Below, in pieces: positions 1-64,000 of a stretch of DNA of 64,000 nt. The first letter of the stretch is position 1. Each line of letters begins with the position of its first letter. Source of the stretch: Alphaproteobacteria bacterium (GTDB lineage Bacteria > Pseudomonadota > Alphaproteobacteria > Micavibrionales > Micavibrionaceae). The stretch spans positions 1-64,000 of the forward strand of contig JAGYOK010000003.1 in the NCBI GenBank assembly GCA_018399685.1. The letters run 5' to 3'. Both the position numbers and the translations under genes were made by a program. The notes beneath the pieces were generated by a model. That model made no database searches, was not told where the DNA came from, and saw nothing but the letters and a program-made list of their open reading frames with translations.

Positions 1-18
1 ACACGCGAAGCGGTGATA

Positions 19-38
19 CCACGGGTCTTGACCCGTGG
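19..38. repeat. perfect 8-bp stem hairpin (REP-like)
   Basis: An 8-bp perfect inverted repeat, CCACGGGT / ACCCGTGG, with a CTTG loop. Weaker flanking complementarity (GAAGC at 7-11, GCTTC at 40-44) lengthens it. No T-run follows on either side, so it does not look like an intrinsic terminator. It could be a REP-type extragenic palindrome or the end of an upstream gene outside the window. Confidence 0.5.
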
Positions 39-74
39 AGCTTCACTGGGTAAAATCGGTATAGTATAGCAATA

Positions 75-170
75 TAAACCACTAAGACACGAAGGCACGA
101 AGACTTTTTGTGTTTTTTAGCGCCGAAGGCGCAAATTAGTAACTTAGTGTTTTAGTGACTTTGTGGTTTA
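75..170. repeat. imperfect ~30-bp inverted repeat upstream of aroC
   Basis: The left arm at 75-104 and the right arm at 141-170 are imperfect reverse complements of about 30 nt, both built on a TAAACCACxAAGxCAC theme. A short perfect hairpin, GCGCC-GAA-GGCGC (120-132), sits between them. The whole could form a cruciform just before aroC. Nothing coding is visible in 1-200; the rest of the stretch is AT-rich leader. Confidence 0.6.
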
Positions 171-200
171 AAAATTTTTATTAATAGGGTTTATTTTTTT

Positions 201-1271
201 ATGTCCGGTAATCGTTTTGGTCATTTATTTCAATATACAACGTTTGGTGAGAGCCATGGCGTAGCTATAGGTGCGGTGGTAGATGGTGTTCCGCCGCGCA
301 TTCCTTTGGATGAAGCGTATATTCAAACATTTCTTGATAAGCGCAAACCCGGTCAAAGCCGCCATACTACGCAGCGCAAAGAGGCTGATGCTGTGCGCAT
401 ATTATCTGGCGTGTTCGAAGGAATGACGACGGGGACTCCTATTGGTTTGCTGATTGAAAATACAGATCAAAAGTCAAAAGATTACAGCGACATCAAAGAT
501 AAGTTTCGCCCCGGTCATGCAGATTTTACCTATATGGAGAAGTATGGTATTCGCGATTATCGCGGTGGCGGCAGGTCTTCCGCGCGTGAAACCGCGATGC
601 GCGTGGCGGCTGGTGCTGTAGCGCGCAAAGTGCTTGAGCATCAGATAGGCGCGGTTGTGTCTATTCGTGGGTGTGTGGTGCAAATCGGTGACAAAGCCAT
701 AGATCGCGAGCGCTGGGATTGGGATCAGGTGGATAATAATCCGTTCTTTTGCCCAGATGCCAAGGCTGCGCATGAGTGGGAAGATTATCTGGATAGTATT
801 CGCAAAAACGGCTCGAGCGTCGGGGCATTGGTTGAAGTGCACGCAAGCGGCATTCCTGCGGGTCTAGGCGCGCCTGTATATGACAAGCTGGATGCGGATT
901 TGGCTAAAGCGATGATGAGTATTAATGCGGTCAAGGCGATAGAAATTGGTGAAGGTTTTGGTTCTGTTGCGTTGGATGGAGTGGCAAATGCAGACGAGAT
1001 GCGCGCAGATGGCTTCCAAAGCAACCATGCAGGCGGGATATTGGGCGGTATTTCTTCGGGTCAGGATATTGTCGTGCGTGTCGCTTTTAAGCCGACGAGT
1101 TCTATAGTAACGCCGCGCGAGACTATTGATGTTCACGGTAAGGAAACCGAGATTGTTACAAAAGGGCGGCATGATCCGTGTGTTGGTATTCGCGGTACTC
1201 CTGTGGTCGAGGCGATGATGGCGTGCGTGTTGGCCGATCATTGGCTGCGGCATAAAGCCCAATGCTTGTAA
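201..1271 (+). CDS. aroC: chorismate synthase
   Basis: Catalyses the last shikimate step, EPSP to chorismate, with reduced FMN in the cytoplasm. At 356 residues it has the family's normal length. All three signatures are visible: FGESHG (15-20), [11 protein letters not shown] (124-134), and the FMN-binding [15 protein letters not shown] near 275-288. The ATG is the first in frame with the family N-terminus ([10 protein letters not shown]); the leader is AT-rich with only a weak purine stretch as ribosome site. sppA follows after 15 nt on the same strand, so the two are probably co-transcribed, though their functions are unrelated. Identification is secure. Confidence 0.97.
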
Positions 1272-1286
1272 ATTAAAGAGGAAAAT

Positions 1287-3260
1287 ATGACTCACAATAA
1301 TGACCCATGGCTCAGGAAGCGGCAGATATTTTCTCAGAAAACATCTGTAAAAAAGAAGAAGCCCCGACTGAAGATTCTTCCCATATTGTGGCTGGCGTTT
1401 AAAAAAACGTCCACGCTGATTGGCGCTGTCGTAATTATAAGCTCTGTTTTTATGGCGTGGACAATGTCTTCAATCCTTAAAGATATTGAAGCCGAGGTCG
1501 AAATGGCAAAATTGCCAAAGGAAATGGTTTTATATCTGGAGATTGACGGAGATATTCCCGATCAGCCCGGCGATGTAAATTTCTCACAGCCATTTTCTCA
1601 GAGCGTAGATACACTCAGGAATTATATAGATGCGATCGAGCGGGCGGAAAAAGACCCGCGCGTTAAGGGGATTTATGCAATGATAAAAGGCGGCGGGATG
1701 TCTGTCGTTCATGCGCAGGAGCTACGCAAGGCTTTGAAAAATTTCGAGGCATCGGGCAAGTTTTCTTACATTTTCGCATCCGCTTACGATCAAGGGCTGG
1801 GCAGCTATTATCTGGCATCGGCTTTTGATGAAATGTGGATGCAGCCAATGGGGGTTGTTATGATCTCTGGCATTAGTGCGCAAGTGCCATATTTGCGCCG
1901 TGTGCTTGATAAAATCGGGGTGTATCCGCAAATCTATAAGCGCAAGGAATATAAAAGCGCGTTTGACACATTTACCGAAAGTAAAATGCCCGAAGAATCT
2001 CGCCGTGAAACAAAAACCCTGATTGAGGATATAGCCCTTACTCTTGGGGCTGATATTTCGGTTGATCTGGATATGACGCCGGAGGTTTTTAAGGGCTTGA
2101 TTGATAAGGGCTTGTTTATGGATCAAGAAGCGCTTGAGGCGGGGCTGATTGATGTTCTTGATTATGAAGATGTATTAATTGAGAAGATTACCGAGCAGGT
2201 TACAGGCGATCCTAAAGACAAGAAGCTGGCTTATGTGAAGTTTGACAGCTACATATCAGAGATGGTCAAGGGCGCGGGGTACAATCCAAAGCGCGCTAAA
2301 GCCGCTGCGCTAAATGCTGAAACGATCGCGCTGGTTTATGCTCAAGGAATGATTGTTGAGAAATCTTCCTCTCGTGCGTCTGCTCAAAGCACAGATATTC
2401 AATCTCCATTTAACAGGGAAAATGTCGTAGCTGCGGAGGATATCGCTCCGGTTTTGCTGGAGATAGCCGAGGATGAAAGATATAAAGCTGTAGTTTTGCG
2501 AATTGATAGCCCCGGCGGCTCTCCGGTTGCTTCGGAGACAATCTTGCGGGCAATCCAAAAAGTGCAGGAGGCAGGCAAAAGCGTAACGGTTTCCATGGGC
2601 TCGACCGCTGCTTCTGGCGGGTACTGGATTGCCAGCAGCGCTGACCAGATATTTGCTATGCCTACAACGGTTACTGGTTCGATAGGAGTTATTGGCGGGA
2701 AGTTCTCGCTGGCGAAGCTCTGGGAAAAGCTTGAGGTAAACTGGGATGAGGTGAGCTGGGGTGAAAAGGCGGGTATGTGGTCTATGAACCAGCCATATAA
2801 CAAGGCCGAGGCTGAGCGCGTAAATGCCATGATGGATAATGTGTATTCCAGCTTTATCAAGCGTGTTGCCAAGGGGCGCGAGATGAGCGAGGCAGATGTT
2901 GAAGAGGTTGCCCGTGGCCGTATCTGGTCGGGGCAAAGGGCTGTCACAGTTGGTCTGGCCGACCAAATTGGCGGGCTGAATGATGCGCTGGATTATGCGG
3001 CTGTTCAGCTTGGCGGTGAAAACCGGCGCGATGTGTTTGTCGATATTTTGCCAAGACCACTTACCCCGATTGAGCAGTTGATAAAATTGCTGGAGGGGCA
3101 GGTGCAGGCCGGTCAGGCTTTGCGTGTGCAGGCAGGATTGCTGGGTTCTGTGATGGCGCAGTTGCGCGAAATGCTTCAGGAGCAGCAGGCTTTGAGCAAT
3201 GGCGTGGCTGTTTATGAGCCTTCTGCTCGTGTTGAGGCAGGCTCTATAAAACGGTTTTAG
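1287..3260 (+). CDS. sppA: signal peptide peptidase SppA, 67K type
   Basis: Membrane serine protease of family S49 that degrades cleaved signal peptides. It is 657 residues, the long two-domain form as in E. coli. A basic N-terminus is followed by one membrane segment at about 38-55. The catalytic dyad is split between the domains: Lys223 in EYKSAFD and Ser443 in AASGGYW. A good AAAGAGGAAAAT ribosome site precedes the ATG, 15 nt after aroC. Its 3' end overlaps the convergent HAD gene by 17 bp. Confidence 0.94.
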   Translation: MTHNNDPWLRKRQIFSQKTSVKKKKPRLKILPILWLAFKKTSTLIGAVVIISSVFMAWTMSSILKDIEAEVEMAKLPKEMVLYLEIDGDIPDQPGDVNFSQPFSQSVDTLRNYIDAIERAEKDPRVKGIYAMIKGGGMSVVHAQELRKALKNFEASGKFSYIFASAYDQGLGSYYLASAFDEMWMQPMGVVMISGISAQVPYLRRVLDKIGVYPQIYKRKEYKSAFDTFTESKMPEESRRETKTLIEDIALTLGADISVDLDMTPEVFKGLIDKGLFMDQEALEAGLIDVLDYEDVLIEKITEQVTGDPKDKKLAYVKFDSYISEMVKGAGYNPKRAKAAALNAETIALVYAQGMIVEKSSSRASAQSTDIQSPFNRENVVAAEDIAPVLLEIAEDERYKAVVLRIDSPGGSPVASETILRAIQKVQEAGKSVTVSMGSTAASGGYWIASSADQIFAMPTTVTGSIGVIGGKFSLAKLWEKLEVNWDEVSWGEKAGMWSMNQPYNKAEAERVNAMMDNVYSSFIKRVAKGREMSEADVEEVARGRIWSGQRAVTVGLADQIGGLNDALDYAAVQLGGENRRDVFVDILPRPLTPIEQLIKLLEGQVQAGQALRVQAGLLGSVMAQLREMLQEQQALSNGVAVYEPSARVEAGSIKRF

Positions 3261-4017
3261 GTATTTTTTTAGATGGGGATTTTTGGCTCATGGTCTGGGT
3301 ATCCAGATCCTCGAACATAAGTTTGAGCTGGTCGAACATGTCATGAAAAGACATTATAATGTGCTCGGGGCCTAAATTCTTTTCCAGAGCGGCAAAGGCC
3401 GCGCTTAATCCAAAAGCAATGGGGACGATTTTTGCAGAAACATGTTTGTTTGCCTCGATGGCTGCGATAATGTCTTTGTGGTTGTCACCAACATACCAGA
3501 CAACATCGTCGCTTTTTATCGGAATTTCCATACGCTTGAGTGCAAGAAGTATTGGCTCCGGATGTGGTTTCGAGTACTGGATATTCTCACGGAAAGTGGT
3601 CGCCATATAGTATTCTGCGAGGTCAAACTTTTCCAATATGTCATGGCCATAACCTTTTCCAAGGCCGTTGCTGACCAAAGCCATTGGTATATTATTGGCT
3701 TTTAGAAAATCCAGAACATCATACAGGCCAAGGGAGGGCTGTACAATCTGTTCAATGGGCTTACGGCGAACCCTGTGGAGCGCGCGGTGTACGATCAGGC
3801 GCGGCTTTTTCTTATTTACATTAAGCCATTCAGGATCGTGCCATTTGGGTACGATAGAGCCTTTGCGCCCGCGCTTGAACAGCCATGAAAAGAGCTTTGC
3901 GCATTTGTATGACATGCTGTCAAAAAACTCAAGCAAGGACAAAAGCCGTGGATTCAAGTGCCTCACGGTCGTTCCGTCCATATCAAAGATTATAATTGTT
4001 GGTTTTCCTATACTCAT
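3244..4017 (-). CDS. HAD-family hydrolase (phosphoglycolate phosphatase-like)
   Basis: Haloacid-dehalogenase superfamily phosphatase with all four motifs: FDMDGTT near the N-terminus (nucleophile and acid Asp), VSNG (motif II), KPHPEP (motif III Lys) and VGDNHKD (motif IV). The open frame extends upstream to 4155. The ATG at 4017 is preferred because it places FDMDGTT about ten residues from the start, as is usual; the upstream extension shows no conserved features. Substrate is unknown. It is convergent with sppA, overlapping it by 17 bp at the 3' ends. A long insert between motifs I and II would be the cap domain. Confidence 0.82.
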   Translation of the reverse strand: MSIGKPTIIIFDMDGTTVRHLNPRLLSLLEFFDSMSYKCAKLFSWLFKRGRKGSIVPKWHDPEWLNVNKKKPRLIVHRALHRVRRKPIEQIVQPSLGLYDVLDFLKANNIPMALVSNGLGKGYGHDILEKFDLAEYYMATTFRENIQYSKPHPEPILLALKRMEIPIKSDDVVWYVGDNHKDIIAAIEANKHVSAKIVPIAFGLSAAFAALEKNLGPEHIIMSFHDMFDQLKLMFEDLDTQTMSQKSPSKKIPKTVL

Positions 4018-4205
4018 GCTGTTTGAGACTTTAAAGACAAAATAGGGGGATATCAACTGTAATCGCTTTTGAGTGGATAACACACACGGGCGAAAGTGTT
4101 TATACATGCTTTTGTTTGCATAGGAAAAGAATTTGCTGATATAAGAAATGTACACAATAAAATAACCGGTAATTATTTACAGCTATGAAAGTTAAGGAGC
4201 TTTAT

Positions 4206-4502
4206 ATGAGTGATCTTTTTGATGATTGTCCTTCGCATATAAAAACTGTTAGACAAAAAATAGAGTGGGATTTTAAGAATGCTAATGTTGTTCCGATAAC
4301 AGAAGTGCCAAAAATTTTAGATGTTTTTGCAAATAAAGTGGGGGAAAAGGTTGGTTTAGAAAATTTTGAAAACTCCATGCAAAAGCCTGTTAGTCAATAT
4401 GATGATAGTAGATGCGGCCTTTGGGGGGTTCAGTTGAGAAATTTTGCCAGAGAATATCTTGAAAAGGGCGAAGAAGCAGAATTTAAAGGTCTTCGTATGT
4501 GA
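4206..4502 (+). CDS. hypothetical protein
   Basis: A 98-residue protein with no family I recognise. The start is the ATG at 4206, preceded by a strong AAGGAG (4194-4199) six bases upstream; an in-frame ATG at 4185 has no such site. The sequence is acidic and soluble, with no signal peptide or membrane segment. The gene is more AT-rich than its neighbours, which may mean recent arrival. It stands alone between the HAD gene and dxs. Confidence 0.65.
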   Translation: MSDLFDDCPSHIKTVRQKIEWDFKNANVVPITEVPKILDVFANKVGEKVGLENFENSMQKPVSQYDDSRCGLWGVQLRNFAREYLEKGEEAEFKGLRM

Positions 4503-4537
4503 TAAGTTTTAAAAGCCTGGTTTGTAATTTTATAATT

Positions 4538-6496
4538 TTACAACAAAGACTTTGCCAGCGTCGCGATATTCGCGGCGCTTAATTTTGCGCTTTCATATTG
4601 TGCTTCCTGGGTATCTTGTGACTGGAAGCAATCGGGCAGGGTCATGGCTCTGACCTTCAGGTTGCCATGATCCATCAGGCCTGCGCCGGAGAGAAATTCC
4701 AGCACAAGAGATCCAAATCCCCCGCGTGAGCCTTCCTCGATTGTGATGAGCGCTTCGTGGTTTTGTGCTAATTGCTTGAGCATATCCTTGTCCAGTGGCT
4801 TTGCGAATCGGGCATCGGCCACAGTTATTTCAATATTAAGATTATCTTTAATAATCCGCGCAGCTTTCTTGCAGGCATCAAGGCGCGTACCAAAGCTCAG
4901 CAGCGCAATCTTTGAGCCGTCTTGAATAATGCGGCCTTTACCTATGGGAAGGATTTTCGGCGCTTTGGGGATATCAACCCCAACTCCGTTGCCCCGTGGA
5001 TAACGAAGAGCGATTGGCCCGTCATCATAGGAAGCAGCCGTCTTTACCATATGGGCAAGCTCGGCTTCGTCGCTGGCGGCCATTACAACCATGTTAGGCA
5101 AGCAAGTCATGCAGGCAATATCAAACGAACCGGCGTGGGTTTGTCCATCTTCTCCGACCAGTCCCGCGCGATCCATGGCAAAGCGTACGGGCAGGTTTTG
5201 CAGGGCGACGTCATGGACAATCTGGTCATAGGCGCGCTGCATGAATGTGGAGTATATCGCAACGAATGGCTTATAGCCTTCTGCGGCCAGTCCTGCGGCA
5301 AAGGTTACGGCGTGTTGTTCGGCAATACCAACGTCAAAATAACGCTCAGGGAATTGTTTTTCAAACGCATCAAGTCCGGTTCCAGAGGGCATGGCGGCGG
5401 TAATTCCGATAATCTTTGGATCATCGCTGGCGCATTTTATCAGGCTGTCCGAGAAAACCTGCGTATAGCTTGGGGCTATATTTTTGCCTGTGCTTTTGAG
5501 CTGGTTGCCGGTGATAACGTCAAACCTGTTTACGCCGTGCATTTTATCAGCGGCGTTCTCGGCGGGGGCATAGCCTTTGCCTTTTTGGGTGATTGCATGG
5601 ATCAGGAAAGGGCCTTCATGGGAGCTATCCTTGACGTTGTCCAATATCAAAAGTAAATCTTCCAGATTGTGGCCATCAACCGGGCCGATATAGTAAAAGC
5701 CAAGCTCTTCGAACATGCTGCCAGAGCCTAGAACATGGCGCGCCTTTTCTTCTGCACGTTTGGCAACGTGGCGAATGGGGGAAGGGAGCTTATCAGTTAT
5801 CCGCTTTCCGGCTTCGCGGGCGTTTATATAAGGCTTTGAGGAAACCAGCCTTGTTAAATGGCTGCTCATAGCGCCGACGGGCGGAGCGATAGACATATCA
5901 TTGTCATTTAAAATAACGATAAGGCGGGATTTTTTGCCGTTGATCTTTATGCTTCCGGCGTTATTCATCGCTTCGTAAGCCATACCGGCAGAGATAGAGC
6001 CGTCACCTATAATGCTTATAACGTGGTTTGTTTTGTCGCTGTCCAGATCTCTGGCGATGGCCATCCCCAGTCCTGCGGATATTGATGTAGAGCTGTGGCC
6101 TGTGCCAAACGGGTCATATGGGCTTTCCGCGCGTTTTGTAAAGCCGGACAGACCTCCGCCCTGACGGATAGTGTGCATAAGAGCCCTGCGGCCAGTAAGG
6201 ATTTTGTGCGGATAGGCCTGATGGCCGACATCCCAGATGATCTTGTCTTTTGGTGCGTCAAATACTGTATGAAGGGCGACGGTAAGTTCTACAACGCCCA
6301 GTCCCGCGCCGAGGTGGCCACCGGTTTTGGCAACACATCTAACCATAAAATCACGGATTTCGCTGCACAGGTTGCCAAGTTGAGTGTTGGTGAATTGTTT
6401 CAGGTCGTTCGGGGAATTGACACGTGCGAGCAGGCTCTCATCTTTTAATGAGGGATTAGCAGGTGGTTGCATAATTTCTTTTTTTGCCTGAGCCAT
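4538..6496 (-). CDS. dxs: 1-deoxy-D-xylulose-5-phosphate synthase
   Basis: First enzyme of the MEP isoprenoid pathway: condenses pyruvate and glyceraldehyde 3-phosphate using thiamine diphosphate. Length 652, slightly longer than the usual 620-640 because of a short N-terminal tail. Visible are the ThDP-binding [16 protein letters not shown] segment, the Dxs YIGPVDGHN motif, and [15 protein letters not shown] with the catalytic Glu of the pyrimidine domain. It is the last gene of a minus-strand run (xseB-ispA-dxs), 64 nt after ispA, so two isoprenoid enzymes are probably co-expressed. Confidence 0.97.
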
Positions 6497-6560
6497 GGTA
6501 TCGCTTTTCTATCCTATGAAAAGGGTTTGGCGCAAATGAATAATTTATAGAAGCATGATA

Positions 6561-7472
6561 TCAGGCTCGGCGTTCAAGAACATATAGTGCAAGGTTAACC
6601 AGATGCTTTTCCCGACCATCAAATATGCGCAAGTGCTTGATTGCTTGTTCGACCAGCATTTCCGCGCGTTCTTTTGCCTGTTCCTTACCCATGGCGGATA
6701 CGAAAGTGGCTTTGCCGGATTGCTCATCCTTGCGTGTGTCTTTGCCTGTGTCCTGCGGGTCTGCATCAACATCCAAAATGTCGTCGGTGACCTGAAAAGC
6801 CAGCCCCAGATCATGGGCATAATTGCAAAGAGCTTTTTTATGTGGCTCACCTGCTTTGCCAAGGATGGCACCAGCCTCACATGCAAAGGCCATAAGCTTG
6901 CCTGTTTTCATGCGCTGCATTCGGGAGATAGCGCCAAGATCAAATTCTTTCTCTTCGGCGATCAGGTCGAGCATTTGCCCGCCGACCATACCTTGAGAGC
7001 CAGCGCTGGTGGCCAGCGCTTTTATAAGCTCACAACGCACATGCGGGTCTTCATGAGTTTCAGGATCGCTTAGTACCTCAAAGGCGAGAGTTAAAAGAGC
7101 ATCTCCGGCTAAAATGGCTGTCGCTTCATCGAATTGTCTGTGAACCGTAGGTTTGCCTCGGCGCAGGGCTGCGTCGTCCATGGCTGGTAAATCATCGTGG
7201 ATCAGGGAATAGCAATGCACAAATTCCAAAGCGGCGGAAACCCTGCGCGCTCTGGCTGGAGCTACGTTAAACAGGGCGGCGGAATGCATGACGAGGAAGG
7301 GTCTAAGGCGTTTTCCTCCGCCAAGTGTACCGTGCCGCATAGCATCAAACAGGCGGCTTTCCGCCAGATCTGTTTTGGGGAGGAGTAAGCCGATAGTCTT
7401 GTTTACCGCTTCACTTACCGAGGTCATTTCGTCCAGCAGACCGGGGTCTGCATCGCGCAAGGATGGTGTCAT
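6561..7472 (-). CDS. ispA: farnesyl/geranylgeranyl diphosphate synthase
   Basis: Trans-prenyl transferase that extends DMAPP with IPP to C15, possibly longer. Length 303, normal. The first Asp-rich motif DDLPAMDD is at 93-100 and the second, DDILD, at 230-234; GGGKRLRP near 51-58 binds substrate phosphate. The start codon follows the xseB stop by three bases and has a GGAAGAA ribosome site, indicating translational coupling. The xseB-ispA-dxs order is common in proteobacteria. Chain length cannot be fixed from sequence here; FPP synthase is the default. Confidence 0.93.
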   Translation of the reverse strand: MTPSLRDADPGLLDEMTSVSEAVNKTIGLLLPKTDLAESRLFDAMRHGTLGGGKRLRPFLVMHSAALFNVAPARARRVSAALEFVHCYSLIHDDLPAMDDAALRRGKPTVHRQFDEATAILAGDALLTLAFEVLSDPETHEDPHVRCELIKALATSAGSQGMVGGQMLDLIAEEKEFDLGAISRMQRMKTGKLMAFACEAGAILGKAGEPHKKALCNYAHDLGLAFQVTDDILDVDADPQDTGKDTRKDEQSGKATFVSAMGKEQAKERAEMLVEQAIKHLRIFDGREKHLVNLALYVLERRA

Positions 7473-7475
7473 TAT

Positions 7476-7721
7476 TTATTCTTCCGGGTCCAGAGGTTGG
7501 GTTTTTACTGTGTTATTATCTGATATAGAGATCTTTTCGATCTTCACCTGAGCATCGCGCAACTTGTCTTCGCAATGGCGCTTGAGGGCAGTGCCGCGCT
7601 CGTAAGCGGATATTGATTCTTCGAGCGGAGCTTCCCCAGCTTCAAGTTTGCGTACTATGGTCTCCAGCTCTTCTAGAGCATCTTCAAAGCTAAGCTTTTC
7701 AACGGCGTTAGGGTTTGTCAT
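7476..7721 (-). CDS. xseB: exodeoxyribonuclease VII small subunit
   Basis: Small subunit that multimerises on XseA in the ATP-independent single-strand exonuclease VII. The 81-residue protein carries the family core LSFEDALEELETIVRKLE and the following APLEESISAYERG helix. It lies three bases upstream of ispA, the classic arrangement. No xseA is present in the window. Confidence 0.93.
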   Translation of the reverse strand: MTNPNAVEKLSFEDALEELETIVRKLEAGEAPLEESISAYERGTALKRHCEDKLRDAQVKIEKISISDNNTVKTQPLDPEE

Positions 7722-7780
7722 TGTTAATCTTTATTTTATGTTTCGTAAATGAGAAGTGCAGTGTACGTGAGATTATGCTT

Positions 7781-8449
7781 TTAGACAAGTTCAAGACGCT
7801 CTTCTAATGCACCGACAAACATATGACCCAATGTAATGTGCATCTCTTGAATGCGCGCAGGGTTGGTTGATGGAACCTTAAGCAGCAGATCGCAATGCGA
7901 ATTGATTTTTCCGCCTGTTTTTCCAGTCATGCCGATCGTGGTCATATCCATGCGTTTTGCTTTCTTCAGGCCGTTAAGAACATTTGCGCTATTGCCTGAT
8001 GTGCTAAGACCCACGGCAACGTCTCCGCCATAACCGAGGGTTCTGATTTGTCTGGAAAAAATTTGATCAAAGCCGTAATCATTGGCGCAGGCTGTGATTG
8101 CCGAAGCGTCAAGGCTCAAAGATAGCGCGGCAATAGGGGAACGCTCACGATGGAGCTTGATCGACATTTCTGCGACAATGTGTTGTGAGTCTGCTGCGCT
8201 GCCGCCATTGCCGAAAAAGATCAGCTTGTTTCCGCGCTTGATGGCTGCCTCGGCTGTTTTGACCCATTGTTCAAAAACGATGTACTGCTCGGGGGAAAAG
8301 GTTCCTTGTGCAACGCGCATGTGATCTTCAACAATATTGTGCCAGTATTTTTCGATATCAAACGGGGGTTTAGCTTCTTTGAATTCGGGTCTTTTTGTTG
8401 CGAGATCAATCATATTATTATTGTGTCCTGTATCTGAAACTATGCTCAT
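7781..8449 (-). CDS. SIS-domain phosphosugar isomerase (GmhA/DiaA-like)
   Basis: SIS-fold protein of the phosphoheptose isomerase group. FGNGGSAADSQH (79-90) and the phosphate-binding STSGNS segment near 150 match sedoheptulose-7-phosphate isomerase GmhA, which starts ADP-heptose synthesis for LPS. The related DnaA-binding DiaA shares this fold, so function is not settled. At 222 residues it is some 25 longer than typical GmhA, mainly at the N-terminus; the true start could be an internal Met near residue 13. It lies in a minus-strand run between a lipoprotein gene and xseB. Confidence 0.8.
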   Translation of the reverse strand: MSIVSDTGHNNNMIDLATKRPEFKEAKPPFDIEKYWHNIVEDHMRVAQGTFSPEQYIVFEQWVKTAEAAIKRGNKLIFFGNGGSAADSQHIVAEMSIKLHRERSPIAALSLSLDASAITACANDYGFDQIFSRQIRTLGYGGDVAVGLSTSGNSANVLNGLKKAKRMDMTTIGMTGKTGGKINSHCDLLLKVPSTNPARIQEMHITLGHMFVGALEERLELV

Positions 8450-8481
8450 TACGTCTTCTTTTTTTAATGTTCAAGGGTTAC

Positions 8482-9159
8482 TTATTCTTCTGTTTTTATG
8501 TCCTCAGGTGGTATGGGTTTGCGCTTTTGTGCAGCAAGGGCGCTGGCAACAGGAACCATGTGCTCGCGGTTATAGGCAAGCTGATCCGGCGTGACCTGGA
8601 ATCCGATTAAAACCCGATAGTTATTTGCCTGATTTTTGTTCTTCACAGGAATGATCTGGCGCAGGTTCTCGAAATAGGTGTGCTCATCTTCGTTACCCCC
8701 GTAAGTAATAGCGGCAGCGAAGATTTCCTTGGCGATGATTTTCCCTGATGGAGTGGTCACGGCGACAAAGAAAGGGTAAGAGAAGAATGGCTTTTCAGAG
8801 GTTTTGTTACGTCCCTTTGGGCCAAGCTTGCCATTGAACAAGAGCTTTAAATCTATGATCGCCGTTTTGGAGGATAGCTTGCATGTGCTTTCCGCGCTTT
8901 TGAGATCAACGCGTGAAATGAGATATTCTTTCTTTTGTTTGCGTGGGTCTGAAAAATCGCTGATAGAGCTTAGGTCATCGACAATTTCGACTTGCGGGCA
9001 TGGGCTGCGCAAGAGCTTTTCCGGAGTTGAGCCTGCAACATATATGTCACCTTCAATGACGTTATATGCGTCTTCTCTAAGGCCTGTGAAAGTTTGACAG
9101 GCGCTCAACAACATTATGGAAGAGCAACATAAAGCAAGAATTCTAAGCTTTTTTATCAT
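8482..9159 (-). CDS. hypothetical lipoprotein
   Basis: A 225-residue protein with a lipoprotein signal: basic MIKKLR, a hydrophobic stretch and the lipobox LLSAC with Cys20. The mature part is soluble and has no domain I recognise. It is the first gene of the minus-strand series leading into the SIS gene 32 nt downstream, and is divergent from ispH. Probably anchored in the outer membrane or the periplasmic face of the inner membrane. Function unknown. Confidence 0.75.
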   Translation of the reverse strand: MIKKLRILALCCSSIMLLSACQTFTGLREDAYNVIEGDIYVAGSTPEKLLRSPCPQVEIVDDLSSISDFSDPRKQKKEYLISRVDLKSAESTCKLSSKTAIIDLKLLFNGKLGPKGRNKTSEKPFFSYPFFVAVTTPSGKIIAKEIFAAAITYGGNEDEHTYFENLRQIIPVKNKNQANNYRVLIGFQVTPDQLAYNREHMVPVASALAAQKRKPIPPEDIKTEE

Positions 9160-9269
9160 CTCGATAATCCTGAATTATAAAGCCAAATATTAGGCCTTAC
9201 ACATTACGCAACATTGTGTGTTTAGGCAAGGGCTGGATTATTTGTAAAAATCTGCGTATAGCTCTAACC

Positions 9270-10238
9270 ATGAGTAATAATGAAATAATGAGCAACAGGG
9301 ATTTGAAAATAGTTCTGGCGGCGCCGCGCGGATTTTGTGCCGGTGTTTATCGGGCTATTCAGATTGTCGAGCGCGCGCTGGAGAAATATGGCGAGCCTGT
9401 TTATGTGCGCCATGAGATCGTACATAACAAGTACGTCGTTGACGGGCTGCGCAAGAAGGGCGCTGTGTTTGTTGAGGGGCTTGAGGAGATTCCCGATGAC
9501 GGCCAGCCGGTTATCTTTTCTGCGCATGGTGTTGCTAAATCCGTTCCGCAGGAAGCTGCACGGCGGAAGATGTTTTACATTGATGCAACTTGCCCTTTGG
9601 TGAGCAAGGTTCATAGGGAGGCCGAGCGCCACTATAAAAACGGAGATCAGGTTGTTTTGATCGGGCATGCCGGGCATCCGGAGGTGATGGGAACGATGGG
9701 GCAGTTGCCTGAAGGCGCTGCATTGCTGGTGGAAAGTGTGGAAGATATCGGCAAGATCAAACACAGGATAAGGGATAGCAAGGCTTTGGCTTATTGCACT
9801 CAAACCACGCTTTCGGTTGATGATACGGCAGATATCGTTGAGGCCTTGAAAAGGGAGTTTCCGGCGATTAAGTGCCCTAATAAAGAGGATATATGTTTTG
9901 CTACTACAAGCCGTCAGGCGGCGATGAAGGCGATTGCTCCTTTGAGCGATGTCGTTATGGTTTTGGGCGCGCCTAATTCTTCGAACTCCAATCGTTTGGT
10001 AGAGGTGGCGGCGCTTAATGGATGCGCGCGGGCGATGCTGGTGCAGCGCGTTGATGATATTGATTGGGGTGAGTTAGAAGATGTGCGGGTTTTAGGATTA
10101 AGCGCAGGGGCGTCGGCTCCTGAAATCTTGATTGAAGAAGTCATAGAAAAAGCCAGAGAATACTTTAATGTTGAATTAGAAGAAGCTGTTATCTCGCAAG
10201 AAGACGTGACGTTTAAGCTTCCGAAGATATTGGTTTAG
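9270..10238 (+). CDS. ispH: 4-hydroxy-3-methylbut-2-enyl diphosphate reductase
   Basis: Last enzyme of the MEP pathway, an iron-sulphur protein giving IPP and DMAPP. The three cluster Cys are in [15 protein letters not shown] and [19 protein letters not shown] and SNSNRL are also present. The frame is open back to 9216, but the family N-terminus starts around MSNRDLKIV; ATGs at 9270 and 9288 are both possible and neither has a strong ribosome site. The residue after CAGV is Tyr where most proteobacterial homologues have Asp. rnhA follows directly. Confidence 0.93.
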
Positions 10239-10256
10239 GAGAGATTGATTACATAT

Positions 10257-10697
10257 ATGAGCAAGATTGTAGAAATATATACTGATGGTGCATGTAGCGG
10301 AAATCCGGGGCCGGGCGGCTGGGGGGCAGTGCTTCGCTATAACGGGCATGAAAAGGAGCTGTGCGGCGGGGAGGCGGAGACCACCAATAACCGTATGGAG
10401 ATGATGGCTGTTATACAAGCTTTGGAGGCTTTAAAAAAACCATCGCAGGTTAAGATTTATACGGACAGCAAATACGTGATGGAGGGCATTACCAAGTGGA
10501 TTGACGGGTGGAAGGCCAAGGGCTGGAAAACGGCGGCGAAAAAGCCGGTGAAAAATCAAGAGCTTTGGCAGGAAATTGACAGGCTGGTGGATAAGCACTC
10601 GGTGGAGTTTGAGTGGGTGAAGGGGCATGCAGGCCATCCTGAGAATGAGCGTGCCGACGCTCTGGCTCGCGCGGGGATTCCTTCCTCACTATTGTGA
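10257..10697 (+). CDS. rnhA: ribonuclease HI
   Basis: Cuts the RNA strand of RNA-DNA hybrids. The catalytic carboxylates are in [16 protein letters not shown] (Asp), NNRMEMMA (Glu), YTDSKYV (Asp) and NERADALA (Asp). The 146-residue length is normal for a single-domain enzyme. The ATG at 10257 gives the family N-terminus [11 protein letters not shown]. An AGGAGA lies 14 bases upstream, rather far, and a TTG at 10245 is an alternative. It probably shares a transcript with ispH. Confidence 0.96.
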
Positions 10698-10708
10698 GTG
10701 TATAATTT

Positions 10709-10726
10709 CTCCCCCTTGAGGGGGAG
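10709..10726. terminator. hairpin between convergent rnhA and PBP genes
   Basis: A perfect 7-bp GC-rich stem, CTCCCCC / GGGGGAG, with a TTGA loop lies in the 42-bp gap between the 3' ends of rnhA and the penicillin-binding protein gene. Position favours a two-way terminator, but no T-run follows on the plus strand, so a plain stabilising hairpin is possible. Confidence 0.45.
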
Positions 10727-10739
10727 GCAATGACGGGGG

Positions 10740-12782
10740 CTAGTTATTCAGATGTGAATAATCGCCTTTATTAGTCTGATCTTTTTGTCTTGAACTATCG
10801 CCCGATGAGAGGAGCTTTCCCAGCAAATTGCTGAAGCCGCCATCGCTTTTGTGACGGGTTTTTGCCGGATACGTGATCGGGTTTTTGCTTTGATGCGCGG
10901 CATTTATAACCTGAGCAAATATTTGCGCCGGAAGCCCGCCTCCTGTGATTTTGCGCATCGGGCTGTTATCATCGTTCCCCAGCCAGACAATGGCGGCGGC
11001 TTCACCCGAATATCCGGCGAACCATGCATCACGGTAGTCTTGGGATGTTCCGGTTTTTCCGTAGACAGGGAAGCTTTGCGCGGCTGCCCGTCCGGTGCCG
11101 GAGATCACGACTTCGCGGAGCAGGGATGAGAGCTCTTGTAAATGCCCGCGGTCGATAATGCGTGTATAGCTTGACGGCGGCGCTCTTTTGAACAAAACAT
11201 CACCATCATGTGTCGTGACGCTCGTAATTCCATAAGGATCAATTTGATAGCCGCCATTGGCAAAACTTGTGTAAACAGAAGCCATCTCCAGCATGGAAAT
11301 GCCGGAGCTGCCCAGACACAGGCTAAGGTTTCTTTGCATTTGAGAGGTTATGCCCAGATCATAAGCTGTACGCATTACGTGGCCTATTCCTACATCATCA
11401 CATAAACGTACGGTGGCGGTATTCATGGATTTTGCCAGTGCGTTTTTCAAGGTGACCTCGCCATAATAGTTATCGGCAAAATTGCCGGGGCGGTATTCAC
11501 CTTCTGTAATTGGCGCATCAAGTATAATATCTTCGGTGCTCCAGCCGCGCTCTAACGCAGTAAGATAGACCAGAGGCTTGAAGGCAGAGCCGGGGGGGCG
11601 GCGCGACTGAGTGGTGCGATTGAACTGGCTCCGGTTGTAGTTATAACCTCCGATCATGGTGGTAACAGCGCCGTCCGGCTGCATAACCAGCACCGCTCCT
11701 TGAGAAACAAAGCTCATCGCATCGGTGTTATCAATAGCATTGGTGAGTGCTGATTTTGCCTGATGGTGCGTTTTAAGATCCAGCGTCGTTTGCACAATCA
11801 TGTCAACGCCCGGAACTCCAATAATTTCATCCAGACCGCTGACAACCCAATCGGCAAAATAGCGCGCTGTACGCTGGTCATTGATATGTTTGTTAGGAAG
11901 CGAAATCACTATGCCTTCGTTTTTTATATCGCTTTGCTTGATATATCCGGCCTCGACCATTGAGCTCAAAACGAGGTTGGAGCGCTCAATAGCCAGCTTT
12001 GGATCATTGTGCGGGGAATATCTGGACGGGGCTTTAAGCAGTCCGGCCAGAACGGCGGCCTCACGCAATGTCACGTCTTTGGCGGATTTGCTGAAATAAA
12101 GCTGTGCCGCGGCTTCAAAGCCATAGGTGCCGGAGCCGAGATAAACCCTGTTCATATAGGCGCTTAATATTTCCTCTTTGCTCAGCTCTTGTTCCAGCCA
12201 GATGGCGAGCATGGCTTCCTTTATTTTGCGCGCTAATTTGCGCTCATGGCTGAGGAAAAGGTTCTTTGCCAGTTGTTGGGTAATTGTCGAGCCGCCCTGA
12301 ACAAAACGGCCTTTGCTGATATTTACTGTCATAGCGCGCAGGATGCCGAGTATATCAACGCCGGGGTGCGAGTAAAAACGCCGGTCTTCGGTTGCGATTA
12401 CAGCCTGAGGAAGATGCGGGGGTAAATCCTCAACCCTTATGTTCTGGCCTTTGCTTTCGCCGTAACGGGCAAACTCGGTTCCGTTAGAGGCCAGCAGGAT
12501 AATGGAGGGGCGGCGCTCAAACGTTGCGGAGCGAGTGATGTCGGGCAGGTCACGGGCAAACCAGAGCAAGGCTCCCGCCATAAATACCACAGCCCAGACC
12601 CCCAGCACAAAGCACCAGCGGAAAAAGACCACAGCCAATGAAGGTTTTTTTATCTGTGGCTGCCTTCTGCGCCTTTTGCCCGCGTTTGTTTGTTTGCGGG
12701 CTTGGGCTGAATTCTTAACTCCGGCAGATTTTTTGCCGGGTTTTTTTCTTTTTTTCTTTGTCGGTATTGTGCTTTTTGCCAT
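10740..12782 (-). CDS. class A penicillin-binding protein (PBP1A-like)
   Basis: Bifunctional peptidoglycan synthase in the inner membrane. A very basic cytoplasmic tail (1-45) and one membrane segment (about 50-74) are followed by a GT51 transglycosylase domain with Glu132 in TEDRRFYSHPG and the QQLAKNLFL motif. The transpeptidase domain has SAFK (Ser399, Lys402), SMN (452-454) and KTGTS (from 576). Length 680 is shorter than E. coli PBP1A and resembles the compact alphaproteobacterial forms; the C-terminus is a low-complexity polar tail. A MITE-like element lies directly upstream of the gene and may separate it from its promoter. Confidence 0.93.
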   Translation of the reverse strand: MAKSTIPTKKKRKKPGKKSAGVKNSAQARKQTNAGKRRRRQPQIKKPSLAVVFFRWCFVLGVWAVVFMAGALLWFARDLPDITRSATFERRPSIILLASNGTEFARYGESKGQNIRVEDLPPHLPQAVIATEDRRFYSHPGVDILGILRAMTVNISKGRFVQGGSTITQQLAKNLFLSHERKLARKIKEAMLAIWLEQELSKEEILSAYMNRVYLGSGTYGFEAAAQLYFSKSAKDVTLREAAVLAGLLKAPSRYSPHNDPKLAIERSNLVLSSMVEAGYIKQSDIKNEGIVISLPNKHINDQRTARYFADWVVSGLDEIIGVPGVDMIVQTTLDLKTHHQAKSALTNAIDNTDAMSFVSQGAVLVMQPDGAVTTMIGGYNYNRSQFNRTTQSRRPPGSAFKPLVYLTALERGWSTEDIILDAPITEGEYRPGNFADNYYGEVTLKNALAKSMNTATVRLCDDVGIGHVMRTAYDLGITSQMQRNLSLCLGSSGISMLEMASVYTSFANGGYQIDPYGITSVTTHDGDVLFKRAPPSSYTRIIDRGHLQELSSLLREVVISGTGRAAAQSFPVYGKTGTSQDYRDAWFAGYSGEAAAIVWLGNDDNSPMRKITGGGLPAQIFAQVINAAHQSKNPITYPAKTRHKSDGGFSNLLGKLLSSGDSSRQKDQTNKGDYSHLNN

Positions 12783-12806
12783 ATTTTTTATTTAGCCGAA
12801 TTTTCT

Positions 12807-13087
12807 TTTAGGGTCAGGACCTATTAATTATATCCATTCTGCGCCTGTCAAATTTTTAGTAAATGGAAGCCAAAACCGCGCAGGGCATAGCCGTAGCTAC
12901 GTTCAAGCGGTTTTGGCGATCAGATACAAAAATTTGCGGCGCCCTGACGGGTTCCATTATATAAGGCAAATTACCTTCTTTTTTGGCCTTTGAATATGCT
13001 ACGGCATGTCCTTCAGTCCAAAAAATTGATCCTTTGCCTTATATAATGGAACAGAATTGTACATAATTAATAGGTCCTGACCCTAAA
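12807..13087. repeat. 281-bp MITE-like palindromic element
   Basis: Perfect 25-bp terminal inverted repeats (12807-12831 and 13063-13087) begin with TTTAGGGTCAGGACC. Inside are two further nested palindromes: a 19-bp perfect pair at 12952-12970 / 13033-13051, and an 11-bp perfect pair GCCAAAACCGC / GCGGTTTTGGC at 12869-12879 / 12907-12917, the latter flanked by a second imperfect stem (12841-12857 / 928-943 of the same block). There is no open frame of note. The layout suggests a non-autonomous transposable element or a cloverleaf-like repeat. It fills nearly all of the gap between the PBP gene and a small membrane protein gene. Confidence 0.75.
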
Positions 13088-13105
13088 GGCAAGCTTCGCT
13101 GACCC

Positions 13106-13438
13106 TTAGGAATCAAATTCAGATAAAGTATTAAGTTCCCTGCGTAAGTGTGCTTTTCTTATGCGCTTTTTAAGATCGCGCTCCTCAAGATCACCTTGTT
13201 TCCTTAATGCCAGAATCGAAAGGATCGGCGGTATAAACAGAAGCATCGCCAGAAAAACATCACTGCCATAGCTTTGCGAAAGAGCCATACTAGCAACAAT
13301 AATCATTATAATGTTTGCAATATAAGCAAGTATGCGTACAAAAAATCCATCACCACCCTTTTTAAAGTTCGGGCAGCATATTTTTTTGCCGGTATCCGTG
13401 GTAATTTCGGAATAGCCGTTCTTGGTTTCTTCTGACAT
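13106..13438 (-). CDS. small membrane protein, unknown
   Basis: A 110-residue protein with two close hydrophobic segments (about 40-60 and 65-82) and a highly charged C-terminal helix (DLEERDLKKRIRKAHLRREL). A CCPNFKKGG stretch precedes the first segment. The ATG at 13438 is chosen over an upstream one at 13468 because GGAG lies seven bases before it. No family recognised. Its 3' end is 18 bp from the terminal repeat of the 281-bp element. Confidence 0.62.
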   Translation of the reverse strand: MSEETKNGYSEITTDTGKKICCPNFKKGGDGFFVRILAYIANIIMIIVASMALSQSYGSDVFLAMLLFIPPILSILALRKQGDLEERDLKKRIRKAHLRRELNTLSEFDS

Positions 13439-13532
13439 TTCAAGTCTCCATTTTTTCAGTATCGCCATAACCCGGAAGGTTGTGTTATAACAATAGCTCA
13501 GATCATCTTTATTTCAAACAAGGGGATTTATT

Positions 13533-15239
13533 ATGTGCCGCTTTTTGTACTCTTCTAGAACAGCCTTATTTGCTCTTTTCGCTTTTTTATATGCAAGCGC
13601 ATTTTTAAGCCTTCCGGCGCACGCTGCGGAAATCGTTGTGGATAGCCATGTAAGAGCGGTTACGGTTTACAATGATCGCGCAACTTTAACGCGCAGCGCA
13701 AAAGTAGAAATCCCTGCCGGAGCGCATACGCTTGTTTTTAAGGGCATTCCTTTAAATATTTACACGGATTCACTACGCGCTCAGGGAGCTTCTTCCGCGG
13801 ATGTCGTCTTCGGCGCGCTGGAGCATAAACGTGATTCATCGGAAGATTATATCGTTCCCAAAGAAAAAGAACTTAATGCACAAATTGAAAAGCTGGAAGA
13901 TGAGAACAAACTCCATCAGGCGGATAAAAGCTCTCTTTTCTCGGCTAAAACATTTTTAGAAAATATCGGGAGGACAGCCTCTTTGCGAGAAAACGAGGAA
14001 ATCGCCAAACTGGAATTAAACCCGGAGGCGTGGGGCGGAGCGGCAGACAGCCTTACGATGAAACTTTCGGAAAACCTGAAAGCCGATCTGGCGCTGGATA
14101 TTAAAATTCGTGATAATAAGCGCAAAATAGAAAACCTTAGAAATGAATTGCGTGGTTTGCGCACAGGGCAAAAGCAAAGCTATAGCGTCTCATTGCCGTT
14201 TGAATCCAGTAATGCAACGACGCTTGATGTTGATTTGCTGTACCAGATATCGAACGTCGGCTGGCAGCCAATATATGACGCGCGCCTCGATGTTAATAGC
14301 GGTAAGCTGGATCTGGTGCAGTATGGCTCTTTGTGGCAGCGCACTGGCGAGGATTGGGAAGATGTTAAATTGACGCTCTCTACCGCGCAGCCCAGCCGCG
14401 GAGCAGGCCTGCCGGATTTATCAACGCATTGGGTTTCGCTCTATCAACAAAGGCAGCGCATAAATGAAAATGCACGTTCTGTATTGGGGGCAGTAGGGGG
14501 CGGAGCGCCAATGACCACTTTTAAAAGCATGGCAATGGAAGATAAAATGGAAATGGATAGTGCACAGGAACCAAGAGAAGCGAGTTTCCAAAGCGCCCAA
14601 ATCAACACAGAAGGATTTGTCGGCGAATATGTTATCCCCGGCCCTGTTGATGTGAAGGCGGACGGCACCAGAGCAAAAGTTCTTATTGGAAACTTTGAGA
14701 CGGAAAATACTTTGGAAGTACAGGTTAAACCTCAGATGAGCGCTCAGGGATATCTTGTGGCCAAAGCTGAGCTAAAGGGCGAGGCTCCGGTATTGCCGGG
14801 CAAGGTAAGTCTGTTCCGCGACGGAGCTTATATCGGGCAGAGCTATACGGAAATGCTGCGCCCCGGCGATGAGGCACAGCTTGCTTTTGGCATTGATGAT
14901 AATATCTCGGTTACGCGCAACATGATTGTAGACAAGCGTAGCGAGGCAGGCATGATCTCTAAAAGCAACGTTCAGGAGCGCGGCTTTGTAACTCGTATCA
15001 AGAGCTTGCACAAAAAGCCGGTTTTACTGGCCGTTCTTGAAACTATCCCCACCGCAACGGATGAGAAGATCACTGTTACAATTCTTAAAGACAAAACCAC
15101 ACCATCTTATGAAAGCGATGTAGACGATGTAAAAGGTCTGTTGCGCTGGTCTATGGAGCTTCAGCCAAAAGAAGAAAAAGAAATCAAACTCGGCTGGGAA
15201 GTATCATGGCCTAAGGATGATGCGATATCAGGGCTTTAA
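13533..15239 (+). CDS. MuiA-family protein (DUF4140/DUF4139)
   Basis: Exported protein of the mucoidy-inhibitor MuiA family. Signal peptide at about 1-31 (AHA-AE cleavage). The N-terminal DUF4140 begins VDSHVRAVTVYNDRATLTR. A long charged coiled coil (about 105-205) follows. The C-terminal DUF4139 beta domain includes NVGWQPIYDARLDV and ends with an LGWEVSWP-type strand, as expected. Length 568 is normal. The ribosome site is AAGGGGA. It stands just before the CckA-like kinase (51 nt). Biochemical role in the family is not established; envelope function is inferred from the signal peptide. Confidence 0.85.
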   Translation: MCRFLYSSRTALFALFAFLYASAFLSLPAHAAEIVVDSHVRAVTVYNDRATLTRSAKVEIPAGAHTLVFKGIPLNIYTDSLRAQGASSADVVFGALEHKRDSSEDYIVPKEKELNAQIEKLEDENKLHQADKSSLFSAKTFLENIGRTASLRENEEIAKLELNPEAWGGAADSLTMKLSENLKADLALDIKIRDNKRKIENLRNELRGLRTGQKQSYSVSLPFESSNATTLDVDLLYQISNVGWQPIYDARLDVNSGKLDLVQYGSLWQRTGEDWEDVKLTLSTAQPSRGAGLPDLSTHWVSLYQQRQRINENARSVLGAVGGGAPMTTFKSMAMEDKMEMDSAQEPREASFQSAQINTEGFVGEYVIPGPVDVKADGTRAKVLIGNFETENTLEVQVKPQMSAQGYLVAKAELKGEAPVLPGKVSLFRDGAYIGQSYTEMLRPGDEAQLAFGIDDNISVTRNMIVDKRSEAGMISKSNVQERGFVTRIKSLHKKPVLLAVLETIPTATDEKITVTILKDKTTPSYESDVDDVKGLLRWSMELQPKEEKEIKLGWEVSWPKDDAISGL

Positions 15240-15289
15240 GGGGCACTTTATATATATGTATATAAAGTATAAGGACAAAAAAGGTTAGA

Positions 15290-17791
15290 ATGAGCACAGA
15301 TCATACTGAATTCATAAATCGTCACCGCAGGACAGTTGTCCACACACCTAAAAAAAAGCACAACAACCTCCATATGGTGCTTTTGTTGGGGATCGTCCTT
15401 TTATATCTGGTGTCCTTGATATACATCGTGCGCCTTGCACATATTGATCAAAGCACAATCATTCTTTCGGTGAGCGTCTTTTTACTTGCCAGCGCGCTGG
15501 CTTTTGTTGCGCGCCGGACGCAAAACCTGCAAAGACGGCAGGAAAAAGAGCTGGTTTTGCTGGGAGAAGTCTTCGAAGGAAGCCGAGGCGGGCGCCTGAT
15601 TGCCGATAGCGCGGACAACACACTTTATTGTAACCAGAAATTCAAAGAGCTGTGCGCCTCAAAGGATAACAGCACCTATAGCGGGCTTGTCCAGATGTTC
15701 TCCGGCAACGATCAGGCGGAATCCCTGTTTCTGGCCTTGAGCGATCAGGCACATCGGGGGCTGGCCGACTCTATAGAACTATACTGTGACAAGCAGGATT
15801 TTGAAGGCTGGTATCAGGTTTCAGCACAACCCGTCGCAGGCCATGCGGGATATATTCACTGGCGCATTGACAACGTTACCGAGAAATACACCGCAGACCG
15901 CGCCGTGCGTGAAGAGCGGGAAAAGCTGATAGACTTCACGGATAACGCTCCGGTCGGGTTTTATGTCGTGGATGAAAAGGGAAAGTTCTTATTCGCTAAC
16001 GCAACGCTGGCGCGATGGCTCGGCGCCGATCTGAAAAAGCTGCTGGAGAGCGGACATCTTCACACCTATCTGGAAGAACCTCCTGAAAAGGGTAGGCCGT
16101 ATGATTTGATAGAATCAGGCGGTGATAAACAACTGGTCGAGATAGAAATGAAAGGCTCTGGAGGCAGGACTTTCCTTGCTTCTATCAACCACAACGTCAT
16201 AAAAAATGAAGACGGCACAGTGCGCACGCGCGCGGTTGTCCATGATCTTACGTCAGAGCGGGCAATGCGCCGCGCTCTTAAAGCTTCCGAAGATCGCTTC
16301 CGCCGCTTTTATGAAGAAGCCCCGCTGGGGATTGTGCTGGTCAATGATGACGGCATGATTGAAGACTGTAACAGCCAGTTTGCCGGCATGATGGATCGTA
16401 AGCGCAGCAAGCTGGAGGGAAAGCACTTTAAGCTGTTGATCTCTGATGCTGACCGTGAGCGCGTGCTTGATGCGATGAAGCATATGCAGGAAGGCCAGCC
16501 AATGGAAGAAGCTCTGGAAGTTTCTCTTCAGGGCAGGGATGAGCGCGAAATAGCAACGCAGCTTCATGCACGCCGTCTGGCCGATGGAGGATCAACAGTT
16601 CTCCACTTTATAGACGTTACCGAGAAAAAATCGCTTGAACGGCAATTTGTGCAGTCGCAGAAAATGCAGGCTGTTGGCCAGCTCGCTGGCGGTATAGCGC
16701 ATGATTTCAACAATCTGCTAACCGCTATTATAGGATTTTGTGATCTTCTGTTGCTGCGGCACAAGCCGGGGGATTCCTCCTTTGGCGATATTATGCAGAT
16801 AAAGCAGAACTCTAACCGCGCCTCTAATCTGGTGCGGCAGCTTCTCGCTTTCTCAAGACAGCAAACACTGCGCCCGCGCGTTCACGATATAACCGATATC
16901 CTGACCGAACTTTCTCACCTGCTGCGGCGGTTGATTGGCGCAAACATAGAGCTTGATATGGTGCACGGCTCTGATCTTGGCCTCATAAAGGTTGATGAAG
17001 GGCAAATGGAGCAGGTTCTTATTAACCTCGTTGTTAATGCCCGCGACGCAATGAAAGAAGTCGGCCACTTGTCCATCACAACCGAAAACTTCACAAACCG
17101 TGAAGAGATCAGCGTTATGGAAGAGGAAATGCCGCCGGGACACTGGGTTCTTATCAAAATTTCCGACACTGGCTGCGGCATTAGTAAAGACAATATAGGC
17201 CGTATTCTTGAACCGTTCTTTACGACTAAAGGGGTCGGGGAAGGTACAGGCCTTGGATTAGCGACAGTTTACGGGATTATCCGCCAAACCGGCGGCTATC
17301 TGGATATAAAAAGCACTGTGGGAAAGGGCACAACCTTCTACGTTTATTTGCCGCGTATCTCCGAAAGCGAGGAAGAAGAGGAGGAAGAACATACTTTCGA
17401 AGAGGATAGCGCCAAAGATCTTACCGGCTCCGAGCGGATATTGCTCGTGGAAGATGAAGCCGCCGTCCGTACTTTTGCACAACGCGCGCTGGTTAATAAG
17501 GGCTATGAGGTTCTGTGCGCCGAGAGTGGAGATCTGGCTCTGGAAATGCTCAAAACCGAGGATCTGGATAAGATTGACCTTCTTATCACCGACGTTGTGA
17601 TGCCCGGAATTGACGGGCCTATTCTTGCACAACGGATTCGCCAGAGTAGCCCTAACCTGAAGATCATCTTTATTTCTGGCTATACCGAAGACAAGCTCAA
17701 AGAATATATGGGCGAAAACACGTATTTTCTCCCCAAACCCTTTACCCTCAAGGCTCTTGCCGCCAAGGTAAAAGAGGTTCTGGTGGGATAG
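15290..17791 (+). CDS. cckA: CckA-like hybrid sensor histidine kinase
   Basis: Two membrane segments near 28-75 are followed by three PAS-type regions (about 95-200, 215-330, 335-450), the HisKA motif with His471 in GGIAHDFNNLLTAI, a HATPase domain with VINARD-type N box, DTGCGI and GTGLGLATVYG, and a C-terminal receiver with phospho-acceptor Asp768 and the Lys in LPKPF. The HisKA and receiver match CckA, which through ChpT controls CtrA in alphaproteobacteria. Length 833 exceeds Caulobacter CckA (691) because of the added PAS region. An acidic linker (SESEEEEEEE) joins kinase and receiver. No chpT or ctrA in the window, so orthology is inferred. Confidence 0.85.
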   Translation: MSTDHTEFINRHRRTVVHTPKKKHNNLHMVLLLGIVLLYLVSLIYIVRLAHIDQSTIILSVSVFLLASALAFVARRTQNLQRRQEKELVLLGEVFEGSRGGRLIADSADNTLYCNQKFKELCASKDNSTYSGLVQMFSGNDQAESLFLALSDQAHRGLADSIELYCDKQDFEGWYQVSAQPVAGHAGYIHWRIDNVTEKYTADRAVREEREKLIDFTDNAPVGFYVVDEKGKFLFANATLARWLGADLKKLLESGHLHTYLEEPPEKGRPYDLIESGGDKQLVEIEMKGSGGRTFLASINHNVIKNEDGTVRTRAVVHDLTSERAMRRALKASEDRFRRFYEEAPLGIVLVNDDGMIEDCNSQFAGMMDRKRSKLEGKHFKLLISDADRERVLDAMKHMQEGQPMEEALEVSLQGRDEREIATQLHARRLADGGSTVLHFIDVTEKKSLERQFVQSQKMQAVGQLAGGIAHDFNNLLTAIIGFCDLLLLRHKPGDSSFGDIMQIKQNSNRASNLVRQLLAFSRQQTLRPRVHDITDILTELSHLLRRLIGANIELDMVHGSDLGLIKVDEGQMEQVLINLVVNARDAMKEVGHLSITTENFTNREEISVMEEEMPPGHWVLIKISDTGCGISKDNIGRILEPFFTTKGVGEGTGLGLATVYGIIRQTGGYLDIKSTVGKGTTFYVYLPRISESEEEEEEEHTFEEDSAKDLTGSERILLVEDEAAVRTFAQRALVNKGYEVLCAESGDLALEMLKTEDLDKIDLLITDVVMPGIDGPILAQRIRQSSPNLKIIFISGYTEDKLKEYMGENTYFLPKPFTLKALAAKVKEVLVG

Positions 17792-17801
17792 ATTTTTTTT
17801 C

Positions 17802-17856
17802 GTTCTCTTTCTGTACTTTTACCCTTGACGCGAGAACAAAGTATGTACATTATGAT
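17802..17856 (+). promoter_or_regulatory. recA promoter with candidate LexA boxes
   Basis: TTGACG (17825-17830) and CATTAT (17848-17853) with a 17-bp spacer form a plausible sigma-70 promoter 80 bp before recA. Two candidates for the alphaproteobacterial LexA box (GTTC-N7-GTTC) flank it: GTTC-N7-GTAC at 17802-17816, and, on the other strand, GTAC-N7-GTTC at 17834-17848, the latter lying in the spacer and -10. Each has one mismatch to consensus. SOS control is expected for recA; the assignment is by pattern only. Confidence 0.45.
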
Positions 17857-17932
17857 GTGCATAAGCGCGATGTGGATTCGCTGGAAATCATTTGCACAAC
17901 GCAGGTAACTATGCGAAAAGGGAGACATAGCC

Positions 17933-19063
17933 ATGAATGTTACACAGCTCCATCAAGATAAGACAAGTAAGGATTCCAATATGACCGGTAACAATGCCGA
18001 AAAGCAAAAAGCTTTGGATGCAGCCCTTTCACAGATTGAACGCGCCTTTGGCAAAGGCTCGATTATGAAGATGAATGACGGCCAGAAAATCGAAGTGGAA
18101 ACGGTTTCCACCGGATCGCTTGGGCTTGATATAGGCCTTGGTATCGGTGGCTTGCCAAGGGGGCGTATTATCGAAGTGTACGGGCCGGAAAGCTCTGGAA
18201 AGACAACACTGGCTTTGCACGTGATTGCAGAAGCGCAAAAAAACGGGGGCACATGCGCGATTGTGGATGCGGAGCATGCTTTGGATCCCGGCTATGCTAA
18301 AAAGCTGGGCGTGGATATTGATAATCTTCTTATTTCTCAACCCGATGCAGGAGAGCAAGCTTTGGAGATCACCGATACGCTTGTACGTTCCGGCGCTCTG
18401 GATGTTCTGGTTGTCGACTCCGTGGCGGCGCTCGTGCCGCGTGCCGAGCTTGAAGGAGAGATGGGTGATTCCCACATGGGATTGCAAGCCCGTTTGATGT
18501 CTCAGGCTTTGCGTAAACTCACAGGTTCGATCTCCCGCTCGCGTACTATCGTGATCTTTATTAACCAGATACGTATGAAAATTGGCGTGATGTTTGGCTC
18601 GCCTGAAACTACGACCGGTGGAAACGCTCTTAAATTTTATGCCTCTGTACGCCTTGATATCCGCCGTATTGGCGCAATCAAAAACAAGGACGAGATTGTT
18701 GGTAACCAGACTCGCGTAAAAGTCGTCAAAAACAAGATGGCACCGCCCTTCCGTCAGGTTGAATTTGATATTATGTACGGGGAGGGGATCTCCAAATTAG
18801 GGGAGCTTATTGATCTGGGGGTAAAAGCCAATCTGGTGGAAAAAGCCGGATCATGGTTTTCTTATGATGGCCAGAGAGTTGGTCAGGGGCGCGAAAATGC
18901 GAAAGACTTTTTACGCGAAAACCCCAAGATTGCAGCCAAGCTGGAAAAACAAATACGCGCTGATGCTGGCCTTATCGCAGAAGAGATGCTCGGCGGAACA
19001 GCAAAAACGGCGGAAAAACCGGTAAAGAAAGCGGAAGAAACGGCTGCTGCTGATAACGGATAA
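17933..19063 (+). CDS. recA: recombinase RecA
   Basis: Strand-exchange protein and SOS coprotease. Walker A GPESSGKT is at 84-91, Walker B is [12 protein letters not shown], and the RecA signature [14 protein letters not shown] and DNA-binding loop region [16 protein letters not shown] are intact. The chosen ATG has a GGGAG site; a later ATG (17981) has none. The 376-residue product therefore has about 15 extra residues at the N-terminus compared with E. coli, and a Lys/Glu/Ala-rich tail replaces the usual acidic tail. A palindrome begins five bases after the stop. Confidence 0.98.
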
Positions 19064-19067
19064 TTTA

Positions 19068-19095
19068 GGTTCTGACCCTAGCAGGGTCAGAAACC
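19068..19095 (+). terminator. hairpin after recA
   Basis: A 10-bp perfect stem (TTCTGACCCT / AGGGTCAGAA) with an AGC loop, extended by two more pairs across a one-base bulge, starts five bases after the recA stop. A short CCCTTT follows instead of a proper T-run, so it is only a probable terminator. The arm sequence GGTTCTGACCCT is nearly the same as the terminal repeat of the 281-bp element at 12807-13087. Confidence 0.5.
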
Positions 19096-19372
19096 CTTTA
19101 CGCGGGCTTGTGGCGGCGGGGCTTGCTGCGGCGGGTCATGATCAACGTGGCCGTGATAAGCCGAGGGCGTAGATAACGGGTCATTCCTGATCTTATACTA
19201 ATTCGCCTTCTTCGCATGAGTTCGCCCGCCTTCGATCTCGCCGTGCTCAGCTAGAGGTAGGTCGGCTGTGTTTAAGCGCGGATCGCCCCCTTGGACGCCT
19301 CTGCTCATGCCTCGCCTTGGAAGCCTGCTCATGCTTTGAATGCAAAATGGTATTATATAGCGCCGTGGAGGA
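19096..19372. other. unassigned GC-rich intergenic stretch
   Basis: Between the recA hairpin and smpB lie some 280 bases without a convincing gene. It is more GC-rich than flanking intergenic DNA. It contains two near copies of CTTGGAxGCCTxTGCTCATGC around 19291-19337, and GGGTCAT twice (19133 and 19180 region). I looked for a permuted tmRNA because smpB is adjacent, but no T-loop TTCGA/CCA combination was found. Confidence 0.4.
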
Positions 19373-19864
19373 TCAAAAACTCGTCTTTAGCAGACGCTGC
19401 TTTTGTTTGCCCCAATCGCGCTTTTTTTCACTTTCGCGCTTGTCGTGCATTTTCTTACCTCTGGCCAAAGCTATATCCAGCTTGACTTTTCCGCGCTCAT
19501 CAAAGAACAGCTTTGTCGCAACGATGCTCATACCTTCTTTAGCCACAGCGCCCATGAGCTTATTAATCTCGCGCTTGTGCAATAACAGCTTGCGAGGTCT
19601 TTTCGGATCATGCTGTAGATGTGCTCCTGCTTGCTGATACTCTGGTATATTAGCGTTAAAAAGCCATATATCGCCGTTCTTCGGTCCGACATATGATTCC
19701 TTGATGCTGCACTGGCCAAGCCTAAGTGATTTCACTTCGGTTCCTTTAAGCATGATACCGGCTGTGAATTCATCATGCAGCTCATAATCAAAGCGCGCTT
19801 TTTTATTATCAGCCACGCTCTGACTGGTAGATATCATGCCGGATTTTTTCTTTTTCTTTGCCAT
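19373..19864 (-). CDS. smpB: SsrA-binding protein SmpB
   Basis: Binds tmRNA for rescue of stalled ribosomes. The core begins NKKARFDYELHDEFTAGI and has the EVKSLR, SIKESYV and LLLHKREI motifs. The basic C-terminal tail (KRDWGKQKQRLLK) is the part that enters the mRNA channel. Length 163 is normal. dapA lies 83 bases upstream on the same strand, the usual alphaproteobacterial dapA-smpB order. ssrA itself is not in the window. Confidence 0.96.
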   Translation of the reverse strand: MAKKKKKSGMISTSQSVADNKKARFDYELHDEFTAGIMLKGTEVKSLRLGQCSIKESYVGPKNGDIWLFNANIPEYQQAGAHLQHDPKRPRKLLLHKREINKLMGAVAKEGMSIVATKLFFDERGKVKLDIALARGKKMHDKRESEKKRDWGKQKQRLLKTSF

Positions 19865-19947
19865 CGTTTTCTTTAAGGCCAGAACCTGTAAAATAGTTAT
19901 TGTTTACTCTTTATTATAAATGACTATAAATGGCAAAATCCTGAGTT

Positions 19948-20844
19948 TCAGGCCGCCTTGACGGCCATATTACCTTTGATTCCCGCAAAGTCCAGAGCCG
20001 CGTCGACTTTTTCACGCGCCTGTCTGGAAGCAGGAAGCAGTGGCAAACGCACCTCATCACAGCATATTCCGATTTTTTGCGCCGCATATTTCACAGGAGC
20101 CGGACTGCTTTCACAAAACAGATCACGCGCCAATGGAAGCAACTTGTCACGCAAGCTATTAAAGGTCTCCATATCGCCGGAGCGCCACGCATTTTGCATA
20201 TCCGCACATTCTTTAGGCGCAATGTTCGAAACCACGGAAACACAACCAACACCGCCTTGCGCCAGATGAGCAGCGGCAGTAATATCATCGCCGGAAAGCT
20301 GACAAAATTCTGCCCCGATTGCATGACGTATTTTTAATGGTCGACTCAAATCTCCCGTAGCATCTTTAACCCCGATAATATTAGGAAGCTTCGCCAGTCT
20401 GGCCATTGTCTCAACACTCATATCGATGACACAACGTCCCGGAATATTATAAAGAATAATCGGCAAGCCGACTTCATTATGTACTGTGGTAAAATGCGCG
20501 AACAAGCCGTCTTGTGTGGGTTTGTTGTAATAGGGCATAACCATCAAAGCCGCATCCGCCCCGATTTCTTTTGCATATTTAGTCGTCGCCAGAGCGGTTC
20601 TTGTATCATTAGAACCAGTCCCCGCAATAACCGGAATTCTTCCCTTGACCACCTCGACACAACGCTTAAGAATAGCGTAATGTTCTTCTTTATCCAAAGT
20701 CGGGGCTTCACCCGTCGTGCCACAGGGAACCAATGCATGAGTGCCATTCTCGATTTGCCATTCAATCAGATTTTCAAACGCCGGAAAATCAATTTCACCG
20801 TCCTTGAACGGGGTAATCAGAGCTGTGATAGAACCATAAAACAT
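19948..20844 (-). CDS. dapA: 4-hydroxy-tetrahydrodipicolinate synthase
   Basis: First committed enzyme of lysine and diaminopimelate synthesis: condenses pyruvate and aspartate semialdehyde. The Schiff-base Lys is in IIGVKDATGD, the active-site Tyr in ILYNIPGR, and CGTTGEAPTL is the family's N-terminal signature. Length 298 is normal. It is followed by smpB and divergent from the lytic transglycosylase gene; diaminopimelate is a peptidoglycan precursor, so both neighbours touch the cell wall. Confidence 0.96.
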   Translation of the reverse strand: MFYGSITALITPFKDGEIDFPAFENLIEWQIENGTHALVPCGTTGEAPTLDKEEHYAILKRCVEVVKGRIPVIAGTGSNDTRTALATTKYAKEIGADAALMVMPYYNKPTQDGLFAHFTTVHNEVGLPIILYNIPGRCVIDMSVETMARLAKLPNIIGVKDATGDLSRPLKIRHAIGAEFCQLSGDDITAAAHLAQGGVGCVSVVSNIAPKECADMQNAWRSGDMETFNSLRDKLLPLARDLFCESSPAPVKYAAQKIGICCDEVRLPLLPASRQAREKVDAALDFAGIKGNMAVKAA

Positions 20845-20982
20845 AGCGTCTCTCTTTTGTTGCGGATCCTTGATACGGCGAATTTCAATCTATCTTGTCA
20901 CCCCGTCCTTTGCAATATAGCAAGGCGCTATTGCCTCTGTTTAAAGGCTTTTTTTGCAAAAAGAGGCCATAAGGTAAGGCCC

Positions 20983-23040
20983 TTGAGATATCTTTTTACA
21001 TTTGCTGTTCTATTTGTATGTATCTTTGCGGTGGCTCCTTTTGCCCGCGATGCTCTGGCGGATGACAAAGGATATAGTGTTTTTACCCGCGGGCAGACAA
21101 AAGATGCTCAAACTATGACGGTGCAGGCTTTGCGCCTAATCAGTGATGATAAATGGGAGGAAGCCAAGGCGCTGATTGCGCAAAGCAAAGACCCGCTGGC
21201 GAGCAAAATATATAGCTGGTTACTGCTTAAAAGCACAAATAAAGACCAATGGGATAATAACCTTTTTATAAGCCTGTCTCAATTTATTCGCCATAATCCG
21301 CACTGGCCGGATGTCCAGAAAATGAAAATGCGTGCCGAACTGGTAATGCCCGATACATTATCTAATGATGAGGTTATAGCATGGTTCGAGGATTTTCCTC
21401 CCCGGAGCTTCGTGGGTATGCGCAGATATATGGATGCATTGATTATCAATGGCAAACGAGATCAGGCAAAGGAAATGCTGGCTAACTGGTGGGCCAGCTC
21501 AGAAATATACCGATCACAACAAAAACAGATAGTCAGGGATTATAACGCCTATCTTACTCTTGATGCCCATAAAAAGCGCTGTGATACTTTGCTGTATAAG
21601 GGGGATTTCGGAAACGCGCTGGCCATAGCTGACTTGCTTGGTAATGGATACCCGGAGCTTGCCCGCGCGCGTATGGCGCTGGCAATGGACAAAAATACAG
21701 GGCTGGGGAGATTGATAGACAAGGTTCCAAAATCCCTGCAAAACGATCCGGGTCTACTTTATGAGCGCCTGCGCTGGCGCCGGAAAAGAAATCTTGATAA
21801 CGGCGCGCTGGAGATTTTGTATAAAACCCCGCCCGCCGATCAGGTGCATAACGAGTTTAAGGAAAAATGGTGGCAGGAGCGCCATATCATAATTCGCCGC
21901 TTGTTGGAAAAAGGCAAGCACCAGCAGGCGTATGAGCTTGCCTCCGGCCATATTCAAGATGATGGCTTTGCCTATGCTCAGGCGGAGTGGCTCGCCGGAT
22001 GGCTTGCTTTACGGCTCATCCATCGCCCAACCGAAGCGTATGAGCGCTTTACAGCTTTATACTCTCAGGTGACGACACCGGTGAGTAAGGCGCGCGCCGC
22101 ATATTGGGCTGGCCGCGCGGTGGAGGATATGGGGCAAAGCGCAATGGCTCAGGACTGGTACAAAAAAGCTGCCGAGTTCAAAATGACTTTCTATGGCCAG
22201 ATGGCAGACGCCGCATTGCTTCAGGAAAATCGATTGCCACAAAGGAGCTTGCCGCATCTTTCCTCCTCTCAGCGTGAGATTTATGAACGCTCCGAGCTGG
22301 TAAAGGCTTCCGATTTGTTTATGGAGGCAGGGCAGACCGCCACGTCAGAGGACTTTATTGATGCATTCCTGCAAACAGACGAGACACCAAAAGCTTATCG
22401 TTTCGCCGCCGAACATGTCGCCAAAAATGAAAATTATCATATGGCTGTGAAGTTTTCCAAAAAAGCCATGAGCAAAGGGTTGTTCCTGACCAAACAATCC
22501 TACCCGACGATTACAAAGTACCTGACAAGAATCAATTATACGGAATGGGCTCTCATCCATGCTTTAATACGGCAGGAAAGTATGTTTGACCCAAATGCGA
22601 AAAGTTCTGCGGGAGCGCTTGGGTTAATGCAACTTATGCCTTCAACGGCGCATCATGTTGCTAGAAAATCCGGCGTGCCATATCAGAAAGTCTGGCTTAC
22701 CTCCAACCCCGAATACAATATTAAATTAGGCTCATATTTCATCGCACAACTCGTTGATCGCTATGATGGAAGCTATCCGTTAGCACTCGCAGCATATAAT
22801 GCGGGACCAACGCGCGTGAATAAATGGTTGGAGTTATTTGGAGACCCCCGAAAAGGGGAGGTAGACCTTATAGACTGGATAGAATTAATCCCGATATATG
22901 AAACAAGGAACTATGTACAACGTGTGATGGAGGGGGTGTATATGTACAGGTTGAGATTGAAACACATACAAAAGCAACCCGAAAAACAACTGCATGTTGA
23001 TATATATAGTAGTAAAAATGGCTTAAACGAAGCGTTGTAG
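20983..23040 (+). CDS. slt: soluble lytic murein transglycosylase (Slt70-like)
   Basis: Periplasmic peptidoglycan lytic enzyme. The best start is the TTG at 20983, which gives a clean signal peptide (about 26 residues ending DALA); the frame remains open much further upstream but there lies antisense to dapA. A long alpha-helical superhelical region (about 60-490) is followed by the SLT domain with catalytic Glu532 in IRQESMFDPNAKSSAG, then GLMQLMPSTA and AYNAGPTRVNKW. Length 685 fits Slt70. A TAAGG lies close before the TTG. Confidence 0.9.
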   Translation: MRYLFTFAVLFVCIFAVAPFARDALADDKGYSVFTRGQTKDAQTMTVQALRLISDDKWEEAKALIAQSKDPLASKIYSWLLLKSTNKDQWDNNLFISLSQFIRHNPHWPDVQKMKMRAELVMPDTLSNDEVIAWFEDFPPRSFVGMRRYMDALIINGKRDQAKEMLANWWASSEIYRSQQKQIVRDYNAYLTLDAHKKRCDTLLYKGDFGNALAIADLLGNGYPELARARMALAMDKNTGLGRLIDKVPKSLQNDPGLLYERLRWRRKRNLDNGALEILYKTPPADQVHNEFKEKWWQERHIIIRRLLEKGKHQQAYELASGHIQDDGFAYAQAEWLAGWLALRLIHRPTEAYERFTALYSQVTTPVSKARAAYWAGRAVEDMGQSAMAQDWYKKAAEFKMTFYGQMADAALLQENRLPQRSLPHLSSSQREIYERSELVKASDLFMEAGQTATSEDFIDAFLQTDETPKAYRFAAEHVAKNENYHMAVKFSKKAMSKGLFLTKQSYPTITKYLTRINYTEWALIHALIRQESMFDPNAKSSAGALGLMQLMPSTAHHVARKSGVPYQKVWLTSNPEYNIKLGSYFIAQLVDRYDGSYPLALAAYNAGPTRVNKWLELFGDPRKGEVDLIDWIELIPIYETRNYVQRVMEGVYMYRLRLKHIQKQPEKQLHVDIYSSKNGLNEAL

Positions 23041-23194
23041 ATAAGAAATATGAAATATTGATTTATTAAACAGAGCGGGCGGTTTTGCTGGTATTTAAAC
23101 TGTGATACAATCCGTATGGGTTTATTTTTGCACTCGATGTGCGTGTGTGCTAGAATGTTGTGTATGGTCTTTTAAGTGTGGGTGAAGAAATACT

Positions 23195-23857
23195 ATGAAA
23201 CTGCTGATTGCTGACGATCACACATTGTTTCGGGATGCTCTTGTTCAGTATATTGAACGATCAAATCCATTATCTTCGGTTGTATTAGCCAAAGATTTCC
23301 ATGAGGCATATAATATTGTTAAAAAGGATCCCTTGCAGGATCTTGTGATTTTAGATTTGCGTATGCCGGGTATGGACGGACTGCAAGGGTTTAAGACCCT
23401 TAAACAACAATTTCCGGACATTCGGGTGGCTCTTATGTCGGGGATAGCAGAAGAGGAAGACGTCAAGAACGCTCTTGATGCGGGGGCTGTGGGGTACTTA
23501 CCTAAAACAATGTCAGGCAGAGCACTCCTTACAGCTATTGAGCAAATTGTCGCTGGAGAAAAATATATTCCAAAGGGAAAAAACTCTGCGTATATGCCGT
23601 CTTATTACGCGGATCATCCATCAAAATCAGAAATATTCGATAAGCCTAAACCTGAATTAACCCCTCGTGAGTCAGAGGTATTGTCATACCTTTTAAATGG
23701 TTCATCAAATAAAGAAATTGCCCGCGCTCTGGATCTTCAGGTCGTAACGGTCAAGCTCCATATCCGTGGTATTTGTCGTAAACTAAACGCCAAAAATAGA
23801 ACTCAGGCCGCTCTTAAGGCCAGAGAAATGGGCATTAAACCAATATCGTTAACATAA
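23195..23857 (+). CDS. NarL/LuxR-type response regulator
   Basis: Receiver domain with acidic Asp7-Asp8, phospho-acceptor Asp54 and Lys104, followed by a LuxR-type HTH (about 155-215: LTPRESEVLSYLLNGSSNKEIA, then VTVKLHI). 220 residues, complete. It is 73 bp upstream of a hybrid sensor kinase on the same strand. That kinase already has its own receiver, so whether the two form a phosphorelay is not clear; genomic pairing suggests it. Target genes unknown. Confidence 0.9.
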   Translation: MKLLIADDHTLFRDALVQYIERSNPLSSVVLAKDFHEAYNIVKKDPLQDLVILDLRMPGMDGLQGFKTLKQQFPDIRVALMSGIAEEEDVKNALDAGAVGYLPKTMSGRALLTAIEQIVAGEKYIPKGKNSAYMPSYYADHPSKSEIFDKPKPELTPRESEVLSYLLNGSSNKEIARALDLQVVTVKLHIRGICRKLNAKNRTQAALKAREMGIKPISLT

Positions 23858-23930
23858 ACTCAGATGCTTCTTCACCTATTTCAATTTTAATCTTAATGAT
23901 ACCAATAATTCTTATAAAAAGGACTGATGC

Positions 23931-26366
23931 ATGATGCTCTTTGAGGGGCGCGGTTATAAACTGCTTTATTATATTCCGGGAATAATTGTCCTTTTCCTAT
24001 CCATGATTGCCCTGTATTCAGCTTCGCAGCTAATGAATACGCGAGGCGAAGTGGGAGAAAAATACAAATACTATGCGAGCGCTTTCATAGAAATGGAAGA
24101 GGCAATGCATGTGTTTGAAAAGAAGCTTCTTAATTATATTTCAGGGGAACCGGAAACAACATTTTCGGATGTAACAAAAGAATTTGAAGCATTGAACGAT
24201 AAACTCGTTGAGTTTCAAAGTGGCCGCAACTCCGGCTTGCAAATGGATAAAGGCAGCAATCTTAATTATGAACTGACGCTATACCGCGTACATATGGAAA
24301 TGCTGCGTCTGGCCGATGCTTTGAACGCATATGAAAATAGCTATAAAGAAGATATGGAGCGGGATCAGATTATCAAGTCTCAGCATGAGCGTCTGGAAGT
24401 TATTCGCAATGATGTCGGTAAGCTGCAAGACAGCATTATCCGCGGATTTGTTTATGCAATGTTTGAAGGTCGTATCAAGGAAAAAGAGGGTGGCCTCTAC
24501 TGGATGATCTTTTTTATGGGGTTTTGCGGGTTTGTTTTATTGGTTATGAACTCCGGCAAACTTAAAGAGCTTGAAAGACTGCACGGAGAGAAAAAAGAAG
24601 CAATAGATCTTTTGCAAGAAAGGTTGGCAGCGCTAGAGGCCGCTACGGATGGTATTTTTATCGTTAATGCCGAAGGTAAAATGACATACATGAATGGCGC
24701 GTTTTACTCCATTATTAATGGAGGGAACTATTCGCACAGTTATGAAATAAAGCGCAAAGCGATGTTCGGTAAACCCTGGCAGGAAGTTTTTTCACAATCA
24801 GATGTTGAGGTTCTTGAAGAAGATATTATCCCGAAACTAAAGAAACATGGCGCATGGGTTGGAGAATTCCAGATAATTAAAGATGATAAATCCCGTATAT
24901 GGACAGATATGTCTTTGACGCAATTACCCGAAGGGGGATTAATCGGAACAGTTCAGGATGTTTCCTATAAAAAGAAAGCCGAAAAGGAGAAAAAAAATCT
25001 TGAAGAGCAGTTTTATCAGGCTCAAAAAATGGAGGCAATCGGGCGGCTTGCGGGAGGAATAGCGCATGACTTTAACAATATTCTAGCTGCCATGAATGGC
25101 TATGCTGAGTTTTTGATCGATGATTTAAAAGAAGGAAGCAAACAGCATAAATTTGCCGAAAATATATTAAAAGCAGGGAGGCAGGCGCATTCTTTGGTAG
25201 ACCAGATGCTGGCTTTTTCCAGACGCAGCGATAGCGAGCAGGATATTGTTGATGTCCGCCAGGCTCTGGAAGAAGTTGTCGGGATGGTAAATATAAGCCT
25301 GCCCAAGTCAATAGGTATGACAACCAGTATTACGCCTGATCCATTGTTGATAAGTGGAAATTTAACCCAATTATCGCAGATGATAATGAATTTATGCGTA
25401 AATGCACAAGATGCCATAGACGCAGATTATGGGGAATTAACAATCCATCTGGGCGTTGAAAACACAGAAAACCTTTGTATATCAGATATTTATAAAGATG
25501 AGCTCCCTAACCCTTCTGAAACACCATATATGCGCATTGATGATATAGGCGCCGGTCACGCCCGTATGGTCGTTGGACATCTGGCTCATGAATATTGTTA
25601 TGCAAAGCTAAGTGTGAATGACACAGGAAGCGGGATAAGCCACGCTATTATGGAACATATATTTGAACCATTTTTCACCACCAAACCGGTCGATAAGGGA
25701 ACAGGGCTTGGGCTGTCAACTGTTCTGGGCGTTCTGGCTTCGCACCGTGCCTTTATGGTTATCGAAAGCAAGCTTGGCTCTGGCACGAGCTTTGATGTTT
25801 ATCTGCCGTTGCTTGTTGAAGCGAAAGAAAATCACAACAGTATTAAAGATTGCCGCAATCGGAAAAAGTTGGACAGGGAAAAAACAAACGAGGGAGAAGC
25901 TCCGGCTCGCCCACCGGAAGAATCAAAAATCAAAACTATAAAAAAAGAGCCGATCTCTTTAAAACCACCCGAAAAAAAGCAAAAAAAGAAGAAGGGGGAT
26001 CTTCATATTTTACTGGTCGAAGATCAAAAGAACGTACAAAAAGTAATCACAACAATGATCGAGCGTTTTGGATATAGCGTTTCTAAAGCCAATTCGGGTA
26101 TGGAGGGGCTTGAGATGATACGCAATAATCCCACAGGCTATGATATTATCATTACTGATTATAATATGCCCAAAATGACCGGCCTTGAAATGGTACATCA
26201 AGTCTCTCTGGACTTGCCTGATCTGCGGTTTATTTTGCTGTCAGGGTATAGCATGGAAAAGATGCAAGAGCTGATTGACGGAATCCCTTCGTTCAAAGCT
26301 GTCTTGCGCAAGCCCGTGTCCAGAAATATTCTGGACGATGTCATAAAAGAGGTCATGGAAGATTAG
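23931..26366 (+). CDS. hybrid sensor histidine kinase
   Basis: Two membrane segments (about 11-32 and 187-204) frame a roughly 150-residue periplasmic helical sensor. A coiled coil and one PAS domain (about 225-350) precede HisKA with His379 in GGIAHDFNNILAAM. The HATPase has MNLCVNAQDAI, DTGSGI and GTGLGLSTVLG, with an unusual insert before DTGSG. A very basic linker (about 640-685) leads to a receiver with Asp743 and Lys in LRKPV. The kinase core is CckA-like but the input domain differs from the 15290-17791 kinase, so it is a paralogue. AAGGA lies seven bases before the ATG. It ends 10 bp from the convergent membrane protein. Confidence 0.9.
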   Translation: MMLFEGRGYKLLYYIPGIIVLFLSMIALYSASQLMNTRGEVGEKYKYYASAFIEMEEAMHVFEKKLLNYISGEPETTFSDVTKEFEALNDKLVEFQSGRNSGLQMDKGSNLNYELTLYRVHMEMLRLADALNAYENSYKEDMERDQIIKSQHERLEVIRNDVGKLQDSIIRGFVYAMFEGRIKEKEGGLYWMIFFMGFCGFVLLVMNSGKLKELERLHGEKKEAIDLLQERLAALEAATDGIFIVNAEGKMTYMNGAFYSIINGGNYSHSYEIKRKAMFGKPWQEVFSQSDVEVLEEDIIPKLKKHGAWVGEFQIIKDDKSRIWTDMSLTQLPEGGLIGTVQDVSYKKKAEKEKKNLEEQFYQAQKMEAIGRLAGGIAHDFNNILAAMNGYAEFLIDDLKEGSKQHKFAENILKAGRQAHSLVDQMLAFSRRSDSEQDIVDVRQALEEVVGMVNISLPKSIGMTTSITPDPLLISGNLTQLSQMIMNLCVNAQDAIDADYGELTIHLGVENTENLCISDIYKDELPNPSETPYMRIDDIGAGHARMVVGHLAHEYCYAKLSVNDTGSGISHAIMEHIFEPFFTTKPVDKGTGLGLSTVLGVLASHRAFMVIESKLGSGTSFDVYLPLLVEAKENHNSIKDCRNRKKLDREKTNEGEAPARPPEESKIKTIKKEPISLKPPEKKQKKKKGDLHILLVEDQKNVQKVITTMIERFGYSVSKANSGMEGLEMIRNNPTGYDIIITDYNMPKMTGLEMVHQVSLDLPDLRFILLSGYSMEKMQELIDGIPSFKAVLRKPVSRNILDDVIKEVMED

Positions 26367-26376
26367 GGGGATAAAC

Positions 26377-28497
26377 CTAACCCCGCCCTTCTTTCCACCA
26401 CAAAAATAGCAGGGAAGAAAACAGTATCAACAAGCTCAACCACTCAGGAAGCAGCGTAATATCTTTCACGCGCGATACTGTGAAATCACCGTTTTGTCTT
26501 AAAGCCAGCCAGTTTGATCCGCCATATCGCCGCGCTTTTCTGGATGCCCGCAACACAGGATCAGGGGTGTCGTTAAGCCAGATATGAGTCCCCCCCGTTG
26601 CTTCTACGAGCGATCGCATGATATCCGGTGTAGAAATAACGCCTTCCAGCTCCAATGGGTTAATATCCCCGACAATTACAGATTTTTGCATACCTTGAAC
26701 ATCTTCAAAAGCATAAACGCCAAGGCTTTTCGCGGTCATCTTATGGACAAGCATGTTTTGCGCATTTTTCTTTAAAGCGATTAGCTCGACTTCCCCGTCA
26801 GGATTTCGCACAGACATTGTCTCTTCGTCCTTGCCAAAGCTTTGTTTTTCAATAGTGATTTGGTCTTTATTTACACTTACGTTAAAAGCCCGCTCATCCA
26901 GCTCCGGCTCTTTCATTAGCCAGTGCACAATACGGCGCAAAAGTTCGGCATGAGGGCCGCCGCCATCAAACCCCTGTGCCCAAAGCCATATATGGTCGCT
27001 GGAAAGCTGGGCAACCCGCCCTTTATCAACTCGGTCAAGAATAAGTAAAGGTTTATTATCTCCGCCGCCAGCACTCATCAAAACATCGCCACGGTTCGCC
27101 TTGATATCAATATACCTTAACCAGCTCCCCCATGGCTCTTCCTCCTCAGCTATACTGCCACGATTACCCCATAATAGAGCCCTTGTAACCGGATGTTGAT
27201 GCCCAAGCGGAGTTACTACAGGCTTGTACCTTTCTTCGGTTACTTTCCCCGTAGGGCTGGCCGGAAGGATATCTCCCAAAGGAGTGTCATAGATCGAGCT
27301 GCGTCCTGCAAAAGCAGGGCCATTGGCGCTCAGGAAGGCTCCTCCCATTCGCACATAGCGCACAATATTTTGAAAATAAATATCAGGAAGAATGTCATTA
27401 ACCCGATACTGGTCAAAAATAATCAGATCAAAATCATAGATTTTGACATTGAATAGCTCATCAAACGGAAAAGCAATCAAAGACAATTCCTTACGCGGCG
27501 TATAATCCAGCTTTTGCGGCTCGCGCAAAATAGTAAAATGCACCAGATCAACGCCCGGATCAGAAGTCAGCAAGTCCCGCCATGTTCTTTCGCCCGAATG
27601 GGGAATGCCGGATATAAGCAGGACTTTCAGGCGGTCACGTACGCCATTAACGACGATTGCTGTTTTATTATTGGTAAAAGTAATTTCATCGCTTACACTA
27701 TCAACAGACAAAGAAAAAATATTTTGTCCAGCACTTGTGATAGGCAAGTCGATGGTTTGCTCTTCATTAACCGGCACGTAATAATTATGGCGGGAGCCAT
27801 CATGATATTGCAGCGTCACGCGCGCTTCTTTTTGAGCAATATTTTCAGTGTCCTCAATCTTGTAACTAATGGAAATAGTCTTGCCCACCAAGCCATACGC
27901 CGACGCATTCGTAACAACAATCCTGCGGTCTTTCTCATCTTTTTGTCCGGTAAGGAGCAAGTGCACAGGCCCGTATAGATCTTTGTAACGCTCTATATCT
28001 TTGGGAACGTCGTGTATCTGCCCGTCGCTGATTACAATAACTCCGGCGCGCCTTTTTGTCGGGACATCCGCCAGAGCATTATCCAGCGCAGAAAACAAAT
28101 CTGTGCGGGCGCTTAGTGTTTGTTCCAGGGGAGCATGAACAACGCGTACATCAAAAACATCATCTTTTGCCAAAGCTTTTTGAACATAGGATAAGGCTTT
28201 TTGCGCACGCATAGAGCGCTTTTCAAAGTCTTGGGACATGCTTTCATCAACGATAATAGCCGCCACATCCCTTGTTTGATTGCGCTCTTCCTTGAGTAAA
28301 GAGGGGTTGAACAAGACCAGCATGAACAAAGCAAACATAAAGCACCGCCATACAAGGCCGCGGCGGTAATAAATTACAGTCATTATAAGCAGAGCAAACC
28401 CCAGAGCTATCAACGCGGCCAGCCATGGCCAGCCAATAATTGGCGTGAAGTGCAAAGAGGCAGTAAGGCCGACATGTGAATTAAGCGTGCCTATCAT
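26377..28497 (-). CDS. membrane protein with VWA/amidotransferase-like domain
   Basis: Two or three N-terminal membrane segments (about 22-70), a von Willebrand A-like region (AAIIVDESMS, GVIVISDGQIHD), beta domains, and a central class I glutamine amidotransferase-like fold (DLIIFDQYRVNDI, then GGAFLSANGPAF), without a catalytic Cys I can identify. One C-terminal membrane segment. Length 706. It is the last gene of the moxR operon, two bases after the DUF4159 gene. Conserved with that operon in alphaproteobacteria; the function is unknown, probably in the envelope. Confidence 0.78.
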   Translation of the reverse strand: MIGTLNSHVGLTASLHFTPIIGWPWLAALIALGFALLIMTVIYYRRGLVWRCFMFALFMLVLFNPSLLKEERNQTRDVAAIIVDESMSQDFEKRSMRAQKALSYVQKALAKDDVFDVRVVHAPLEQTLSARTDLFSALDNALADVPTKRRAGVIVISDGQIHDVPKDIERYKDLYGPVHLLLTGQKDEKDRRIVVTNASAYGLVGKTISISYKIEDTENIAQKEARVTLQYHDGSRHNYYVPVNEEQTIDLPITSAGQNIFSLSVDSVSDEITFTNNKTAIVVNGVRDRLKVLLISGIPHSGERTWRDLLTSDPGVDLVHFTILREPQKLDYTPRKELSLIAFPFDELFNVKIYDFDLIIFDQYRVNDILPDIYFQNIVRYVRMGGAFLSANGPAFAGRSSIYDTPLGDILPASPTGKVTEERYKPVVTPLGHQHPVTRALLWGNRGSIAEEEEPWGSWLRYIDIKANRGDVLMSAGGGDNKPLLILDRVDKGRVAQLSSDHIWLWAQGFDGGGPHAELLRRIVHWLMKEPELDERAFNVSVNKDQITIEKQSFGKDEETMSVRNPDGEVELIALKKNAQNMLVHKMTAKSLGVYAFEDVQGMQKSVIVGDINPLELEGVISTPDIMRSLVEATGGTHIWLNDTPDPVLRASRKARRYGGSNWLALRQNGDFTVSRVKDITLLPEWLSLLILFSSLLFLWWKEGRG

Positions 28498-28499
28498 CT

Positions 28500-31289
28500 T
28501 TATTGCCCAAGCCTCCTTAAAATATGTTCAATATGAACCTGATCGGCTTTATAATTTCCGGTGAGTGCATACATAATAAGGTTTATACCAAAACGAAGGC
28601 TCATCTCCTGTTGGCGGCGCGCGGAGTTGCCACTTTCTCCCGCATAGCGATTTGTGTTTTGTTGATCGTAAGAATCCGCCCATGACCCAATCCAGTCATT
28701 ACTGCCGATAATAACAGAAGAAACATTATCGCGCCCTCCGGTGCTCACGCGCTCAACCCATAAAGTTCCAGAGTTATAACGCCCCGGAAATTCTTCCAGC
28801 AAATAAAAAGTCCGCCCCAGCACATGGTCGTCTGGAATAGGCTCAATCGGTGGAATATCCAAAGACGCAGTGATCTGCCTTAGGGTCTTTGCATTTTCCG
28901 TGTTAATCATACTGCGCGTTGAGCGGTTTTGATCCCGCGTGTCAAAGACAATGGTTCCGCCATGATCGAGATAGGATTGAATGTTCTTCATGGCTTTGTA
29001 GGAATAGCTCTTTTGCCCGGCATCAACAGGCCAGAAGATAATCGGGAAAAAGGCCAGAGTGTCGCTTTCAGGGTTAAGCCGCGCCACGCCCGCAGGCTCA
29101 ACCGATGTACGCATCGATAAAGCACTGGAGAGCGATTCTAGCCCCTTATGCGTAATATTATCAAGCGTGCTATCTCCGGTTTCGATATAGGCCAGATAAA
29201 ACCCGTTTGCGTATTTTAGTGCGCTGTCCTCTGCGGCAAAGGCTGAGTTTCCGCCTACTGTAATGAGCAATAGCAAAAAAGCGGGAAGAACCGGTTTCCT
29301 TGAAAAATGTTTAAACAGGCGCCGCCCCGAACCGGCCATAAAAATCATGATTAACCAGTCCAGACAAAACAGGCACGCTGCGCTAAAAAGAAAAAGCGGA
29401 GCCAGACTGATTTCATAATCACGTGCGTAATAACCTTCCATAACCCCGGAAGGAAGAGAAGAGGGGGTTTCCAGTCGGGCAAGGGTATTGCTGGAGCCAA
29501 TATTGAAGGCAATTTGCGTTTGAGCGCTGCCATATAATCCGGGAGGAGTAAGCGAAGACGGTGTGAACTTTTCTGCTTCGCTGGCCATTAAAGGCTGCAC
29601 TGCGCCACTTGGAGAGACAAGATTACCAAAACCATCCATAATCAGGAGCGGCTCCAGAGTTTTGAAATTGTGGCTCAAGTTGATGTTATTTTGTCCGGCC
29701 AGACGAACAATGCGCTTCAAGACAGAGACGTACAGACCAGACAAGGCAAAATTAGACCAGCTCGTATTGGCTGTTGTGTGAATAAGAACAATAAGCCCCT
29801 TATCTTGCCTGCTTGCCGTAATGAAGGGAGTGCCATCGGACAAACGCGCCCAGACTTTATTTTCCAGATTTTGTTCGGGATCGGCGAGAACCTGCTGGCG
29901 AATGCTTACATCTTCGGGAGCTTCCAGCCCGTAAAAAGGGCTATCCTCGGAAAAAGGAGCAACGCGCTGAGGCTCATCCCATGACAGTGAACCGGACAAA
30001 GAACGCCCGCCAGAGCGTAAGGTCACAGGCAAAAGGAACTGCTCGCTTTTGGAATTCGCTATATGAGGCCCTGAAAAGCGCAAAAGCAGCCCTCCGTTAT
30101 TGACCCATTCTTCAAGAGCATTAAGCGTTTCAGCGGGCATAGCTCCGGTATCTGGCATAATAATGACAGACACTCCTTGATCCATCAGATCATGTATACC
30201 GCCAAAGCGGGCAAGAGCAAATGGCTCGATCGCACGCTTGATATAGTACGTGTCATCAATTAAAGGCGCGCCGCTTTCAGAACTTTGCGTTCCGACAATA
30301 CCAACAGCCCGCTTTTTAAAGTCATCATCAAGAAGAAACACAGCCCCCGCACCCTTGCGTTCGGCAATGTTAAAGCGGGAGATCTTACCTTTCAGATCCT
30401 CAAGAATATCAAAGGTCACTGTTTTGGGAAGGTCTTCGGGCGATATAGTTACACTGGCAACGTCGAGAATATCATTGCGCTGCGCCATAGCTTGCACCGA
30501 AACGGGAAGGTCTTTAGCAATATCTTTCGGAGCGTCAATATCTATGCGTATATCAGTCCCTTTTTTAAGCTCTCTTTTAGTCAAAGCCTGCCTTGTCGGG
30601 CGGATTAAAAGCGGTAAATCTTCTTTGGCGGGATAAACGAATTTAAGACTGCCTTGTTTTTGCACCCTTCTTAGCGTCTCACCGAGCTTTCCTTCATCCA
30701 GCCCATGAGACAGCCATATGCTGTGGACAGGGGTTTTCGTATCAGTATCTTTTATCGCTTTTTCTAGAGCTTTATAGTTCGCAGGCCAAGGGTTGGGGGT
30801 CATTCCCCGTAACGTGGATAACGCCGCGCTTTGAGTTATCGGCCCGTGTTGAGTTATTATTTCTTCACCAAGATTTGGCGTAGTAGGGAGAAGATAGATT
30901 TCCCGCCCCTCACGCTCGGCCTGAGTGATTATTTCTTCTGCGCTGCTGATTTGAGTTTCCCAAAGCTGCGCGCTGGCCCAGCTATTATCAAGAATAATCC
31001 GCACAGAGCCATCACCAAATAATGAAGATGCAGGGTTTATAACCGGCTTTGCCAAAGCAATAATAATAAGCCCCGCGATCAAAAGACGTAATAACAGTAA
31101 CCACCATGGCGTATGACTTGGTGTTTGCTCTTCACACACCAGACCTTTAAGGAAACGTACAGCAGGGAAAAATATCGTTCTAGGTGCTGGCGGCGTAATG
31201 CGTAATAAATACCAAAGCGCAGGCAGCAGGATAAGCCCGCTAAGTATCAGGGGCTGCATAAAGACTATCTGAGAAAGGGCATTAAACAT
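28500..31289 (-). CDS. BatA/DUF4159 membrane protein
   Basis: Large inner-membrane protein. The N-terminus matches the aerotolerance BatA type (membrane segments about 13-30 and 62-82 with LALAKP-like IIALAKPVINP). Then come beta domains, an amidotransferase-like stretch (VSVIIMPDTGAMPAETLN), two further membrane segments around 640-690, and a C-terminal DUF4159 domain (from KYANGFYLAYIETG). Length 929. Its ATG overlaps the DUF58 stop in a TAATG arrangement, so translation is coupled. Part of the MoxR operon; likely assembles with the last gene's product. Confidence 0.85.
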   Translation of the reverse strand: MFNALSQIVFMQPLILSGLILLPALWYLLRITPPAPRTIFFPAVRFLKGLVCEEQTPSHTPWWLLLLRLLIAGLIIIALAKPVINPASSLFGDGSVRIILDNSWASAQLWETQISSAEEIITQAEREGREIYLLPTTPNLGEEIITQHGPITQSAALSTLRGMTPNPWPANYKALEKAIKDTDTKTPVHSIWLSHGLDEGKLGETLRRVQKQGSLKFVYPAKEDLPLLIRPTRQALTKRELKKGTDIRIDIDAPKDIAKDLPVSVQAMAQRNDILDVASVTISPEDLPKTVTFDILEDLKGKISRFNIAERKGAGAVFLLDDDFKKRAVGIVGTQSSESGAPLIDDTYYIKRAIEPFALARFGGIHDLMDQGVSVIIMPDTGAMPAETLNALEEWVNNGGLLLRFSGPHIANSKSEQFLLPVTLRSGGRSLSGSLSWDEPQRVAPFSEDSPFYGLEAPEDVSIRQQVLADPEQNLENKVWARLSDGTPFITASRQDKGLIVLIHTTANTSWSNFALSGLYVSVLKRIVRLAGQNNINLSHNFKTLEPLLIMDGFGNLVSPSGAVQPLMASEAEKFTPSSLTPPGLYGSAQTQIAFNIGSSNTLARLETPSSLPSGVMEGYYARDYEISLAPLFLFSAACLFCLDWLIMIFMAGSGRRLFKHFSRKPVLPAFLLLLITVGGNSAFAAEDSALKYANGFYLAYIETGDSTLDNITHKGLESLSSALSMRTSVEPAGVARLNPESDTLAFFPIIFWPVDAGQKSYSYKAMKNIQSYLDHGGTIVFDTRDQNRSTRSMINTENAKTLRQITASLDIPPIEPIPDDHVLGRTFYLLEEFPGRYNSGTLWVERVSTGGRDNVSSVIIGSNDWIGSWADSYDQQNTNRYAGESGNSARRQQEMSLRFGINLIMYALTGNYKADQVHIEHILRRLGQ

Positions 31290-32200
31290 TATTTGCGCAC
31301 GCTCCCTCTTTCAATAGATTCCCACACAGATTTGAGCGTATCGGCAATGTTTAGATCAGTCGGGTGTAGCTGATAATGCCAGTCATAACGCATGCAAAGC
31401 TCTTCTACTTTTTTTATATGCTCATTGATACGCTGTTTATAGCTATCGCGAATAGTGGTGACATTATTAATGACCTCTTCGTCTTCCGAGTGTGCGCCTT
31501 TAAATCGTACGCGCCCCGAAAAACCTAACTCCATTTCAGCAGGGTCGAGAGTCTGGATAATCAATGCGGTTTTGGTTTGCTTGGCCAATATCTCGAAATG
31601 CGCTTCTATTTCTTCTATCGGAGACAGGAAATCTCCAACTCCGATAAAAATCGCATGCTGGGGGAGGGAGGTCGAAGCAATATCCGGCAACGATGCATCC
31701 TTTAGGGGGGCGTGCCTGCGATCCAGTAGATACTGCCCCAGTTTTTCCATGGCCGGTTCACCCCGCCCGGTGCGCCCTTCGCCATATGCGCCGATTTGTT
31801 CATAGCTGCGCTGTAGTATCAACGCAAGCGCCAGACACATAATCTGGGAATTTTCCTGCTTGGTGTAAAAGGGATTTTCGGGGTTAGAGCCAAAATCCAT
31901 GCTCTTCCCGCCTGCACACCAAAAGAGGATTTTGCGGGTAACCAGCCATTCCTTTTGCTTGATAAAAACATTATCGCCTTTAGCAGATTGCCGCCAGTCT
32001 ATGTCTTCCGGGCGGTCTGTCGGCATGTATTCACGAAACTGCCAGAAGTTTTCTCCCGTCCCCGGCCTGCGCCGCGCATGCTCGCCATGCAAAACGCTCT
32101 TGGCGATTTTTCGGGATTTTAACATCAGACTTGGCAAAGAAACGGAGGTTTCTTCGGCCTTTGACCTGAGTTTATCTATTGCTGACAGGACAGTTTTCAC
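31289..32200 (-). CDS. DUF58 domain protein
   Basis: Cytoplasmic 303-residue protein of the DUF58/VWA-like family, with the conserved FREYMPTDRPEDIDWRQSA segment and a following WCAGGKSMDFGS stretch in the position of a MIDAS-like DxSxS, which is not canonical here. It follows moxR by 23 bases. DUF58 proteins accompany MoxR ATPases and are thought to link them to membrane partners. No membrane segments. Confidence 0.88.
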   Translation of the reverse strand: MKTVLSAIDKLRSKAEETSVSLPSLMLKSRKIAKSVLHGEHARRRPGTGENFWQFREYMPTDRPEDIDWRQSAKGDNVFIKQKEWLVTRKILFWCAGGKSMDFGSNPENPFYTKQENSQIMCLALALILQRSYEQIGAYGEGRTGRGEPAMEKLGQYLLDRRHAPLKDASLPDIASTSLPQHAIFIGVGDFLSPIEEIEAHFEILAKQTKTALIIQTLDPAEMELGFSGRVRFKGAHSEDEEVINNVTTIRDSYKQRINEHIKKVEELCMRYDWHYQLHPTDLNIADTLKSVWESIERGSVRK

Positions 32201-32223
32201 GAATTATATGTCCTTATAAATTC

Positions 32224-33216
32224 TTATAAATTATTAGCCACATCGTTTATCAGGGTATCAAGCTCCACCCCTTGCGAGCGCGCCTTGAAATTCAGAGCCA
32301 TGCGATGCCTTAGAACGGGAGCCGCCAAGGCAAACACGTCCTCTTCAATAGGAGCGCTGCGCCCCTCGACGAGTGCCCGCGCACGTACAGCAAGCATAAG
32401 CCCCTGTGAACCACGAGGGCCGGGCGCCCATGTAACATATTCGTTGACCTGCTCTAAAGAATGCTCCCCCGGGCGAAGTCCGCGTACCAGCTTGATAATC
32501 ATTTCAACAACACTTTGTCCGACTGGCATGTCTCTTATAAGGTGCTGCATTTCTATCAATTCTCCGGCCTGCATTACCCTGCCAGCTTCCGCCATTTCAT
32601 TGGTGGTAGTTTTCAAAATAACTTCACGCTCGGAGTCTAGATCAGGGTAATCAACATTTACCTGCATCAAAAAACGGTCAAGCTGGGCTTCGGGCAAAGG
32701 ATAGGTTCCCTCCTGCTCGATCGGGTTTTGAGTTGCCAGCACGTGAAAAGGCTCCGGCAGAGCATGCGCCCGACCGGCTATTGATACTTCTTTTTCCTGC
32801 ATAGCTTGAAGCAAAGCGGATTGCGTGCGTGGAGAGGCGCGGTTAATCTCGTCTGCCATAAGAAGCTGGGTAAATACCGGCCCTTTGATAAAACGAAAAG
32901 AGCGCTTGCCTGTTTCATCTTGCTCCAATACTTCCGAGCCAATAATATCGGCAGGCATTAGATCAGGCGTACACTGCACGCGGCTTGCATCAAGCCCCAA
33001 TACCTTTGCTATTGTCTCAACCAACAGGGTTTTAGCCAGCCCCGGCACACCAATCAAGAGAACATGTCCGCCAGCCAGAAGAGTAACCAAAGTCTGGTCT
33101 ATAACCTCATCTTGCCCAATAATGACCTTGGCAATCTCTTTCTTTGCGATTTTTATTTTCTCAAGAGATTGTGCAAAAACACTGGAAATGTCACTAGTAG
33201 GGGCATCAGCCATCAC
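32224..33216 (-). CDS. moxR: MoxR-family AAA+ ATPase
   Basis: AAA+ chaperone-like ATPase, 330 residues. Walker A GVPGLAKT, Walker B LLMADEINR, sensor and arginine residues in RASPRTQSALLQAMQE, and ATQNPIEQEGTYPLPEAQLDRF are all typical. It heads a four-gene minus-strand operon (moxR, DUF58, DUF4159, amidotransferase-like). In other bacteria such modules help fold or insert metal cofactors or withstand envelope stress; here the client is unknown. Divergent from cca across about 100 bp. Confidence 0.94.
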   Translation of the reverse strand: MMADAPTSDISSVFAQSLEKIKIAKKEIAKVIIGQDEVIDQTLVTLLAGGHVLLIGVPGLAKTLLVETIAKVLGLDASRVQCTPDLMPADIIGSEVLEQDETGKRSFRFIKGPVFTQLLMADEINRASPRTQSALLQAMQEKEVSIAGRAHALPEPFHVLATQNPIEQEGTYPLPEAQLDRFLMQVNVDYPDLDSEREVILKTTTNEMAEAGRVMQAGELIEMQHLIRDMPVGQSVVEMIIKLVRGLRPGEHSLEQVNEYVTWAPGPRGSQGLMLAVRARALVEGRSAPIEEDVFALAAPVLRHRMALNFKARSQGVELDTLINDVANNL

Positions 33217-33319
33217 TCATCTTCCTTTCATATTTATTTTATGTCTACACGGTGTGTATAATACTAAGATTAAGGCGAACATAATAGAGCGATTAGAAAC
33301 TAAATAACAGAGCCGATCC

Positions 33320-34552
33320 ATGACTTTAGAAATTAAACACAAAATAGCAGATAAAGACTGGTTGAAAACACCCTTCATCCAAAAAGTTTTCACGGCGCTG
33401 CAAGGGGATATCCCCGCCGATGAGCCGCAGGCTTTATTTGTCGGAGGCTGTGTTCGTAATGAGCTACTGGGCAAGCCGGTTGAAGATATAGATATTGCAA
33501 CACCTCTGGAGCCGCAGGCCGTTATTCAGATTTTGGAAAAAGAGGGCATAAAGGTAATTCCCACAGGGCTTAAACACGGCACAGTTACGGTTATGAATGA
33601 GGGTGTACGCTTTGAAATAACAACGCTGCGGCGGGATGAAAAAACCGACGGCAGGCACGCAGAAGTATCTTTTACCGCAAGCTGGGAAGAAGATGCAAAG
33701 CGGCGGGATTTTGGTATTAATACGCTGCTTATGGATTTAAATGGCAATGTTTACGACCCGCTGGGCTATGGGATCGAGGCAGTGCAAAAACGTCAGGTGA
33801 GGTTCGTCGGAAAGGCTTCCAAACGGATAGCCGAAGATTTCCTGCGCATTTTGCGCTTCTTTCGTTTCAGCGCTCAATATGCTGATGCTTATGATACGGA
33901 AGGGCTTAAAGCCTGCCGCGACGCAGCTTCCAATATCAAAACCCTTTCCAAAGAGCGCATTACTCAGGAGTTTTTCAAGATTTTATCGGTTGATAATCCC
34001 TATGAAGTGCTCAATGTTATGTTTTCTCACGATGTGCTGAACGATCTGCCGCCGAAGGATTATGATCTAAAAACCCTTGAACAGCTATGCACGTTTCAAT
34101 CTCGCTATGGGCTACAGGCGATAAGCTCCCGTTTGCTGGTTCTGGCAGGGCTGGACATGGGAAATGTTAGAGCAATGAGCAATTATTTGCTCATCCCCGG
34201 AGTTTTTATCAAGGATATGGAGTGCATTCTTGGTTCAGTGAACTTGCGTGACCTGACTTGCGCCTCCGCGATTCATGAGAGCATATACAGGTTTGGACGA
34301 AATGCGACGGCGCAATCTATCATGATTGAGCTTGTACAAGATCGTGTCATGAACGGATATGCACCAACAGCGCTGGGCATTATTCAAAGCTGGGAAGTCC
34401 CGGATTTTCCAATCAGTGGCCACGACTTGATAAAGCAGGGGATTAAACCCGGCCCGGCTTTGGGAAAAGAGCTTAACCGGCTTGAGCAGCAATGGATTGA
34501 TAATGGTTTTAAAACAGATTTGTCTGCCTTAAAGCTTCCCCCAAAATCATAG
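33320..34552 (+). CDS. cca: CCA tRNA nucleotidyltransferase
   Basis: Class II polymerase-beta-type enzyme that adds or repairs tRNA 3' CCA. The nucleotidyl motif is GGCVRNELLG with catalytic Asp56 and Asp58 in EDIDIAT. The arginine-rich RFVGKASKRIAEDFLRILRFFRF segment supplies the RNA-binding part. Length 410, as in alphaproteobacterial CCA-adding enzymes. Both tRNA genes in the window already encode CCA, so repair is a likely role. The last 44 bp overlap the convergent trmL gene. Confidence 0.94.
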   Translation: MTLEIKHKIADKDWLKTPFIQKVFTALQGDIPADEPQALFVGGCVRNELLGKPVEDIDIATPLEPQAVIQILEKEGIKVIPTGLKHGTVTVMNEGVRFEITTLRRDEKTDGRHAEVSFTASWEEDAKRRDFGINTLLMDLNGNVYDPLGYGIEAVQKRQVRFVGKASKRIAEDFLRILRFFRFSAQYADAYDTEGLKACRDAASNIKTLSKERITQEFFKILSVDNPYEVLNVMFSHDVLNDLPPKDYDLKTLEQLCTFQSRYGLQAISSRLLVLAGLDMGNVRAMSNYLLIPGVFIKDMECILGSVNLRDLTCASAIHESIYRFGRNATAQSIMIELVQDRVMNGYAPTALGIIQSWEVPDFPISGHDLIKQGIKPGPALGKELNRLEQQWIDNGFKTDLSALKLPPKS

Positions 34553-34958
34553 AAGTTGCATTGACAATATTAAGCGAGCGCAAGCCTTGCTTCATTGGAA
34601 TAAATACACGGGCATCAACGCTTTCATGAATATAGTCCGGCACACCCGCACTCTCGCGTCCGGCCAGTAAAATGTCATTTTCTTTAAAAGAAAAATCACA
34701 GTAGGGGGTTGAGGCTTTTGTACTCATCAGAATAATGCGCGAGCTTTTGTGATGGCGCTTTTGAAAATCTTCCCACGAGCTATGACGCGTAATGTTGGCT
34801 TTATCGTAATAATCCATGGCAGATGTACGTATTTTGCGCTCATCCCACAAAAATCCACATGGCTCTATGATATCCAGACCAACGCCCATGCAGGCACACA
34901 AGCGCATCATAGCGCCACAGTTTTGCGGGATGTCAGGTTGGTACATGGCAATTTTCAA
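34509..34958 (-). CDS. trmL: tRNA (cytidine/uridine-34-2'-O)-methyltransferase
   Basis: SPOUT-class methyltransferase of 149 residues modifying the wobble position of tRNA-Leu. The family motifs are QPDIPQNCGAMMRLCAC, LLAGRESAGVP and IPMKQGLRSLNIVNATSM. The start is a TTG at 34958 supported by AAGGAG nine bases before it; the next in-frame ATG (34946) would be 21 bases from that site. The target includes tRNA-Leu(CAA), encoded at 46733-46817. It overlaps the 3' end of cca by 44 bp. Confidence 0.94.
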   Translation of the reverse strand: MKIAMYQPDIPQNCGAMMRLCACMGVGLDIIEPCGFLWDERKIRTSAMDYYDKANITRHSSWEDFQKRHHKSSRIILMSTKASTPYCDFSFKENDILLAGRESAGVPDYIHESVDARVFIPMKQGLRSLNIVNATSMILGEALRQTNLF

Positions 34959-35182
34959 TATTTTACTCTCCTTGTTTTAGATTCTGCTTTAAAATTTCTA
35001 AACATCTCAAAAGTTTAAATACCTCAAAAAGACGAATCATATAGCCCGAATTTTAAAAAGATGCATACCGCAATACTTCCTATATAACATACTGAGATAA
35101 TTAAACAAAAAAACTTTGTTTTGATTTGTGCAGCGCACTTCTGGTATCCTGAAATTATCAGCAAGAAGTGGAGGTATAATAT

Positions 35183-35386
35183 ATGTCATTAGCCAGTGTC
35201 TCAGAAGTTCAAACCCAAAACCCGCGCATACAAGCTCTACTGGAGCGTCACGAAGAACTCTCCAAAGAGATTGAAAAAGCGCAAAATAAACTATCTACAG
35301 AAGACCACTACGTAAAGCTCCTTAAAAAACGCAAATTACTGGTTAAGGAGAAAATTGCTGACGAAGAACGGATGTATGCCAACTAA
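35183..35386 (+). CDS. DUF465 family (YdcH-like) protein
   Basis: A 67-residue, highly charged helical protein with the DUF465 pattern (RIQALLERHEELSKEIEKA, then LKKRKLLVKEKI). A strong GGAGG is eight bases before the ATG. Family members are small coiled-coil proteins common in alphaproteobacteria; function not established. Followed by an intrinsic terminator. Confidence 0.88.
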   Translation: MSLASVSEVQTQNPRIQALLERHEELSKEIEKAQNKLSTEDHYVKLLKKRKLLVKEKIADEERMYAN

Positions 35387-35453
35387 CCACACTTAATGTG
35401 TGCTGTGAGGCATAACATAAAAACATAACCAATTATAATGGATAAAAAACGAA

Positions 35454-35487
35454 ATGCCGGGACTAGCACAAGTCTCGGCATTTTTTT
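35454..35487 (+). terminator. intrinsic terminator after DUF465 gene
   Basis: An 11-bp stem (ATGCCGGGACT / AGTCTCGGCAT, with one G-T pair) with a six-base loop is followed by seven T on the plus strand. It ends the DUF465 transcript and, since A-runs flank it on the other side, may also serve the convergent trcR gene that ends at 35514. Confidence 0.88.
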
Positions 35488-35513
35488 GTGTTGTTAATCT
35501 TTTTTTCAAATCG

Positions 35514-36224
35514 TTAGTTGTCAGAAGAATTATTTCCAGATGAAGTCATGCTGTCCGGCAAAAAGTTTGAAAAATCAAACCCGCCAGTAGACGCATTGCT
35601 CTGCGCGTTTTGTCTGTCATTTTCCTGAGTTTGTAACAATGCGGCTTCTCTTTGAGCCTTGATAGTTTCAGGGTCTTTACCCGCCGCTTTCAAGCCCTTG
35701 TTGTAGGCAGTTTCAAACTCCTGATACGTGCACAGGCCAAGCTCTGCCGGATGGCGTGGACGCAGATTAGGCGTATTAGGATGCGACTTTTCACGAATAG
35801 AGGCGATCGTAGGCTTTGTCGTTCCTACGAGTTTACATATCTGTGCGTCGGAAATCTCGGGATTGAATTTGAGAATATAAGCGATAGCATCGGGCTTGTC
35901 ACCACGTTTGGAAACAGGCGTATAGCGAGGCCCTTTAGAGCGAATCTTGGCCGTAGGCAAATCTCTTTTTGATATGGATAAAGATTCGCCCGGATTACTT
36001 TCACAACGGTCAAGCTCCTCACGTGTTAACTCGCCATGCTCAATCGGGTCGCGGCCTACCAGCCCTTTACCGATTTCTTCATTAGCCAAAGCTTCGACTT
36101 CAATTTCGGTAATTCCTGTAAAATCAGCAATCTGCTTAAAGGTAAGCGCGGTATTTTCAATCAACCATACCGAAGTTGCCTTGGGCATTAAAAGTCCCTG
36201 GCTTTCTTGTGCGGCCTTCGCCAT
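35514..36224 (-). CDS. trcR: cell-cycle transcriptional regulator TrcR (DUF1013)
   Basis: Alphaproteobacterial DUF1013 protein, 236 residues. Start at the ATG at 36224 with GAGGAG ten bases upstream; an in-frame ATG at 36260 lacks it. Family features are SVWLIENTALTFKQIADFTG, EVEALANEEIGKGL and a second HTH-like part (PEISDAQICKLVGTTKPTI). The C-terminus is Gln/Asn/Ser-rich and probably disordered. Known in this class as TrcR; the DNA-binding role is taken from the family name. Confidence 0.9.
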   Translation of the reverse strand: MAKAAQESQGLLMPKATSVWLIENTALTFKQIADFTGITEIEVEALANEEIGKGLVGRDPIEHGELTREELDRCESNPGESLSISKRDLPTAKIRSKGPRYTPVSKRGDKPDAIAYILKFNPEISDAQICKLVGTTKPTIASIREKSHPNTPNLRPRHPAELGLCTYQEFETAYNKGLKAAGKDPETIKAQREAALLQTQENDRQNAQSNASTGGFDFSNFLPDSMTSSGNNSSDN

Positions 36225-36434
36225 TTTATTTTTCTCCTCACGAAAATTATTAAGGGTCATCCGAACCTGTCCCTAGGCTCGATGTTGTTTACTCATAAAT
36301 TATTTAGGGAACCTTTGCTTTATATGCGATCTGTTTGTGAAATACCAGTTTTTTTTACATGTTGCTTTTGTAAAAAAGAGATTTTATCCTCTTCTTAGTT
36401 ATCCATCCGTTATCAGAGATGTAAGGGGAAATCA

Positions 36435-36614
36435 ATGTTTGATGACGATTCGCCAATAAAAAAACCGGAAACTTTTCCACGAAATCTGGAAAATATGTCA
36501 CTTAGTGATTTGCAGGATTATATCGAAGCTCTGGAAGAGGAGATTGATCGTGTAAAAGAAGATATGAAGAAAAAGAAAGCATCGACAGATGCCGCATCCG
36601 CGTTCTTTAAATAA
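36435..36614 (+). CDS. DUF1192 family small protein
   Basis: A 59-codon gene. The protein starts MFDDDSPIKKPETFP and has the conserved SLSDLQDYIEALEEEIDRV helix, which fits the alphaproteobacterial DUF1192 family. AAGGGGAA lies just before the ATG. A charged Lys/Glu coiled coil forms the second half. No function known. It lies between trcR (divergent) and guaC, 41 bases before the latter, and may share its transcript. Confidence 0.85.
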   Translation: MFDDDSPIKKPETFPRNLENMSLSDLQDYIEALEEEIDRVKEDMKKKKASTDAASAFFK

Positions 36615-36655
36615 TCAGTAAGCTACTGAAATAATATAAAAAAGAAAGATAATTT

Positions 36656-37696
36656 ATGCGTATAGAAGAAGACAAGAAACTGGATTTCAAGGATGTTTTA
36701 ATTCGCCCAAAGCGCTCTACATTGCGCTCGCGCAAAGACGTGGATATTACGCGCGAATATAAATTTAAGTGGAGCGGGCGCTCTTATCATGGATTTCCCC
36801 TTATCGCAGCAAATATGGATGGCGTGGGGACTTTTGCCATGGCCAAAGCCTTCATTGAAAATGATAATAAAATGAGCGTGGCAATACATAAGCATTACCC
36901 ACTCGAAGAGTTAATCGCTTTTTACGATAAGCATGGCTCTGAAAGCTTATGGTATTCTATTGGCATGGTGCAGGCCGATCAGGAAAAACTGGAGGCGTTT
37001 CTCAAAGAGCGGCCAGATATGATTGATAAAATATGTGTCGACGTCGCCAACGGCTATAGCGAGCATTTTGTAGATTTCGTATCCCAAATCCGTGAGATGG
37101 TTCCAAAGGCCACAATCATGGCCGGAAACGTCGTTACGGGAGAAATGGTAGAAGAGCTCACTTTGGCTGGCGTTGATGTCGTAAAAGTCGGTATCGGTCC
37201 TGGCAGCGTTTGTACCACACGTATAATGACAGGAGTAGGCTATCCGCAACTCTCGGCGATTATTGAGTGCGCAGACGCAGCTCACGGGCTGGGCGGTTTG
37301 ATATGCGCTGACGGAGGCTGCACAGTTCCCGGAGACATCGCCAAAGCTTTTGGAGCCGGTGCAGATTTTGTTATGCTGGGCGGTATGCTCGCCGGTCACG
37401 ATCAATCCGAACAAAAAATTGTCAAAAAAGATGGTGAGAAATGTATACAGTTTTACGGCATGAGCAGCGATACCGCGATGACAAGGCATAAAGGCGGCGT
37501 TGCCGAATACCGCGCCAGCGAAGGCAAAACAGTGACCATCCCTTATCGCGGAGATGTTAATGACACGTTGCAGGATATTATGGGAGGAGTGCGTTCAGCC
37601 TGCACTTATGTTGGAGCGCGGCATCTTAAAGAGCTTCCTAAACGCACGACATTTGTACGCGTGACTCAGCAAATAAACAATGTTTTTGGCTCTTAG
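36656..37696 (+). CDS. guaC: GMP reductase
   Basis: NADPH-dependent conversion of GMP to IMP. 346 residues with the catalytic Cys186 in [11 protein letters not shown], the same number as in E. coli GuaC. The N-terminus [15 protein letters not shown] and the C-terminal [14 protein letters not shown] loop distinguish it from IMP dehydrogenase, and there are no CBS domains. Purine salvage enzyme; genome context gives no further clue. Confidence 0.95.
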
Positions 37697-37845
37697 GGGT
37701 AAAAGACTTAAGGGCGCTGGTTAATATAAAAATGCATAAAAACATTTTTCTTAAAACAATATTGTCCGAGTATCTTGCTTCCTTTCATACAAATATATAG
37801 AGTGTCACTCTGGCATTGAGTAACAAATAACTAAGGAGCCTTTGG

Positions 37846-38214
37846 ATGGACAGCAATATTCAGGAACGCTTGAGGGAAACTTCCCAAAACTGTTTGGAAT
37901 CTTTCATTAATTGGGAAGGGCAGAAGAAAGATCGAAAAGCCCAGGAAGATCTTCACGCTGCTATTCATGAACTCCGTAAAGTTTCTTCACGGCTCGAAAT
38001 TGAACTGGCGATGAGTGAACGGGATCAGATGGCGGCCAAGCCTCTGCCAATCCCCGCACACCGATCAAATATGAAAGGTGATGCTGGTCCTATTGTTGAG
38101 GGCAATAATGGCAATAATGGTGATGGCGGTAAAAAAGGAAAAAGCCCTTCGCCGAACCTTCAATCGAAGCTAAAACGTCGCCGTCCTCCTATACGCCAAA
38201 AAGGCGAAGAATAG
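37846..38214 (+). CDS. hypothetical protein with charged tail
   Basis: A 122-residue soluble protein with AAGGAG eight bases before its ATG. The first 65 residues are helical and charged (ERLRETSQNCLESFINWEGQ); the rest is low-complexity, Gly/Asn-rich then Arg/Lys-rich (KRRRPPIRQK), suggesting a nucleic-acid or membrane-lipid contact. No family recognised. Ends 10 bp from gloB on the other strand. Confidence 0.65.
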   Translation: MDSNIQERLRETSQNCLESFINWEGQKKDRKAQEDLHAAIHELRKVSSRLEIELAMSERDQMAAKPLPIPAHRSNMKGDAGPIVEGNNGNNGDGGKKGKSPSPNLQSKLKRRRPPIRQKGEE

Positions 38215-38224
38215 GTTATCTCCC

Positions 38225-38968
38225 CTAATAGGAGAGCTTCCTTTGTCGAAGCTCTCTATATTCTTTGGCGCTGTTCAGGCGCATAAACACGTTTGTCTTT
38301 TTTTCCATACCAATAGTAGAAGGCAAGGTCGGGAGCCCTTTATTGCAAAGGTCTTTAACCTGCTCTATGCGGGCTTTCAGATCACTGTTATTCGGATCAA
38401 CGCGCAAGCAAAATCCGGCACTGGCGCGAGTATATTCATGTCCGCAATATAAAAGTGTTTCATCGGGCAGAGCTTTCAATTTTTCAAAAGATGAGTACAT
38501 CTGCTCTGGTGTCCCTTCAAACAACCCTCCGCAGCTCAATGAAAACAGGGTGTCTCCCGTAAACACAGCTTTCCCTTCTTCGAAGTAATAGCACGTGCTG
38601 CCCAGAGTATGCCCCGGTGTGGCAATAACCCGAACACGCTGTTTCCCAAACGCGAGGATTTGATTGTGCCTGACCGGAACGTCAACTATATCAATTTTTT
38701 GTTTCTCAATATCAGGCGCAATTACTTTTGCAGAAGGGTAATAGCTCTTAAGCTCGGCAACGCCATCCGCGTGATCCCAATGATAATGGGTAACAAAAAT
38801 ATAGTCTGGCACTAACCCCATATCATCCAGCGTATGTATTACCGGCTCGGCTTCGCCCGGGTCAACAACTCCGATAGCCCCGCATTTTGTTTGCAATATA
38901 TAGGCGTAATTATCTCTGTAAACAGGAACAAAGGAGACTTTAAGTAAGGATGCTGCCGCGCTGGTCAT
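38225..38968 (-). CDS. gloB: hydroxyacylglutathione hydrolase (glyoxalase II)
   Basis: Metallo-beta-lactamase fold thioesterase that completes methylglyoxal detoxification. Metal motif THYHWDHADG (His61, His63, Asp65, His66), GHTLGSTCYY, FTGDTLFSLSCGGLFEG and YCGHEYT are all conserved. 247 residues. The C-terminal substrate helix NPFLRL-type region reads TNVFMRLN, as in many homologues. Transcribed away from the large methyltransferase gene's 3' side. Confidence 0.93.
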   Translation of the reverse strand: MTSAAASLLKVSFVPVYRDNYAYILQTKCGAIGVVDPGEAEPVIHTLDDMGLVPDYIFVTHYHWDHADGVAELKSYYPSAKVIAPDIEKQKIDIVDVPVRHNQILAFGKQRVRVIATPGHTLGSTCYYFEEGKAVFTGDTLFSLSCGGLFEGTPEQMYSSFEKLKALPDETLLYCGHEYTRASAGFCLRVDPNNSDLKARIEQVKDLCNKGLPTLPSTIGMEKKTNVFMRLNSAKEYRELRQRKLSY

Positions 38969-39033
38969 GTTGATTTTATTCTCCGGTTTTTATTTCGATT
39001 GCTTTCCAGTGCTTCAGGCAGGCTTTGTCACCA

Positions 39034-41793
39034 TTATTCTGGTTTCGGTTCGTCGGGCTCGAAATTATTACCTGTATCTGGATCACGGTTTTTATAGTCG
39101 TCTTCATCCAGATGTTTCTTGCTTTCTTCGGCTTCTTCCTCGAAATCATCCGTATCTGTCGACGCCTCGATCTTGGCCTCTTTAGCAGCTATACCAAGCT
39201 TTGCCTTCTTCTTTTTGGCTTTCTTGTGCTGCCTCTTTTTCTCAAGGAAGCTTTTCTTTTCAAGCTTTGAGCCAGTTTGCGCGCCTTGGTCAGAGCCATC
39301 ATCCTTGTCTTTTTCTTTGTCCTGATCTTGAGACTTATCATTCTCCTTGTCCTTTGAAGCACCATGGCCGGATGATTCATCAGGAGTAAGTTCAGGCGAG
39401 GATCCTGCGCCAGATTGCTGTAACCCTTGCGGGAATTCAGTGAGGCTCTGCGGTGTAGAAAATGGCAACGACCAATCAGGAGCACTTTTCCTTGTAACAT
39501 CGCTAATGATGTTTTTCACATCGCGTTTCGCCTGAAGCTTTATATGATCCGGCAACAAACGGTAGGAGCGCGCAAGCACTGTCATGAAGTGCTGCTGTTT
39601 GGAAACTCCCTTTGCATGCCATAAAATCCGGTTAATCGGCATGGATTTAATGCCCTTAAATCCCCCCGGTGGAGCAAATACGGCAAAGGGGTGAATGCGC
39701 TGGGGGGTAATACCAATATGAGTGTAATAGCTCTCGCCCAGCTTAATCACCATGTTTGGTTTAACGCCCATCTTTTCGGCAACAAATTGTTTAAGCTGGC
39801 GGAAGTTTTTGATTTCTTTGGGAATGTTGTATTGCGGCACATTTAAGCTTATGCCGTTCCCTTCGAAACGTTGTGGTACGGGCATATGCTCAACAACAAA
39901 ACCGGCATTGATATCACCTTTAACACTTTTGGAAAGGGGCAGTACAACGGCGATGTTTACAGTTTTATCATCCGAAACAACAAAATCTATCGGCTGCGAG
40001 GAAATACCCGCGCTCCCTCCCTGACTTTGCCCTTCCTCAACAAAAATCGAGTTAATGGTTTTAAGCTGCCCCGCAGATCCTTTGACTTCTTTATAGCGAA
40101 GATCGGTTTTGTTCAAAAGCTTGAAAAAGTCGTTTATGTCGTACTCTTCTATAATCTGGGTTGTTGCAATATATATATCTTTGCGTATCCAGTTCTCGGC
40201 TTTCACTTTCGCATATTGCATCAATGAAAGGAGCTGCAATTCCAGTCTGGAGTTTGGAACAACGCCAACAGCAATAGCATCCAAAATATTTTGCGCATTA
40301 AACTCACGGAGCATACCTTTTTCGCGGAAGTAATATCCTTCCATAAGAGAGGCTTTCGGCTCGAATTGTTTATCCTGATCCTTTACTTTGACAAAATAGG
40401 TATGAGCGCGCTCCTCGATATAATTTGGATCAGGGTAATATATCGGCCCCTTTGTCAAAATCGCATCATCTTCAACAGCCAGATCGGTGTACGTCTCAAC
40501 AAATTTTTTGGTCTTGGTAGCGTTAAGCTTGCCGTACTTTTGGACAGCAATATAGTTAACACAAGGAACTTCAACCATGTGGCCTGACCATTGGCGGCCA
40601 TCAATATTATCACCATTGCGGTGCACAGTATTTCCAATTCCTCGGACAATACCATCATGTAAATAAACAAAAAGCCTGCCTTTTTGATCGACGCGATAGG
40701 GCAGGAACTCCGCAATTTCCTTGCCACGCGTAACAACATCAACAAGCTTTCCATCAACCTCATTGCGCAAAGTCTTGATTTGCAGCGTTCCGACTTCCTT
40801 TTGCGTCAATCGGCGCTCATGGACACTCAAGCTGGATTTTTCAGGGCGTTTGCGGGATACGGAAATAAAACTGGTCGGAGGGTCGCCCAGCGTTTCTCCA
40901 TTGATCTGCATTAAACGGAAATGCCCTTCAAAGTTTTTGCGGATATATTCTTCGTCCCAGTGCGGGGCGGAATATAGCATCTGCGCACCTAAAGAGTGCA
41001 GCTCTTTCCTGAAGTCATCTACTGTAAAATAGGTAAACTCAAACGGCAGCTTTTTTTCCCAGACATCGCGGTTGTCCTTGCGCATGATGAACTCGTACGC
41101 CCATTTATAAGGCAGGCGAAAAAGACGTGTACGTGGAAAACGGGGAGGAAGCTCTTCAAGGAAAAACCCGCCGCATCCCGGACTTTGCTTGGGCTGTGCA
41201 TGTTCAGAGTACCACACCAGAAGATCAGCCTCTGAAAGTTGGGACAGTTCCGCCCCCTCGCTTTCGCGGTCATGCATCTCCATGAGTACGAAATCACCAT
41301 CCGAGGGCTTGGTGTAATCCTGAATAAACATGATCCCGTCATTTTTGAGCATGGCAAATTGTTTGCGCAGGGTATCGCTTACGATGCGTGTATTATAACG
41401 GGCGTTGGAAAAAACCTTGTGCAGAGTAAAAGAGTTGATAATGGCATCAAGCGATTTTTCCTCAAACATCTCACCGGAAATATCGCCCATTTCAAATTCC
41501 AGATTATCAAGCTTATATTTCTCTGAAGCTTCGCGGATGGCTTTTTTGCTCTTGTTGACCCCAACAAAAGCAGCGCCGGGATTAAGCGCAGCAAGAGCAT
41601 ATGTAAGGCGCCCGTCACCGCATCCCAAATGTGCCACGCGCGCATCAGTCTTTACCAATATATGAGACAGTGTAAACCACGCCTGACGCACGATTGCGTA
41701 GGGAATATCTTTCAGCAAGGCATTGCGCTCTTCAATATAGCTTGTCTCGCTTCTGCCATCGGTGGGGCCGATATCGTCTGAACCTGCTGCCAT
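39034..41793 (-). CDS. 919-residue methyltransferase fusion, unknown function
   Basis: Residues about 40-200 form a SAM-dependent methyltransferase (motif I VAHLGCGDGRLTYA near 53-66; IMFIQDY later). Residues about 335-515 resemble a Nudix hydrolase of the ADP-ribose pyrophosphatase type in arrangement (VVTRGKEIAEFLPY, SGHMVEVP, then KGPIYYPDPNYIEERAHTYF), but no GX5EX7REUXEEXGU box is visible, so it is probably not catalytic. Residues 515-770 have no family I recognise. The last 140 residues are extremely charged low complexity (KDKENDKSQDQDKEKDKDD, then KKAKKKKAK, then acidic). No signal peptide or membrane segment. Large single gene with its own promoter space. Function open. Confidence 0.8.
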   Translation of the reverse strand: MAAGSDDIGPTDGRSETSYIEERNALLKDIPYAIVRQAWFTLSHILVKTDARVAHLGCGDGRLTYALAALNPGAAFVGVNKSKKAIREASEKYKLDNLEFEMGDISGEMFEEKSLDAIINSFTLHKVFSNARYNTRIVSDTLRKQFAMLKNDGIMFIQDYTKPSDGDFVLMEMHDRESEGAELSQLSEADLLVWYSEHAQPKQSPGCGGFFLEELPPRFPRTRLFRLPYKWAYEFIMRKDNRDVWEKKLPFEFTYFTVDDFRKELHSLGAQMLYSAPHWDEEYIRKNFEGHFRLMQINGETLGDPPTSFISVSRKRPEKSSLSVHERRLTQKEVGTLQIKTLRNEVDGKLVDVVTRGKEIAEFLPYRVDQKGRLFVYLHDGIVRGIGNTVHRNGDNIDGRQWSGHMVEVPCVNYIAVQKYGKLNATKTKKFVETYTDLAVEDDAILTKGPIYYPDPNYIEERAHTYFVKVKDQDKQFEPKASLMEGYYFREKGMLREFNAQNILDAIAVGVVPNSRLELQLLSLMQYAKVKAENWIRKDIYIATTQIIEEYDINDFFKLLNKTDLRYKEVKGSAGQLKTINSIFVEEGQSQGGSAGISSQPIDFVVSDDKTVNIAVVLPLSKSVKGDINAGFVVEHMPVPQRFEGNGISLNVPQYNIPKEIKNFRQLKQFVAEKMGVKPNMVIKLGESYYTHIGITPQRIHPFAVFAPPGGFKGIKSMPINRILWHAKGVSKQQHFMTVLARSYRLLPDHIKLQAKRDVKNIISDVTRKSAPDWSLPFSTPQSLTEFPQGLQQSGAGSSPELTPDESSGHGASKDKENDKSQDQDKEKDKDDGSDQGAQTGSKLEKKSFLEKKRQHKKAKKKKAKLGIAAKEAKIEASTDTDDFEEEAEESKKHLDEDDYKNRDPDTGNNFEPDEPKPE

Positions 41794-41968
41794 AGTTTAT
41801 TTTTTACCCCTAATGCACAGATTATTTGCTCGTATTACTGTGTCTTTATACCGTTTTTTTTCATTGTTTCATAGGGTTTACCCCATAAACCAGCATCATA
41901 TATCGAGAATGACATAATATGCAAAAATAATATTGGAAAAATGAATTTCCCGGCATACTCTGATTTCC

Positions 41969-42748
41969 ATGAAAACACAGAACGTTTATGCACAAGCTAT
42001 GGATTTTGCACGCAAGGGGCTGGATACTATTCTGCCGCCGCGCTGTCCGATCACAGGCGAGAGCGTCGATTATCAGGGAGCCATTTCCGCCTCGGCCTGG
42101 CGCTACCTTAACTTTATTACTGCGCCATATTGTAAAAAATGCGGGATACCTTTTTCATTTAACAGACAAGAAGAAGCAGAAAATCAGGGCGAGAACGGCG
42201 AGATTTGCCTACGTTGCATGGAAAAACCCCCACTTTATGATTGCGCGCGCGCCTGCATGATCTATGACGATATGAGCCGTTTTTTGATTTTGGGGTTCAA
42301 ACATGGCGATAAAACGTATCTCGCGAGGAATTTCGCTCCGTGGATGCAAAATTCAGGGCGGGAGTTTTTGTCCAAAACTGACGCAATTATACCTGTGCCG
42401 CTTCACCGAAGCCGTTTAAGAGCGCGCCGTTATAATCAGGCTGTTATATTGTCTGCGGGGCTGGAGAAAATTACCGGCATACGCTGTTATCATGATGCTC
42501 TTATTCGGACGCGGGCTACACCTTCTCAGGGGCGTTTAAGCACTAAAGAGCGGCATAAAAATGTCCGAAAAGCTTTTTCGGTTAGAAGAAAATATATAGA
42601 TAAACTCAAAGGAAAAAACGTTGTTTTGATGGATGATGTTTATACAACAGGAGCAACCGTTAATGAATGTACAAAAGCTTTAAAGACAGCAGGTGTAAAA
42701 GAGGTGTACGTACTGACGCTTGCCAGAGTTGTTAAGGATAATTTATAA
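41969..42748 (+). CDS. comF: ComF family phosphoribosyltransferase-like protein
   Basis: 259 residues. An N-terminal zinc-ribbon part with Cys pairs in PPRCPITGE, YCKKCGIPF and ICLRCMEKPP is followed by a type I phosphoribosyltransferase fold with VPLHRSRLRARRYNQA and the PRPP loop VVLMDDVYTTGAT. ComF proteins take part in DNA uptake in competent bacteria, and in others their role is unclear. The next gene is a Nit2-type amidase, a frequent alphaproteobacterial neighbour. Confidence 0.92.
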   Translation: MKTQNVYAQAMDFARKGLDTILPPRCPITGESVDYQGAISASAWRYLNFITAPYCKKCGIPFSFNRQEEAENQGENGEICLRCMEKPPLYDCARACMIYDDMSRFLILGFKHGDKTYLARNFAPWMQNSGREFLSKTDAIIPVPLHRSRLRARRYNQAVILSAGLEKITGIRCYHDALIRTRATPSQGRLSTKERHKNVRKAFSVRRKYIDKLKGKNVVLMDDVYTTGATVNECTKALKTAGVKEVYVLTLARVVKDNL

Positions 42749-42858
42749 AAAGCCCTTAGTGCCCTGAACTTAGGTAAAAGAGCCGCTGGATAAAATTTAT
42801 AAAGCATGCTTAAATCTATTATAAAAGAAAAACTTTTTTGATTAAGGGTAAGATAAAT

Positions 42859-43695
42859 ATGACAGAATCACTTCTTAAAGTAGCCTGCGTGCAAATGAAC
42901 AGCCTCGCTGATCTTGGCAGCAACATTGACAAAGCCAGTGCTTTTATTCGCGAAGCTGCCGGAAGGGGCGCGCAGTTTGTGGCAACTCCGGAAAACACAT
43001 GCTATATGAAGTATCCTTTGCCAAAAAAACGTGACGCCACCCCGAAAGAGCAAGACCACCCGGCGCTGTCCATATTCCCCGCACTTGCCAAAGATCTCGG
43101 GATCACGCTTTTGATTGGCTCAATATGCATACATAACGAAGAAGATAAAATCATAAACCGCAGCTATCTTTTTAATGCGCAAGGAAAAACACAAGCCACG
43201 TACGATAAGATTCACCTTTTTGATGCGAACTTGCCTCAAGGAGAGGTGTATAAGGAAAGTGATATCGTAACTTCAGGAAACGAAGCCGTTACCTCAAGGA
43301 TAAACAATTATTTCGTAGCAGGTATGTCAGTGTGTTATGACCTGCGTTTTGCGTATCTATACCGCTCACTGGCGCACGCCGGAGCAAATTTGATGTGTAT
43401 ACCTTCAGCTTTTACAGTGCCAACCGGCAAGGCTCACTGGGAAATTTTGCAACGTGCCCGCGCTATTGAAACAGGGAGCTTCGTACTCGCTCCGGCGCAG
43501 GTCGGTCTGCATGAAGGAGAACGCCGTACATACGGGCACTCCATGATCGTCAGCCCATGGGGTAGAATATTGGCACAAAAGGAAGAGGGCGAAGGGATCA
43601 TTATGGCGGAGCTTGATGTAACCGAAGTAGGAAAAGCACGTACAGCACTGCCGCAGCTTTCACACGATCGTAAGTATAGTGTTAGGGAAGATTAA
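42859..43695 (+). CDS. carbon-nitrogen hydrolase (Nit2/omega-amidase-like)
   Basis: Nitrilase superfamily, 278 residues from the ATG at 42859 (AAGGGTAAGA upstream). The Glu-Lys-Cys triad is Glu45 (TPENTCYM), Lys117 (YDKIHLFD) and Cys159 (MSVCYDLRF). The pattern matches Nit2/omega-amidase and deaminated-glutathione amidase; the latter fits a repair role. Usually in this class a grxC gene lies between comF and this gene; here it is absent. A short GC hairpin lies between its stop and the next convergent gene. Confidence 0.9.
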   Translation: MTESLLKVACVQMNSLADLGSNIDKASAFIREAAGRGAQFVATPENTCYMKYPLPKKRDATPKEQDHPALSIFPALAKDLGITLLIGSICIHNEEDKIINRSYLFNAQGKTQATYDKIHLFDANLPQGEVYKESDIVTSGNEAVTSRINNYFVAGMSVCYDLRFAYLYRSLAHAGANLMCIPSAFTVPTGKAHWEILQRARAIETGSFVLAPAQVGLHEGERRTYGHSMIVSPWGRILAQKEEGEGIIMAELDVTEVGKARTALPQLSHDRKYSVRED

Positions 43696-43733
43696 AGTTT
43701 TAAAAGAGCCTGATCTTCAGGAGGCAAAAACCT

Positions 43734-44048
43734 TTAAGCCAGATCGCCGACGTTTACATCCAGCGCATCGGCAATAGCCTTCATAGCACGCAAGGAGCCA
43801 TCTTTTTTTCCTGTCTCTATCTCGGTTAGATAGGGGCGGGAAATGCCCGATTTCTCCGCCAGCGCCGCCTGCGTCATACCACGGTATTTGCGGACAATCT
43901 TGATCGGGTGCGCTTGACGCGCCGATATTTCATCTAAAACGGAATCAGGTATTTGAGCAGAGCTATCACCACTGGTCATTTTGCGATAATCGTGCAACGG
44001 AACCAGAACATAGGGCTTCCCCTGAATGTGTAAAAGATCGTATTTCAT
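43734..44048 (-). CDS. XRE-family HTH regulator (orphan antitoxin-like)
   Basis: A 104-residue protein with a beta-rich N-terminus (YVLVPLHDYRKM) like that of antitoxins and a C-terminal XRE helix-turn-helix (MTQAALAEKSGISRPYLTEIETGKKDGS). No toxin-like reading frame is seen in the neighbouring 100 bases on either side. Could be an autonomous regulator or an antitoxin that has lost its partner. Confidence 0.83.
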   Translation of the reverse strand: MKYDLLHIQGKPYVLVPLHDYRKMTSGDSSAQIPDSVLDEISARQAHPIKIVRKYRGMTQAALAEKSGISRPYLTEIETGKKDGSLRAMKAIADALDVNVGDLA

Positions 44049-44145
44049 TCTTGTTCACCTTAAAAATCTTTATCTCACGCGAAAGCATACGCGGAATTTT
44101 AGCAACTATTTTTCAAGAAAGTATAGAGTATACCATAATAAAAAT

Positions 44146-45171
44146 CTAAAATCTTTTTGTAATGGTTACGGAGCCAAAGATGCTTTCCTCTTCCTGATCT
44201 TTAAACTCCTTGGAACGAACATTTAATGTGTACGATAATCTATAATCATTGTAAAACAGGGAAATTCCTGTACTTAGATCACCAACCAGATACTCTTTAT
44301 CTACACTGTGAGAGTTGGAAAAACTGTTTCCATCAATAAAGATGTTACGGCCTACAACCCGCCCGTCGATACCCGCAAAAACTTGCCAGTTGAACTTCCC
44401 GTTTTTTGAAAAAAAGATGCCGGTTCCGGGGATAGCGGGGCGCACACGCGGTGGTGTGTCAAGCGCACGATCTGAGCCTGCGACAAGTGTCGCTCCCACA
44501 CTGGCACTGGTGAGAATATTTCCTAAAGCTACGGAGAGGTTTGGCTCCATCCTTGCGTGCACTGATCCAAACTGTTTTTCCCATTCATAAGGAAAACGCC
44601 GTTGCCACAAGAGAATTAACCCCGGTTCGAAATCAAGCTGATTATCCCAGCCTTGAGGCGCTGGAGAGTCGCTGACGTTTTTATGGATAAATTTTTGCAC
44701 TGGTTTGCCAAGCGCTTCCGGGCCAACTACACCAAGGGTAATTTCCAGTTCATCTACATGAGAAAGCGAGCTATCAGCTCTGTAGGAAGGCGTGGCAAGG
44801 CCTATTGAACCATATAGGAAAGCCGCCCATGGCCGGTCATCTTCCGGCTGATAGGATAGCTTTATATCAGCGGGGGTATAAAGGTTTTGCCCCAGCGTAT
44901 AAAAGGTAAAAGTGTTTTCATTAACATCAAAAGTCGGAATTTTATCTGCCAGTTTATCAATTCCTGAAGGGACTTTTGTTTTCGAGTCAAACCATGTAAA
45001 GCGATTACCGCTGGTGTAGTAGCGGTCTGCGCCCCCGCCGAGTAGATCATTTTCGTGTGAAAAGCTCAAATATTTTTTATGGTTGCCTGTTTCTTGCCCT
45101 CTAACTGCGCCGGAAAATAGCACGAGAGGAAGGAAAAATATTAAAAGCAGGGTTTCTTTTTCATGCAACAT
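44146..45171 (-). CDS. LpxR-like lipid A 3'-O-deacylase (DUF2219)
   Basis: Outer-membrane beta-barrel of 341 residues. Start at the ATG at 45171, which gives a signal peptide ending VRGQ-E; an upstream frame to 45240 lacks one. The catalytic-region pattern SHENDLLGGGADRYYTSG corresponds to the Asn-Asp and loop of LpxR, which removes the 3' acyl chains of lipid A with calcium. It ends in an aromatic residue (KRF), as porin-type barrels do. Divergent from the esterase gene with a 67-bp gap. Confidence 0.88.
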   Translation of the reverse strand: MLHEKETLLLIFFLPLVLFSGAVRGQETGNHKKYLSFSHENDLLGGGADRYYTSGNRFTWFDSKTKVPSGIDKLADKIPTFDVNENTFTFYTLGQNLYTPADIKLSYQPEDDRPWAAFLYGSIGLATPSYRADSSLSHVDELEITLGVVGPEALGKPVQKFIHKNVSDSPAPQGWDNQLDFEPGLILLWQRRFPYEWEKQFGSVHARMEPNLSVALGNILTSASVGATLVAGSDRALDTPPRVRPAIPGTGIFFSKNGKFNWQVFAGIDGRVVGRNIFIDGNSFSNSHSVDKEYLVGDLSTGISLFYNDYRLSYTLNVRSKEFKDQEEESIFGSVTITKRF

Positions 45172-45238
45172 AGCTATGATCTTTTTGTTTGTAAGAGGCA
45201 AATGATTATTAACGTACATAGTACACGCGGGGTGAAGC

Positions 45239-45898
45239 ATGAGTATAGCAAATTATTACGAATACGGTCCTGAAGGTGAAAACGTTAAGTCGCTTGTCGT
45301 TATGCTTCATGGCGTAGGGTCAAACGGAAAAGACCTGATTTCATTGGCTCCATTGTTAACTGCTGGATTGCCAGGTACAAAGTTTATATCCCCTGATGCG
45401 CCGTTTGCCTGCGATATGGTACCGCCCGGATACCCGGACGCTTTCCAGTGGTTCTCACTGCAATCATACGATCCTGCCTCCCTTCTGGCAGGAGTGCAAA
45501 ATGTTTTCCCATTGGTCGAAAGCTTTCTTGAAACGATGGCAAAAAAATTCAATGTCCCCTACAGTAAAATCGCTTTGCTTGGTTTTTCGCAAGGAACTAT
45601 GACCAGCTTGTACACAGCCCCCCGCCTGAAAGAGACAATCGCCGGTGTCTTGGGTTATTCCGGAGCGCTTGTATGGGAGCCTGACACAAACAGTGATGAT
45701 CTCAAACGCATGCCTGTACGCTTAATTCACGGAGAGGCCGACGACGTTGTTCCGGTTCAGGCGTGGCACAATGCTATGGATACTCTAAAAGAGTATAACT
45801 ACGAGGTGGACGGGCACACTACACCGGGTCTAATCCATTCTATCGACCAGCCCGGAATTGATAGCGGCTTGTTGTTTTTACAAAAGATACTGATATAA
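45239..45898 (+). CDS. phospholipase/carboxylesterase family hydrolase
   Basis: Alpha/beta hydrolase of 219 residues with the nucleophile Ser117 in GFSQGTM, the acid Asp168 or 169 in HGEADDVVP and His200 in GLIHSID. VVMLHGVGSNGKDL supplies the oxyanion hole. No signal peptide, so cytoplasmic. Similar to dienelactone-hydrolase/acyl-protein-thioesterase-like enzymes; substrate unknown. Confidence 0.88.
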   Translation: MSIANYYEYGPEGENVKSLVVMLHGVGSNGKDLISLAPLLTAGLPGTKFISPDAPFACDMVPPGYPDAFQWFSLQSYDPASLLAGVQNVFPLVESFLETMAKKFNVPYSKIALLGFSQGTMTSLYTAPRLKETIAGVLGYSGALVWEPDTNSDDLKRMPVRLIHGEADDVVPVQAWHNAMDTLKEYNYEVDGHTTPGLIHSIDQPGIDSGLLFLQKILI

Positions 45899-45964
45899 CA
45901 GGATTAAAAAAGCAGCCCTTACAACGAACATGTCAATGAATGCATGTTTTTAAACAACACTGAA

Positions 45965-46579
45965 TTACAAGTAATTACTTATAGATGTTTTAACGAAATC
46001 AATGCCTTCAGTCCCAAGAAGGCCGATAATCAGCACGAGGGTGCATACCCAGAACATCCCGATAAGAGCGCCTGCAATAACAGCCAGCCCATCACGCGTG
46101 ATAACACCGATAGACATTAAAGCGATACCAAAGCTGGGCACAGTATTGGTTAGAGGCAAGGGGACGCAAACCGATAGCGACATGACCAGACCGAATACAC
46201 CGATTATTCGTAAGAAAATACCGGAAGTTATAAATGCCAGCCGGGGTTTAATGATGTATTCCAGACGCTTTGTCCATGGAAGGGCTTTGTCAATAACCCC
46301 TTTAAGCGTAGCATGCTTGATTGATTTTTCTTTCCATGATTTCGGGAGCCAGATAGTGCGGCGGCCAATAGCCTGCTGCGCGCTTAAAAGGATAAGTGGT
46401 AGCCCTAAAACTGTGCCATATCCGACAGCCGGAAGCGGAAGAGCCGCCGGAAGGGCAAATAAAAACAGGAAAAATCCGAAGCCACGCTCATGGAACGTGT
46501 CAAGCAGGGCGGAAACACTTACGTTTTGTCCCGTAAACCTGTTATCTATCTCAAGAAGAATGTCGGATATACCTTTCAT
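45965..46579 (-). CDS. exoD: ExoD family membrane protein
   Basis: 204 residues with four hydrophobic segments (about 32-52, 55-68, 118-140, 145-165, 172-195 region). The family segments FLFALPAALPLPAVGYGTVLGLPLI, cut here as FLFALPAALPLPAV, and IWLPKSW are present. ExoD is required for exopolysaccharide synthesis in rhizobia, but its biochemical role is not defined. Monocistronic. Confidence 0.9.
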   Translation of the reverse strand: MKGISDILLEIDNRFTGQNVSVSALLDTFHERGFGFFLFLFALPAALPLPAVGYGTVLGLPLILLSAQQAIGRRTIWLPKSWKEKSIKHATLKGVIDKALPWTKRLEYIIKPRLAFITSGIFLRIIGVFGLVMSLSVCVPLPLTNTVPSFGIALMSIGVITRDGLAVIAGALIGMFWVCTLVLIIGLLGTEGIDFVKTSISNYL

Positions 46580-46656
46580 GGTTACTTGAAATAGCAGAGA
46601 ATTAGGCAGTTGGCGAGAGGTAAAACAATTAGTTCAAAACAAGAAACAATAATTCC

Positions 46657-46684
46657 TTGCAGATTTTAGAAATATCATTATGAT
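46657..46684 (+). promoter_or_regulatory. tRNA-Leu promoter
   Basis: TTGCAG (46657-46662) and TATGAT (46679-46684) with a 16-bp spacer lie 49 bases before the mature tRNA-Leu. They match the sigma-70 consensus fairly well. Confidence 0.5.
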
Positions 46685-46732
46685 CTGGTAAAATTTTTAG
46701 AGCTATACAAAGTTATTTGTATCCTCTTTTGT

Positions 46733-46817
46733 GCCCCTGTGGTGGAATTGGTAGACGCGCCGGATTCAAAATCCGGTTCCTTCGGGAGTGCGAGTTCAAG
46801 TCTCGCTGGGGGCACCA
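46733..46817 (+). tRNA. tRNA-Leu (anticodon CAA)
   Basis: An 85-base tRNA with a 7-bp acceptor (GCCCCTG / TGGGGGC, two G-U pairs), the D-arm GGAATTGGTAGACGCGC typical of tRNA-Leu, anticodon stem CCGGA / TCCGG with loop TTCAAAA, a long variable arm and the T-loop GTTCAAG. CCA is encoded at 46815-46817. TrmL encoded at 34509-34958 would modify its wobble base. Confidence 0.95.
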
Positions 46818-46928
46818 CCATTTTTCCTTTTATATATCCTCTTTCATTATGGATGTTTTCCGTCAAGAAAAACATCCCCTTGGCTTGTGCCTTTTGGACT
46901 CTTGCTGTGGGCTATTTTTGAATAAAGC

Positions 46929-46972
46929 GAGGCGCCCTTATTGGAAATCGTGTGGAATTATAAGGGCGCCTC
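46929..46972. repeat. perfect 13-bp inverted repeat
   Basis: GAGGCGCCCTTAT and its exact complement at 46960-46972 with an 18-base loop. No T-run follows on either strand. It lies 112 bases after tRNA-Leu in the 313-base stretch up to the XRE gene, which otherwise shows no gene. Confidence 0.7.
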
Positions 46973-47130
46973 TGGCACAACCATGTGTACTATGTGATAT
47001 ATCCCATTTATATTTAACCATGTCAATGGGATTTCTCACTTTTAAAAAGAACAAACCTCACATACAGATTTAACAACGAATGTTAATGCACTGTTAAACA
47101 ATTAAAATTTATAAAATATTTATGTGAAAA

Positions 47131-47490
47131 TTATTTTTTACGATTTTTTAAAGCAATACGTAATTCGTCAATACCTTGATAATCAAGCCCGCTGGCTTCT
47201 CGCAGGAGTTGTATCTCTTCTTCTTGCTGGGCGAGCTGATCGTATGAATGATCGATCATGGACGGGATAAGACGATAAACAGGAACATGCAAAGCTTTGG
47301 CAAGTTTTTGGATGGTTTCCAGTTTTGGGCTTGCCGAGCGATTCTTTAAAATATCACGTACCGCCGTTTCACCAAGGCCGGCCTCTATGGAGAGCTTCTT
47401 GGCGTTCGTGTGATCTGCGCGCTCGTTCAAAATAGCTTTAAGATTTTTTTTGAACTCTGCAGTTAATTTGTCAGTCAGGTTTTTTGGCAT
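47131..47490 (-). CDS. XRE-family transcriptional regulator
   Basis: 119 residues. The N-terminal HTH (about 20-75; AKKLSIEAGLGETAVRDILKNRSASPKLE) is like that of phage repressors such as the Cro/C1 type, then a C-terminal helix. It ends in KNRKK. It lies upstream of no obvious partner; uvrA starts far on the same strand before it. Role unknown. Confidence 0.85.
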   Translation of the reverse strand: MPKNLTDKLTAEFKKNLKAILNERADHTNAKKLSIEAGLGETAVRDILKNRSASPKLETIQKLAKALHVPVYRLIPSMIDHSYDQLAQQEEEIQLLREASGLDYQGIDELRIALKNRKK

Positions 47491-47544
47491 GTTTGGATAA
47501 TGGCGTTTTTGCTCCAGTTTGAAAAGAGTTAATTAGGTGTTGCT

Positions 47545-50415
47545 TCATTTCTTTGTAGAGTTTTGGGTCAGAACCTTTTTTAGATATTGTCCGGTATAGC
47601 TATTTTCGTGGCAGCAAATTTTCTCAGGCGAGCCTGAAAAAACGAGTTTCCCGCCTTTATCGCCACCTTCGGGGCCTATATCAATAATATGATCGGCTGT
47701 TTTGATAACATCCAGATTGTGCTCGATCACGATCACGCTATTACCTTGATCGACCAAAGCATGCAAAACCTCAAGCAATTTTCGCACATCTTCAAAATGC
47801 AAACCGGTTGTAGGCTCGTCAAGAATATAAAGCGTCTTTCCGGTAGAGCGCTTTGATAATTCTTTAGAAAGCTTGATCCGCTGCGCTTCACCGCCGGAAA
47901 GAGTGTTTGCTTGCTGCCCGACTTTTAAATACCCCAGACCAACAGCTCTTAAAGTTTCCATTTTACTTCGAATGACCGGTATGGCCTCAAAAAACTCATA
48001 AGCTTGATTAATGGTCATGTCCAGAACATCGGCAATAGATTTGCCTTTGTGCTTAATTTCCAGTGTTTCCCGGTTATAGCGCCTGCCACGGCAGGATTCG
48101 CATTCAACGTAAATGTCGGGCAGGAAGTGCATTTCTATCTTGATAACGCCGTCTCCCTGACATTTTTCGCAGCGGCCACCCTTAACATTAAAGGAGAAGC
48201 GCCCGGCCTTATAACCACGGACTTTGGCTTCGGGAAGACCTGCAAACCACTCACGAACAGGGGTAAAAGCGCCCGTATATGTCGCTGGATTAGAGCGTGG
48301 AGTGCGCCCGATCGGCGATTGATTAATATCAATGACTTTATCTATATGCTCCAAACCTTTGATTTCATTATAAGGAAGAGGGTGGTCTTTGGACTTCATG
48401 AGGGTTTGGCAAGCCGCGCGATAAAGCGTATCAATTATCAGCGTTGATTTGCCCGAGCCGGAAACACCGGTAATGCAGGTAAAACAACCCAGCGGAATTT
48501 TTACATTTATGTTTTTAAGGTTATTCCCCCGAGCGCCAATAACTTCGAGATATTGCCCTTTTTTACCCTTTCGCCGCTGCGCCGGAACGGGAACGCTCTT
48601 TTCTCCGCGGATATATTGGGCGGTAATACTTTCTTTGCTTTCGAAGACTTTTTCAGGAGTTCCCGAAGCAACAATCTTCCCGCCATGCCTTCCGGCTCCC
48701 GGGCCAATATCTATCAGGAAATCAGCACTACGGATCGCATCTTCATCATGCTCAACCACCAAAACAGTGTTACCCAGATCACGTAATTTTTTAAGAGTCT
48801 CAAGTAACCTGTTGTTATCACGTTGATGTAGGCCGATGGAAGGCTCGTCTAATACATATAAAACACCTGTTAGCCCCGACCCGATCTGCGAAGCTAATCT
48901 GATACGTTGCGATTCCCCACCAGAAAGAGTCCCTGACATACGTGATAGGGTTAAATAATCCAGACCAACATTTATCAGGAATTTGAGGCGATCATTAATT
49001 TCCTTGATAATTTTTTCAGCGATAATGTTTTGTTGCTGCGTCAGCTTATCGGGAAGTCCTGTGAACCACTCATGCGCCTGTGTGATGCTAAAGCGGCTAA
49101 TCTGCCCGATATGCATGTTATCAATCTTTACGGACAGCGTTTCATCTTTAAGTCGGTAACCATTGCACTCCCTGCAATGACGTGACACCATGAAACCGGC
49201 TAATTGCTCACGAACTGCCGTACTATCGGTTTCATTAAAGCGTCTTTTGAGGTTGTTCATGATACCTTCAAATGGCTTGTTGTGCCTCCATGTGCTTGAC
49301 TTCTTGCTCTCATAAACAATGGAAACTGGCTCATCGCCTGAACCGTAAAGCAGAATATCGCGGTGCTCTTTTTTGAGTTTTGCCCATGGCGTGCTGGTGC
49401 TGAATTTGTAATGATCCGCAACGGCTTGTAACGCTTGCATGTAAAAAGGAGCAAAGGTTCTCGACCATGGAACGACCGCGCCATCAATAATAGATTTACT
49501 AATATCCGGCACGACCAGACTTTCATCAAAGTCTGTTTGCTCCCCCAATCCGTCACAATGCGGACAAGCTCCATGCGGAGAGTTAAAGGAAAATAGCCGT
49601 GGCTCTATCTCTGCAATAGTAAAACCGGAAACCGGACAGGAAAATTTCTCGGAAAACAACCTTTCTTCGCCAGAGCTCACATTTTCTGCAATGACCAGCC
49701 CATCCGCGAGCTTTAGTGCTGTCTCAACAGAATCCGCTAAACGCATCTGGAGACTGTCTTTTTGATCTTCACGTATAATCAGCCTGTCAACAACAACCGA
49801 GATATCGTGCTTAATCTGCTTTTCAAGTACGGGAACATCTTCAATCTCGTATAATGTGCCATCAACCTTGACCCGACTAAACCCTTTTGCCTGTAAATCT
49901 TTGAATTCTTTTTTGTATTCACCCTTACGGCCACGGATAACAGGGCTGAGAATATAAAGCCGCGTACCTTCTTCCATCTCTAATATCTGGTCAACAATTT
50001 CGGTTACGCTTTGAGACGTAATCGGCAGTCCGGTAGCCGGAGAATAAGGCACTCCAATACGCGCCCATAACAGACGCATGTAATCATATATCTCTGTAAC
50101 TGTACCAACAGTGGAACGAGGATTCTTGCTTGTAGTTTTTTGCTCAATGGAAATGGCCGGAGATAGCCCCTCGATACTGTCCACATCGGGTTTTTGCATC
50201 ATCTCAAGGAACTGACGGGCGTATGCAGATAGGCTCTCGACATAGCGCCGATGGCCTTCTGCATAGATCGTATCAAATGCCAAAGAAGATTTTCCAGAGC
50301 CAGACAGACCGGTAATCACGGTAAGCTGATCCCGTGGGATGTCTATATTAACACCTTTAAGGTTATGTTGTCGCGCGCCACGCACTTTTATGAACTTGTT
50401 ACTAGACTGAGACAT
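47545..50415 (-). CDS. uvrA: excinuclease ABC subunit A
   Basis: Damage-sensing ATPase of nucleotide excision repair, 956 residues. Two ABC modules, each with Walker A ([28 protein letters not shown]), LSGGE signatures and [11 protein letters not shown] / [11 protein letters not shown]. The C-terminal zinc site CEKCQGDG ... CESCRGRRY is intact. The first zinc site reads CPVSGF then CPHC, so one Cys is Ser; this is common in alphaproteobacteria. The last residues ([10 protein letters not shown]) include a copy of the GGTTCTGACCC repeat seen elsewhere in the window. The diguanylate cyclase gene is upstream on the same strand. Confidence 0.97.
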
Positions 50416-50476
50416 GAGGCCGAATATGGCTCAAAACAGCGATAAGGGCAATATAAATTAGGGATAGATGATAATG

Positions 50477-51298
50477 TTAGTTTTGTTCTAATGCTTGGTT
50501 TGGTGTTGTGTTGCCATTAATGATATCCCAAACATGCGCTTGTCGCGTATCTTTTCGCCCTTTGTCTTCATAAGTGGCGACCTCGGCGATACTTTGGACA
50601 GCATCATTCATTTCCTTCGGTGATGCATTTGCAGGGAAATCATCCTTGGAAATCATGTATATACCCATCGACATGGTCAATGGACGCTTTTCACCATTAT
50701 GTTCAAAAATGCTCTCGCGAAAAGCCTCTTGGTGACGGTGGAGCGCTAAGCCAAAATTCTTTTTTGCTTCTTCGTCGCTACTGGCAGAAACATCCCGTAA
50801 TATAAGAGCAAATTCATCGCCTCCCCAATGGTAAATAGATTCATCTGCGCGCACTGTATTAGATAATGTGTCACCTATCTGTCGGATAGCATCATCACCG
50901 ACTGCATGAGAATAATCCTCATTGATTTCTTTAAAAGAATCCGCATCAGCAAAGAGAACGGCAAAATGGGCTCTGGCCTCTGTATCACGTAGAACTCTGT
51001 TGATGGTAATACCAAGGTCGCGATCAAACATATGGCGGTTAGGCAACCCAGATACCGGGTTTGTTGAAGCGGTTTTATCTATCTCTATAAGGGTTTTGGC
51101 AAAAAAAAGAACATCATCCGCGTTTTCCAATGTTACAAAACCAGGATTATTCTGCAGATTTTTAGAGGCCTTTTCTATTCTGGCTATCAAGTCTTGTTTT
51201 TTTTCTTCTGCTAAACTGGCGCCGCCAATATCACTAGCGGCCTTTTTTAACTGAGGCGTTAATTCTTTGATTGATTCTTGTAATGTATTATCACTCAT
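50477..51298 (-). CDS. GGDEF diguanylate cyclase (soluble)
   Basis: 273 residues. A helical N-terminus (about 1-70) without recognisable sensor domain precedes a GGDEF domain with an intact GGDEF at 159-163 and PVSGLPNRHMFDRDLG. The inhibitory site normally RxxD before the active site reads RADE, so product inhibition may be absent. No membrane segments: a cytoplasmic c-di-GMP synthase. It lies 61 bases upstream of uvrA on the same strand. Confidence 0.9.
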   Translation of the reverse strand: MSDNTLQESIKELTPQLKKAASDIGGASLAEEKKQDLIARIEKASKNLQNNPGFVTLENADDVLFFAKTLIEIDKTASTNPVSGLPNRHMFDRDLGITINRVLRDTEARAHFAVLFADADSFKEINEDYSHAVGDDAIRQIGDTLSNTVRADESIYHWGGDEFALILRDVSASSDEEAKKNFGLALHRHQEAFRESIFEHNGEKRPLTMSMGIYMISKDDFPANASPKEMNDAVQSIAEVATYEDKGRKDTRQAHVWDIINGNTTPNQALEQN

Positions 51299-51676
51299 AT
51301 TTTATCACCCAAAATCCCGTATTAACTTTTTAACCGCTATTATATTCTGCCGTATAATTATTGCGATAGTGTAAACAAATCCAGAAAAAAAAGCAAAAAT
51401 CGACCTTTAATAAGGCGTATATCCATATCATATATCTATATACCGTATATATTTCCCATATATATACCCCTAAATCTGCCGAATATATGATTGCTCTTCG
51501 AAAAACATCTTAGCACAAAAACTTAAAAAAAGGAAAAAAAACCTATATTTTTTATTTTATAGCAAAATGAACAAATATTGAAGAAAACAGAAGAAAAAGG
51601 GCTTTAGTATCAAACCATGGCGGTCTATACTCCAGTGATTCAATAAAACACTATTTAAACAATGGAGCGTATAGAC
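51299..51676. other. AT-rich region between diguanylate cyclase and ssb
   Basis: About 375 bases without a gene. A dense TATATA-type tract spans about 51415-51470 and is followed by an A-rich stretch to 51600. The divergent cyclase and ssb promoters should lie here. No convincing LexA box was found near ssb. Low-melting DNA could be a regulatory or nucleoid-protein site. Confidence 0.4.
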
Positions 51677-52150
51677 GTGGCAGGTAGCGTTAACAAAGTA
51701 ATTTTAATTGGTAATTTAGGCGCGGATCCAGATGTTCGCACAATGCAATCCGGCGACAAGGTTGTGAACCTTTCTGTTGCTACGTCCGAGAGCTGGAAAG
51801 ACAAAATGACCGGCGAGCGCAAGGAAAAAACCGAGTGGCATCGCGTGGTTATCTTCAATAAAGGGCTAGTAACCGTATGTGAAAACTACCTTAAAAAAGG
51901 TGCAAAAGTTTACATAGAAGGCCAGATTGAAACGCGTAAATGGCAGGATCAAAGCGGACAGGATAAATACACGACAGAGATAGTCTTGCGCCCGTTCCGC
52001 GGAGAGATGACTATGCTGGACAGCCGCGGCGGCGGTTCTGGTGGCGGATCTTTCGCTGATAGTGGTTCTTCAAGCTATGATGCCGGAGGCGCTGACTCTG
52101 GAAAGGGTTTTGCTACTACAGACGGGATGGATGATGAAATTCCATTTTAG
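51677..52150 (+). CDS. ssb: single-stranded DNA-binding protein
   Basis: 157 residues from the GTG at 51677. This start gives the family N-terminus (M)[14 protein letters not shown] and has GGAG (51664-51667) nine bases upstream. An ATG at 51662 would add five residues and has no ribosome site; the GGAG overlaps that ATG. OB-fold motifs NLGADPDVR and [10 protein letters not shown], a Gly/Ser linker, and the C-terminal DDEIPF tip that recruits partners are present. Confidence 0.95.
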
Positions 52151-52210
52151 TTTGCAGAAAAATAAGAGCAAACATAAATAACTATAAAAATGATTAGGAA
52201 AGGCAGGTTT

Positions 52211-52834
52211 ATGAATATTTCTGGACAGTTAAGGCGCTGGGTGGCAGGCGGAATTTGTATTTGCGTATTAGGGATGTTTTCAAGTCCGGGATATTCTCAA
52301 GACGGAGAAGCTCTGGACGCCGATTCGCTTTTAATGAATAAAAAAACAAATACTCAGCCAGATACTCAGCCTCCGGTACAAAAAGTTGAAACCGCCGATA
52401 AGAATCAGGACGTTTTAAAAGAAGCTGAAAAAGAGATGGAAAAAGCTCTAGCTGATGCAAAGGCCGAAAATGAAAACAAGGAAGTCCTCGCCGAAAAAAT
52501 TAAGCTTGCTAAAGAAATGCATAATATCCGCCCGACAAGAGTGCAGGTTGACTCCGCTATTCGGCAGGCTGCTATGAATTTTCCTGAAGAGGAAAGAGTA
52601 AAATTCATCTCAGCGATGGGATCAATGCTGAACTATAATGCAATAGAAAGAATATCTATTGACGCAATGGTTGAGACTTATTCCCACAAAGAGCTTGAGT
52701 CCATGGTAGAGTATTTTTCAAAGCCAGAGGCAAAGACTGCGTCAAAGAAAATTGCGCCTTGGGCAATGAAGGTTCAGCCAGAAATTGTTCACATGATTGA
52801 TCGTGCAATGATGCGCCTTAGGACGGGACAGTGA
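52211..52834 (+). CDS. DUF2059 exported protein
   Basis: 207 residues from the ATG at 52211 (AGGAAAGG seven bases upstream), with a signal peptide ending about YSQ-DG. A Lys/Glu-rich linker follows, then the DUF2059 domain (AIERISIDAMVETYSHKELESMVEYFSKPEAK, given here only as its parts VETYSHKEL and YFSKPEAK). Periplasmic; function of the family unknown. Between ssb and gyrA. Confidence 0.82.
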   Translation: MNISGQLRRWVAGGICICVLGMFSSPGYSQDGEALDADSLLMNKKTNTQPDTQPPVQKVETADKNQDVLKEAEKEMEKALADAKAENENKEVLAEKIKLAKEMHNIRPTRVQVDSAIRQAAMNFPEEERVKFISAMGSMLNYNAIERISIDAMVETYSHKELESMVEYFSKPEAKTASKKIAPWAMKVQPEIVHMIDRAMMRLRTGQ

Positions 52835-52992
52835 TTTTTGCAAGCTCCTGTAATCTGGTGCATATTAGACCCGATTAAAGGTCAAAAGTAATACATATTT
52901 AATTGTTTACCGTTGGCAGTTTGCTGACGATAGACTTAATAAAACAAGCTAAGAAATAAGCTAAAAAATAAGCATTGTGAGTATAAATAAAA

Positions 52993-55782
52993 ATGAGTGA
53001 TGACCTGACCCCTATAGATGTAACAGAAGATTCTCAGCCAAGTATTTCGCTTGAAGAGGAGATGAAGCAGTCATATCTCGATTATGCGATGAGTGTAATC
53101 GTTTCTCGTGCGCTGCCCGATGTGCGCGATGGTTTAAAACCGGTGCACCGGCGCATTTTATATGCGATGCGTGTTGGTGGTTATACCTCTGATAAATCCT
53201 ACAAAAAATCGGCTCGTATCGTCGGTGACGTTATGGGTAAGTATCATCCGCACGGGGATGCCGCTATTTATGACTCACTGGTACGTATGGCTCAACCATG
53301 GTCATTGCGTCTCCCGCTTATAGACGGGCAGGGAAACTTTGGTTCGATGGACGGAGACAGTCCCGCGGCCATGCGTTATACCGAAGCGCGTCTTGAAAAA
53401 GCGGCAGAATGTGTGCTGCTGGACATTGATAAAGAAACCGTCGACTTCCAACCCAACTATGATGAAAGCGAGAGGGAGCCAAACGTTCTTCCTTCAAGAG
53501 TTCCTAACTTGCTGGTCAATGGAGCAGGCGGTATCGCTGTGGGTATGGCAACCAACATTCCTCCCCATAATCTGGTCGAGGTGGTTAATGCTTGTTGTGC
53601 GATGGTCGAAAATCCGGACATCACAACTGAAGAAATTATGCAGATTATACCGGGGCCGGACTTCCCAACGGGAGGGCAAATTCTTGGCCGGGTAGGCATT
53701 AACAGCGCATACCATACCGGAAACGGGTCAGTTAAGATGCGTGCCAAGACCTCGTTCGAGCAAATGGGCAAGCGTGAAGCTATTATCGTTCATGAAGTTC
53801 CTTATCAGGTTAACAAGGGGAAATTGCTTGAACGTCTGGGTGAGGTTGGCCGTGAAAAGATTGTTGAAGATATTCACGAAATTCGCGATGAGTCCGACCG
53901 TGAAGGTGTGCGCGTAGTTATTGAGCTTAAAGTAGGCGCAAATGCGGATGTAGTGCTTAATCAGCTCTATAAATACACCGCTTTGCAAACGAACTTTGCC
54001 TGTAACATGGTGGCTTTACATAATGGTAAACCACAAATAATGATTTTGCGCGACATGCTTAAAGCATTCGTTGCCTTCCGCGAAGAAGTTATTACAAGGC
54101 GGACAATCTATGATTTGGGCAAAGCACGTGACCGCGCGCATGTCTTGGCTGGTTTAGCGGTTGCCGTAACGAATATTGACGAAATTATTGCTTTAATTCG
54201 TAACGCCCCCAACCCGACTGTAGCGCGCGAGGGTTTGCTTGCAAAACGCTGGCCGGTTCATGATGTTGCCCCTATGATTGCTTTGATTGATGATCCTGAG
54301 TATCCGGTTCATGAGGACGGCACTTACCAGATGTCAGAGACGCAGGCGCGAGCCATTTTGGATTTACGTCTCCACAAACTCACAGGCCTTGAGCGTGAAA
54401 AAATCGGCGGAGAGCTGAAGGAAATTACGGATTTAATTTCAGAATTGCTTTTGATCTTGAGAGATCGCTCCAAGCTGCTTGAGGTGTTGGTAGAGGAGCT
54501 AAAAGAGGTCAGAGATCGCTTTGGCACGCCACGCCGAACGCAGCTTGTAGACGCAGAATTCGAAGTTGACATCGAAGACCTTATCGCCCGTGAAGACATG
54601 GTAGTGACAATCACCCACGGAGGCTACGTCAAGCGCGTTCCGCTAAGCACCTACCGTGCACAGCGCCGTGGAGGTAAAGGGCGCTCTGGCATGTCAATGA
54701 AGGACGAGGATTTTATCTCTGATTTATTTGTGGCCAGCACGCACACTCCGATTCTTTTCTTTACATCGCGTGGCCTTGTCCATCGAATGAAAGTATATCA
54801 GTTGCCTTTGGCTACGCCGCAAAGCAGAGGAAAAGCGCTGGTAAATCTGTTGCCGCTGGAAAAAGACGAAAACGTCAGTGTCTACCTGCGCATGCCCGAG
54901 GATGAAGATGTCTGGGACAGGCTGGATCTTATGTTTGCAACCAGCCATGGCTCGGTTCGTAGAAATAAACTCTCGGATTTCAAGAATATTCGCTCAAATG
55001 GTTTGATTGCCATGAAACTTGGTGATGATGAGAATCTGGTTTCTGTCCGTATATGTAAAGAAAATGAAGATGTGTTGCTGGCAACACGTAAGGGTAAAGC
55101 TATTCGCTTCCCTGTTACAGATGTTCGCGTGTTTACCGGTCGTACTTCTACAGGTGTGCGTGGTATCAGAATTAAAGAAAAAGGCGATGAGGTTATCTCG
55201 ATGTCAATTCTGAAACATGTTGATATGACACCGGAAGAACGCATGGCTTACTTGAGAAGCGCGGATATGATGCTTGGATCTGCGCATGGTGAAGAAGCCA
55301 CAGAAACAGAAATGAGTGATTTTCAGCTTTCCCCTGAGCGCTTTCAGGAGCTGTTTGAGCAAGAGCAGCTATTACTCACGGTTTCCAATAAAGGCTTTGG
55401 TAAACGCACATCCGCCTATGAATACCGTGTATCTGGTAGAGGGGGGCAGGGCGTTGCAAATATGTCTTTAACCCGTAAAAATGGTGGAAATGTTGTGGCA
55501 ACCTTCCCTGTCACAGACAGCCACCAGATTATGCTGGTAACTGATGGCGGCCAGTTGATCCGTACTCAGGTTAGCTCTATTCGTACTACAGGCAGGAGCG
55601 CTCAGGGCGTCACCATCTTCAAGGTTGATAAAGGTGAGAACGTCGTTTCTGTTGCCTGGCTTGTAGAAGACGAAGACGACGATGCAAATGATGATGTGGT
55701 AATCCCGGCAGATGAGGAAATTGCTACAGGCTCAAAAACTTCGGATGAATCTGACGTTATTATCCCGAACGAAGATGAGTAA
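52993..55782 (+). CDS. gyrA: DNA gyrase subunit A
   Basis: 929 residues with DNA-breakage Tyr129 in [10 protein letters not shown], and six C-terminal beta-pinwheel repeats including the GyrA box QRRGGKG. The quinolone region reads [17 protein letters not shown], so Ala90 and Asp94 occupy the E. coli Ser83 and Asp87 positions. An extra acidic tail (DEDDDAND) ends the protein. coaD follows nine bases after the stop; likely one transcript. Confidence 0.98.
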
Positions 55783-55791
55783 GGGAAGTAT

Positions 55792-56304
55792 ATGAGTAGC
55801 TCAAATAAGTATATTACCGGTATATATCCCGGATCGTTTGATCCTGTCACAAAAGGACATTTGCATCTAATCGGCCGCGCCAGCCATATTGTCGATAAGC
55901 TGATTGTTGCTGTCGCCGAGAACGTCAACAAAAAACCGCTATTTTCATTAGAAGAGCGGTATGAAATGCTTAAGTGTGATATTGATCACATGATCGACAA
56001 GGGTTGTTGTGAAATTGAGGTAACAACTTTTAGCACGTTATTGGTTCATTATGCGGAAGAGGTTAAAGCTTCGTACATTATTAGAGGGCTGCGCGCTGTC
56101 TCTGACTTTGAATATGAATTTCAATTAACAGGTATGAATGCTAAATTAGACCCGGATATTGAGACATTATTCTTGATGGCTTCGGACAAGTGGCAGTTCG
56201 TATCCTCTTCTTTTGTAAAGGAAATTTCATACCTGCATGGTGATGTTAGTGCCTTTGTAACCCCCCAGGTGGAAGAGCATTTAAATAAAAAGTTCAAAAA
56301 TTAG
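55792..56304 (+). CDS. coaD: phosphopantetheine adenylyltransferase
   Basis: Penultimate enzyme of CoA synthesis. 170 residues with the nucleotidyl motif GSFDPVTKGH (to His23), RGLRAVSDFEYE and the SSSFVKEI motif. Nine bases after gyrA with AAGGGA before its ATG. Usual neighbour of gyrA in alphaproteobacteria. Confidence 0.96.
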   Translation: MSSSNKYITGIYPGSFDPVTKGHLHLIGRASHIVDKLIVAVAENVNKKPLFSLEERYEMLKCDIDHMIDKGCCEIEVTTFSTLLVHYAEEVKASYIIRGLRAVSDFEYEFQLTGMNAKLDPDIETLFLMASDKWQFVSSSFVKEISYLHGDVSAFVTPQVEEHLNKKFKN

Positions 56305-56315
56305 CACACAATAAC

Positions 56316-56344
56316 TTGACGAAAAGCAATGAAATCCATATTGT
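56316..56344 (+). promoter_or_regulatory. tRNA-Lys promoter
   Basis: TTGACG (56316-56321), 17-bp spacer, TATTGT (56339-56344): near-consensus sigma-70 promoter 39 bases before the tRNA-Lys gene. Confidence 0.6.
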
Positions 56345-56383
56345 GCACCAATTCAAACGGTCACCCCGTTATTTTGATATAGT

Positions 56384-56459
56384 GATCGCGTAGCTCAGCC
56401 GGTAGAGCAACTGACTTTTAATCAGTAGGTCCGGGGTTCGAATCCCCGCGCGATCACCA
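56384..56459 (+). tRNA. tRNA-Lys (anticodon TTT)
   Basis: A 76-base tRNA: acceptor GATCGCG / CGCGATC, D-arm with GCTCAGCCGGTAGAGC, anticodon stem CTGAC-TTTTAAT-CAG loop with TTT, T-arm CCGGGGTTCGAATCCCCG, discriminator A and encoded CCA. Its 3' part (56413-56459) is duplicated at 61819-61865, bounding a genomic island, and integration kept the tRNA intact. Confidence 0.97.
56413..56459. repeat. attL: 47-bp core, 3' half of tRNA-Lys
   Basis: The last 47 bases of tRNA-Lys, from the anticodon stem through CCA, recur exactly at 61819-61865. The copies mark the ends of the island. The first base before each copy and the base after (C and T) differ, so 47 bp is the full core. Confidence 0.9.
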
Positions 56460-56776
56460 CTTTCCCGCTAATCGACATTCTCATGGGACACTGGTGGGGC
56501 ACTAAGCAGCAAGAAGCTGCAACAATCCATACAAATAATTCATTCATTATTTTTCTGTTACGAAACCTATATATTTTAGGGCTTTGTAGGTGGAAACATG
56601 AACAGGTTTTGAGTGCTTTTTGGGCTTTTAATGCCCCTCGAGTGCCCCATACGATAGTTTTTATATTCTAAATTATTGTTATAAAACGTTAATAATAATT
56701 ATACCTACTGATTGTATGTCAGTGGTTGCTATTTCTTGCTGTTTATTATAGCCTTTTGTAATTCGCAGGCGAAGGG
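56460..56776. other. island left end with phased boxes, no gene
   Basis: The 316 bases before the integrase gene are AT-rich and gene-free. Two TGGGGCACT-like boxes (56484-56492 with one mismatch; 56495-56503 exact) are 11 bp apart, and a reverse-strand copy is at 56641-56649. These fit integrase arm sites or an excisionase site. The integrase promoter should lie in 56660-56770. Confidence 0.55.
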
Positions 56777-57847
56777 ATGAATATGGCAAACATAGAAAAG
56801 CGAAAAAATGGAGACGGTGAGGTATCATATAGGGTAAAAGTACGCCTCAAAGGATACCCAGCGCAATCTGCGACATTTAAGCGTTTAACTGATGCTAAAA
56901 AATGGGCGGTGCACACAGAGGCCAGTATCAGAGAAGGGCGCCATTTCAAGCACGCAGAAGCCAAAAAGCACACAGTTGCAGACCTAGTAGACCGCTACAT
57001 TAAACAAGTAGTGCCCCGTAAAGGTAAAAGCGCAGCGCGAGATTATAAGCAACAACTCGAATACTGGAAAAGCGAGTTAGGACATGTGCTGTTATCAGAT
57101 TTAACTGCGGCGGCTATTGTAGAAAAACGTGAGATACTCGCTAGCGGCATGACCAATAGAGGCCAAAGAAGTCCCGCAACAGTTAATCGTTACCTTTCAT
57201 CCTTAAGCCATGCTTGCACTATTGCTGTGAAAGAATGGGGGTGGATGGAGGATAGCCCTGTGCGTAAAGTTTCTAAGCTCAAAGAACCTAGAGGCCGAGT
57301 GCGTTTTTTGAGCGATGAAGAAAGAACTGCATTGCTTGAGAGTAGTAAAAACACTTCGTACCCGCACTTACATTTAATCGTAGTGCTAGCGTTAAGCACG
57401 GGAGCGCGTAAGGGCGAGATAATGAATCTGCGCTGGGGTGATATAGATAAAGCCAGAACAAAAATCATATTACACGAAACGAAAAACGGAGAGCGTAGGG
57501 TAATTCCCTTAACGGGATATGCAAAGCAGCTTATTTTAGAGCATGAGAAGGTTCGCCGTATTGATACGGATATGCTTTTTCCATCCAAAACAGGCCGCAC
57601 TCCATTTGATATAAAAAAGAGCTGGAATGCTGCGCTGGATGCGGCAGAAATTAAAGATTTCCGTTTCCATGATTTGCGTCATAGTGCTGCAAGTTATCTC
57701 GCAATGAATGGTGCAAGCCCAGCGGAGATAGCGGGTGTCTTAGGCCATAAGACCCTGCAAATGGTCAAACGCTACGCCCATTTATCAGAGGCTCATACAA
57801 GCTCTGTTGTGGAAAGCATGAACGAAAGGATTTTTGGAAGTGAGTGA
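56777..57847 (+). CDS. tyrosine site-specific integrase
   Basis: 356-residue phage-type integrase. The N-terminal arm-binding domain (about 1-60), core-binding SAM-like domain (about 65-165) and catalytic domain with Arg211 (STGARKGEI), His298 and Arg301 (HDLRHSAA), His324 (LGHKT) and Tyr333 (KRYAHL) are complete. It is the first gene inside the tRNA-Lys end of the island, pointing inward, as usual for such elements. The next gene overlaps its 3' end. Apparently functional. Confidence 0.95.
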   Translation: MNMANIEKRKNGDGEVSYRVKVRLKGYPAQSATFKRLTDAKKWAVHTEASIREGRHFKHAEAKKHTVADLVDRYIKQVVPRKGKSAARDYKQQLEYWKSELGHVLLSDLTAAAIVEKREILASGMTNRGQRSPATVNRYLSSLSHACTIAVKEWGWMEDSPVRKVSKLKEPRGRVRFLSDEERTALLESSKNTSYPHLHLIVVLALSTGARKGEIMNLRWGDIDKARTKIILHETKNGERRVIPLTGYAKQLILEHEKVRRIDTDMLFPSKTGRTPFDIKKSWNAALDAAEIKDFRFHDLRHSAASYLAMNGASPAEIAGVLGHKTLQMVKRYAHLSEAHTSSVVESMNERIFGSE

Positions 57848-58475
57848 AGAGGATATTAAATATCAGCTACAGCAACTTTTTATAGACTTCAATATTCAAG
57901 AACCGCCTAATTTTTATGAAGAATTTATGTCTGTGCTTTTCTTCCCTAAATCTGTGTTAGAGAGTATGAAAAATCAGCGCAATATGGGTTTCCTTAGAGC
58001 TTTAAATAATTATGAGAAAGACTACCATGATCTAAAAAACAGTTTAGAAACAGCATTAGAGATATTGAAAACTCCACTTTTTAGGCAGCAACTATCATTC
58101 TGTTTTTATAAAAACTTAAACGAAGACAAAAAGGATAAGGGGGCAGAAGAATATTCTAAGAAGGAACTGGATGAATATATTTCAGGAATAAAACAAATAG
58201 AGGAACTACTTAATGAGAGTCAAGACAGGTTCACTCTTCCCAAAAAAAAGCCCGGACCTCAAAATAAAAATAAACTTATATTAGCCTCTAATTTGGGTTT
58301 TTTAATGATACATGCGTTAGAAAAATTTCCAACGACAACACAAGAAGGGTTTTTTGAACGGTTATATCTCATTGCTTGTGAAGAAATCGGTATATCATCC
58401 CCAGGAGATACTGACAGAATAATGTCTAAGACAATAAAAGACCTAAAGCAGATTCATAACTACGAAGCCTGTTAA
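57840..58475 (+). CDS. island protein, unknown
   Basis: About 211 residues, AT-rich codons. The start is taken as the GTG at 57840 with AAAGGA nine bases before it; a TTG at 57834 is an alternative, and either overlaps the integrase 3' end. Charged and helical, with no signal peptide and no family I recognise. A Lys-rich stretch (PKKKPGPQNKNKL) lies near the middle. Translational overlap with the integrase suggests a linked role in the island's mobility. Confidence 0.65.
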   Translation: MSEEDIKYQLQQLFIDFNIQEPPNFYEEFMSVLFFPKSVLESMKNQRNMGFLRALNNYEKDYHDLKNSLETALEILKTPLFRQQLSFCFYKNLNEDKKDKGAEEYSKKELDEYISGIKQIEELLNESQDRFTLPKKKPGPQNKNKLILASNLGFLMIHALEKFPTTTQEGFFERLYLIACEEIGISSPGDTDRIMSKTIKDLKQIHNYEAC

Positions 58476-58592
58476 ATAAACAGCAAAAAGTGCTAATAAC
58501 TCACTGCTCCATATTTTTTTGTATATGCAAATATGCTCCTGAATCGACAACACACATGAGAGTTGTTGAATAACTCTAAAAAAGGAGCATAT

Positions 58593-58790
58593 ATGATGCC
58601 AAACTATCTAACAGTTAAGCAGATGGCTGCAAAACATCCTGCATTTAGCGAATCCTCTATTCGTTATCATATTTTCAACGAAACAAAGAACGGTTTGGAC
58701 AAAGCGATTAAGCGCGTTGGACGCAAAATCCTTATCAACGAAGATTTATTCTTTGAGTGGTTGGAAGGCCAGGATGGAAGTGCAGCATGA
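58593..58790 (+). CDS. HTH_17-type DNA-binding protein (excisionase-like)
   Basis: 65 residues from the ATG at 58593 (AAAGGAG five bases upstream). Pattern LTVKQMAAKHPAFSESSIRYHI ... RVGRKILINEDLFFEWLE is that of the MerR-like excisionase/AlpA HTH fold. It follows the unknown island protein after 117 bases. Probably binds an island end or controls the integrase. Confidence 0.75.
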   Translation: MMPNYLTVKQMAAKHPAFSESSIRYHIFNETKNGLDKAIKRVGRKILINEDLFFEWLEGQDGSAA

Positions 58791-58885
58791 AACGGCTGTT
58801 CAGTCCAGATGCAGAAAAAATAAACAGACAAGAGTTAAGGTGCTGGTTTAATGCCAGCCCCTCGCTCATGCCTCATAAAAAATAA
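58787..58885 (+). CDS. possible small coupled ORF
   Basis: A 32-codon frame whose ATG overlaps the stop of the preceding gene (ATGA). It has no ribosome site of its own beyond that overlap and no recognisable domain. It lies before the second HTH gene. May be chance. Confidence 0.25.
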   Translation: MKRLFSPDAEKINRQELRCWFNASPSLMPHKK

Positions 58886-58897
58886 GAGCTAGGGGTT

Positions 58898-59071
58898 ATG
58901 GACAAAAACCTTACTACAAAAGAGGCCTCGTTATTCTTGAACGTGTCAGTAAAAACTATGGAGCGTTGGAGAAAAGAGAAGCGCAGCCCGCCATATTACA
59001 AAAACGGGCGTATTATCCGCTATTCCTTAAACGACTTAAAGAAATGGCAAGACGATCACAAACAGACCTAG
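58898..59071 (+). CDS. MerR-like excisionase/AlpA protein
   Basis: 57 residues; LTTKEASLFLNVSVKTMERW, then RIIRYSLNDLKKWQ, the typical HTH_17 pattern with wing residue RYS. A short AG-rich stretch precedes the ATG. A second such protein beside 58593-58790; the pair may separate control of excision from control of replication. It lies 38 bases before the Rep-like gene. Confidence 0.82.
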   Translation: MDKNLTTKEASLFLNVSVKTMERWRKEKRSPPYYKNGRIIRYSLNDLKKWQDDHKQT

Positions 59072-59109
59072 ACGAACTTAGCCCCTCACTTTGAGCGGAA
59101 ACAATAAGC

Positions 59110-59739
59110 ATGATTGAAAAAAGAAAAAACACAAGAAATACAGGCACAAGCGAACAATTTGTATTACCCAGCGATTCAATATCGCACATATATAGTATGG
59201 GCAAAAAACACTATGCGCGCCCGACAAAATACTTAACCGCTAAACAAGTCGACAGGCTCTTTATTGCATGTGAAAAAGCCTACGCGCTGGGGCATCCTTT
59301 AAACAGGTTTTTTACTATTCAATATAATGATTATGCGACCCCTAAAAAGCCCCAGAAAGTCATAACAAATATTTTAGAACATACTCGTAAATGGCTGCAA
59401 AGACGTAACTTGCCTGTTGCCTATATCTATGTTTTGGAGAATGGCAAATATAAAGGCATTCACGCACATATTCTTGTTCATATCCCGCCTAACTATCAGG
59501 TTGATTATAAACGCGCATTAAGGAACTGGGTTCCCTTTGAATGGTCAAAACAGCGTATCAATACAAAAACAATAAGGTATCCGAGTTTTGGAGATTTACA
59601 CCCTCTGAATAGCATATATGGGACGTTACGTTATATGTGTAAGGGAATAGATGAACGCACGCCCATACATAGCATAAAGCCCGGGTACCAAGGTATAATA
59701 TATGGCCAGAGATATGGGATTAGTCTTTCATTGAGATAA
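59110..59739 (+). CDS. HUH-endonuclease (rolling-circle Rep-like) protein
   Basis: 209 residues. The three Rep motifs are in order: motif 1 RFFTIQYN near 66-73, motif 2 GIHAHILVHIP (His118, His120) and motif 3 LRYMCKG with Tyr175 and Lys178. There is no helicase domain and few residues follow motif 3. HUH enzymes nick one strand and attach to its 5' end by Tyr to start rolling-circle replication or transfer. The motifs suggest an active nickase for the island's own replication after excision. Family-level function is inferred. A hairpin follows directly after the stop. Confidence 0.75.
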   Translation: MIEKRKNTRNTGTSEQFVLPSDSISHIYSMGKKHYARPTKYLTAKQVDRLFIACEKAYALGHPLNRFFTIQYNDYATPKKPQKVITNILEHTRKWLQRRNLPVAYIYVLENGKYKGIHAHILVHIPPNYQVDYKRALRNWVPFEWSKQRINTKTIRYPSFGDLHPLNSIYGTLRYMCKGIDERTPIHSIKPGYQGIIYGQRYGISLSLR

Positions 59740-59743
59740 AAAA

Positions 59744-59820
59744 ATATTGTGAGCCTGCGAAGCGAAGCTGCTTCCAAGCAGCAAAGCGAGCGAGAGCAGG
59801 CGAACTAAAGGCTCAATATA
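59744..59820. repeat. long hairpin after the Rep-like gene
   Basis: Nested inverted repeats beginning five bases after the Rep stop: outer ATATTG-GAGCCT / AGGCTC-AATAT, middle GCCTGC (59753-59758) / GCAGGC (59796-59801), inner GCTGCTT (59767-59773) / AAGCAGC (59776-59782) with a CC loop. No T-run of length, so more than a terminator is possible: an origin or nick hairpin is plausible. Confidence 0.6.
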
Positions 59821-59840
59821 TCTTAACGAAAGGAACTACA

Positions 59841-59858
59841 GCACCCCGCAAGGGGTGC
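59841..59858. repeat. GC hairpin flanked by CTACA repeats
   Basis: GCACCCC-GCAA-GGGGTGC, a perfect 7-bp stem, with CTACA directly on both sides (59836-59840, 59860-59864). No T-run. Lies before the XRE gene; could be a nick-site hairpin or an attenuator. Confidence 0.5.
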
Positions 59859-59887
59859 CCTACAGATTACAAAAAAAGGAAAAGGCA

Positions 59888-60157
59888 ATGAAAGTTAATG
59901 TCGTAGATGGAAGGCAGCTCAGGGCTGGGCGGGTTATTCTGGGTATGAATATGGACGAATTAGCAAAAGTCGCTGGAATAAGCCGCAATAGCGTCTCACG
60001 TGTTGAAAATCTGAAGACACTTCCATTGCATGCTTGGGCTGCAGATAGAATGGCTGAAGCACTACAGGAAAGAGGTGTTATTTTTACCGTTGATAACGAT
60101 GAAATAGGAGCAGCCTTTTCTGCTCCAAATAAAAGGGTAAGAAAATATCCTTGGTAG
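59888..60157 (+). CDS. XRE-family regulator of the island
   Basis: 89 residues from the ATG at 59888; an upstream start at 59855 lies in the hairpin and has no ribosome site. XRE helix-turn-helix GMNMDELAKVAGISRNSVSRVEN. It stands between the Rep-like gene and the cargo and may keep the island's genes silent. The C-terminus is short and basic. Confidence 0.8.
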   Translation: MKVNVVDGRQLRAGRVILGMNMDELAKVAGISRNSVSRVENLKTLPLHAWAADRMAEALQERGVIFTVDNDEIGAAFSAPNKRVRKYPW

Positions 60158-60364
60158 CCCTAAGTTGGCATTTTGATGATTTATTAGCAGTCAATATATA
60201 GGGTAAAGTATTGGTTTATGTCCTATTGTAAGGTTGTCAAAAACACAATTGTGTCACAACTACGAGAAAGCACCTGTTCATTCTACGAAGCGATTACAAT
60301 AGTTTTTTGAGTCCATAAAAAGGCATAATTTTCCGAGTCCATAAAAAAGGTAGAAATAAAACAC
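60158..60364. promoter_or_regulatory. island intergenic with palindrome and direct repeats
   Basis: A perfect palindrome ACACAATTGTGT at 60243-60254 and two direct repeats GAGTCCATAAAAA at 60309-60321 and 60335-60347, 26 bp apart. The former is a candidate operator for the XRE protein, the latter candidate arm sites. No gene. Confidence 0.45.
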
Positions 60365-60919
60365 TCAGAAAATGTTCTGTGCTTGCAAAACACCCTCAAA
60401 ATATGTAGCCGGTACAGTTATAACAATACTTCCCTTTTGTCCTATAATTTTAACCTCATAATTTGTATAGCCTTTAGCTAATTCGTTTACTTTACCCTTT
60501 GTTAGGTTGATTCCGACCGTCTCACGCACAGAACAACCGTCATAACTGGAACAAGCTCCGACATCTCTCGATATTTTTACTAAATCAAGTTTCTTACCGT
60601 TGCTATAAGCACTATCCAAAAAAGACCAATCGTCTAAAGAAGCCACTACGTAAAGCTGGATTCTGTCGAAATCTTTGACGCTTTTTCCTTTCTTCCAAGT
60701 TCTAAGTGAATACATGTGACCAAAAACATTTTGGTCAGCAAAAATTATAGGGCCGTTGATTGTCGTAACATTTTCATGTTTGTCATAGTCTATTTCTGTA
60801 TGCTCCAAGACAGCCGTTGAATTGTGTGGGTCAATTACAGGTATATTAGCCATTTCGGCGATTGTATGGCCACAAGCAGTAAGAAATAGCATAGCTAATA
60901 AAGCAACAAATTTTCTCAT
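60365..60919 (-). CDS. island cargo lipoprotein
   Basis: 184 residues with a lipoprotein signal: hydrophobic stretch and lipobox LTAC with Cys16. The mature part is beta-rich, soluble, with two Cys in GACSSYDGCS; no family recognised. Its ATG directly abuts the stop of the next upstream gene (60920), so the two are co-translated. Probably exported cargo of the island. Confidence 0.72.
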   Translation of the reverse strand: MRKFVALLAMLFLTACGHTIAEMANIPVIDPHNSTAVLEHTEIDYDKHENVTTINGPIIFADQNVFGHMYSLRTWKKGKSVKDFDRIQLYVVASLDDWSFLDSAYSNGKKLDLVKISRDVGACSSYDGCSVRETVGINLTKGKVNELAKGYTNYEVKIIGQKGSIVITVPATYFEGVLQAQNIF

Positions 60920-61345
60920 TTATTTATCCTCAAGAAAGCTAGGGTTGTTGATACGAAATTCCAGTGCCTTCAAATACAAAGTCCAGCCATTACGACCACG
61001 CTTTACATACTCTGCGTTGCTAATTTTGCCTCTTTCATAAGCTTGTGCATTTTTCATAGCCCTTTCCCGCATAGATGTAATCAAATCGGGATATACAACA
61101 AAAGGACTAACTCTTTCATTTATTAGGGCCGTTATGCATTCTGTTATAGCAACGGCTTCGTCTGGTTTTGTTTCTTCAGGCTTTTTGCCGTTCCCGCATT
61201 TTTCTGGAATGATAGGAATAACTGTTTCCCAAGCGCTTAGTTCTTTTTGAACCCTCGGGGAAACAGAGTCAGCTTTTGATACTGTTGAGAAAAATAAGAA
61301 TGAAGCTATAAAAGCCCCAAATAGAATAGTTTTAAGACATTGCAT
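60920..61345 (-). CDS. island cargo exported protein
   Basis: 141 residues with a Sec signal (about 1-25, cleaved near SKA-DS). The mature protein is small, with two Cys (EKCGNG, TECITAL) that could form a disulphide, and a helical C-terminus. No family recognised. First gene of a two-gene unit with the lipoprotein gene, minus strand. Confidence 0.7.
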   Translation of the reverse strand: MQCLKTILFGAFIASFLFFSTVSKADSVSPRVQKELSAWETVIPIIPEKCGNGKKPEETKPDEAVAITECITALINERVSPFVVYPDLITSMRERAMKNAQAYERGKISNAEYVKRGRNGWTLYLKALEFRINNPSFLEDK

Positions 61346-61377
61346 AATTATAGACTCCCTTTTTCTAAGAAACTAAC

Positions 61378-61473
61378 GGCCACCAGATTTCTCTGGTAGC
61401 CGGGGAGTTTATATCCGTCGTAAGAACGGCGCAGCGTATTCACGCGAACGCTATTATATTCCGCCGCCTCCCC
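61378..61473. other. structured region upstream of the cargo genes
   Basis: A 10-bp stem-loop with one mismatch (GGCCACCAGA / TCTGGTAGCC) at 61378-61401, then a long stem GGGGAG / CTCCCC (61402-61407 / 61468-61473) enclosing two hairpins, CCGT / ACGG (415-418/426-429 of this block) and AGCGT / ACGCT (433-437/448-452). It lies in the 473-base gap before the att copy, where no protein gene is seen. It may be a structured RNA leader or small RNA of the cargo genes. Confidence 0.4.
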
Positions 61474-61684
61474 AACCATAGGGTCGAGAAAGCAGCATCA
61501 TTGATAACGGCCTGATGCTGTTTAGGCCGCTTACGAGGGGATATAACGCCCCAGCCTGTTCCAAAGAAGAACAGACTGTCTTATTTGTATCTTCCGGTCT
61601 AAGAAAATGCAATGTAAAGAAGGAATAACGCCGTTTTTATATTGATGGACAATTACATTACTGTGTTTATCATGAGTTATTATG

Positions 61685-61704
61685 TGGGGCACTCATGGGG
61701 CACT
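61685..61704. repeat. phased TGGGGCACT boxes at the island right end
   Basis: Two exact TGGGGCACT boxes (61685-61693, 61696-61704), 11 bp apart, mirror the pair at the left end at 56484-56503. Likely integrase arm or excisionase sites. Confidence 0.6.
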
Positions 61705-61818
61705 AGTGGGCAAATAAAGGCAATAGCTGCCGATATATGACAAAAAGCCATTCTGTTTAACTATTTGAATTTGTTATTGTATTCTGTTTTGGTGTGCTGC
61801 TAATTATATGCTGAGAGC

Positions 61819-61865
61819 GACTTTTAATCAGTAGGTCCGGGGTTCGAATCCCCGCGCGATCACCA
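61819..61865. repeat. attR: 47-bp duplicate of tRNA-Lys 3' end
   Basis: Exact copy of 56413-56459, including encoded CCA, without the 5' half of a tRNA. It is a non-functional tRNA remnant and marks the right end of the island. The island so defined spans about 5.4 kb. Confidence 0.9.
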
Positions 61866-62018
61866 TTTATTTTAGTGTCCATACCGGAGACATAGGTAAC
61901 ACTATTTCGTTAAACGGGCGTCAACGATTTTTATTTCACAAACGGACATAATCTAAATCAACATGAATATGTCGGCTAAGGCATGGCTCTGCTATAATTA
62001 GTGACAATAACTTCGTAA

Positions 62019-63392
62019 TTATTCCCCGGAACCTTTATCCTTCGATCCTGGAAATAAATTTTTGTGCACAACGATAATTGTTGCAGAAGAAACCGCTGCT
62101 ATAACAAAGACCAGTAATGTTCCTTTAAGTGTGTTTAAGGTGTCTGGTGAAAACAGCATAAATCCGGCAAGAGAGGCCATAACCATGCCGCCTATAAGCT
62201 TGAGTACTCTGCCGTGCTTTTCTTCAAACTTTGTGACCTTCAGCGTTATAACCGCAGCAAGAATAATCGCTAGCTCATCAAGTAGATAAATCAGGATGTA
62301 TACGCTAAACAATGCAAAGAAATACATTCCGTGAACATCGTTTTTCGCAAGCAGATTTGCCCAAATCACGGGGAAGCCTGCGGTACACGGCAGCTCTACT
62401 AGAACAACACCAAGCGCCAGAACAGCTGTTGCAGACATCATTGCAAATGTTGTTTTGTCCGGCTTGATAATCTCGCGCATATCCTTGAATATCCCCGGCT
62501 TGTGTTTGTCTGATATGGTAAAGGATATACCCTTTTTGAACCAGAAATAGTCCTTGATATTAACCGCAGCAAACAACAGGGCAATTATTGCAACAACAAC
62601 TTGTATCCATTTCATATACCCTACATACATAAACACATTCAGAATACCAAGTATGAATGCTCCGTATGCTGCGGCGGTTATAAAAAGAAACGTTAAAGAA
62701 ACAATCAGCATTTTTTTACGCGACCTCGTATGTATAACCATTCCAAGTAGGAACATTATCAACCACGTTGAGCACGGATTAAACCCGTCTACAAAAGCAA
62801 TCAGTAAAGTGGACAGCACCAAAGAAGAATCCGATAAATTCATTTCTCCAAAAAAGGGAATGTCTATCATCTCCTCCTTATCGGTTGTGGTGCTCTTTGT
62901 TTCTGGGGCAAGTGGAGGGGTTTCGTTTTCCTCCGGTAAATCCAAAACTGCTTCTTCTTCAGCGGCTTCCTCGACCTCTTTTTCTGCTGGGGGCGGCTTT
63001 ATTCCCGCTTTAACTAAAGGACTGACACAGCCCTTTTCTATACATGCGCGAACTTTCTCGGTTATGTCTTTTTGCATATATTCGCTATAACCGACTATCG
63101 GGGCGTAATCGCCAATAATAAAGGCAGGAACAGCCGTGATAGGGGCGTTATAAGCTCGGCCTATTTTTTCAAGAATCGCAACATTTTTGCTGTTTTGCCA
63201 TGTTTCAAAGCTGTAAATGGTCAGATTAGGGTATTTGTTTTCCAATTCATCAAGAAAAGGCATCGCATCTTTGCAATGAGGGCAACCCATCCCCCAAAAG
63301 AAAACCATATCAACATCATTTTGAGCATTTGCCCTGATGGGACTAAGCATTATAGTTGTTAACAGTAACAATAATGTCCAAAACCTTTTCAC
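62019..63392 (-). CDS. thioredoxin-CcdA-like membrane fusion
   Basis: 457 residues. Signal peptide 1-23, then a thioredoxin-fold domain with CPHC at 37-40 and cis-Pro region TAVPAF, another Cys pair at 117 and 122, an acidic Pro/Glu linker (130-175), then six or so membrane segments with Cys207 (FNPCS) and Cys336 (ELPCTAG), as in CcdA/DsbD. The order is reversed relative to DsbD, which carries the thioredoxin part at the C-terminus. It should carry electrons across the inner membrane. It follows the ArsG-like permease by 13 bases in one operon. Confidence 0.82.
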   Translation of the reverse strand: MKRFWTLLLLLTTIMLSPIRANAQNDVDMVFFWGMGCPHCKDAMPFLDELENKYPNLTIYSFETWQNSKNVAILEKIGRAYNAPITAVPAFIIGDYAPIVGYSEYMQKDITEKVRACIEKGCVSPLVKAGIKPPPAEKEVEEAAEEEAVLDLPEENETPPLAPETKSTTTDKEEMIDIPFFGEMNLSDSSLVLSTLLIAFVDGFNPCSTWLIMFLLGMVIHTRSRKKMLIVSLTFLFITAAAYGAFILGILNVFMYVGYMKWIQVVVAIIALLFAAVNIKDYFWFKKGISFTISDKHKPGIFKDMREIIKPDKTTFAMMSATAVLALGVVLVELPCTAGFPVIWANLLAKNDVHGMYFFALFSVYILIYLLDELAIILAAVITLKVTKFEEKHGRVLKLIGGMVMASLAGFMLFSPDTLNTLKGTLLVFVIAAVSSATIIVVHKNLFPGSKDKGSGE

Positions 63393-63405
63393 AGTAAAGT
63401 TCTCC

Positions 63406-64000
63406 TTAGAATGAAACTCCGAATATGTGCGTCAAGATATAGTAAAAACCAACAAGGATAAAGATAGCTCCTGTAATTTTCCTCGCCCATACCTCAAGCT
63501 TTGTAACTTTTTGAAACCATTTGCTAACAGAATGAATTCCAACACACAGTAGTAAAGCGAAAATGACCACTGGAATCGCTGTTCCTATGCCGTAAAAAGC
63601 GGGAATAACTAACCCTGATTCAAATTTTATAGCCAGCGGGATAAGGCTCCCGAAAAATAGTGCTGCTGAGACCGGACAAAAAGATAAAGCAAAGAGTATC
63701 CCTAAGACACCTGCACCCCATATCCCCCAATTTTGCGCTTTTTCTTTCATGGAATCACCAAAACCTTTGCCGCCAAAACTTATATGAATAAGATCGAGCA
63801 AGAATACACCTGCAACAATTAATACCGGCCCAAGAATTTTATTCATATTTGTTTGAAGAAAAAATGAAAGCTCTGGGATAGAAAGCAAGCTTGCAACAAG
63901 AAGCATCCCTATCGCCGTATAGGTTAACGTCCTGCCAAAAGTGTAGAACAGACCTGCCCAAAAGACGAATGAAGGCTTATCAATCTTTTTGCTAATATAA
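63406..64000 (-). CDS. CcdA/ArsG-like permease, 5' end outside window
   Basis: The frame is open to the window end; about 198 codons are present with the stop at 63406. Hydrophobic segments with GRTLTYTAIGMLLVASLLSIPE, MNKILGPVLIVAGVFLLDL and LSFCPVSAALFFGSLIPLAIKFESG (shown in parts) match the ArsG/CcdA-type efflux permeases. It is 13 bases before the thioredoxin-CcdA gene in the same direction. The substrate, whether arsenical or thiol redox, cannot be told here. N-terminus missing. Confidence 0.8.
   Translation of the reverse strand, partial: YISKKIDKPSFVFWAGLFYTFGRTLTYTAIGMLLVASLLSIPELSFFLQTNMNKILGPVLIVAGVFLLDLIHISFGGKGFGDSMKEKAQNWGIWGAGVLGILFALSFCPVSAALFFGSLIPLAIKFESGLVIPAFYGIGTAIPVVIFALLLCVGIHSVSKWFQKVTKLEVWARKITGAIFILVGFYYILTHIFGVSF

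Follow-up and report, generated by a model that had tools for sequence, protein, structure and literature searches.

A 5.4-kb element at tRNA-Lys of a Micavibrio-like bacterium, probably organised like a minimal phage satellite, with cargo genes behind a structured RNA

Introduction

The PICMI satellites of Vibrionaceae average 6.7 kb and, as described, carry no capsid-remodelling or terminase gene, and replication of the rolling-circle type has been reported for them (PMC10803314). In Micavibrio aeruginosavorus ARL-13, nine islands of 11.4–27.4 kb were called ICE-like by their authors; four of them adjoin tRNA genes, seven have integrases, and an element of the 5.4-kb class is not found among the islands described there (PMC3189940). 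As for RNAs of mobile elements, the C4 RNA of phages P1/P7 is described as a short RNA that is processed from a longer transcript, targets the antirepressor mRNA and has two recognition segments, one of them at the ribosome-binding site (PMC5320573, PMC12197685).

Here we describe a 5.4-kb element inserted in a tRNA-Lys gene of a Micavibrio-like bacterium, within a 64-kb stretch of DNA that was analysed as a whole (the window). Our preferred reading, which we consider probable, is that the integrative element is complete and has the layout of a minimal phage satellite, and that a structured leader RNA gates its cargo.

Results

Ends and attachment site

ARAGORN called a single tRNA-Lys(TTT), at 56384–56459, and the tRNA was the sole Rfam match at the gathering threshold. 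The ends of the element are as follows.

56384–56459, +: tRNA-Lys(TTT), the attachment site, its 3' part supplied by the element (ARAGORN; Rfam)
56413–56459, +: left core repeat, 47 bp, exact
56484–56504, +: double arm-type site (TGGGACACTGGTGGGGCACTA)
56629–56649, −: arm-type site, inverted, two mismatches
61685–61716, +: right-end arm-type sites
61819–61865, +: right core repeat, 47 bp, exact, a tRNA-Lys remnant

Both copies of the exact 47-bp direct repeat proposed by the initial annotation were confirmed; the repeat reconstitutes the tRNA-Lys and can be extended to 50 nt at 98%. The 9-mer TGGGGCACT occurs four times in the 64 kb, every time at the island ends, and GGGGCACT pairs with 11-bp spacing adjoin integrases 81% and 85% identical to that of the island (in genomes G015 and G056). 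The arm-type repeats at both ends, like a structured RNA at 61370–61584 on the minus strand, had not been listed before. The island had been called AT-rich, and its GC content of 0.398 is indeed below the 0.461 of the left side, but the difference is mild, as the 2.1 kb on the right have 0.407.

The surroundings were compared in 29 relative loci, viewed over at most 1.5 kb each, with the contig ending at once in at least two. The gene coaD adjoins tRNA-Lys in 26 of them, and an integrase of the island type comes after the tRNA gene in one. Among the relatives compared, coaD–tRNA-Lys is core and the insert is not; none turned up in the searches that combines the right flank of the island with an unoccupied site. 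A group I intron was considered for the split tRNA-Lys of one genome (G036) and rejected, there being no Rfam match.

Genes of the element

The following genes and associated features lie between the ends.

56777–57847, +: tyrosine integrase, 356 aa (PF00589, Phage_integrase, 9.2e-30; phrog_1, 1.4e-70)
57840–58475, +: GTG-started ORF whose first 8 nt overlap the end of int, in the position that iolg has in PICMIs
58593–58790, +: Xis-like HTH protein, 65 aa (HTH_17, 0.0041, weak)
58898–59071, +: AlpA/excisionase-type HTH protein, 57 aa (HTH_17, 3.1e-11)
59110–59739, +: HUH replication initiator (Rep), 209 aa (PF23343, REP_ORF2-G2P, 7.8e-11)
59745–59808, +: hairpin-forming intergenic DNA after rep (local fold −24.2 kcal/mol)
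59888–60157, +: XRE-type regulator, 89 aa (HTH_3, 3.7e-6)
60365–60919, −: cargo 2, lipoprotein-like, 184 aa (lipobox-like N-terminus)
60920–61345, −: cargo 1, exported protein, 141 aa (N-terminal hydrophobic signal)
61370–61584, −: structured RNA, presumed leader of the cargo operon (z −7.8; covariation; RF02221, 7.6e-6)
61377–61402, −: terminator-like hairpin at the RNA end, about 30 nt ahead of the cargo start codon

Most of the gene content that the initial annotation had read from the ORFs was recovered by profile searches: the integrase is intact, the XRE regulator and the HUH protein match their families, and the cargo consists of two predicted exported proteins. Both of the proposed excisionase-type HTH proteins are present, but the match of the first is weak. 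Relatives of this Xis-like protein at 36–48% adjoin integrases of the island type at six loci, and the AlpA-type protein matches TIGR01764 at 6.2e-6, under the cut-off of that model. No convincing family match was obtained in profile searches for the overlapping ORF or for cargo 1; cargo 2 matches phrog_8752 (function not known) at 9.1e-9, and the cargo lipoprotein was not found in phage records. Defence cargo was also considered and rejected, as PADLOC gave no match for the overlapping ORF and the two cargo proteins; of seven sister-element proteins, six were likewise without a match and one, in locus L052, matches MzaA at 1.5e-15.

The replication initiator and the class of the element

Rep has the H-hydrophobic-H motif and catalytic Tyr of HUH endonucleases on an HUH fold, and H118, H120, Y175 and K178 are invariant in the alignments (6/6 and 7/7 rows). 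Its AlphaFold model (mean pLDDT 66.8) gave a VIA Z of 10.6 to SIRV1 ORF119, and a Z of about 7 to AAV Rep that lies among unrelated folds with similar values. We infer the hairpin-forming DNA after rep to be a candidate replication origin. Rep relatives were not found in viral contigs and phage records. Within the order (presumably Micavibrionales), Rep is present in seven copies in 5 of 142 genomes, the sister copies having an AlpA gene upstream. Where the flank was long enough, at five sister loci, an integrase and a tRNA gene for Val, Thr or Ser are present, and two of these loci have repeats of their own, of 18 and 38 bp. The sister Rep/AlpA elements of the order thus lie near tRNA genes other than that for Lys.

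PICMIs are recognised by co-localised int, alpA and prim next to fis, and by being induced and packaged through a virulent phage. In the island int and alpA are present, replication falls to an HUH Rep, none of the 8 island ORFs scanned matched a primase, and the site is tRNA-Lys; because of the HUH Rep and the tRNA site, the island is not a PICMI despite its PICMI gene order. In Gram-negative PICIs a packaging gene, TerS or a different one, accompanies int, alpA and the replication gene; packaging matches among the same 8 ORFs did not go beyond weak HTH cross-hits (e.g., phrog_57, 0.13).

The repeat, the open ORFs, the arm sites, the core coaD–tRNA-Lys and the sister elements make a self-contained integrative element the best reading, and on the strength of the repeat, the open core ORFs and the arm sites at both ends we agree with the earlier view that this is not a decayed prophage. 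That the island is stable and no longer mobile, or a prophage in decay, would fit a single copy in one genome in which no phage structural genes were found, but an exact repeat, intact int, alpA and rep and arm sites retained at both ends make this very unlikely. We give slightly less credence still to a satellite or wreck of an inovirus, with a G2P-like Rep and with coat and Zot genes lost. The Pfam family of Rep, REP_ORF2-G2P, would suit such an origin, but of the 142 genomes of the order, the 5 with Zot do not include any of the five that carry Rep, no Zot match was seen among the island ORFs scanned, and AlpA-type genes are not known to be typical of inoviruses. An inovirus origin was rejected on this lack of overlap between Zot genomes and Rep genomes.

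A more serious alternative, though an unlikely one, is an integrative mobilizable element or integrative plasmid that, once excised, would multiply by rolling-circle replication and depend on a conjugation machine for its transfer, with the HUH protein also serving as relaxase, in the manner of pSAM2-like elements. Rep distantly matches small alphaproteobacterial plasmids (Sphingopyxis, 4.3 kb, 29% over 66% of the query; Sulfitobacter, 4.9 kb, 33% over 37%), which is consistent with such an element, as are the lack of packaging genes among the ORFs scanned and the designation of the M. aeruginosavorus islands as ICE-like by their authors (PMC3189940). Of the integrase and the relaxase or oriT that such elements combine, an integrase is present, and the HUH match is to a family of replication proteins, not relaxases. 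The order of int, overlapping ORF, alpA and replication gene is that described for satellites (PMC10803314), and two relatives of the integrase (81% and 61%) lie in elements with terminase-small-subunit-like ORFs, identified by eye. These points speak against a mobilizable element.

A structured RNA in front of the cargo genes

The RNA at 61370–61584 is pseudoknotted, strongly covarying and about 200 nt long, and lies immediately upstream of the cargo start. Among 39 RNAs, which like the seed RNAs were drawn from mobile loci and top-scoring matches, and from which a weak match (L151), an antisense match (in L144) and duplicates had been dropped before counting, both-side changes were seen in 27/37 and 28/36 pairs (0/500 shuffles). 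The alignment used (A5) was fitted to model R1, from which P2, A and C are absent, so the pair counts are biased towards the R1 helices. The RNA model matches 105 of the 142 genomes of the order, with up to ten copies each. Two kinds of platform occur downstream of the conserved core of the family; riboswitches are recognised by a conserved aptamer together with expression that changes with a ligand.

A U-rich tail follows 24 of the 39 RNAs (background, 254/4000), and a start codon with a Shine-Dalgarno sequence lies within 90 nt downstream of 36 (random places, 173/1000), at a median distance of 25 nt. The first product is a membrane or exported protein in 33 of 36 cases, compared with 35.4% of 359 background ORFs that were delimited mechanically. 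We also fetched stretches around 20 further loci, hand-picked among strong matches at one per genome, two of which (L134 and L140) have near-identical cargo: an integrase was present in 13 and not in the other 7, compared with none of 20 control stretches, which were cut at round coordinates from long contigs of 13 of these genomes. A single-stranded replication origin at this region was rejected because the orientation of the RNA relative to rep differs between elements.

Relation to sRNA-Xcc1

The window RNA scores 40.9 bits (E 7.6e-6) against RF02221, below the curated cut-off of 53; its 3' half is homologous to sRNA-Xcc1 while lying outside the curated family. RF02221 and our RNA model coincide in place and strand at 11 places among the matches listed, and model R2 matches 20 of 30 RF02221 loci, the best-scoring returned from 58 genomes with matches. 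In 28 of these 30, at least 7 nt complementary to P2'/P1' lie upstream of the Rfam model (permuted, 22–24%). With this 5' pairing strand present, the catalogued 88-nt sRNA-Xcc1 looks like half of a leader roughly twice as long; a limited literature search found no published full-length form.

Conserved stretches of 190 nt before ant in Escherichia phage Rac-SA53, with the next gene 38 nt on, and of 211 nt in Vibrio VPBES, with the next gene 26 nt on, have a similar layout. The RNA is matched in 160 of 5426 E. coli genomes; a second phage query, the RNA of L193, gave partial matches only (7 records, 11–32% of the query). In the wider family an exported first product is not characteristic: it was seen at 2 of 23 RF02221 loci and at 4 of 16 R2 matches outside the order. 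Ten next genes, chosen for an antirepressor- or SymE-like look, were given to Pfam, and the family is found as the leader of antirepressors, SymE and exported cargo. In 16 RF02221 loci, no C4 covariance model matched at the position of the RNA, with E allowed up to 1. A separate c4-2 match (RF02944, 0.0011) was seen elsewhere in L189.

Could the RNA instead be an independent trans-acting sRNA gene that merely adjoins the cargo? The cloned form of sRNA-Xcc1 is an RNA of 88 nt, the ends of which were mapped (PMC2996969), and the hairpin with its U-tract could end a free sRNA. However, a start codon with a Shine-Dalgarno sequence follows closely in nearly all of the order's RNAs, at nearly all RF02221 loci the partner strand of the 3' half lies farther upstream, and the phage and Vibrio stretches run on almost to the next gene, so we regard this as doubtful and keep to a leader.

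How such a leader might act was approached by pairing and folding. The P2'/P1' complementarity is also found near the downstream start at 16 of 30 RF02221 loci (permuted, 8.7% and no more than 27%). Among the 39 RNAs of the order, complementarity of P2' or P1' to the start region was not significant (the observed value was reached in 123 and 200 of 1000 permutations), so capture of the ribosome-binding site is unsupported for the window RNA and was rejected there. A longer strand including an anti-Shine-Dalgarno-like CUCCC segment gave 17/39 at 6 nt or more, but with the highest of 500 permutations at 43.6% this result is at the edge and was discounted. The full-length fold (P1, P2, P4) is favoured in 38 of 39 RNAs and is better than the alternative by 20 kcal/mol on average, which disfavours an RNA bistable at equilibrium and makes a switch unlikely without processing or a partner.

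Discussion

In the preferred satellite-like reading, Int, the overlapping ORF product and AlpA would excise the element at the 47-bp tRNA-Lys repeat, Rep would nick the excised circle for rolling-circle replication, and the product would leave in the particles of a helper, more likely a phage than a conjugation machine, and re-integrate at tRNA-Lys. The operon for the exported protein and the lipoprotein would be transcribed through the structured leader of about 200 nt, the terminator-like hairpin of which lies a little ahead of the first ribosome-binding site, and the cargo perhaps has an envelope function of the superinfection-exclusion kind. The leader may gate the downstream gene: in the full-length RNA the 3' strand P2'-P1' is paired to the 5' half, and in the wider family this strand could pair instead with the ribosome-binding site, in a switch resembling C4.

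One tentative interpretation, to which we give somewhat less than even weight, joins these observations: sRNA-Xcc1 would be the 3' product, and not an sRNA gene, of a pseudoknotted leader of about 200 nt by which mobile elements throughout the Proteobacteria, among them satellites, prophages and integron cassettes, gate one downstream gene. P2'-P1' would be held by the 5' half until processing and would then seize the ribosome-binding site in cis or in trans, as a second, independent RNA immunity of the C4 type; in the window's order, the core would be joined to a terminator platform and drive envelope cargo.

With the island, the minimal satellites gain a relative that is driven by an HUH Rep and sits at a tRNA gene; it comes from the Micavibrio-like bacteria, in which the islands described earlier are larger and ICE-like (PMC3189940). 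The RNA, with matches in 105/142 genomes of the order, carries more weight than the island, and RF02221, an Rfam entry of unclear function, is tied to a leader position and a testable mechanism. Since Rac-SA53 and the E. coli genomes noted above carry the RNA, the mechanism is testable in laboratory strains.

The initial annotation held that few islands are this small, which is not quite right, because PICMI satellites are equally small: the island lies in their range of about 5–7 kb and shares their order of int, overlapping ORF, alpA, replication gene and accessory (here cargo) genes, as described (PMC10803314). It differs from them in its HUH Rep, where they have a primase, in its tRNA-Lys site, where they use fis, in a host from a different bacterial order, in its two HTH proteins and in the structured RNA before its cargo. 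Like several of the islands of the related M. aeruginosavorus, it bears an integrase and lies at a tRNA gene, but at 5.4 kb it is well below the ICE-like islands of 11.4–27.4 kb described there (PMC3189940). The RNA resembles sRNA-Xcc1 in helices A, C and D and in its mobile-element context, whereas P1, P2 and P4 involve a 5' half that the RF02221 model does not cover, and in the window's order it has a terminator-like hairpin and exported cargo. As in the published accounts of C4 RNA, the P2'-P1' strand of RF02221 loci can pair with the ribosome-binding site of the next gene; unlike C4, the segments of sRNA-Xcc1 have a further pairing partner in the 5' half of the precursor, from which, as we infer, they would be released by processing.

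Exact ends and gene content of the island

The direct repeat of 47 bp that the initial annotation placed at the ends of the island in tRNA-Lys is identical at 56413-56459 and 61819-61865 of the window and spans tRNA-Lys(TTT) from the anticodon stem through CCA. The integrase, two HTH proteins, HUH protein and XRE regulator claimed there were likewise recovered as family matches.

Features of the island
Between the 47-bp repeats: tyrosine integrase, intact (PF00589, 9.2e-30)
Between the 47-bp repeats: ORF that overlaps the 3' end of the integrase gene by 8 nt
Between the 47-bp repeats: two small HTH proteins (HTH_17, 0.0041 and 3.1e-11)
Between the 47-bp repeats: HUH protein, Rep (REP_ORF2-G2P, 7.8e-11)
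Between the 47-bp repeats: XRE protein (HTH_3, 3.7e-6)
Between the 47-bp repeats: cargo, an exported protein and a lipoprotein, on the strand opposite to the other island genes
61370-61584, minus strand: structured RNA upstream of the cargo operon

The 9-mer TGGGGCACT has four copies in 64 kb, every one no more than 200 bp away from a 47-bp repeat, against a mean of 0.41 in shuffled sequence, and the copies are paired at 11-bp spacing, with mismatches in some. An 11-bp spaced GGGGCACT pair adjoins the tRNA end of the elements with the two closest integrases (85%, G056; 81%, G015) and was not found in the stretches with the 61% (G042) and 60% (G007) integrases. These pairs behave as expected of integrase arm sites, and by its sequence the island is real and intact.

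The structural model of Rep (alignment of 7 rows, mean pLDDT 66.8) best matched SIRV1 ORF119 (Z 10.6), followed by AAV Rep domains among unrelated ferredoxin-like folds (Z about 6-7), and the HxH and Y/K residues are invariant in the alignments. From the modelled structural match, Pfam and these residues, we assign Rep to the HUH proteins.

Insertion beside a core flank

We infer that Micavibrionales, an order name used for an alphaproteobacterial MAG (PMC9933672), is the name for the order of the relatives searched; NCBI taxonomy lists the genus Micavibrio under Bdellovibrionota, not Alphaproteobacteria. The tRNA-Lys stretch was matched in 57 of 58 genomes (own included), many of the weaker matches being other tRNAs. 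In 26 of the 29 relative loci read, coaD adjoins tRNA-Lys, and the stretch viewed, at most 1.5 kb, contains an integrase of the island's kind in one (G014); at least two of the 29 have a contig end directly after the tRNA. We therefore read the left flank as core DNA and the island as an insertion. The empty-site comparison proposed in the initial annotation succeeded only in part, on this left side, core and without integrase in most loci, because the search of relatives turned up none that combines the island's right flank with an empty site. The gene right of the island is uncommon, with a single close relative (74%), in G009.

In G036, tRNA-Lys is split into parts 322 bp apart (G036:C1:57409-57463 and 57786-57815, L055), which gave no Rfam intron match; an intron, an insertion and an assembly error are the alternatives.

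Sister elements

Relatives of Rep (26-61%) were found within the order as seven copies in 5 of 142 genomes, and outside it as short matches in two Sedimenticola MAGs (33-35%) and as five plasmid matches (27-33%). An AlpA-like gene lies directly upstream of Rep in six copies (tblastn or Pfam) and was recognised upstream by eye in the seventh (G096); by sequence, the AlpA-Rep pair may also occur on plasmids. All five sister loci whose flanks are long enough also have an integrase and a tRNA gene. Of the gene order to be sought at tRNA-Lys, the AlpA/Rep/integrase combination recurs; the sister tRNAs are Val, Val, Thr, Ser and Val.

At E<=1e-60, 33 of the 142 genomes, the own one among them, have integrase relatives, and a tRNA lies within the stretch at 6 of the 14 loci read (Thr, Arg, Trp and, three times, Met); the relative in G014 is at tRNA-Lys. 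Some of these elements appear, by eye, to carry other replication modules. A repeat of the tRNA end was detected for two Rep elements, in G020 (18 bp, 5.9 kb) and G073 (one element; 38 bp, 7.8 kb), and for two elements with integrase relatives, in G015 (36 bp, 7.1 kb) and G042 (46 bp, 10.3 kb); L050, L051, L052, L093 and L097 showed no such repeat.

G073 has three Rep-bearing elements (L050, L052, L053), each close to a different tRNA gene and each accompanied by a structured RNA of this kind. The Sulfitobacter dubius plasmid pDSM109990_g (4.9 kb) has a Rep-similar stretch with no listed gene (L072:2049-2306) behind an annotated HTH gene. Beside integrases like the island's, ORFs at L098:9860-10165 and L099:10517-10882 look by eye like small terminase subunits, and if so their elements would be PICI-like.

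A covarying RNA upstream of the cargo

The RNA was first seen by folding the DNA downstream of seven rep genes, where look-alike structured stretches precede cargo in three elements; a profile of four copies then detected it in 10 elements, some with other replication genes. The window RNA folds at -102.8 kcal/mol, with a z of -7.8 on the cargo strand vs -5.1 on the opposite strand. Across ten copies and two structures, 17/32 and 21/36 pairs are changed on both sides, as high as in none of 500 shuffles. The RNA is real by covariation. Its model R1 matches 105 of the 142 order genomes (own included), with up to 10 matches per genome. The second copy in the own genome is weak (33.8 bits, G000:C18:13687-13863, L151) and lies near a gene that by eye is rRNA methyltransferase-like; cargo was not recognised there.

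In 39 distinct copies two helices close the RNA: P1, which is 98% paired and shows as many as four pair types at a single position, and P2, which is 80% paired and has changes on both sides in 7/7 pairs. P2 was absent from the model behind the alignment. The central strand forms either P4 with a 5' strand (15 bp, 97% paired, covarying) or, mutually exclusively, A (96%) and C (99%) with two 3' strands, each covarying, A crossing P1 as a pseudoknot. On average the P1/P2/P4 fold has an advantage of 20 kcal/mol, and it is favoured in 38/39 copies; for the alternative to form, the RNA would therefore have to lose its 5' part or have a partner.

In 36/39 copies, an ORF of at least 45 aa whose start codon has an SD-like motif begins within 90 nt downstream (median 25 nt), vs 173/1000 random places (Fisher 3e-23), and a hydropathy rule classes the first product as membrane or exported in 33/36, vs 35.4% of 359 mechanical ORFs (Fisher 3e-11). 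The 3' end has a terminator-like hairpin, with at least six T in the next eight bases in 24/39 copies vs 254/4000 random places. A leader role of the RNA is well supported. A tyrosine recombinase was present in the fetched stretch at 13/20 further RNA loci, hand-picked from strong matches, vs 0/20 control stretches taken from 13 of the genomes concerned. Because one lipoprotein family is found behind the RNA at L099:11345-11794 and downstream of L138:9417-9589, in genomes with differing integrases, the sequences suggest that RNA and cargo may travel jointly as a cassette.

Relation to sRNA-Xcc1

The Rfam model of sRNA-Xcc1, RF02221, matches the 3' half only of the window RNA, at 40.9 bits (E 7.6e-6), below the cut-off of 53. 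Among 398 genomes from the phylum (own included), our second model R2 matches 25 and RF02221 58, 39 of these above cut-off; RF02221 matched 0/14 control genomes. The two coincide on the same strand at 11 places among the matches listed, and R2 coincides with 20 of the 30 best-scoring RF02221 loci returned, with E up to 0.06. Independently of any model, 28/30 of these loci contain an exact complement of the P2'/P1' strand, at least 7 nt long, in the 150 nt preceding the Rfam model, mostly about 70-110 nt away, vs 24% (at most 47%) of permuted loci; a shorter-strand version gave 28/30 vs 22%. The 88-nt RNA, whose length follows the ends originally reported (PMC2996969), thus appears to be one half of a conserved structure that is longer.

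A 281-nt query from L181 found 38 phage records, the twelve listed covering 190-211 nt. The matching stretch ends 38 nt before the start of ant in Escherichia phage Rac-SA53, and in the Vibrio phage VPBES record the sRNA-Xcc1 annotation is the 89-nt 3' part only. L181-type matches occur in 160/5426 E. coli genomes; a query from L193 gave 7 phage records, with partial matches only. sRNA-Xcc1 has been reported to precede symE in integron cassettes of Xanthomonas (PMC12444791) and to occur in clustered copies on a Xylella island (PMC12189769).

At 16/30 RF02221 loci the P2'/P1' part is complementary (at least 7 nt) to the surroundings of the next gene's SD, vs 8.7% (at most 27%) after permutation. 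Ten next genes picked for antirepressor- or SymE-like appearance gave Bro-N (2), KilA-N, P22_AR_N, Phage_pRha (3), SymE (2) and one without a Pfam match; the next gene is membrane or exported in 2/23 RF02221 loci and in 4/16 R2 matches outside the order. A switch, in which the P2'/P1' strand held by the 5' half would alternatively pair around this SD, is a strong hypothesis for these loci. In the window's order, complementarity of the P2' and P1' strands to the start region was not significant, so a terminator-like platform is the better guess for the window RNA.

The arrangement at RF02221 loci recalls C4 RNA of P1/P7, described as a processing product of a longer RNA that occludes the ribosome-binding site of ant (PMC12197685, PMC5320573); C4 models gave no match at the RNA in 16 of these loci at E up to 1. 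At L189:2890-2958, a weak c4-2 match (0.0011, below cut-off) lies 1.3 kb from an sRNA-Xcc1-type RNA.

Comparison with phage satellites and conjugative elements

The main rival explanation for how the island moves, and a plausible one, is conjugative mobilisation, in favour of which stand the M. aeruginosavorus islands of 11.4-27.4 kb that their authors interpreted as ICE-like (PMC3189940). Judged from gene anatomy, the island most likely works like PICMI, the small phage satellites of Vibrionaceae, of which the closest worked example is PICMI115. That element is described as having six genes and no known packaging-redirection genes, as needing int, the int-overlapping gene and alpA for excision, and as replicating by a primase, with a virulent phage packaging its rolling-circle concatemers (PMC10803314). 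We do not class the island as a PICMI because it lacks two of their defining features, prim and integration next to fis. It shares with PICMI115 the gene order int, overlapping ORF, alpA and replication gene, but the last is an HUH Rep and not a primase. By analogy, the island would be excised by int, the overlapping ORF and alpA, and Rep would take the role of the primase, giving rolling-circle replication and then packaging by a phage.
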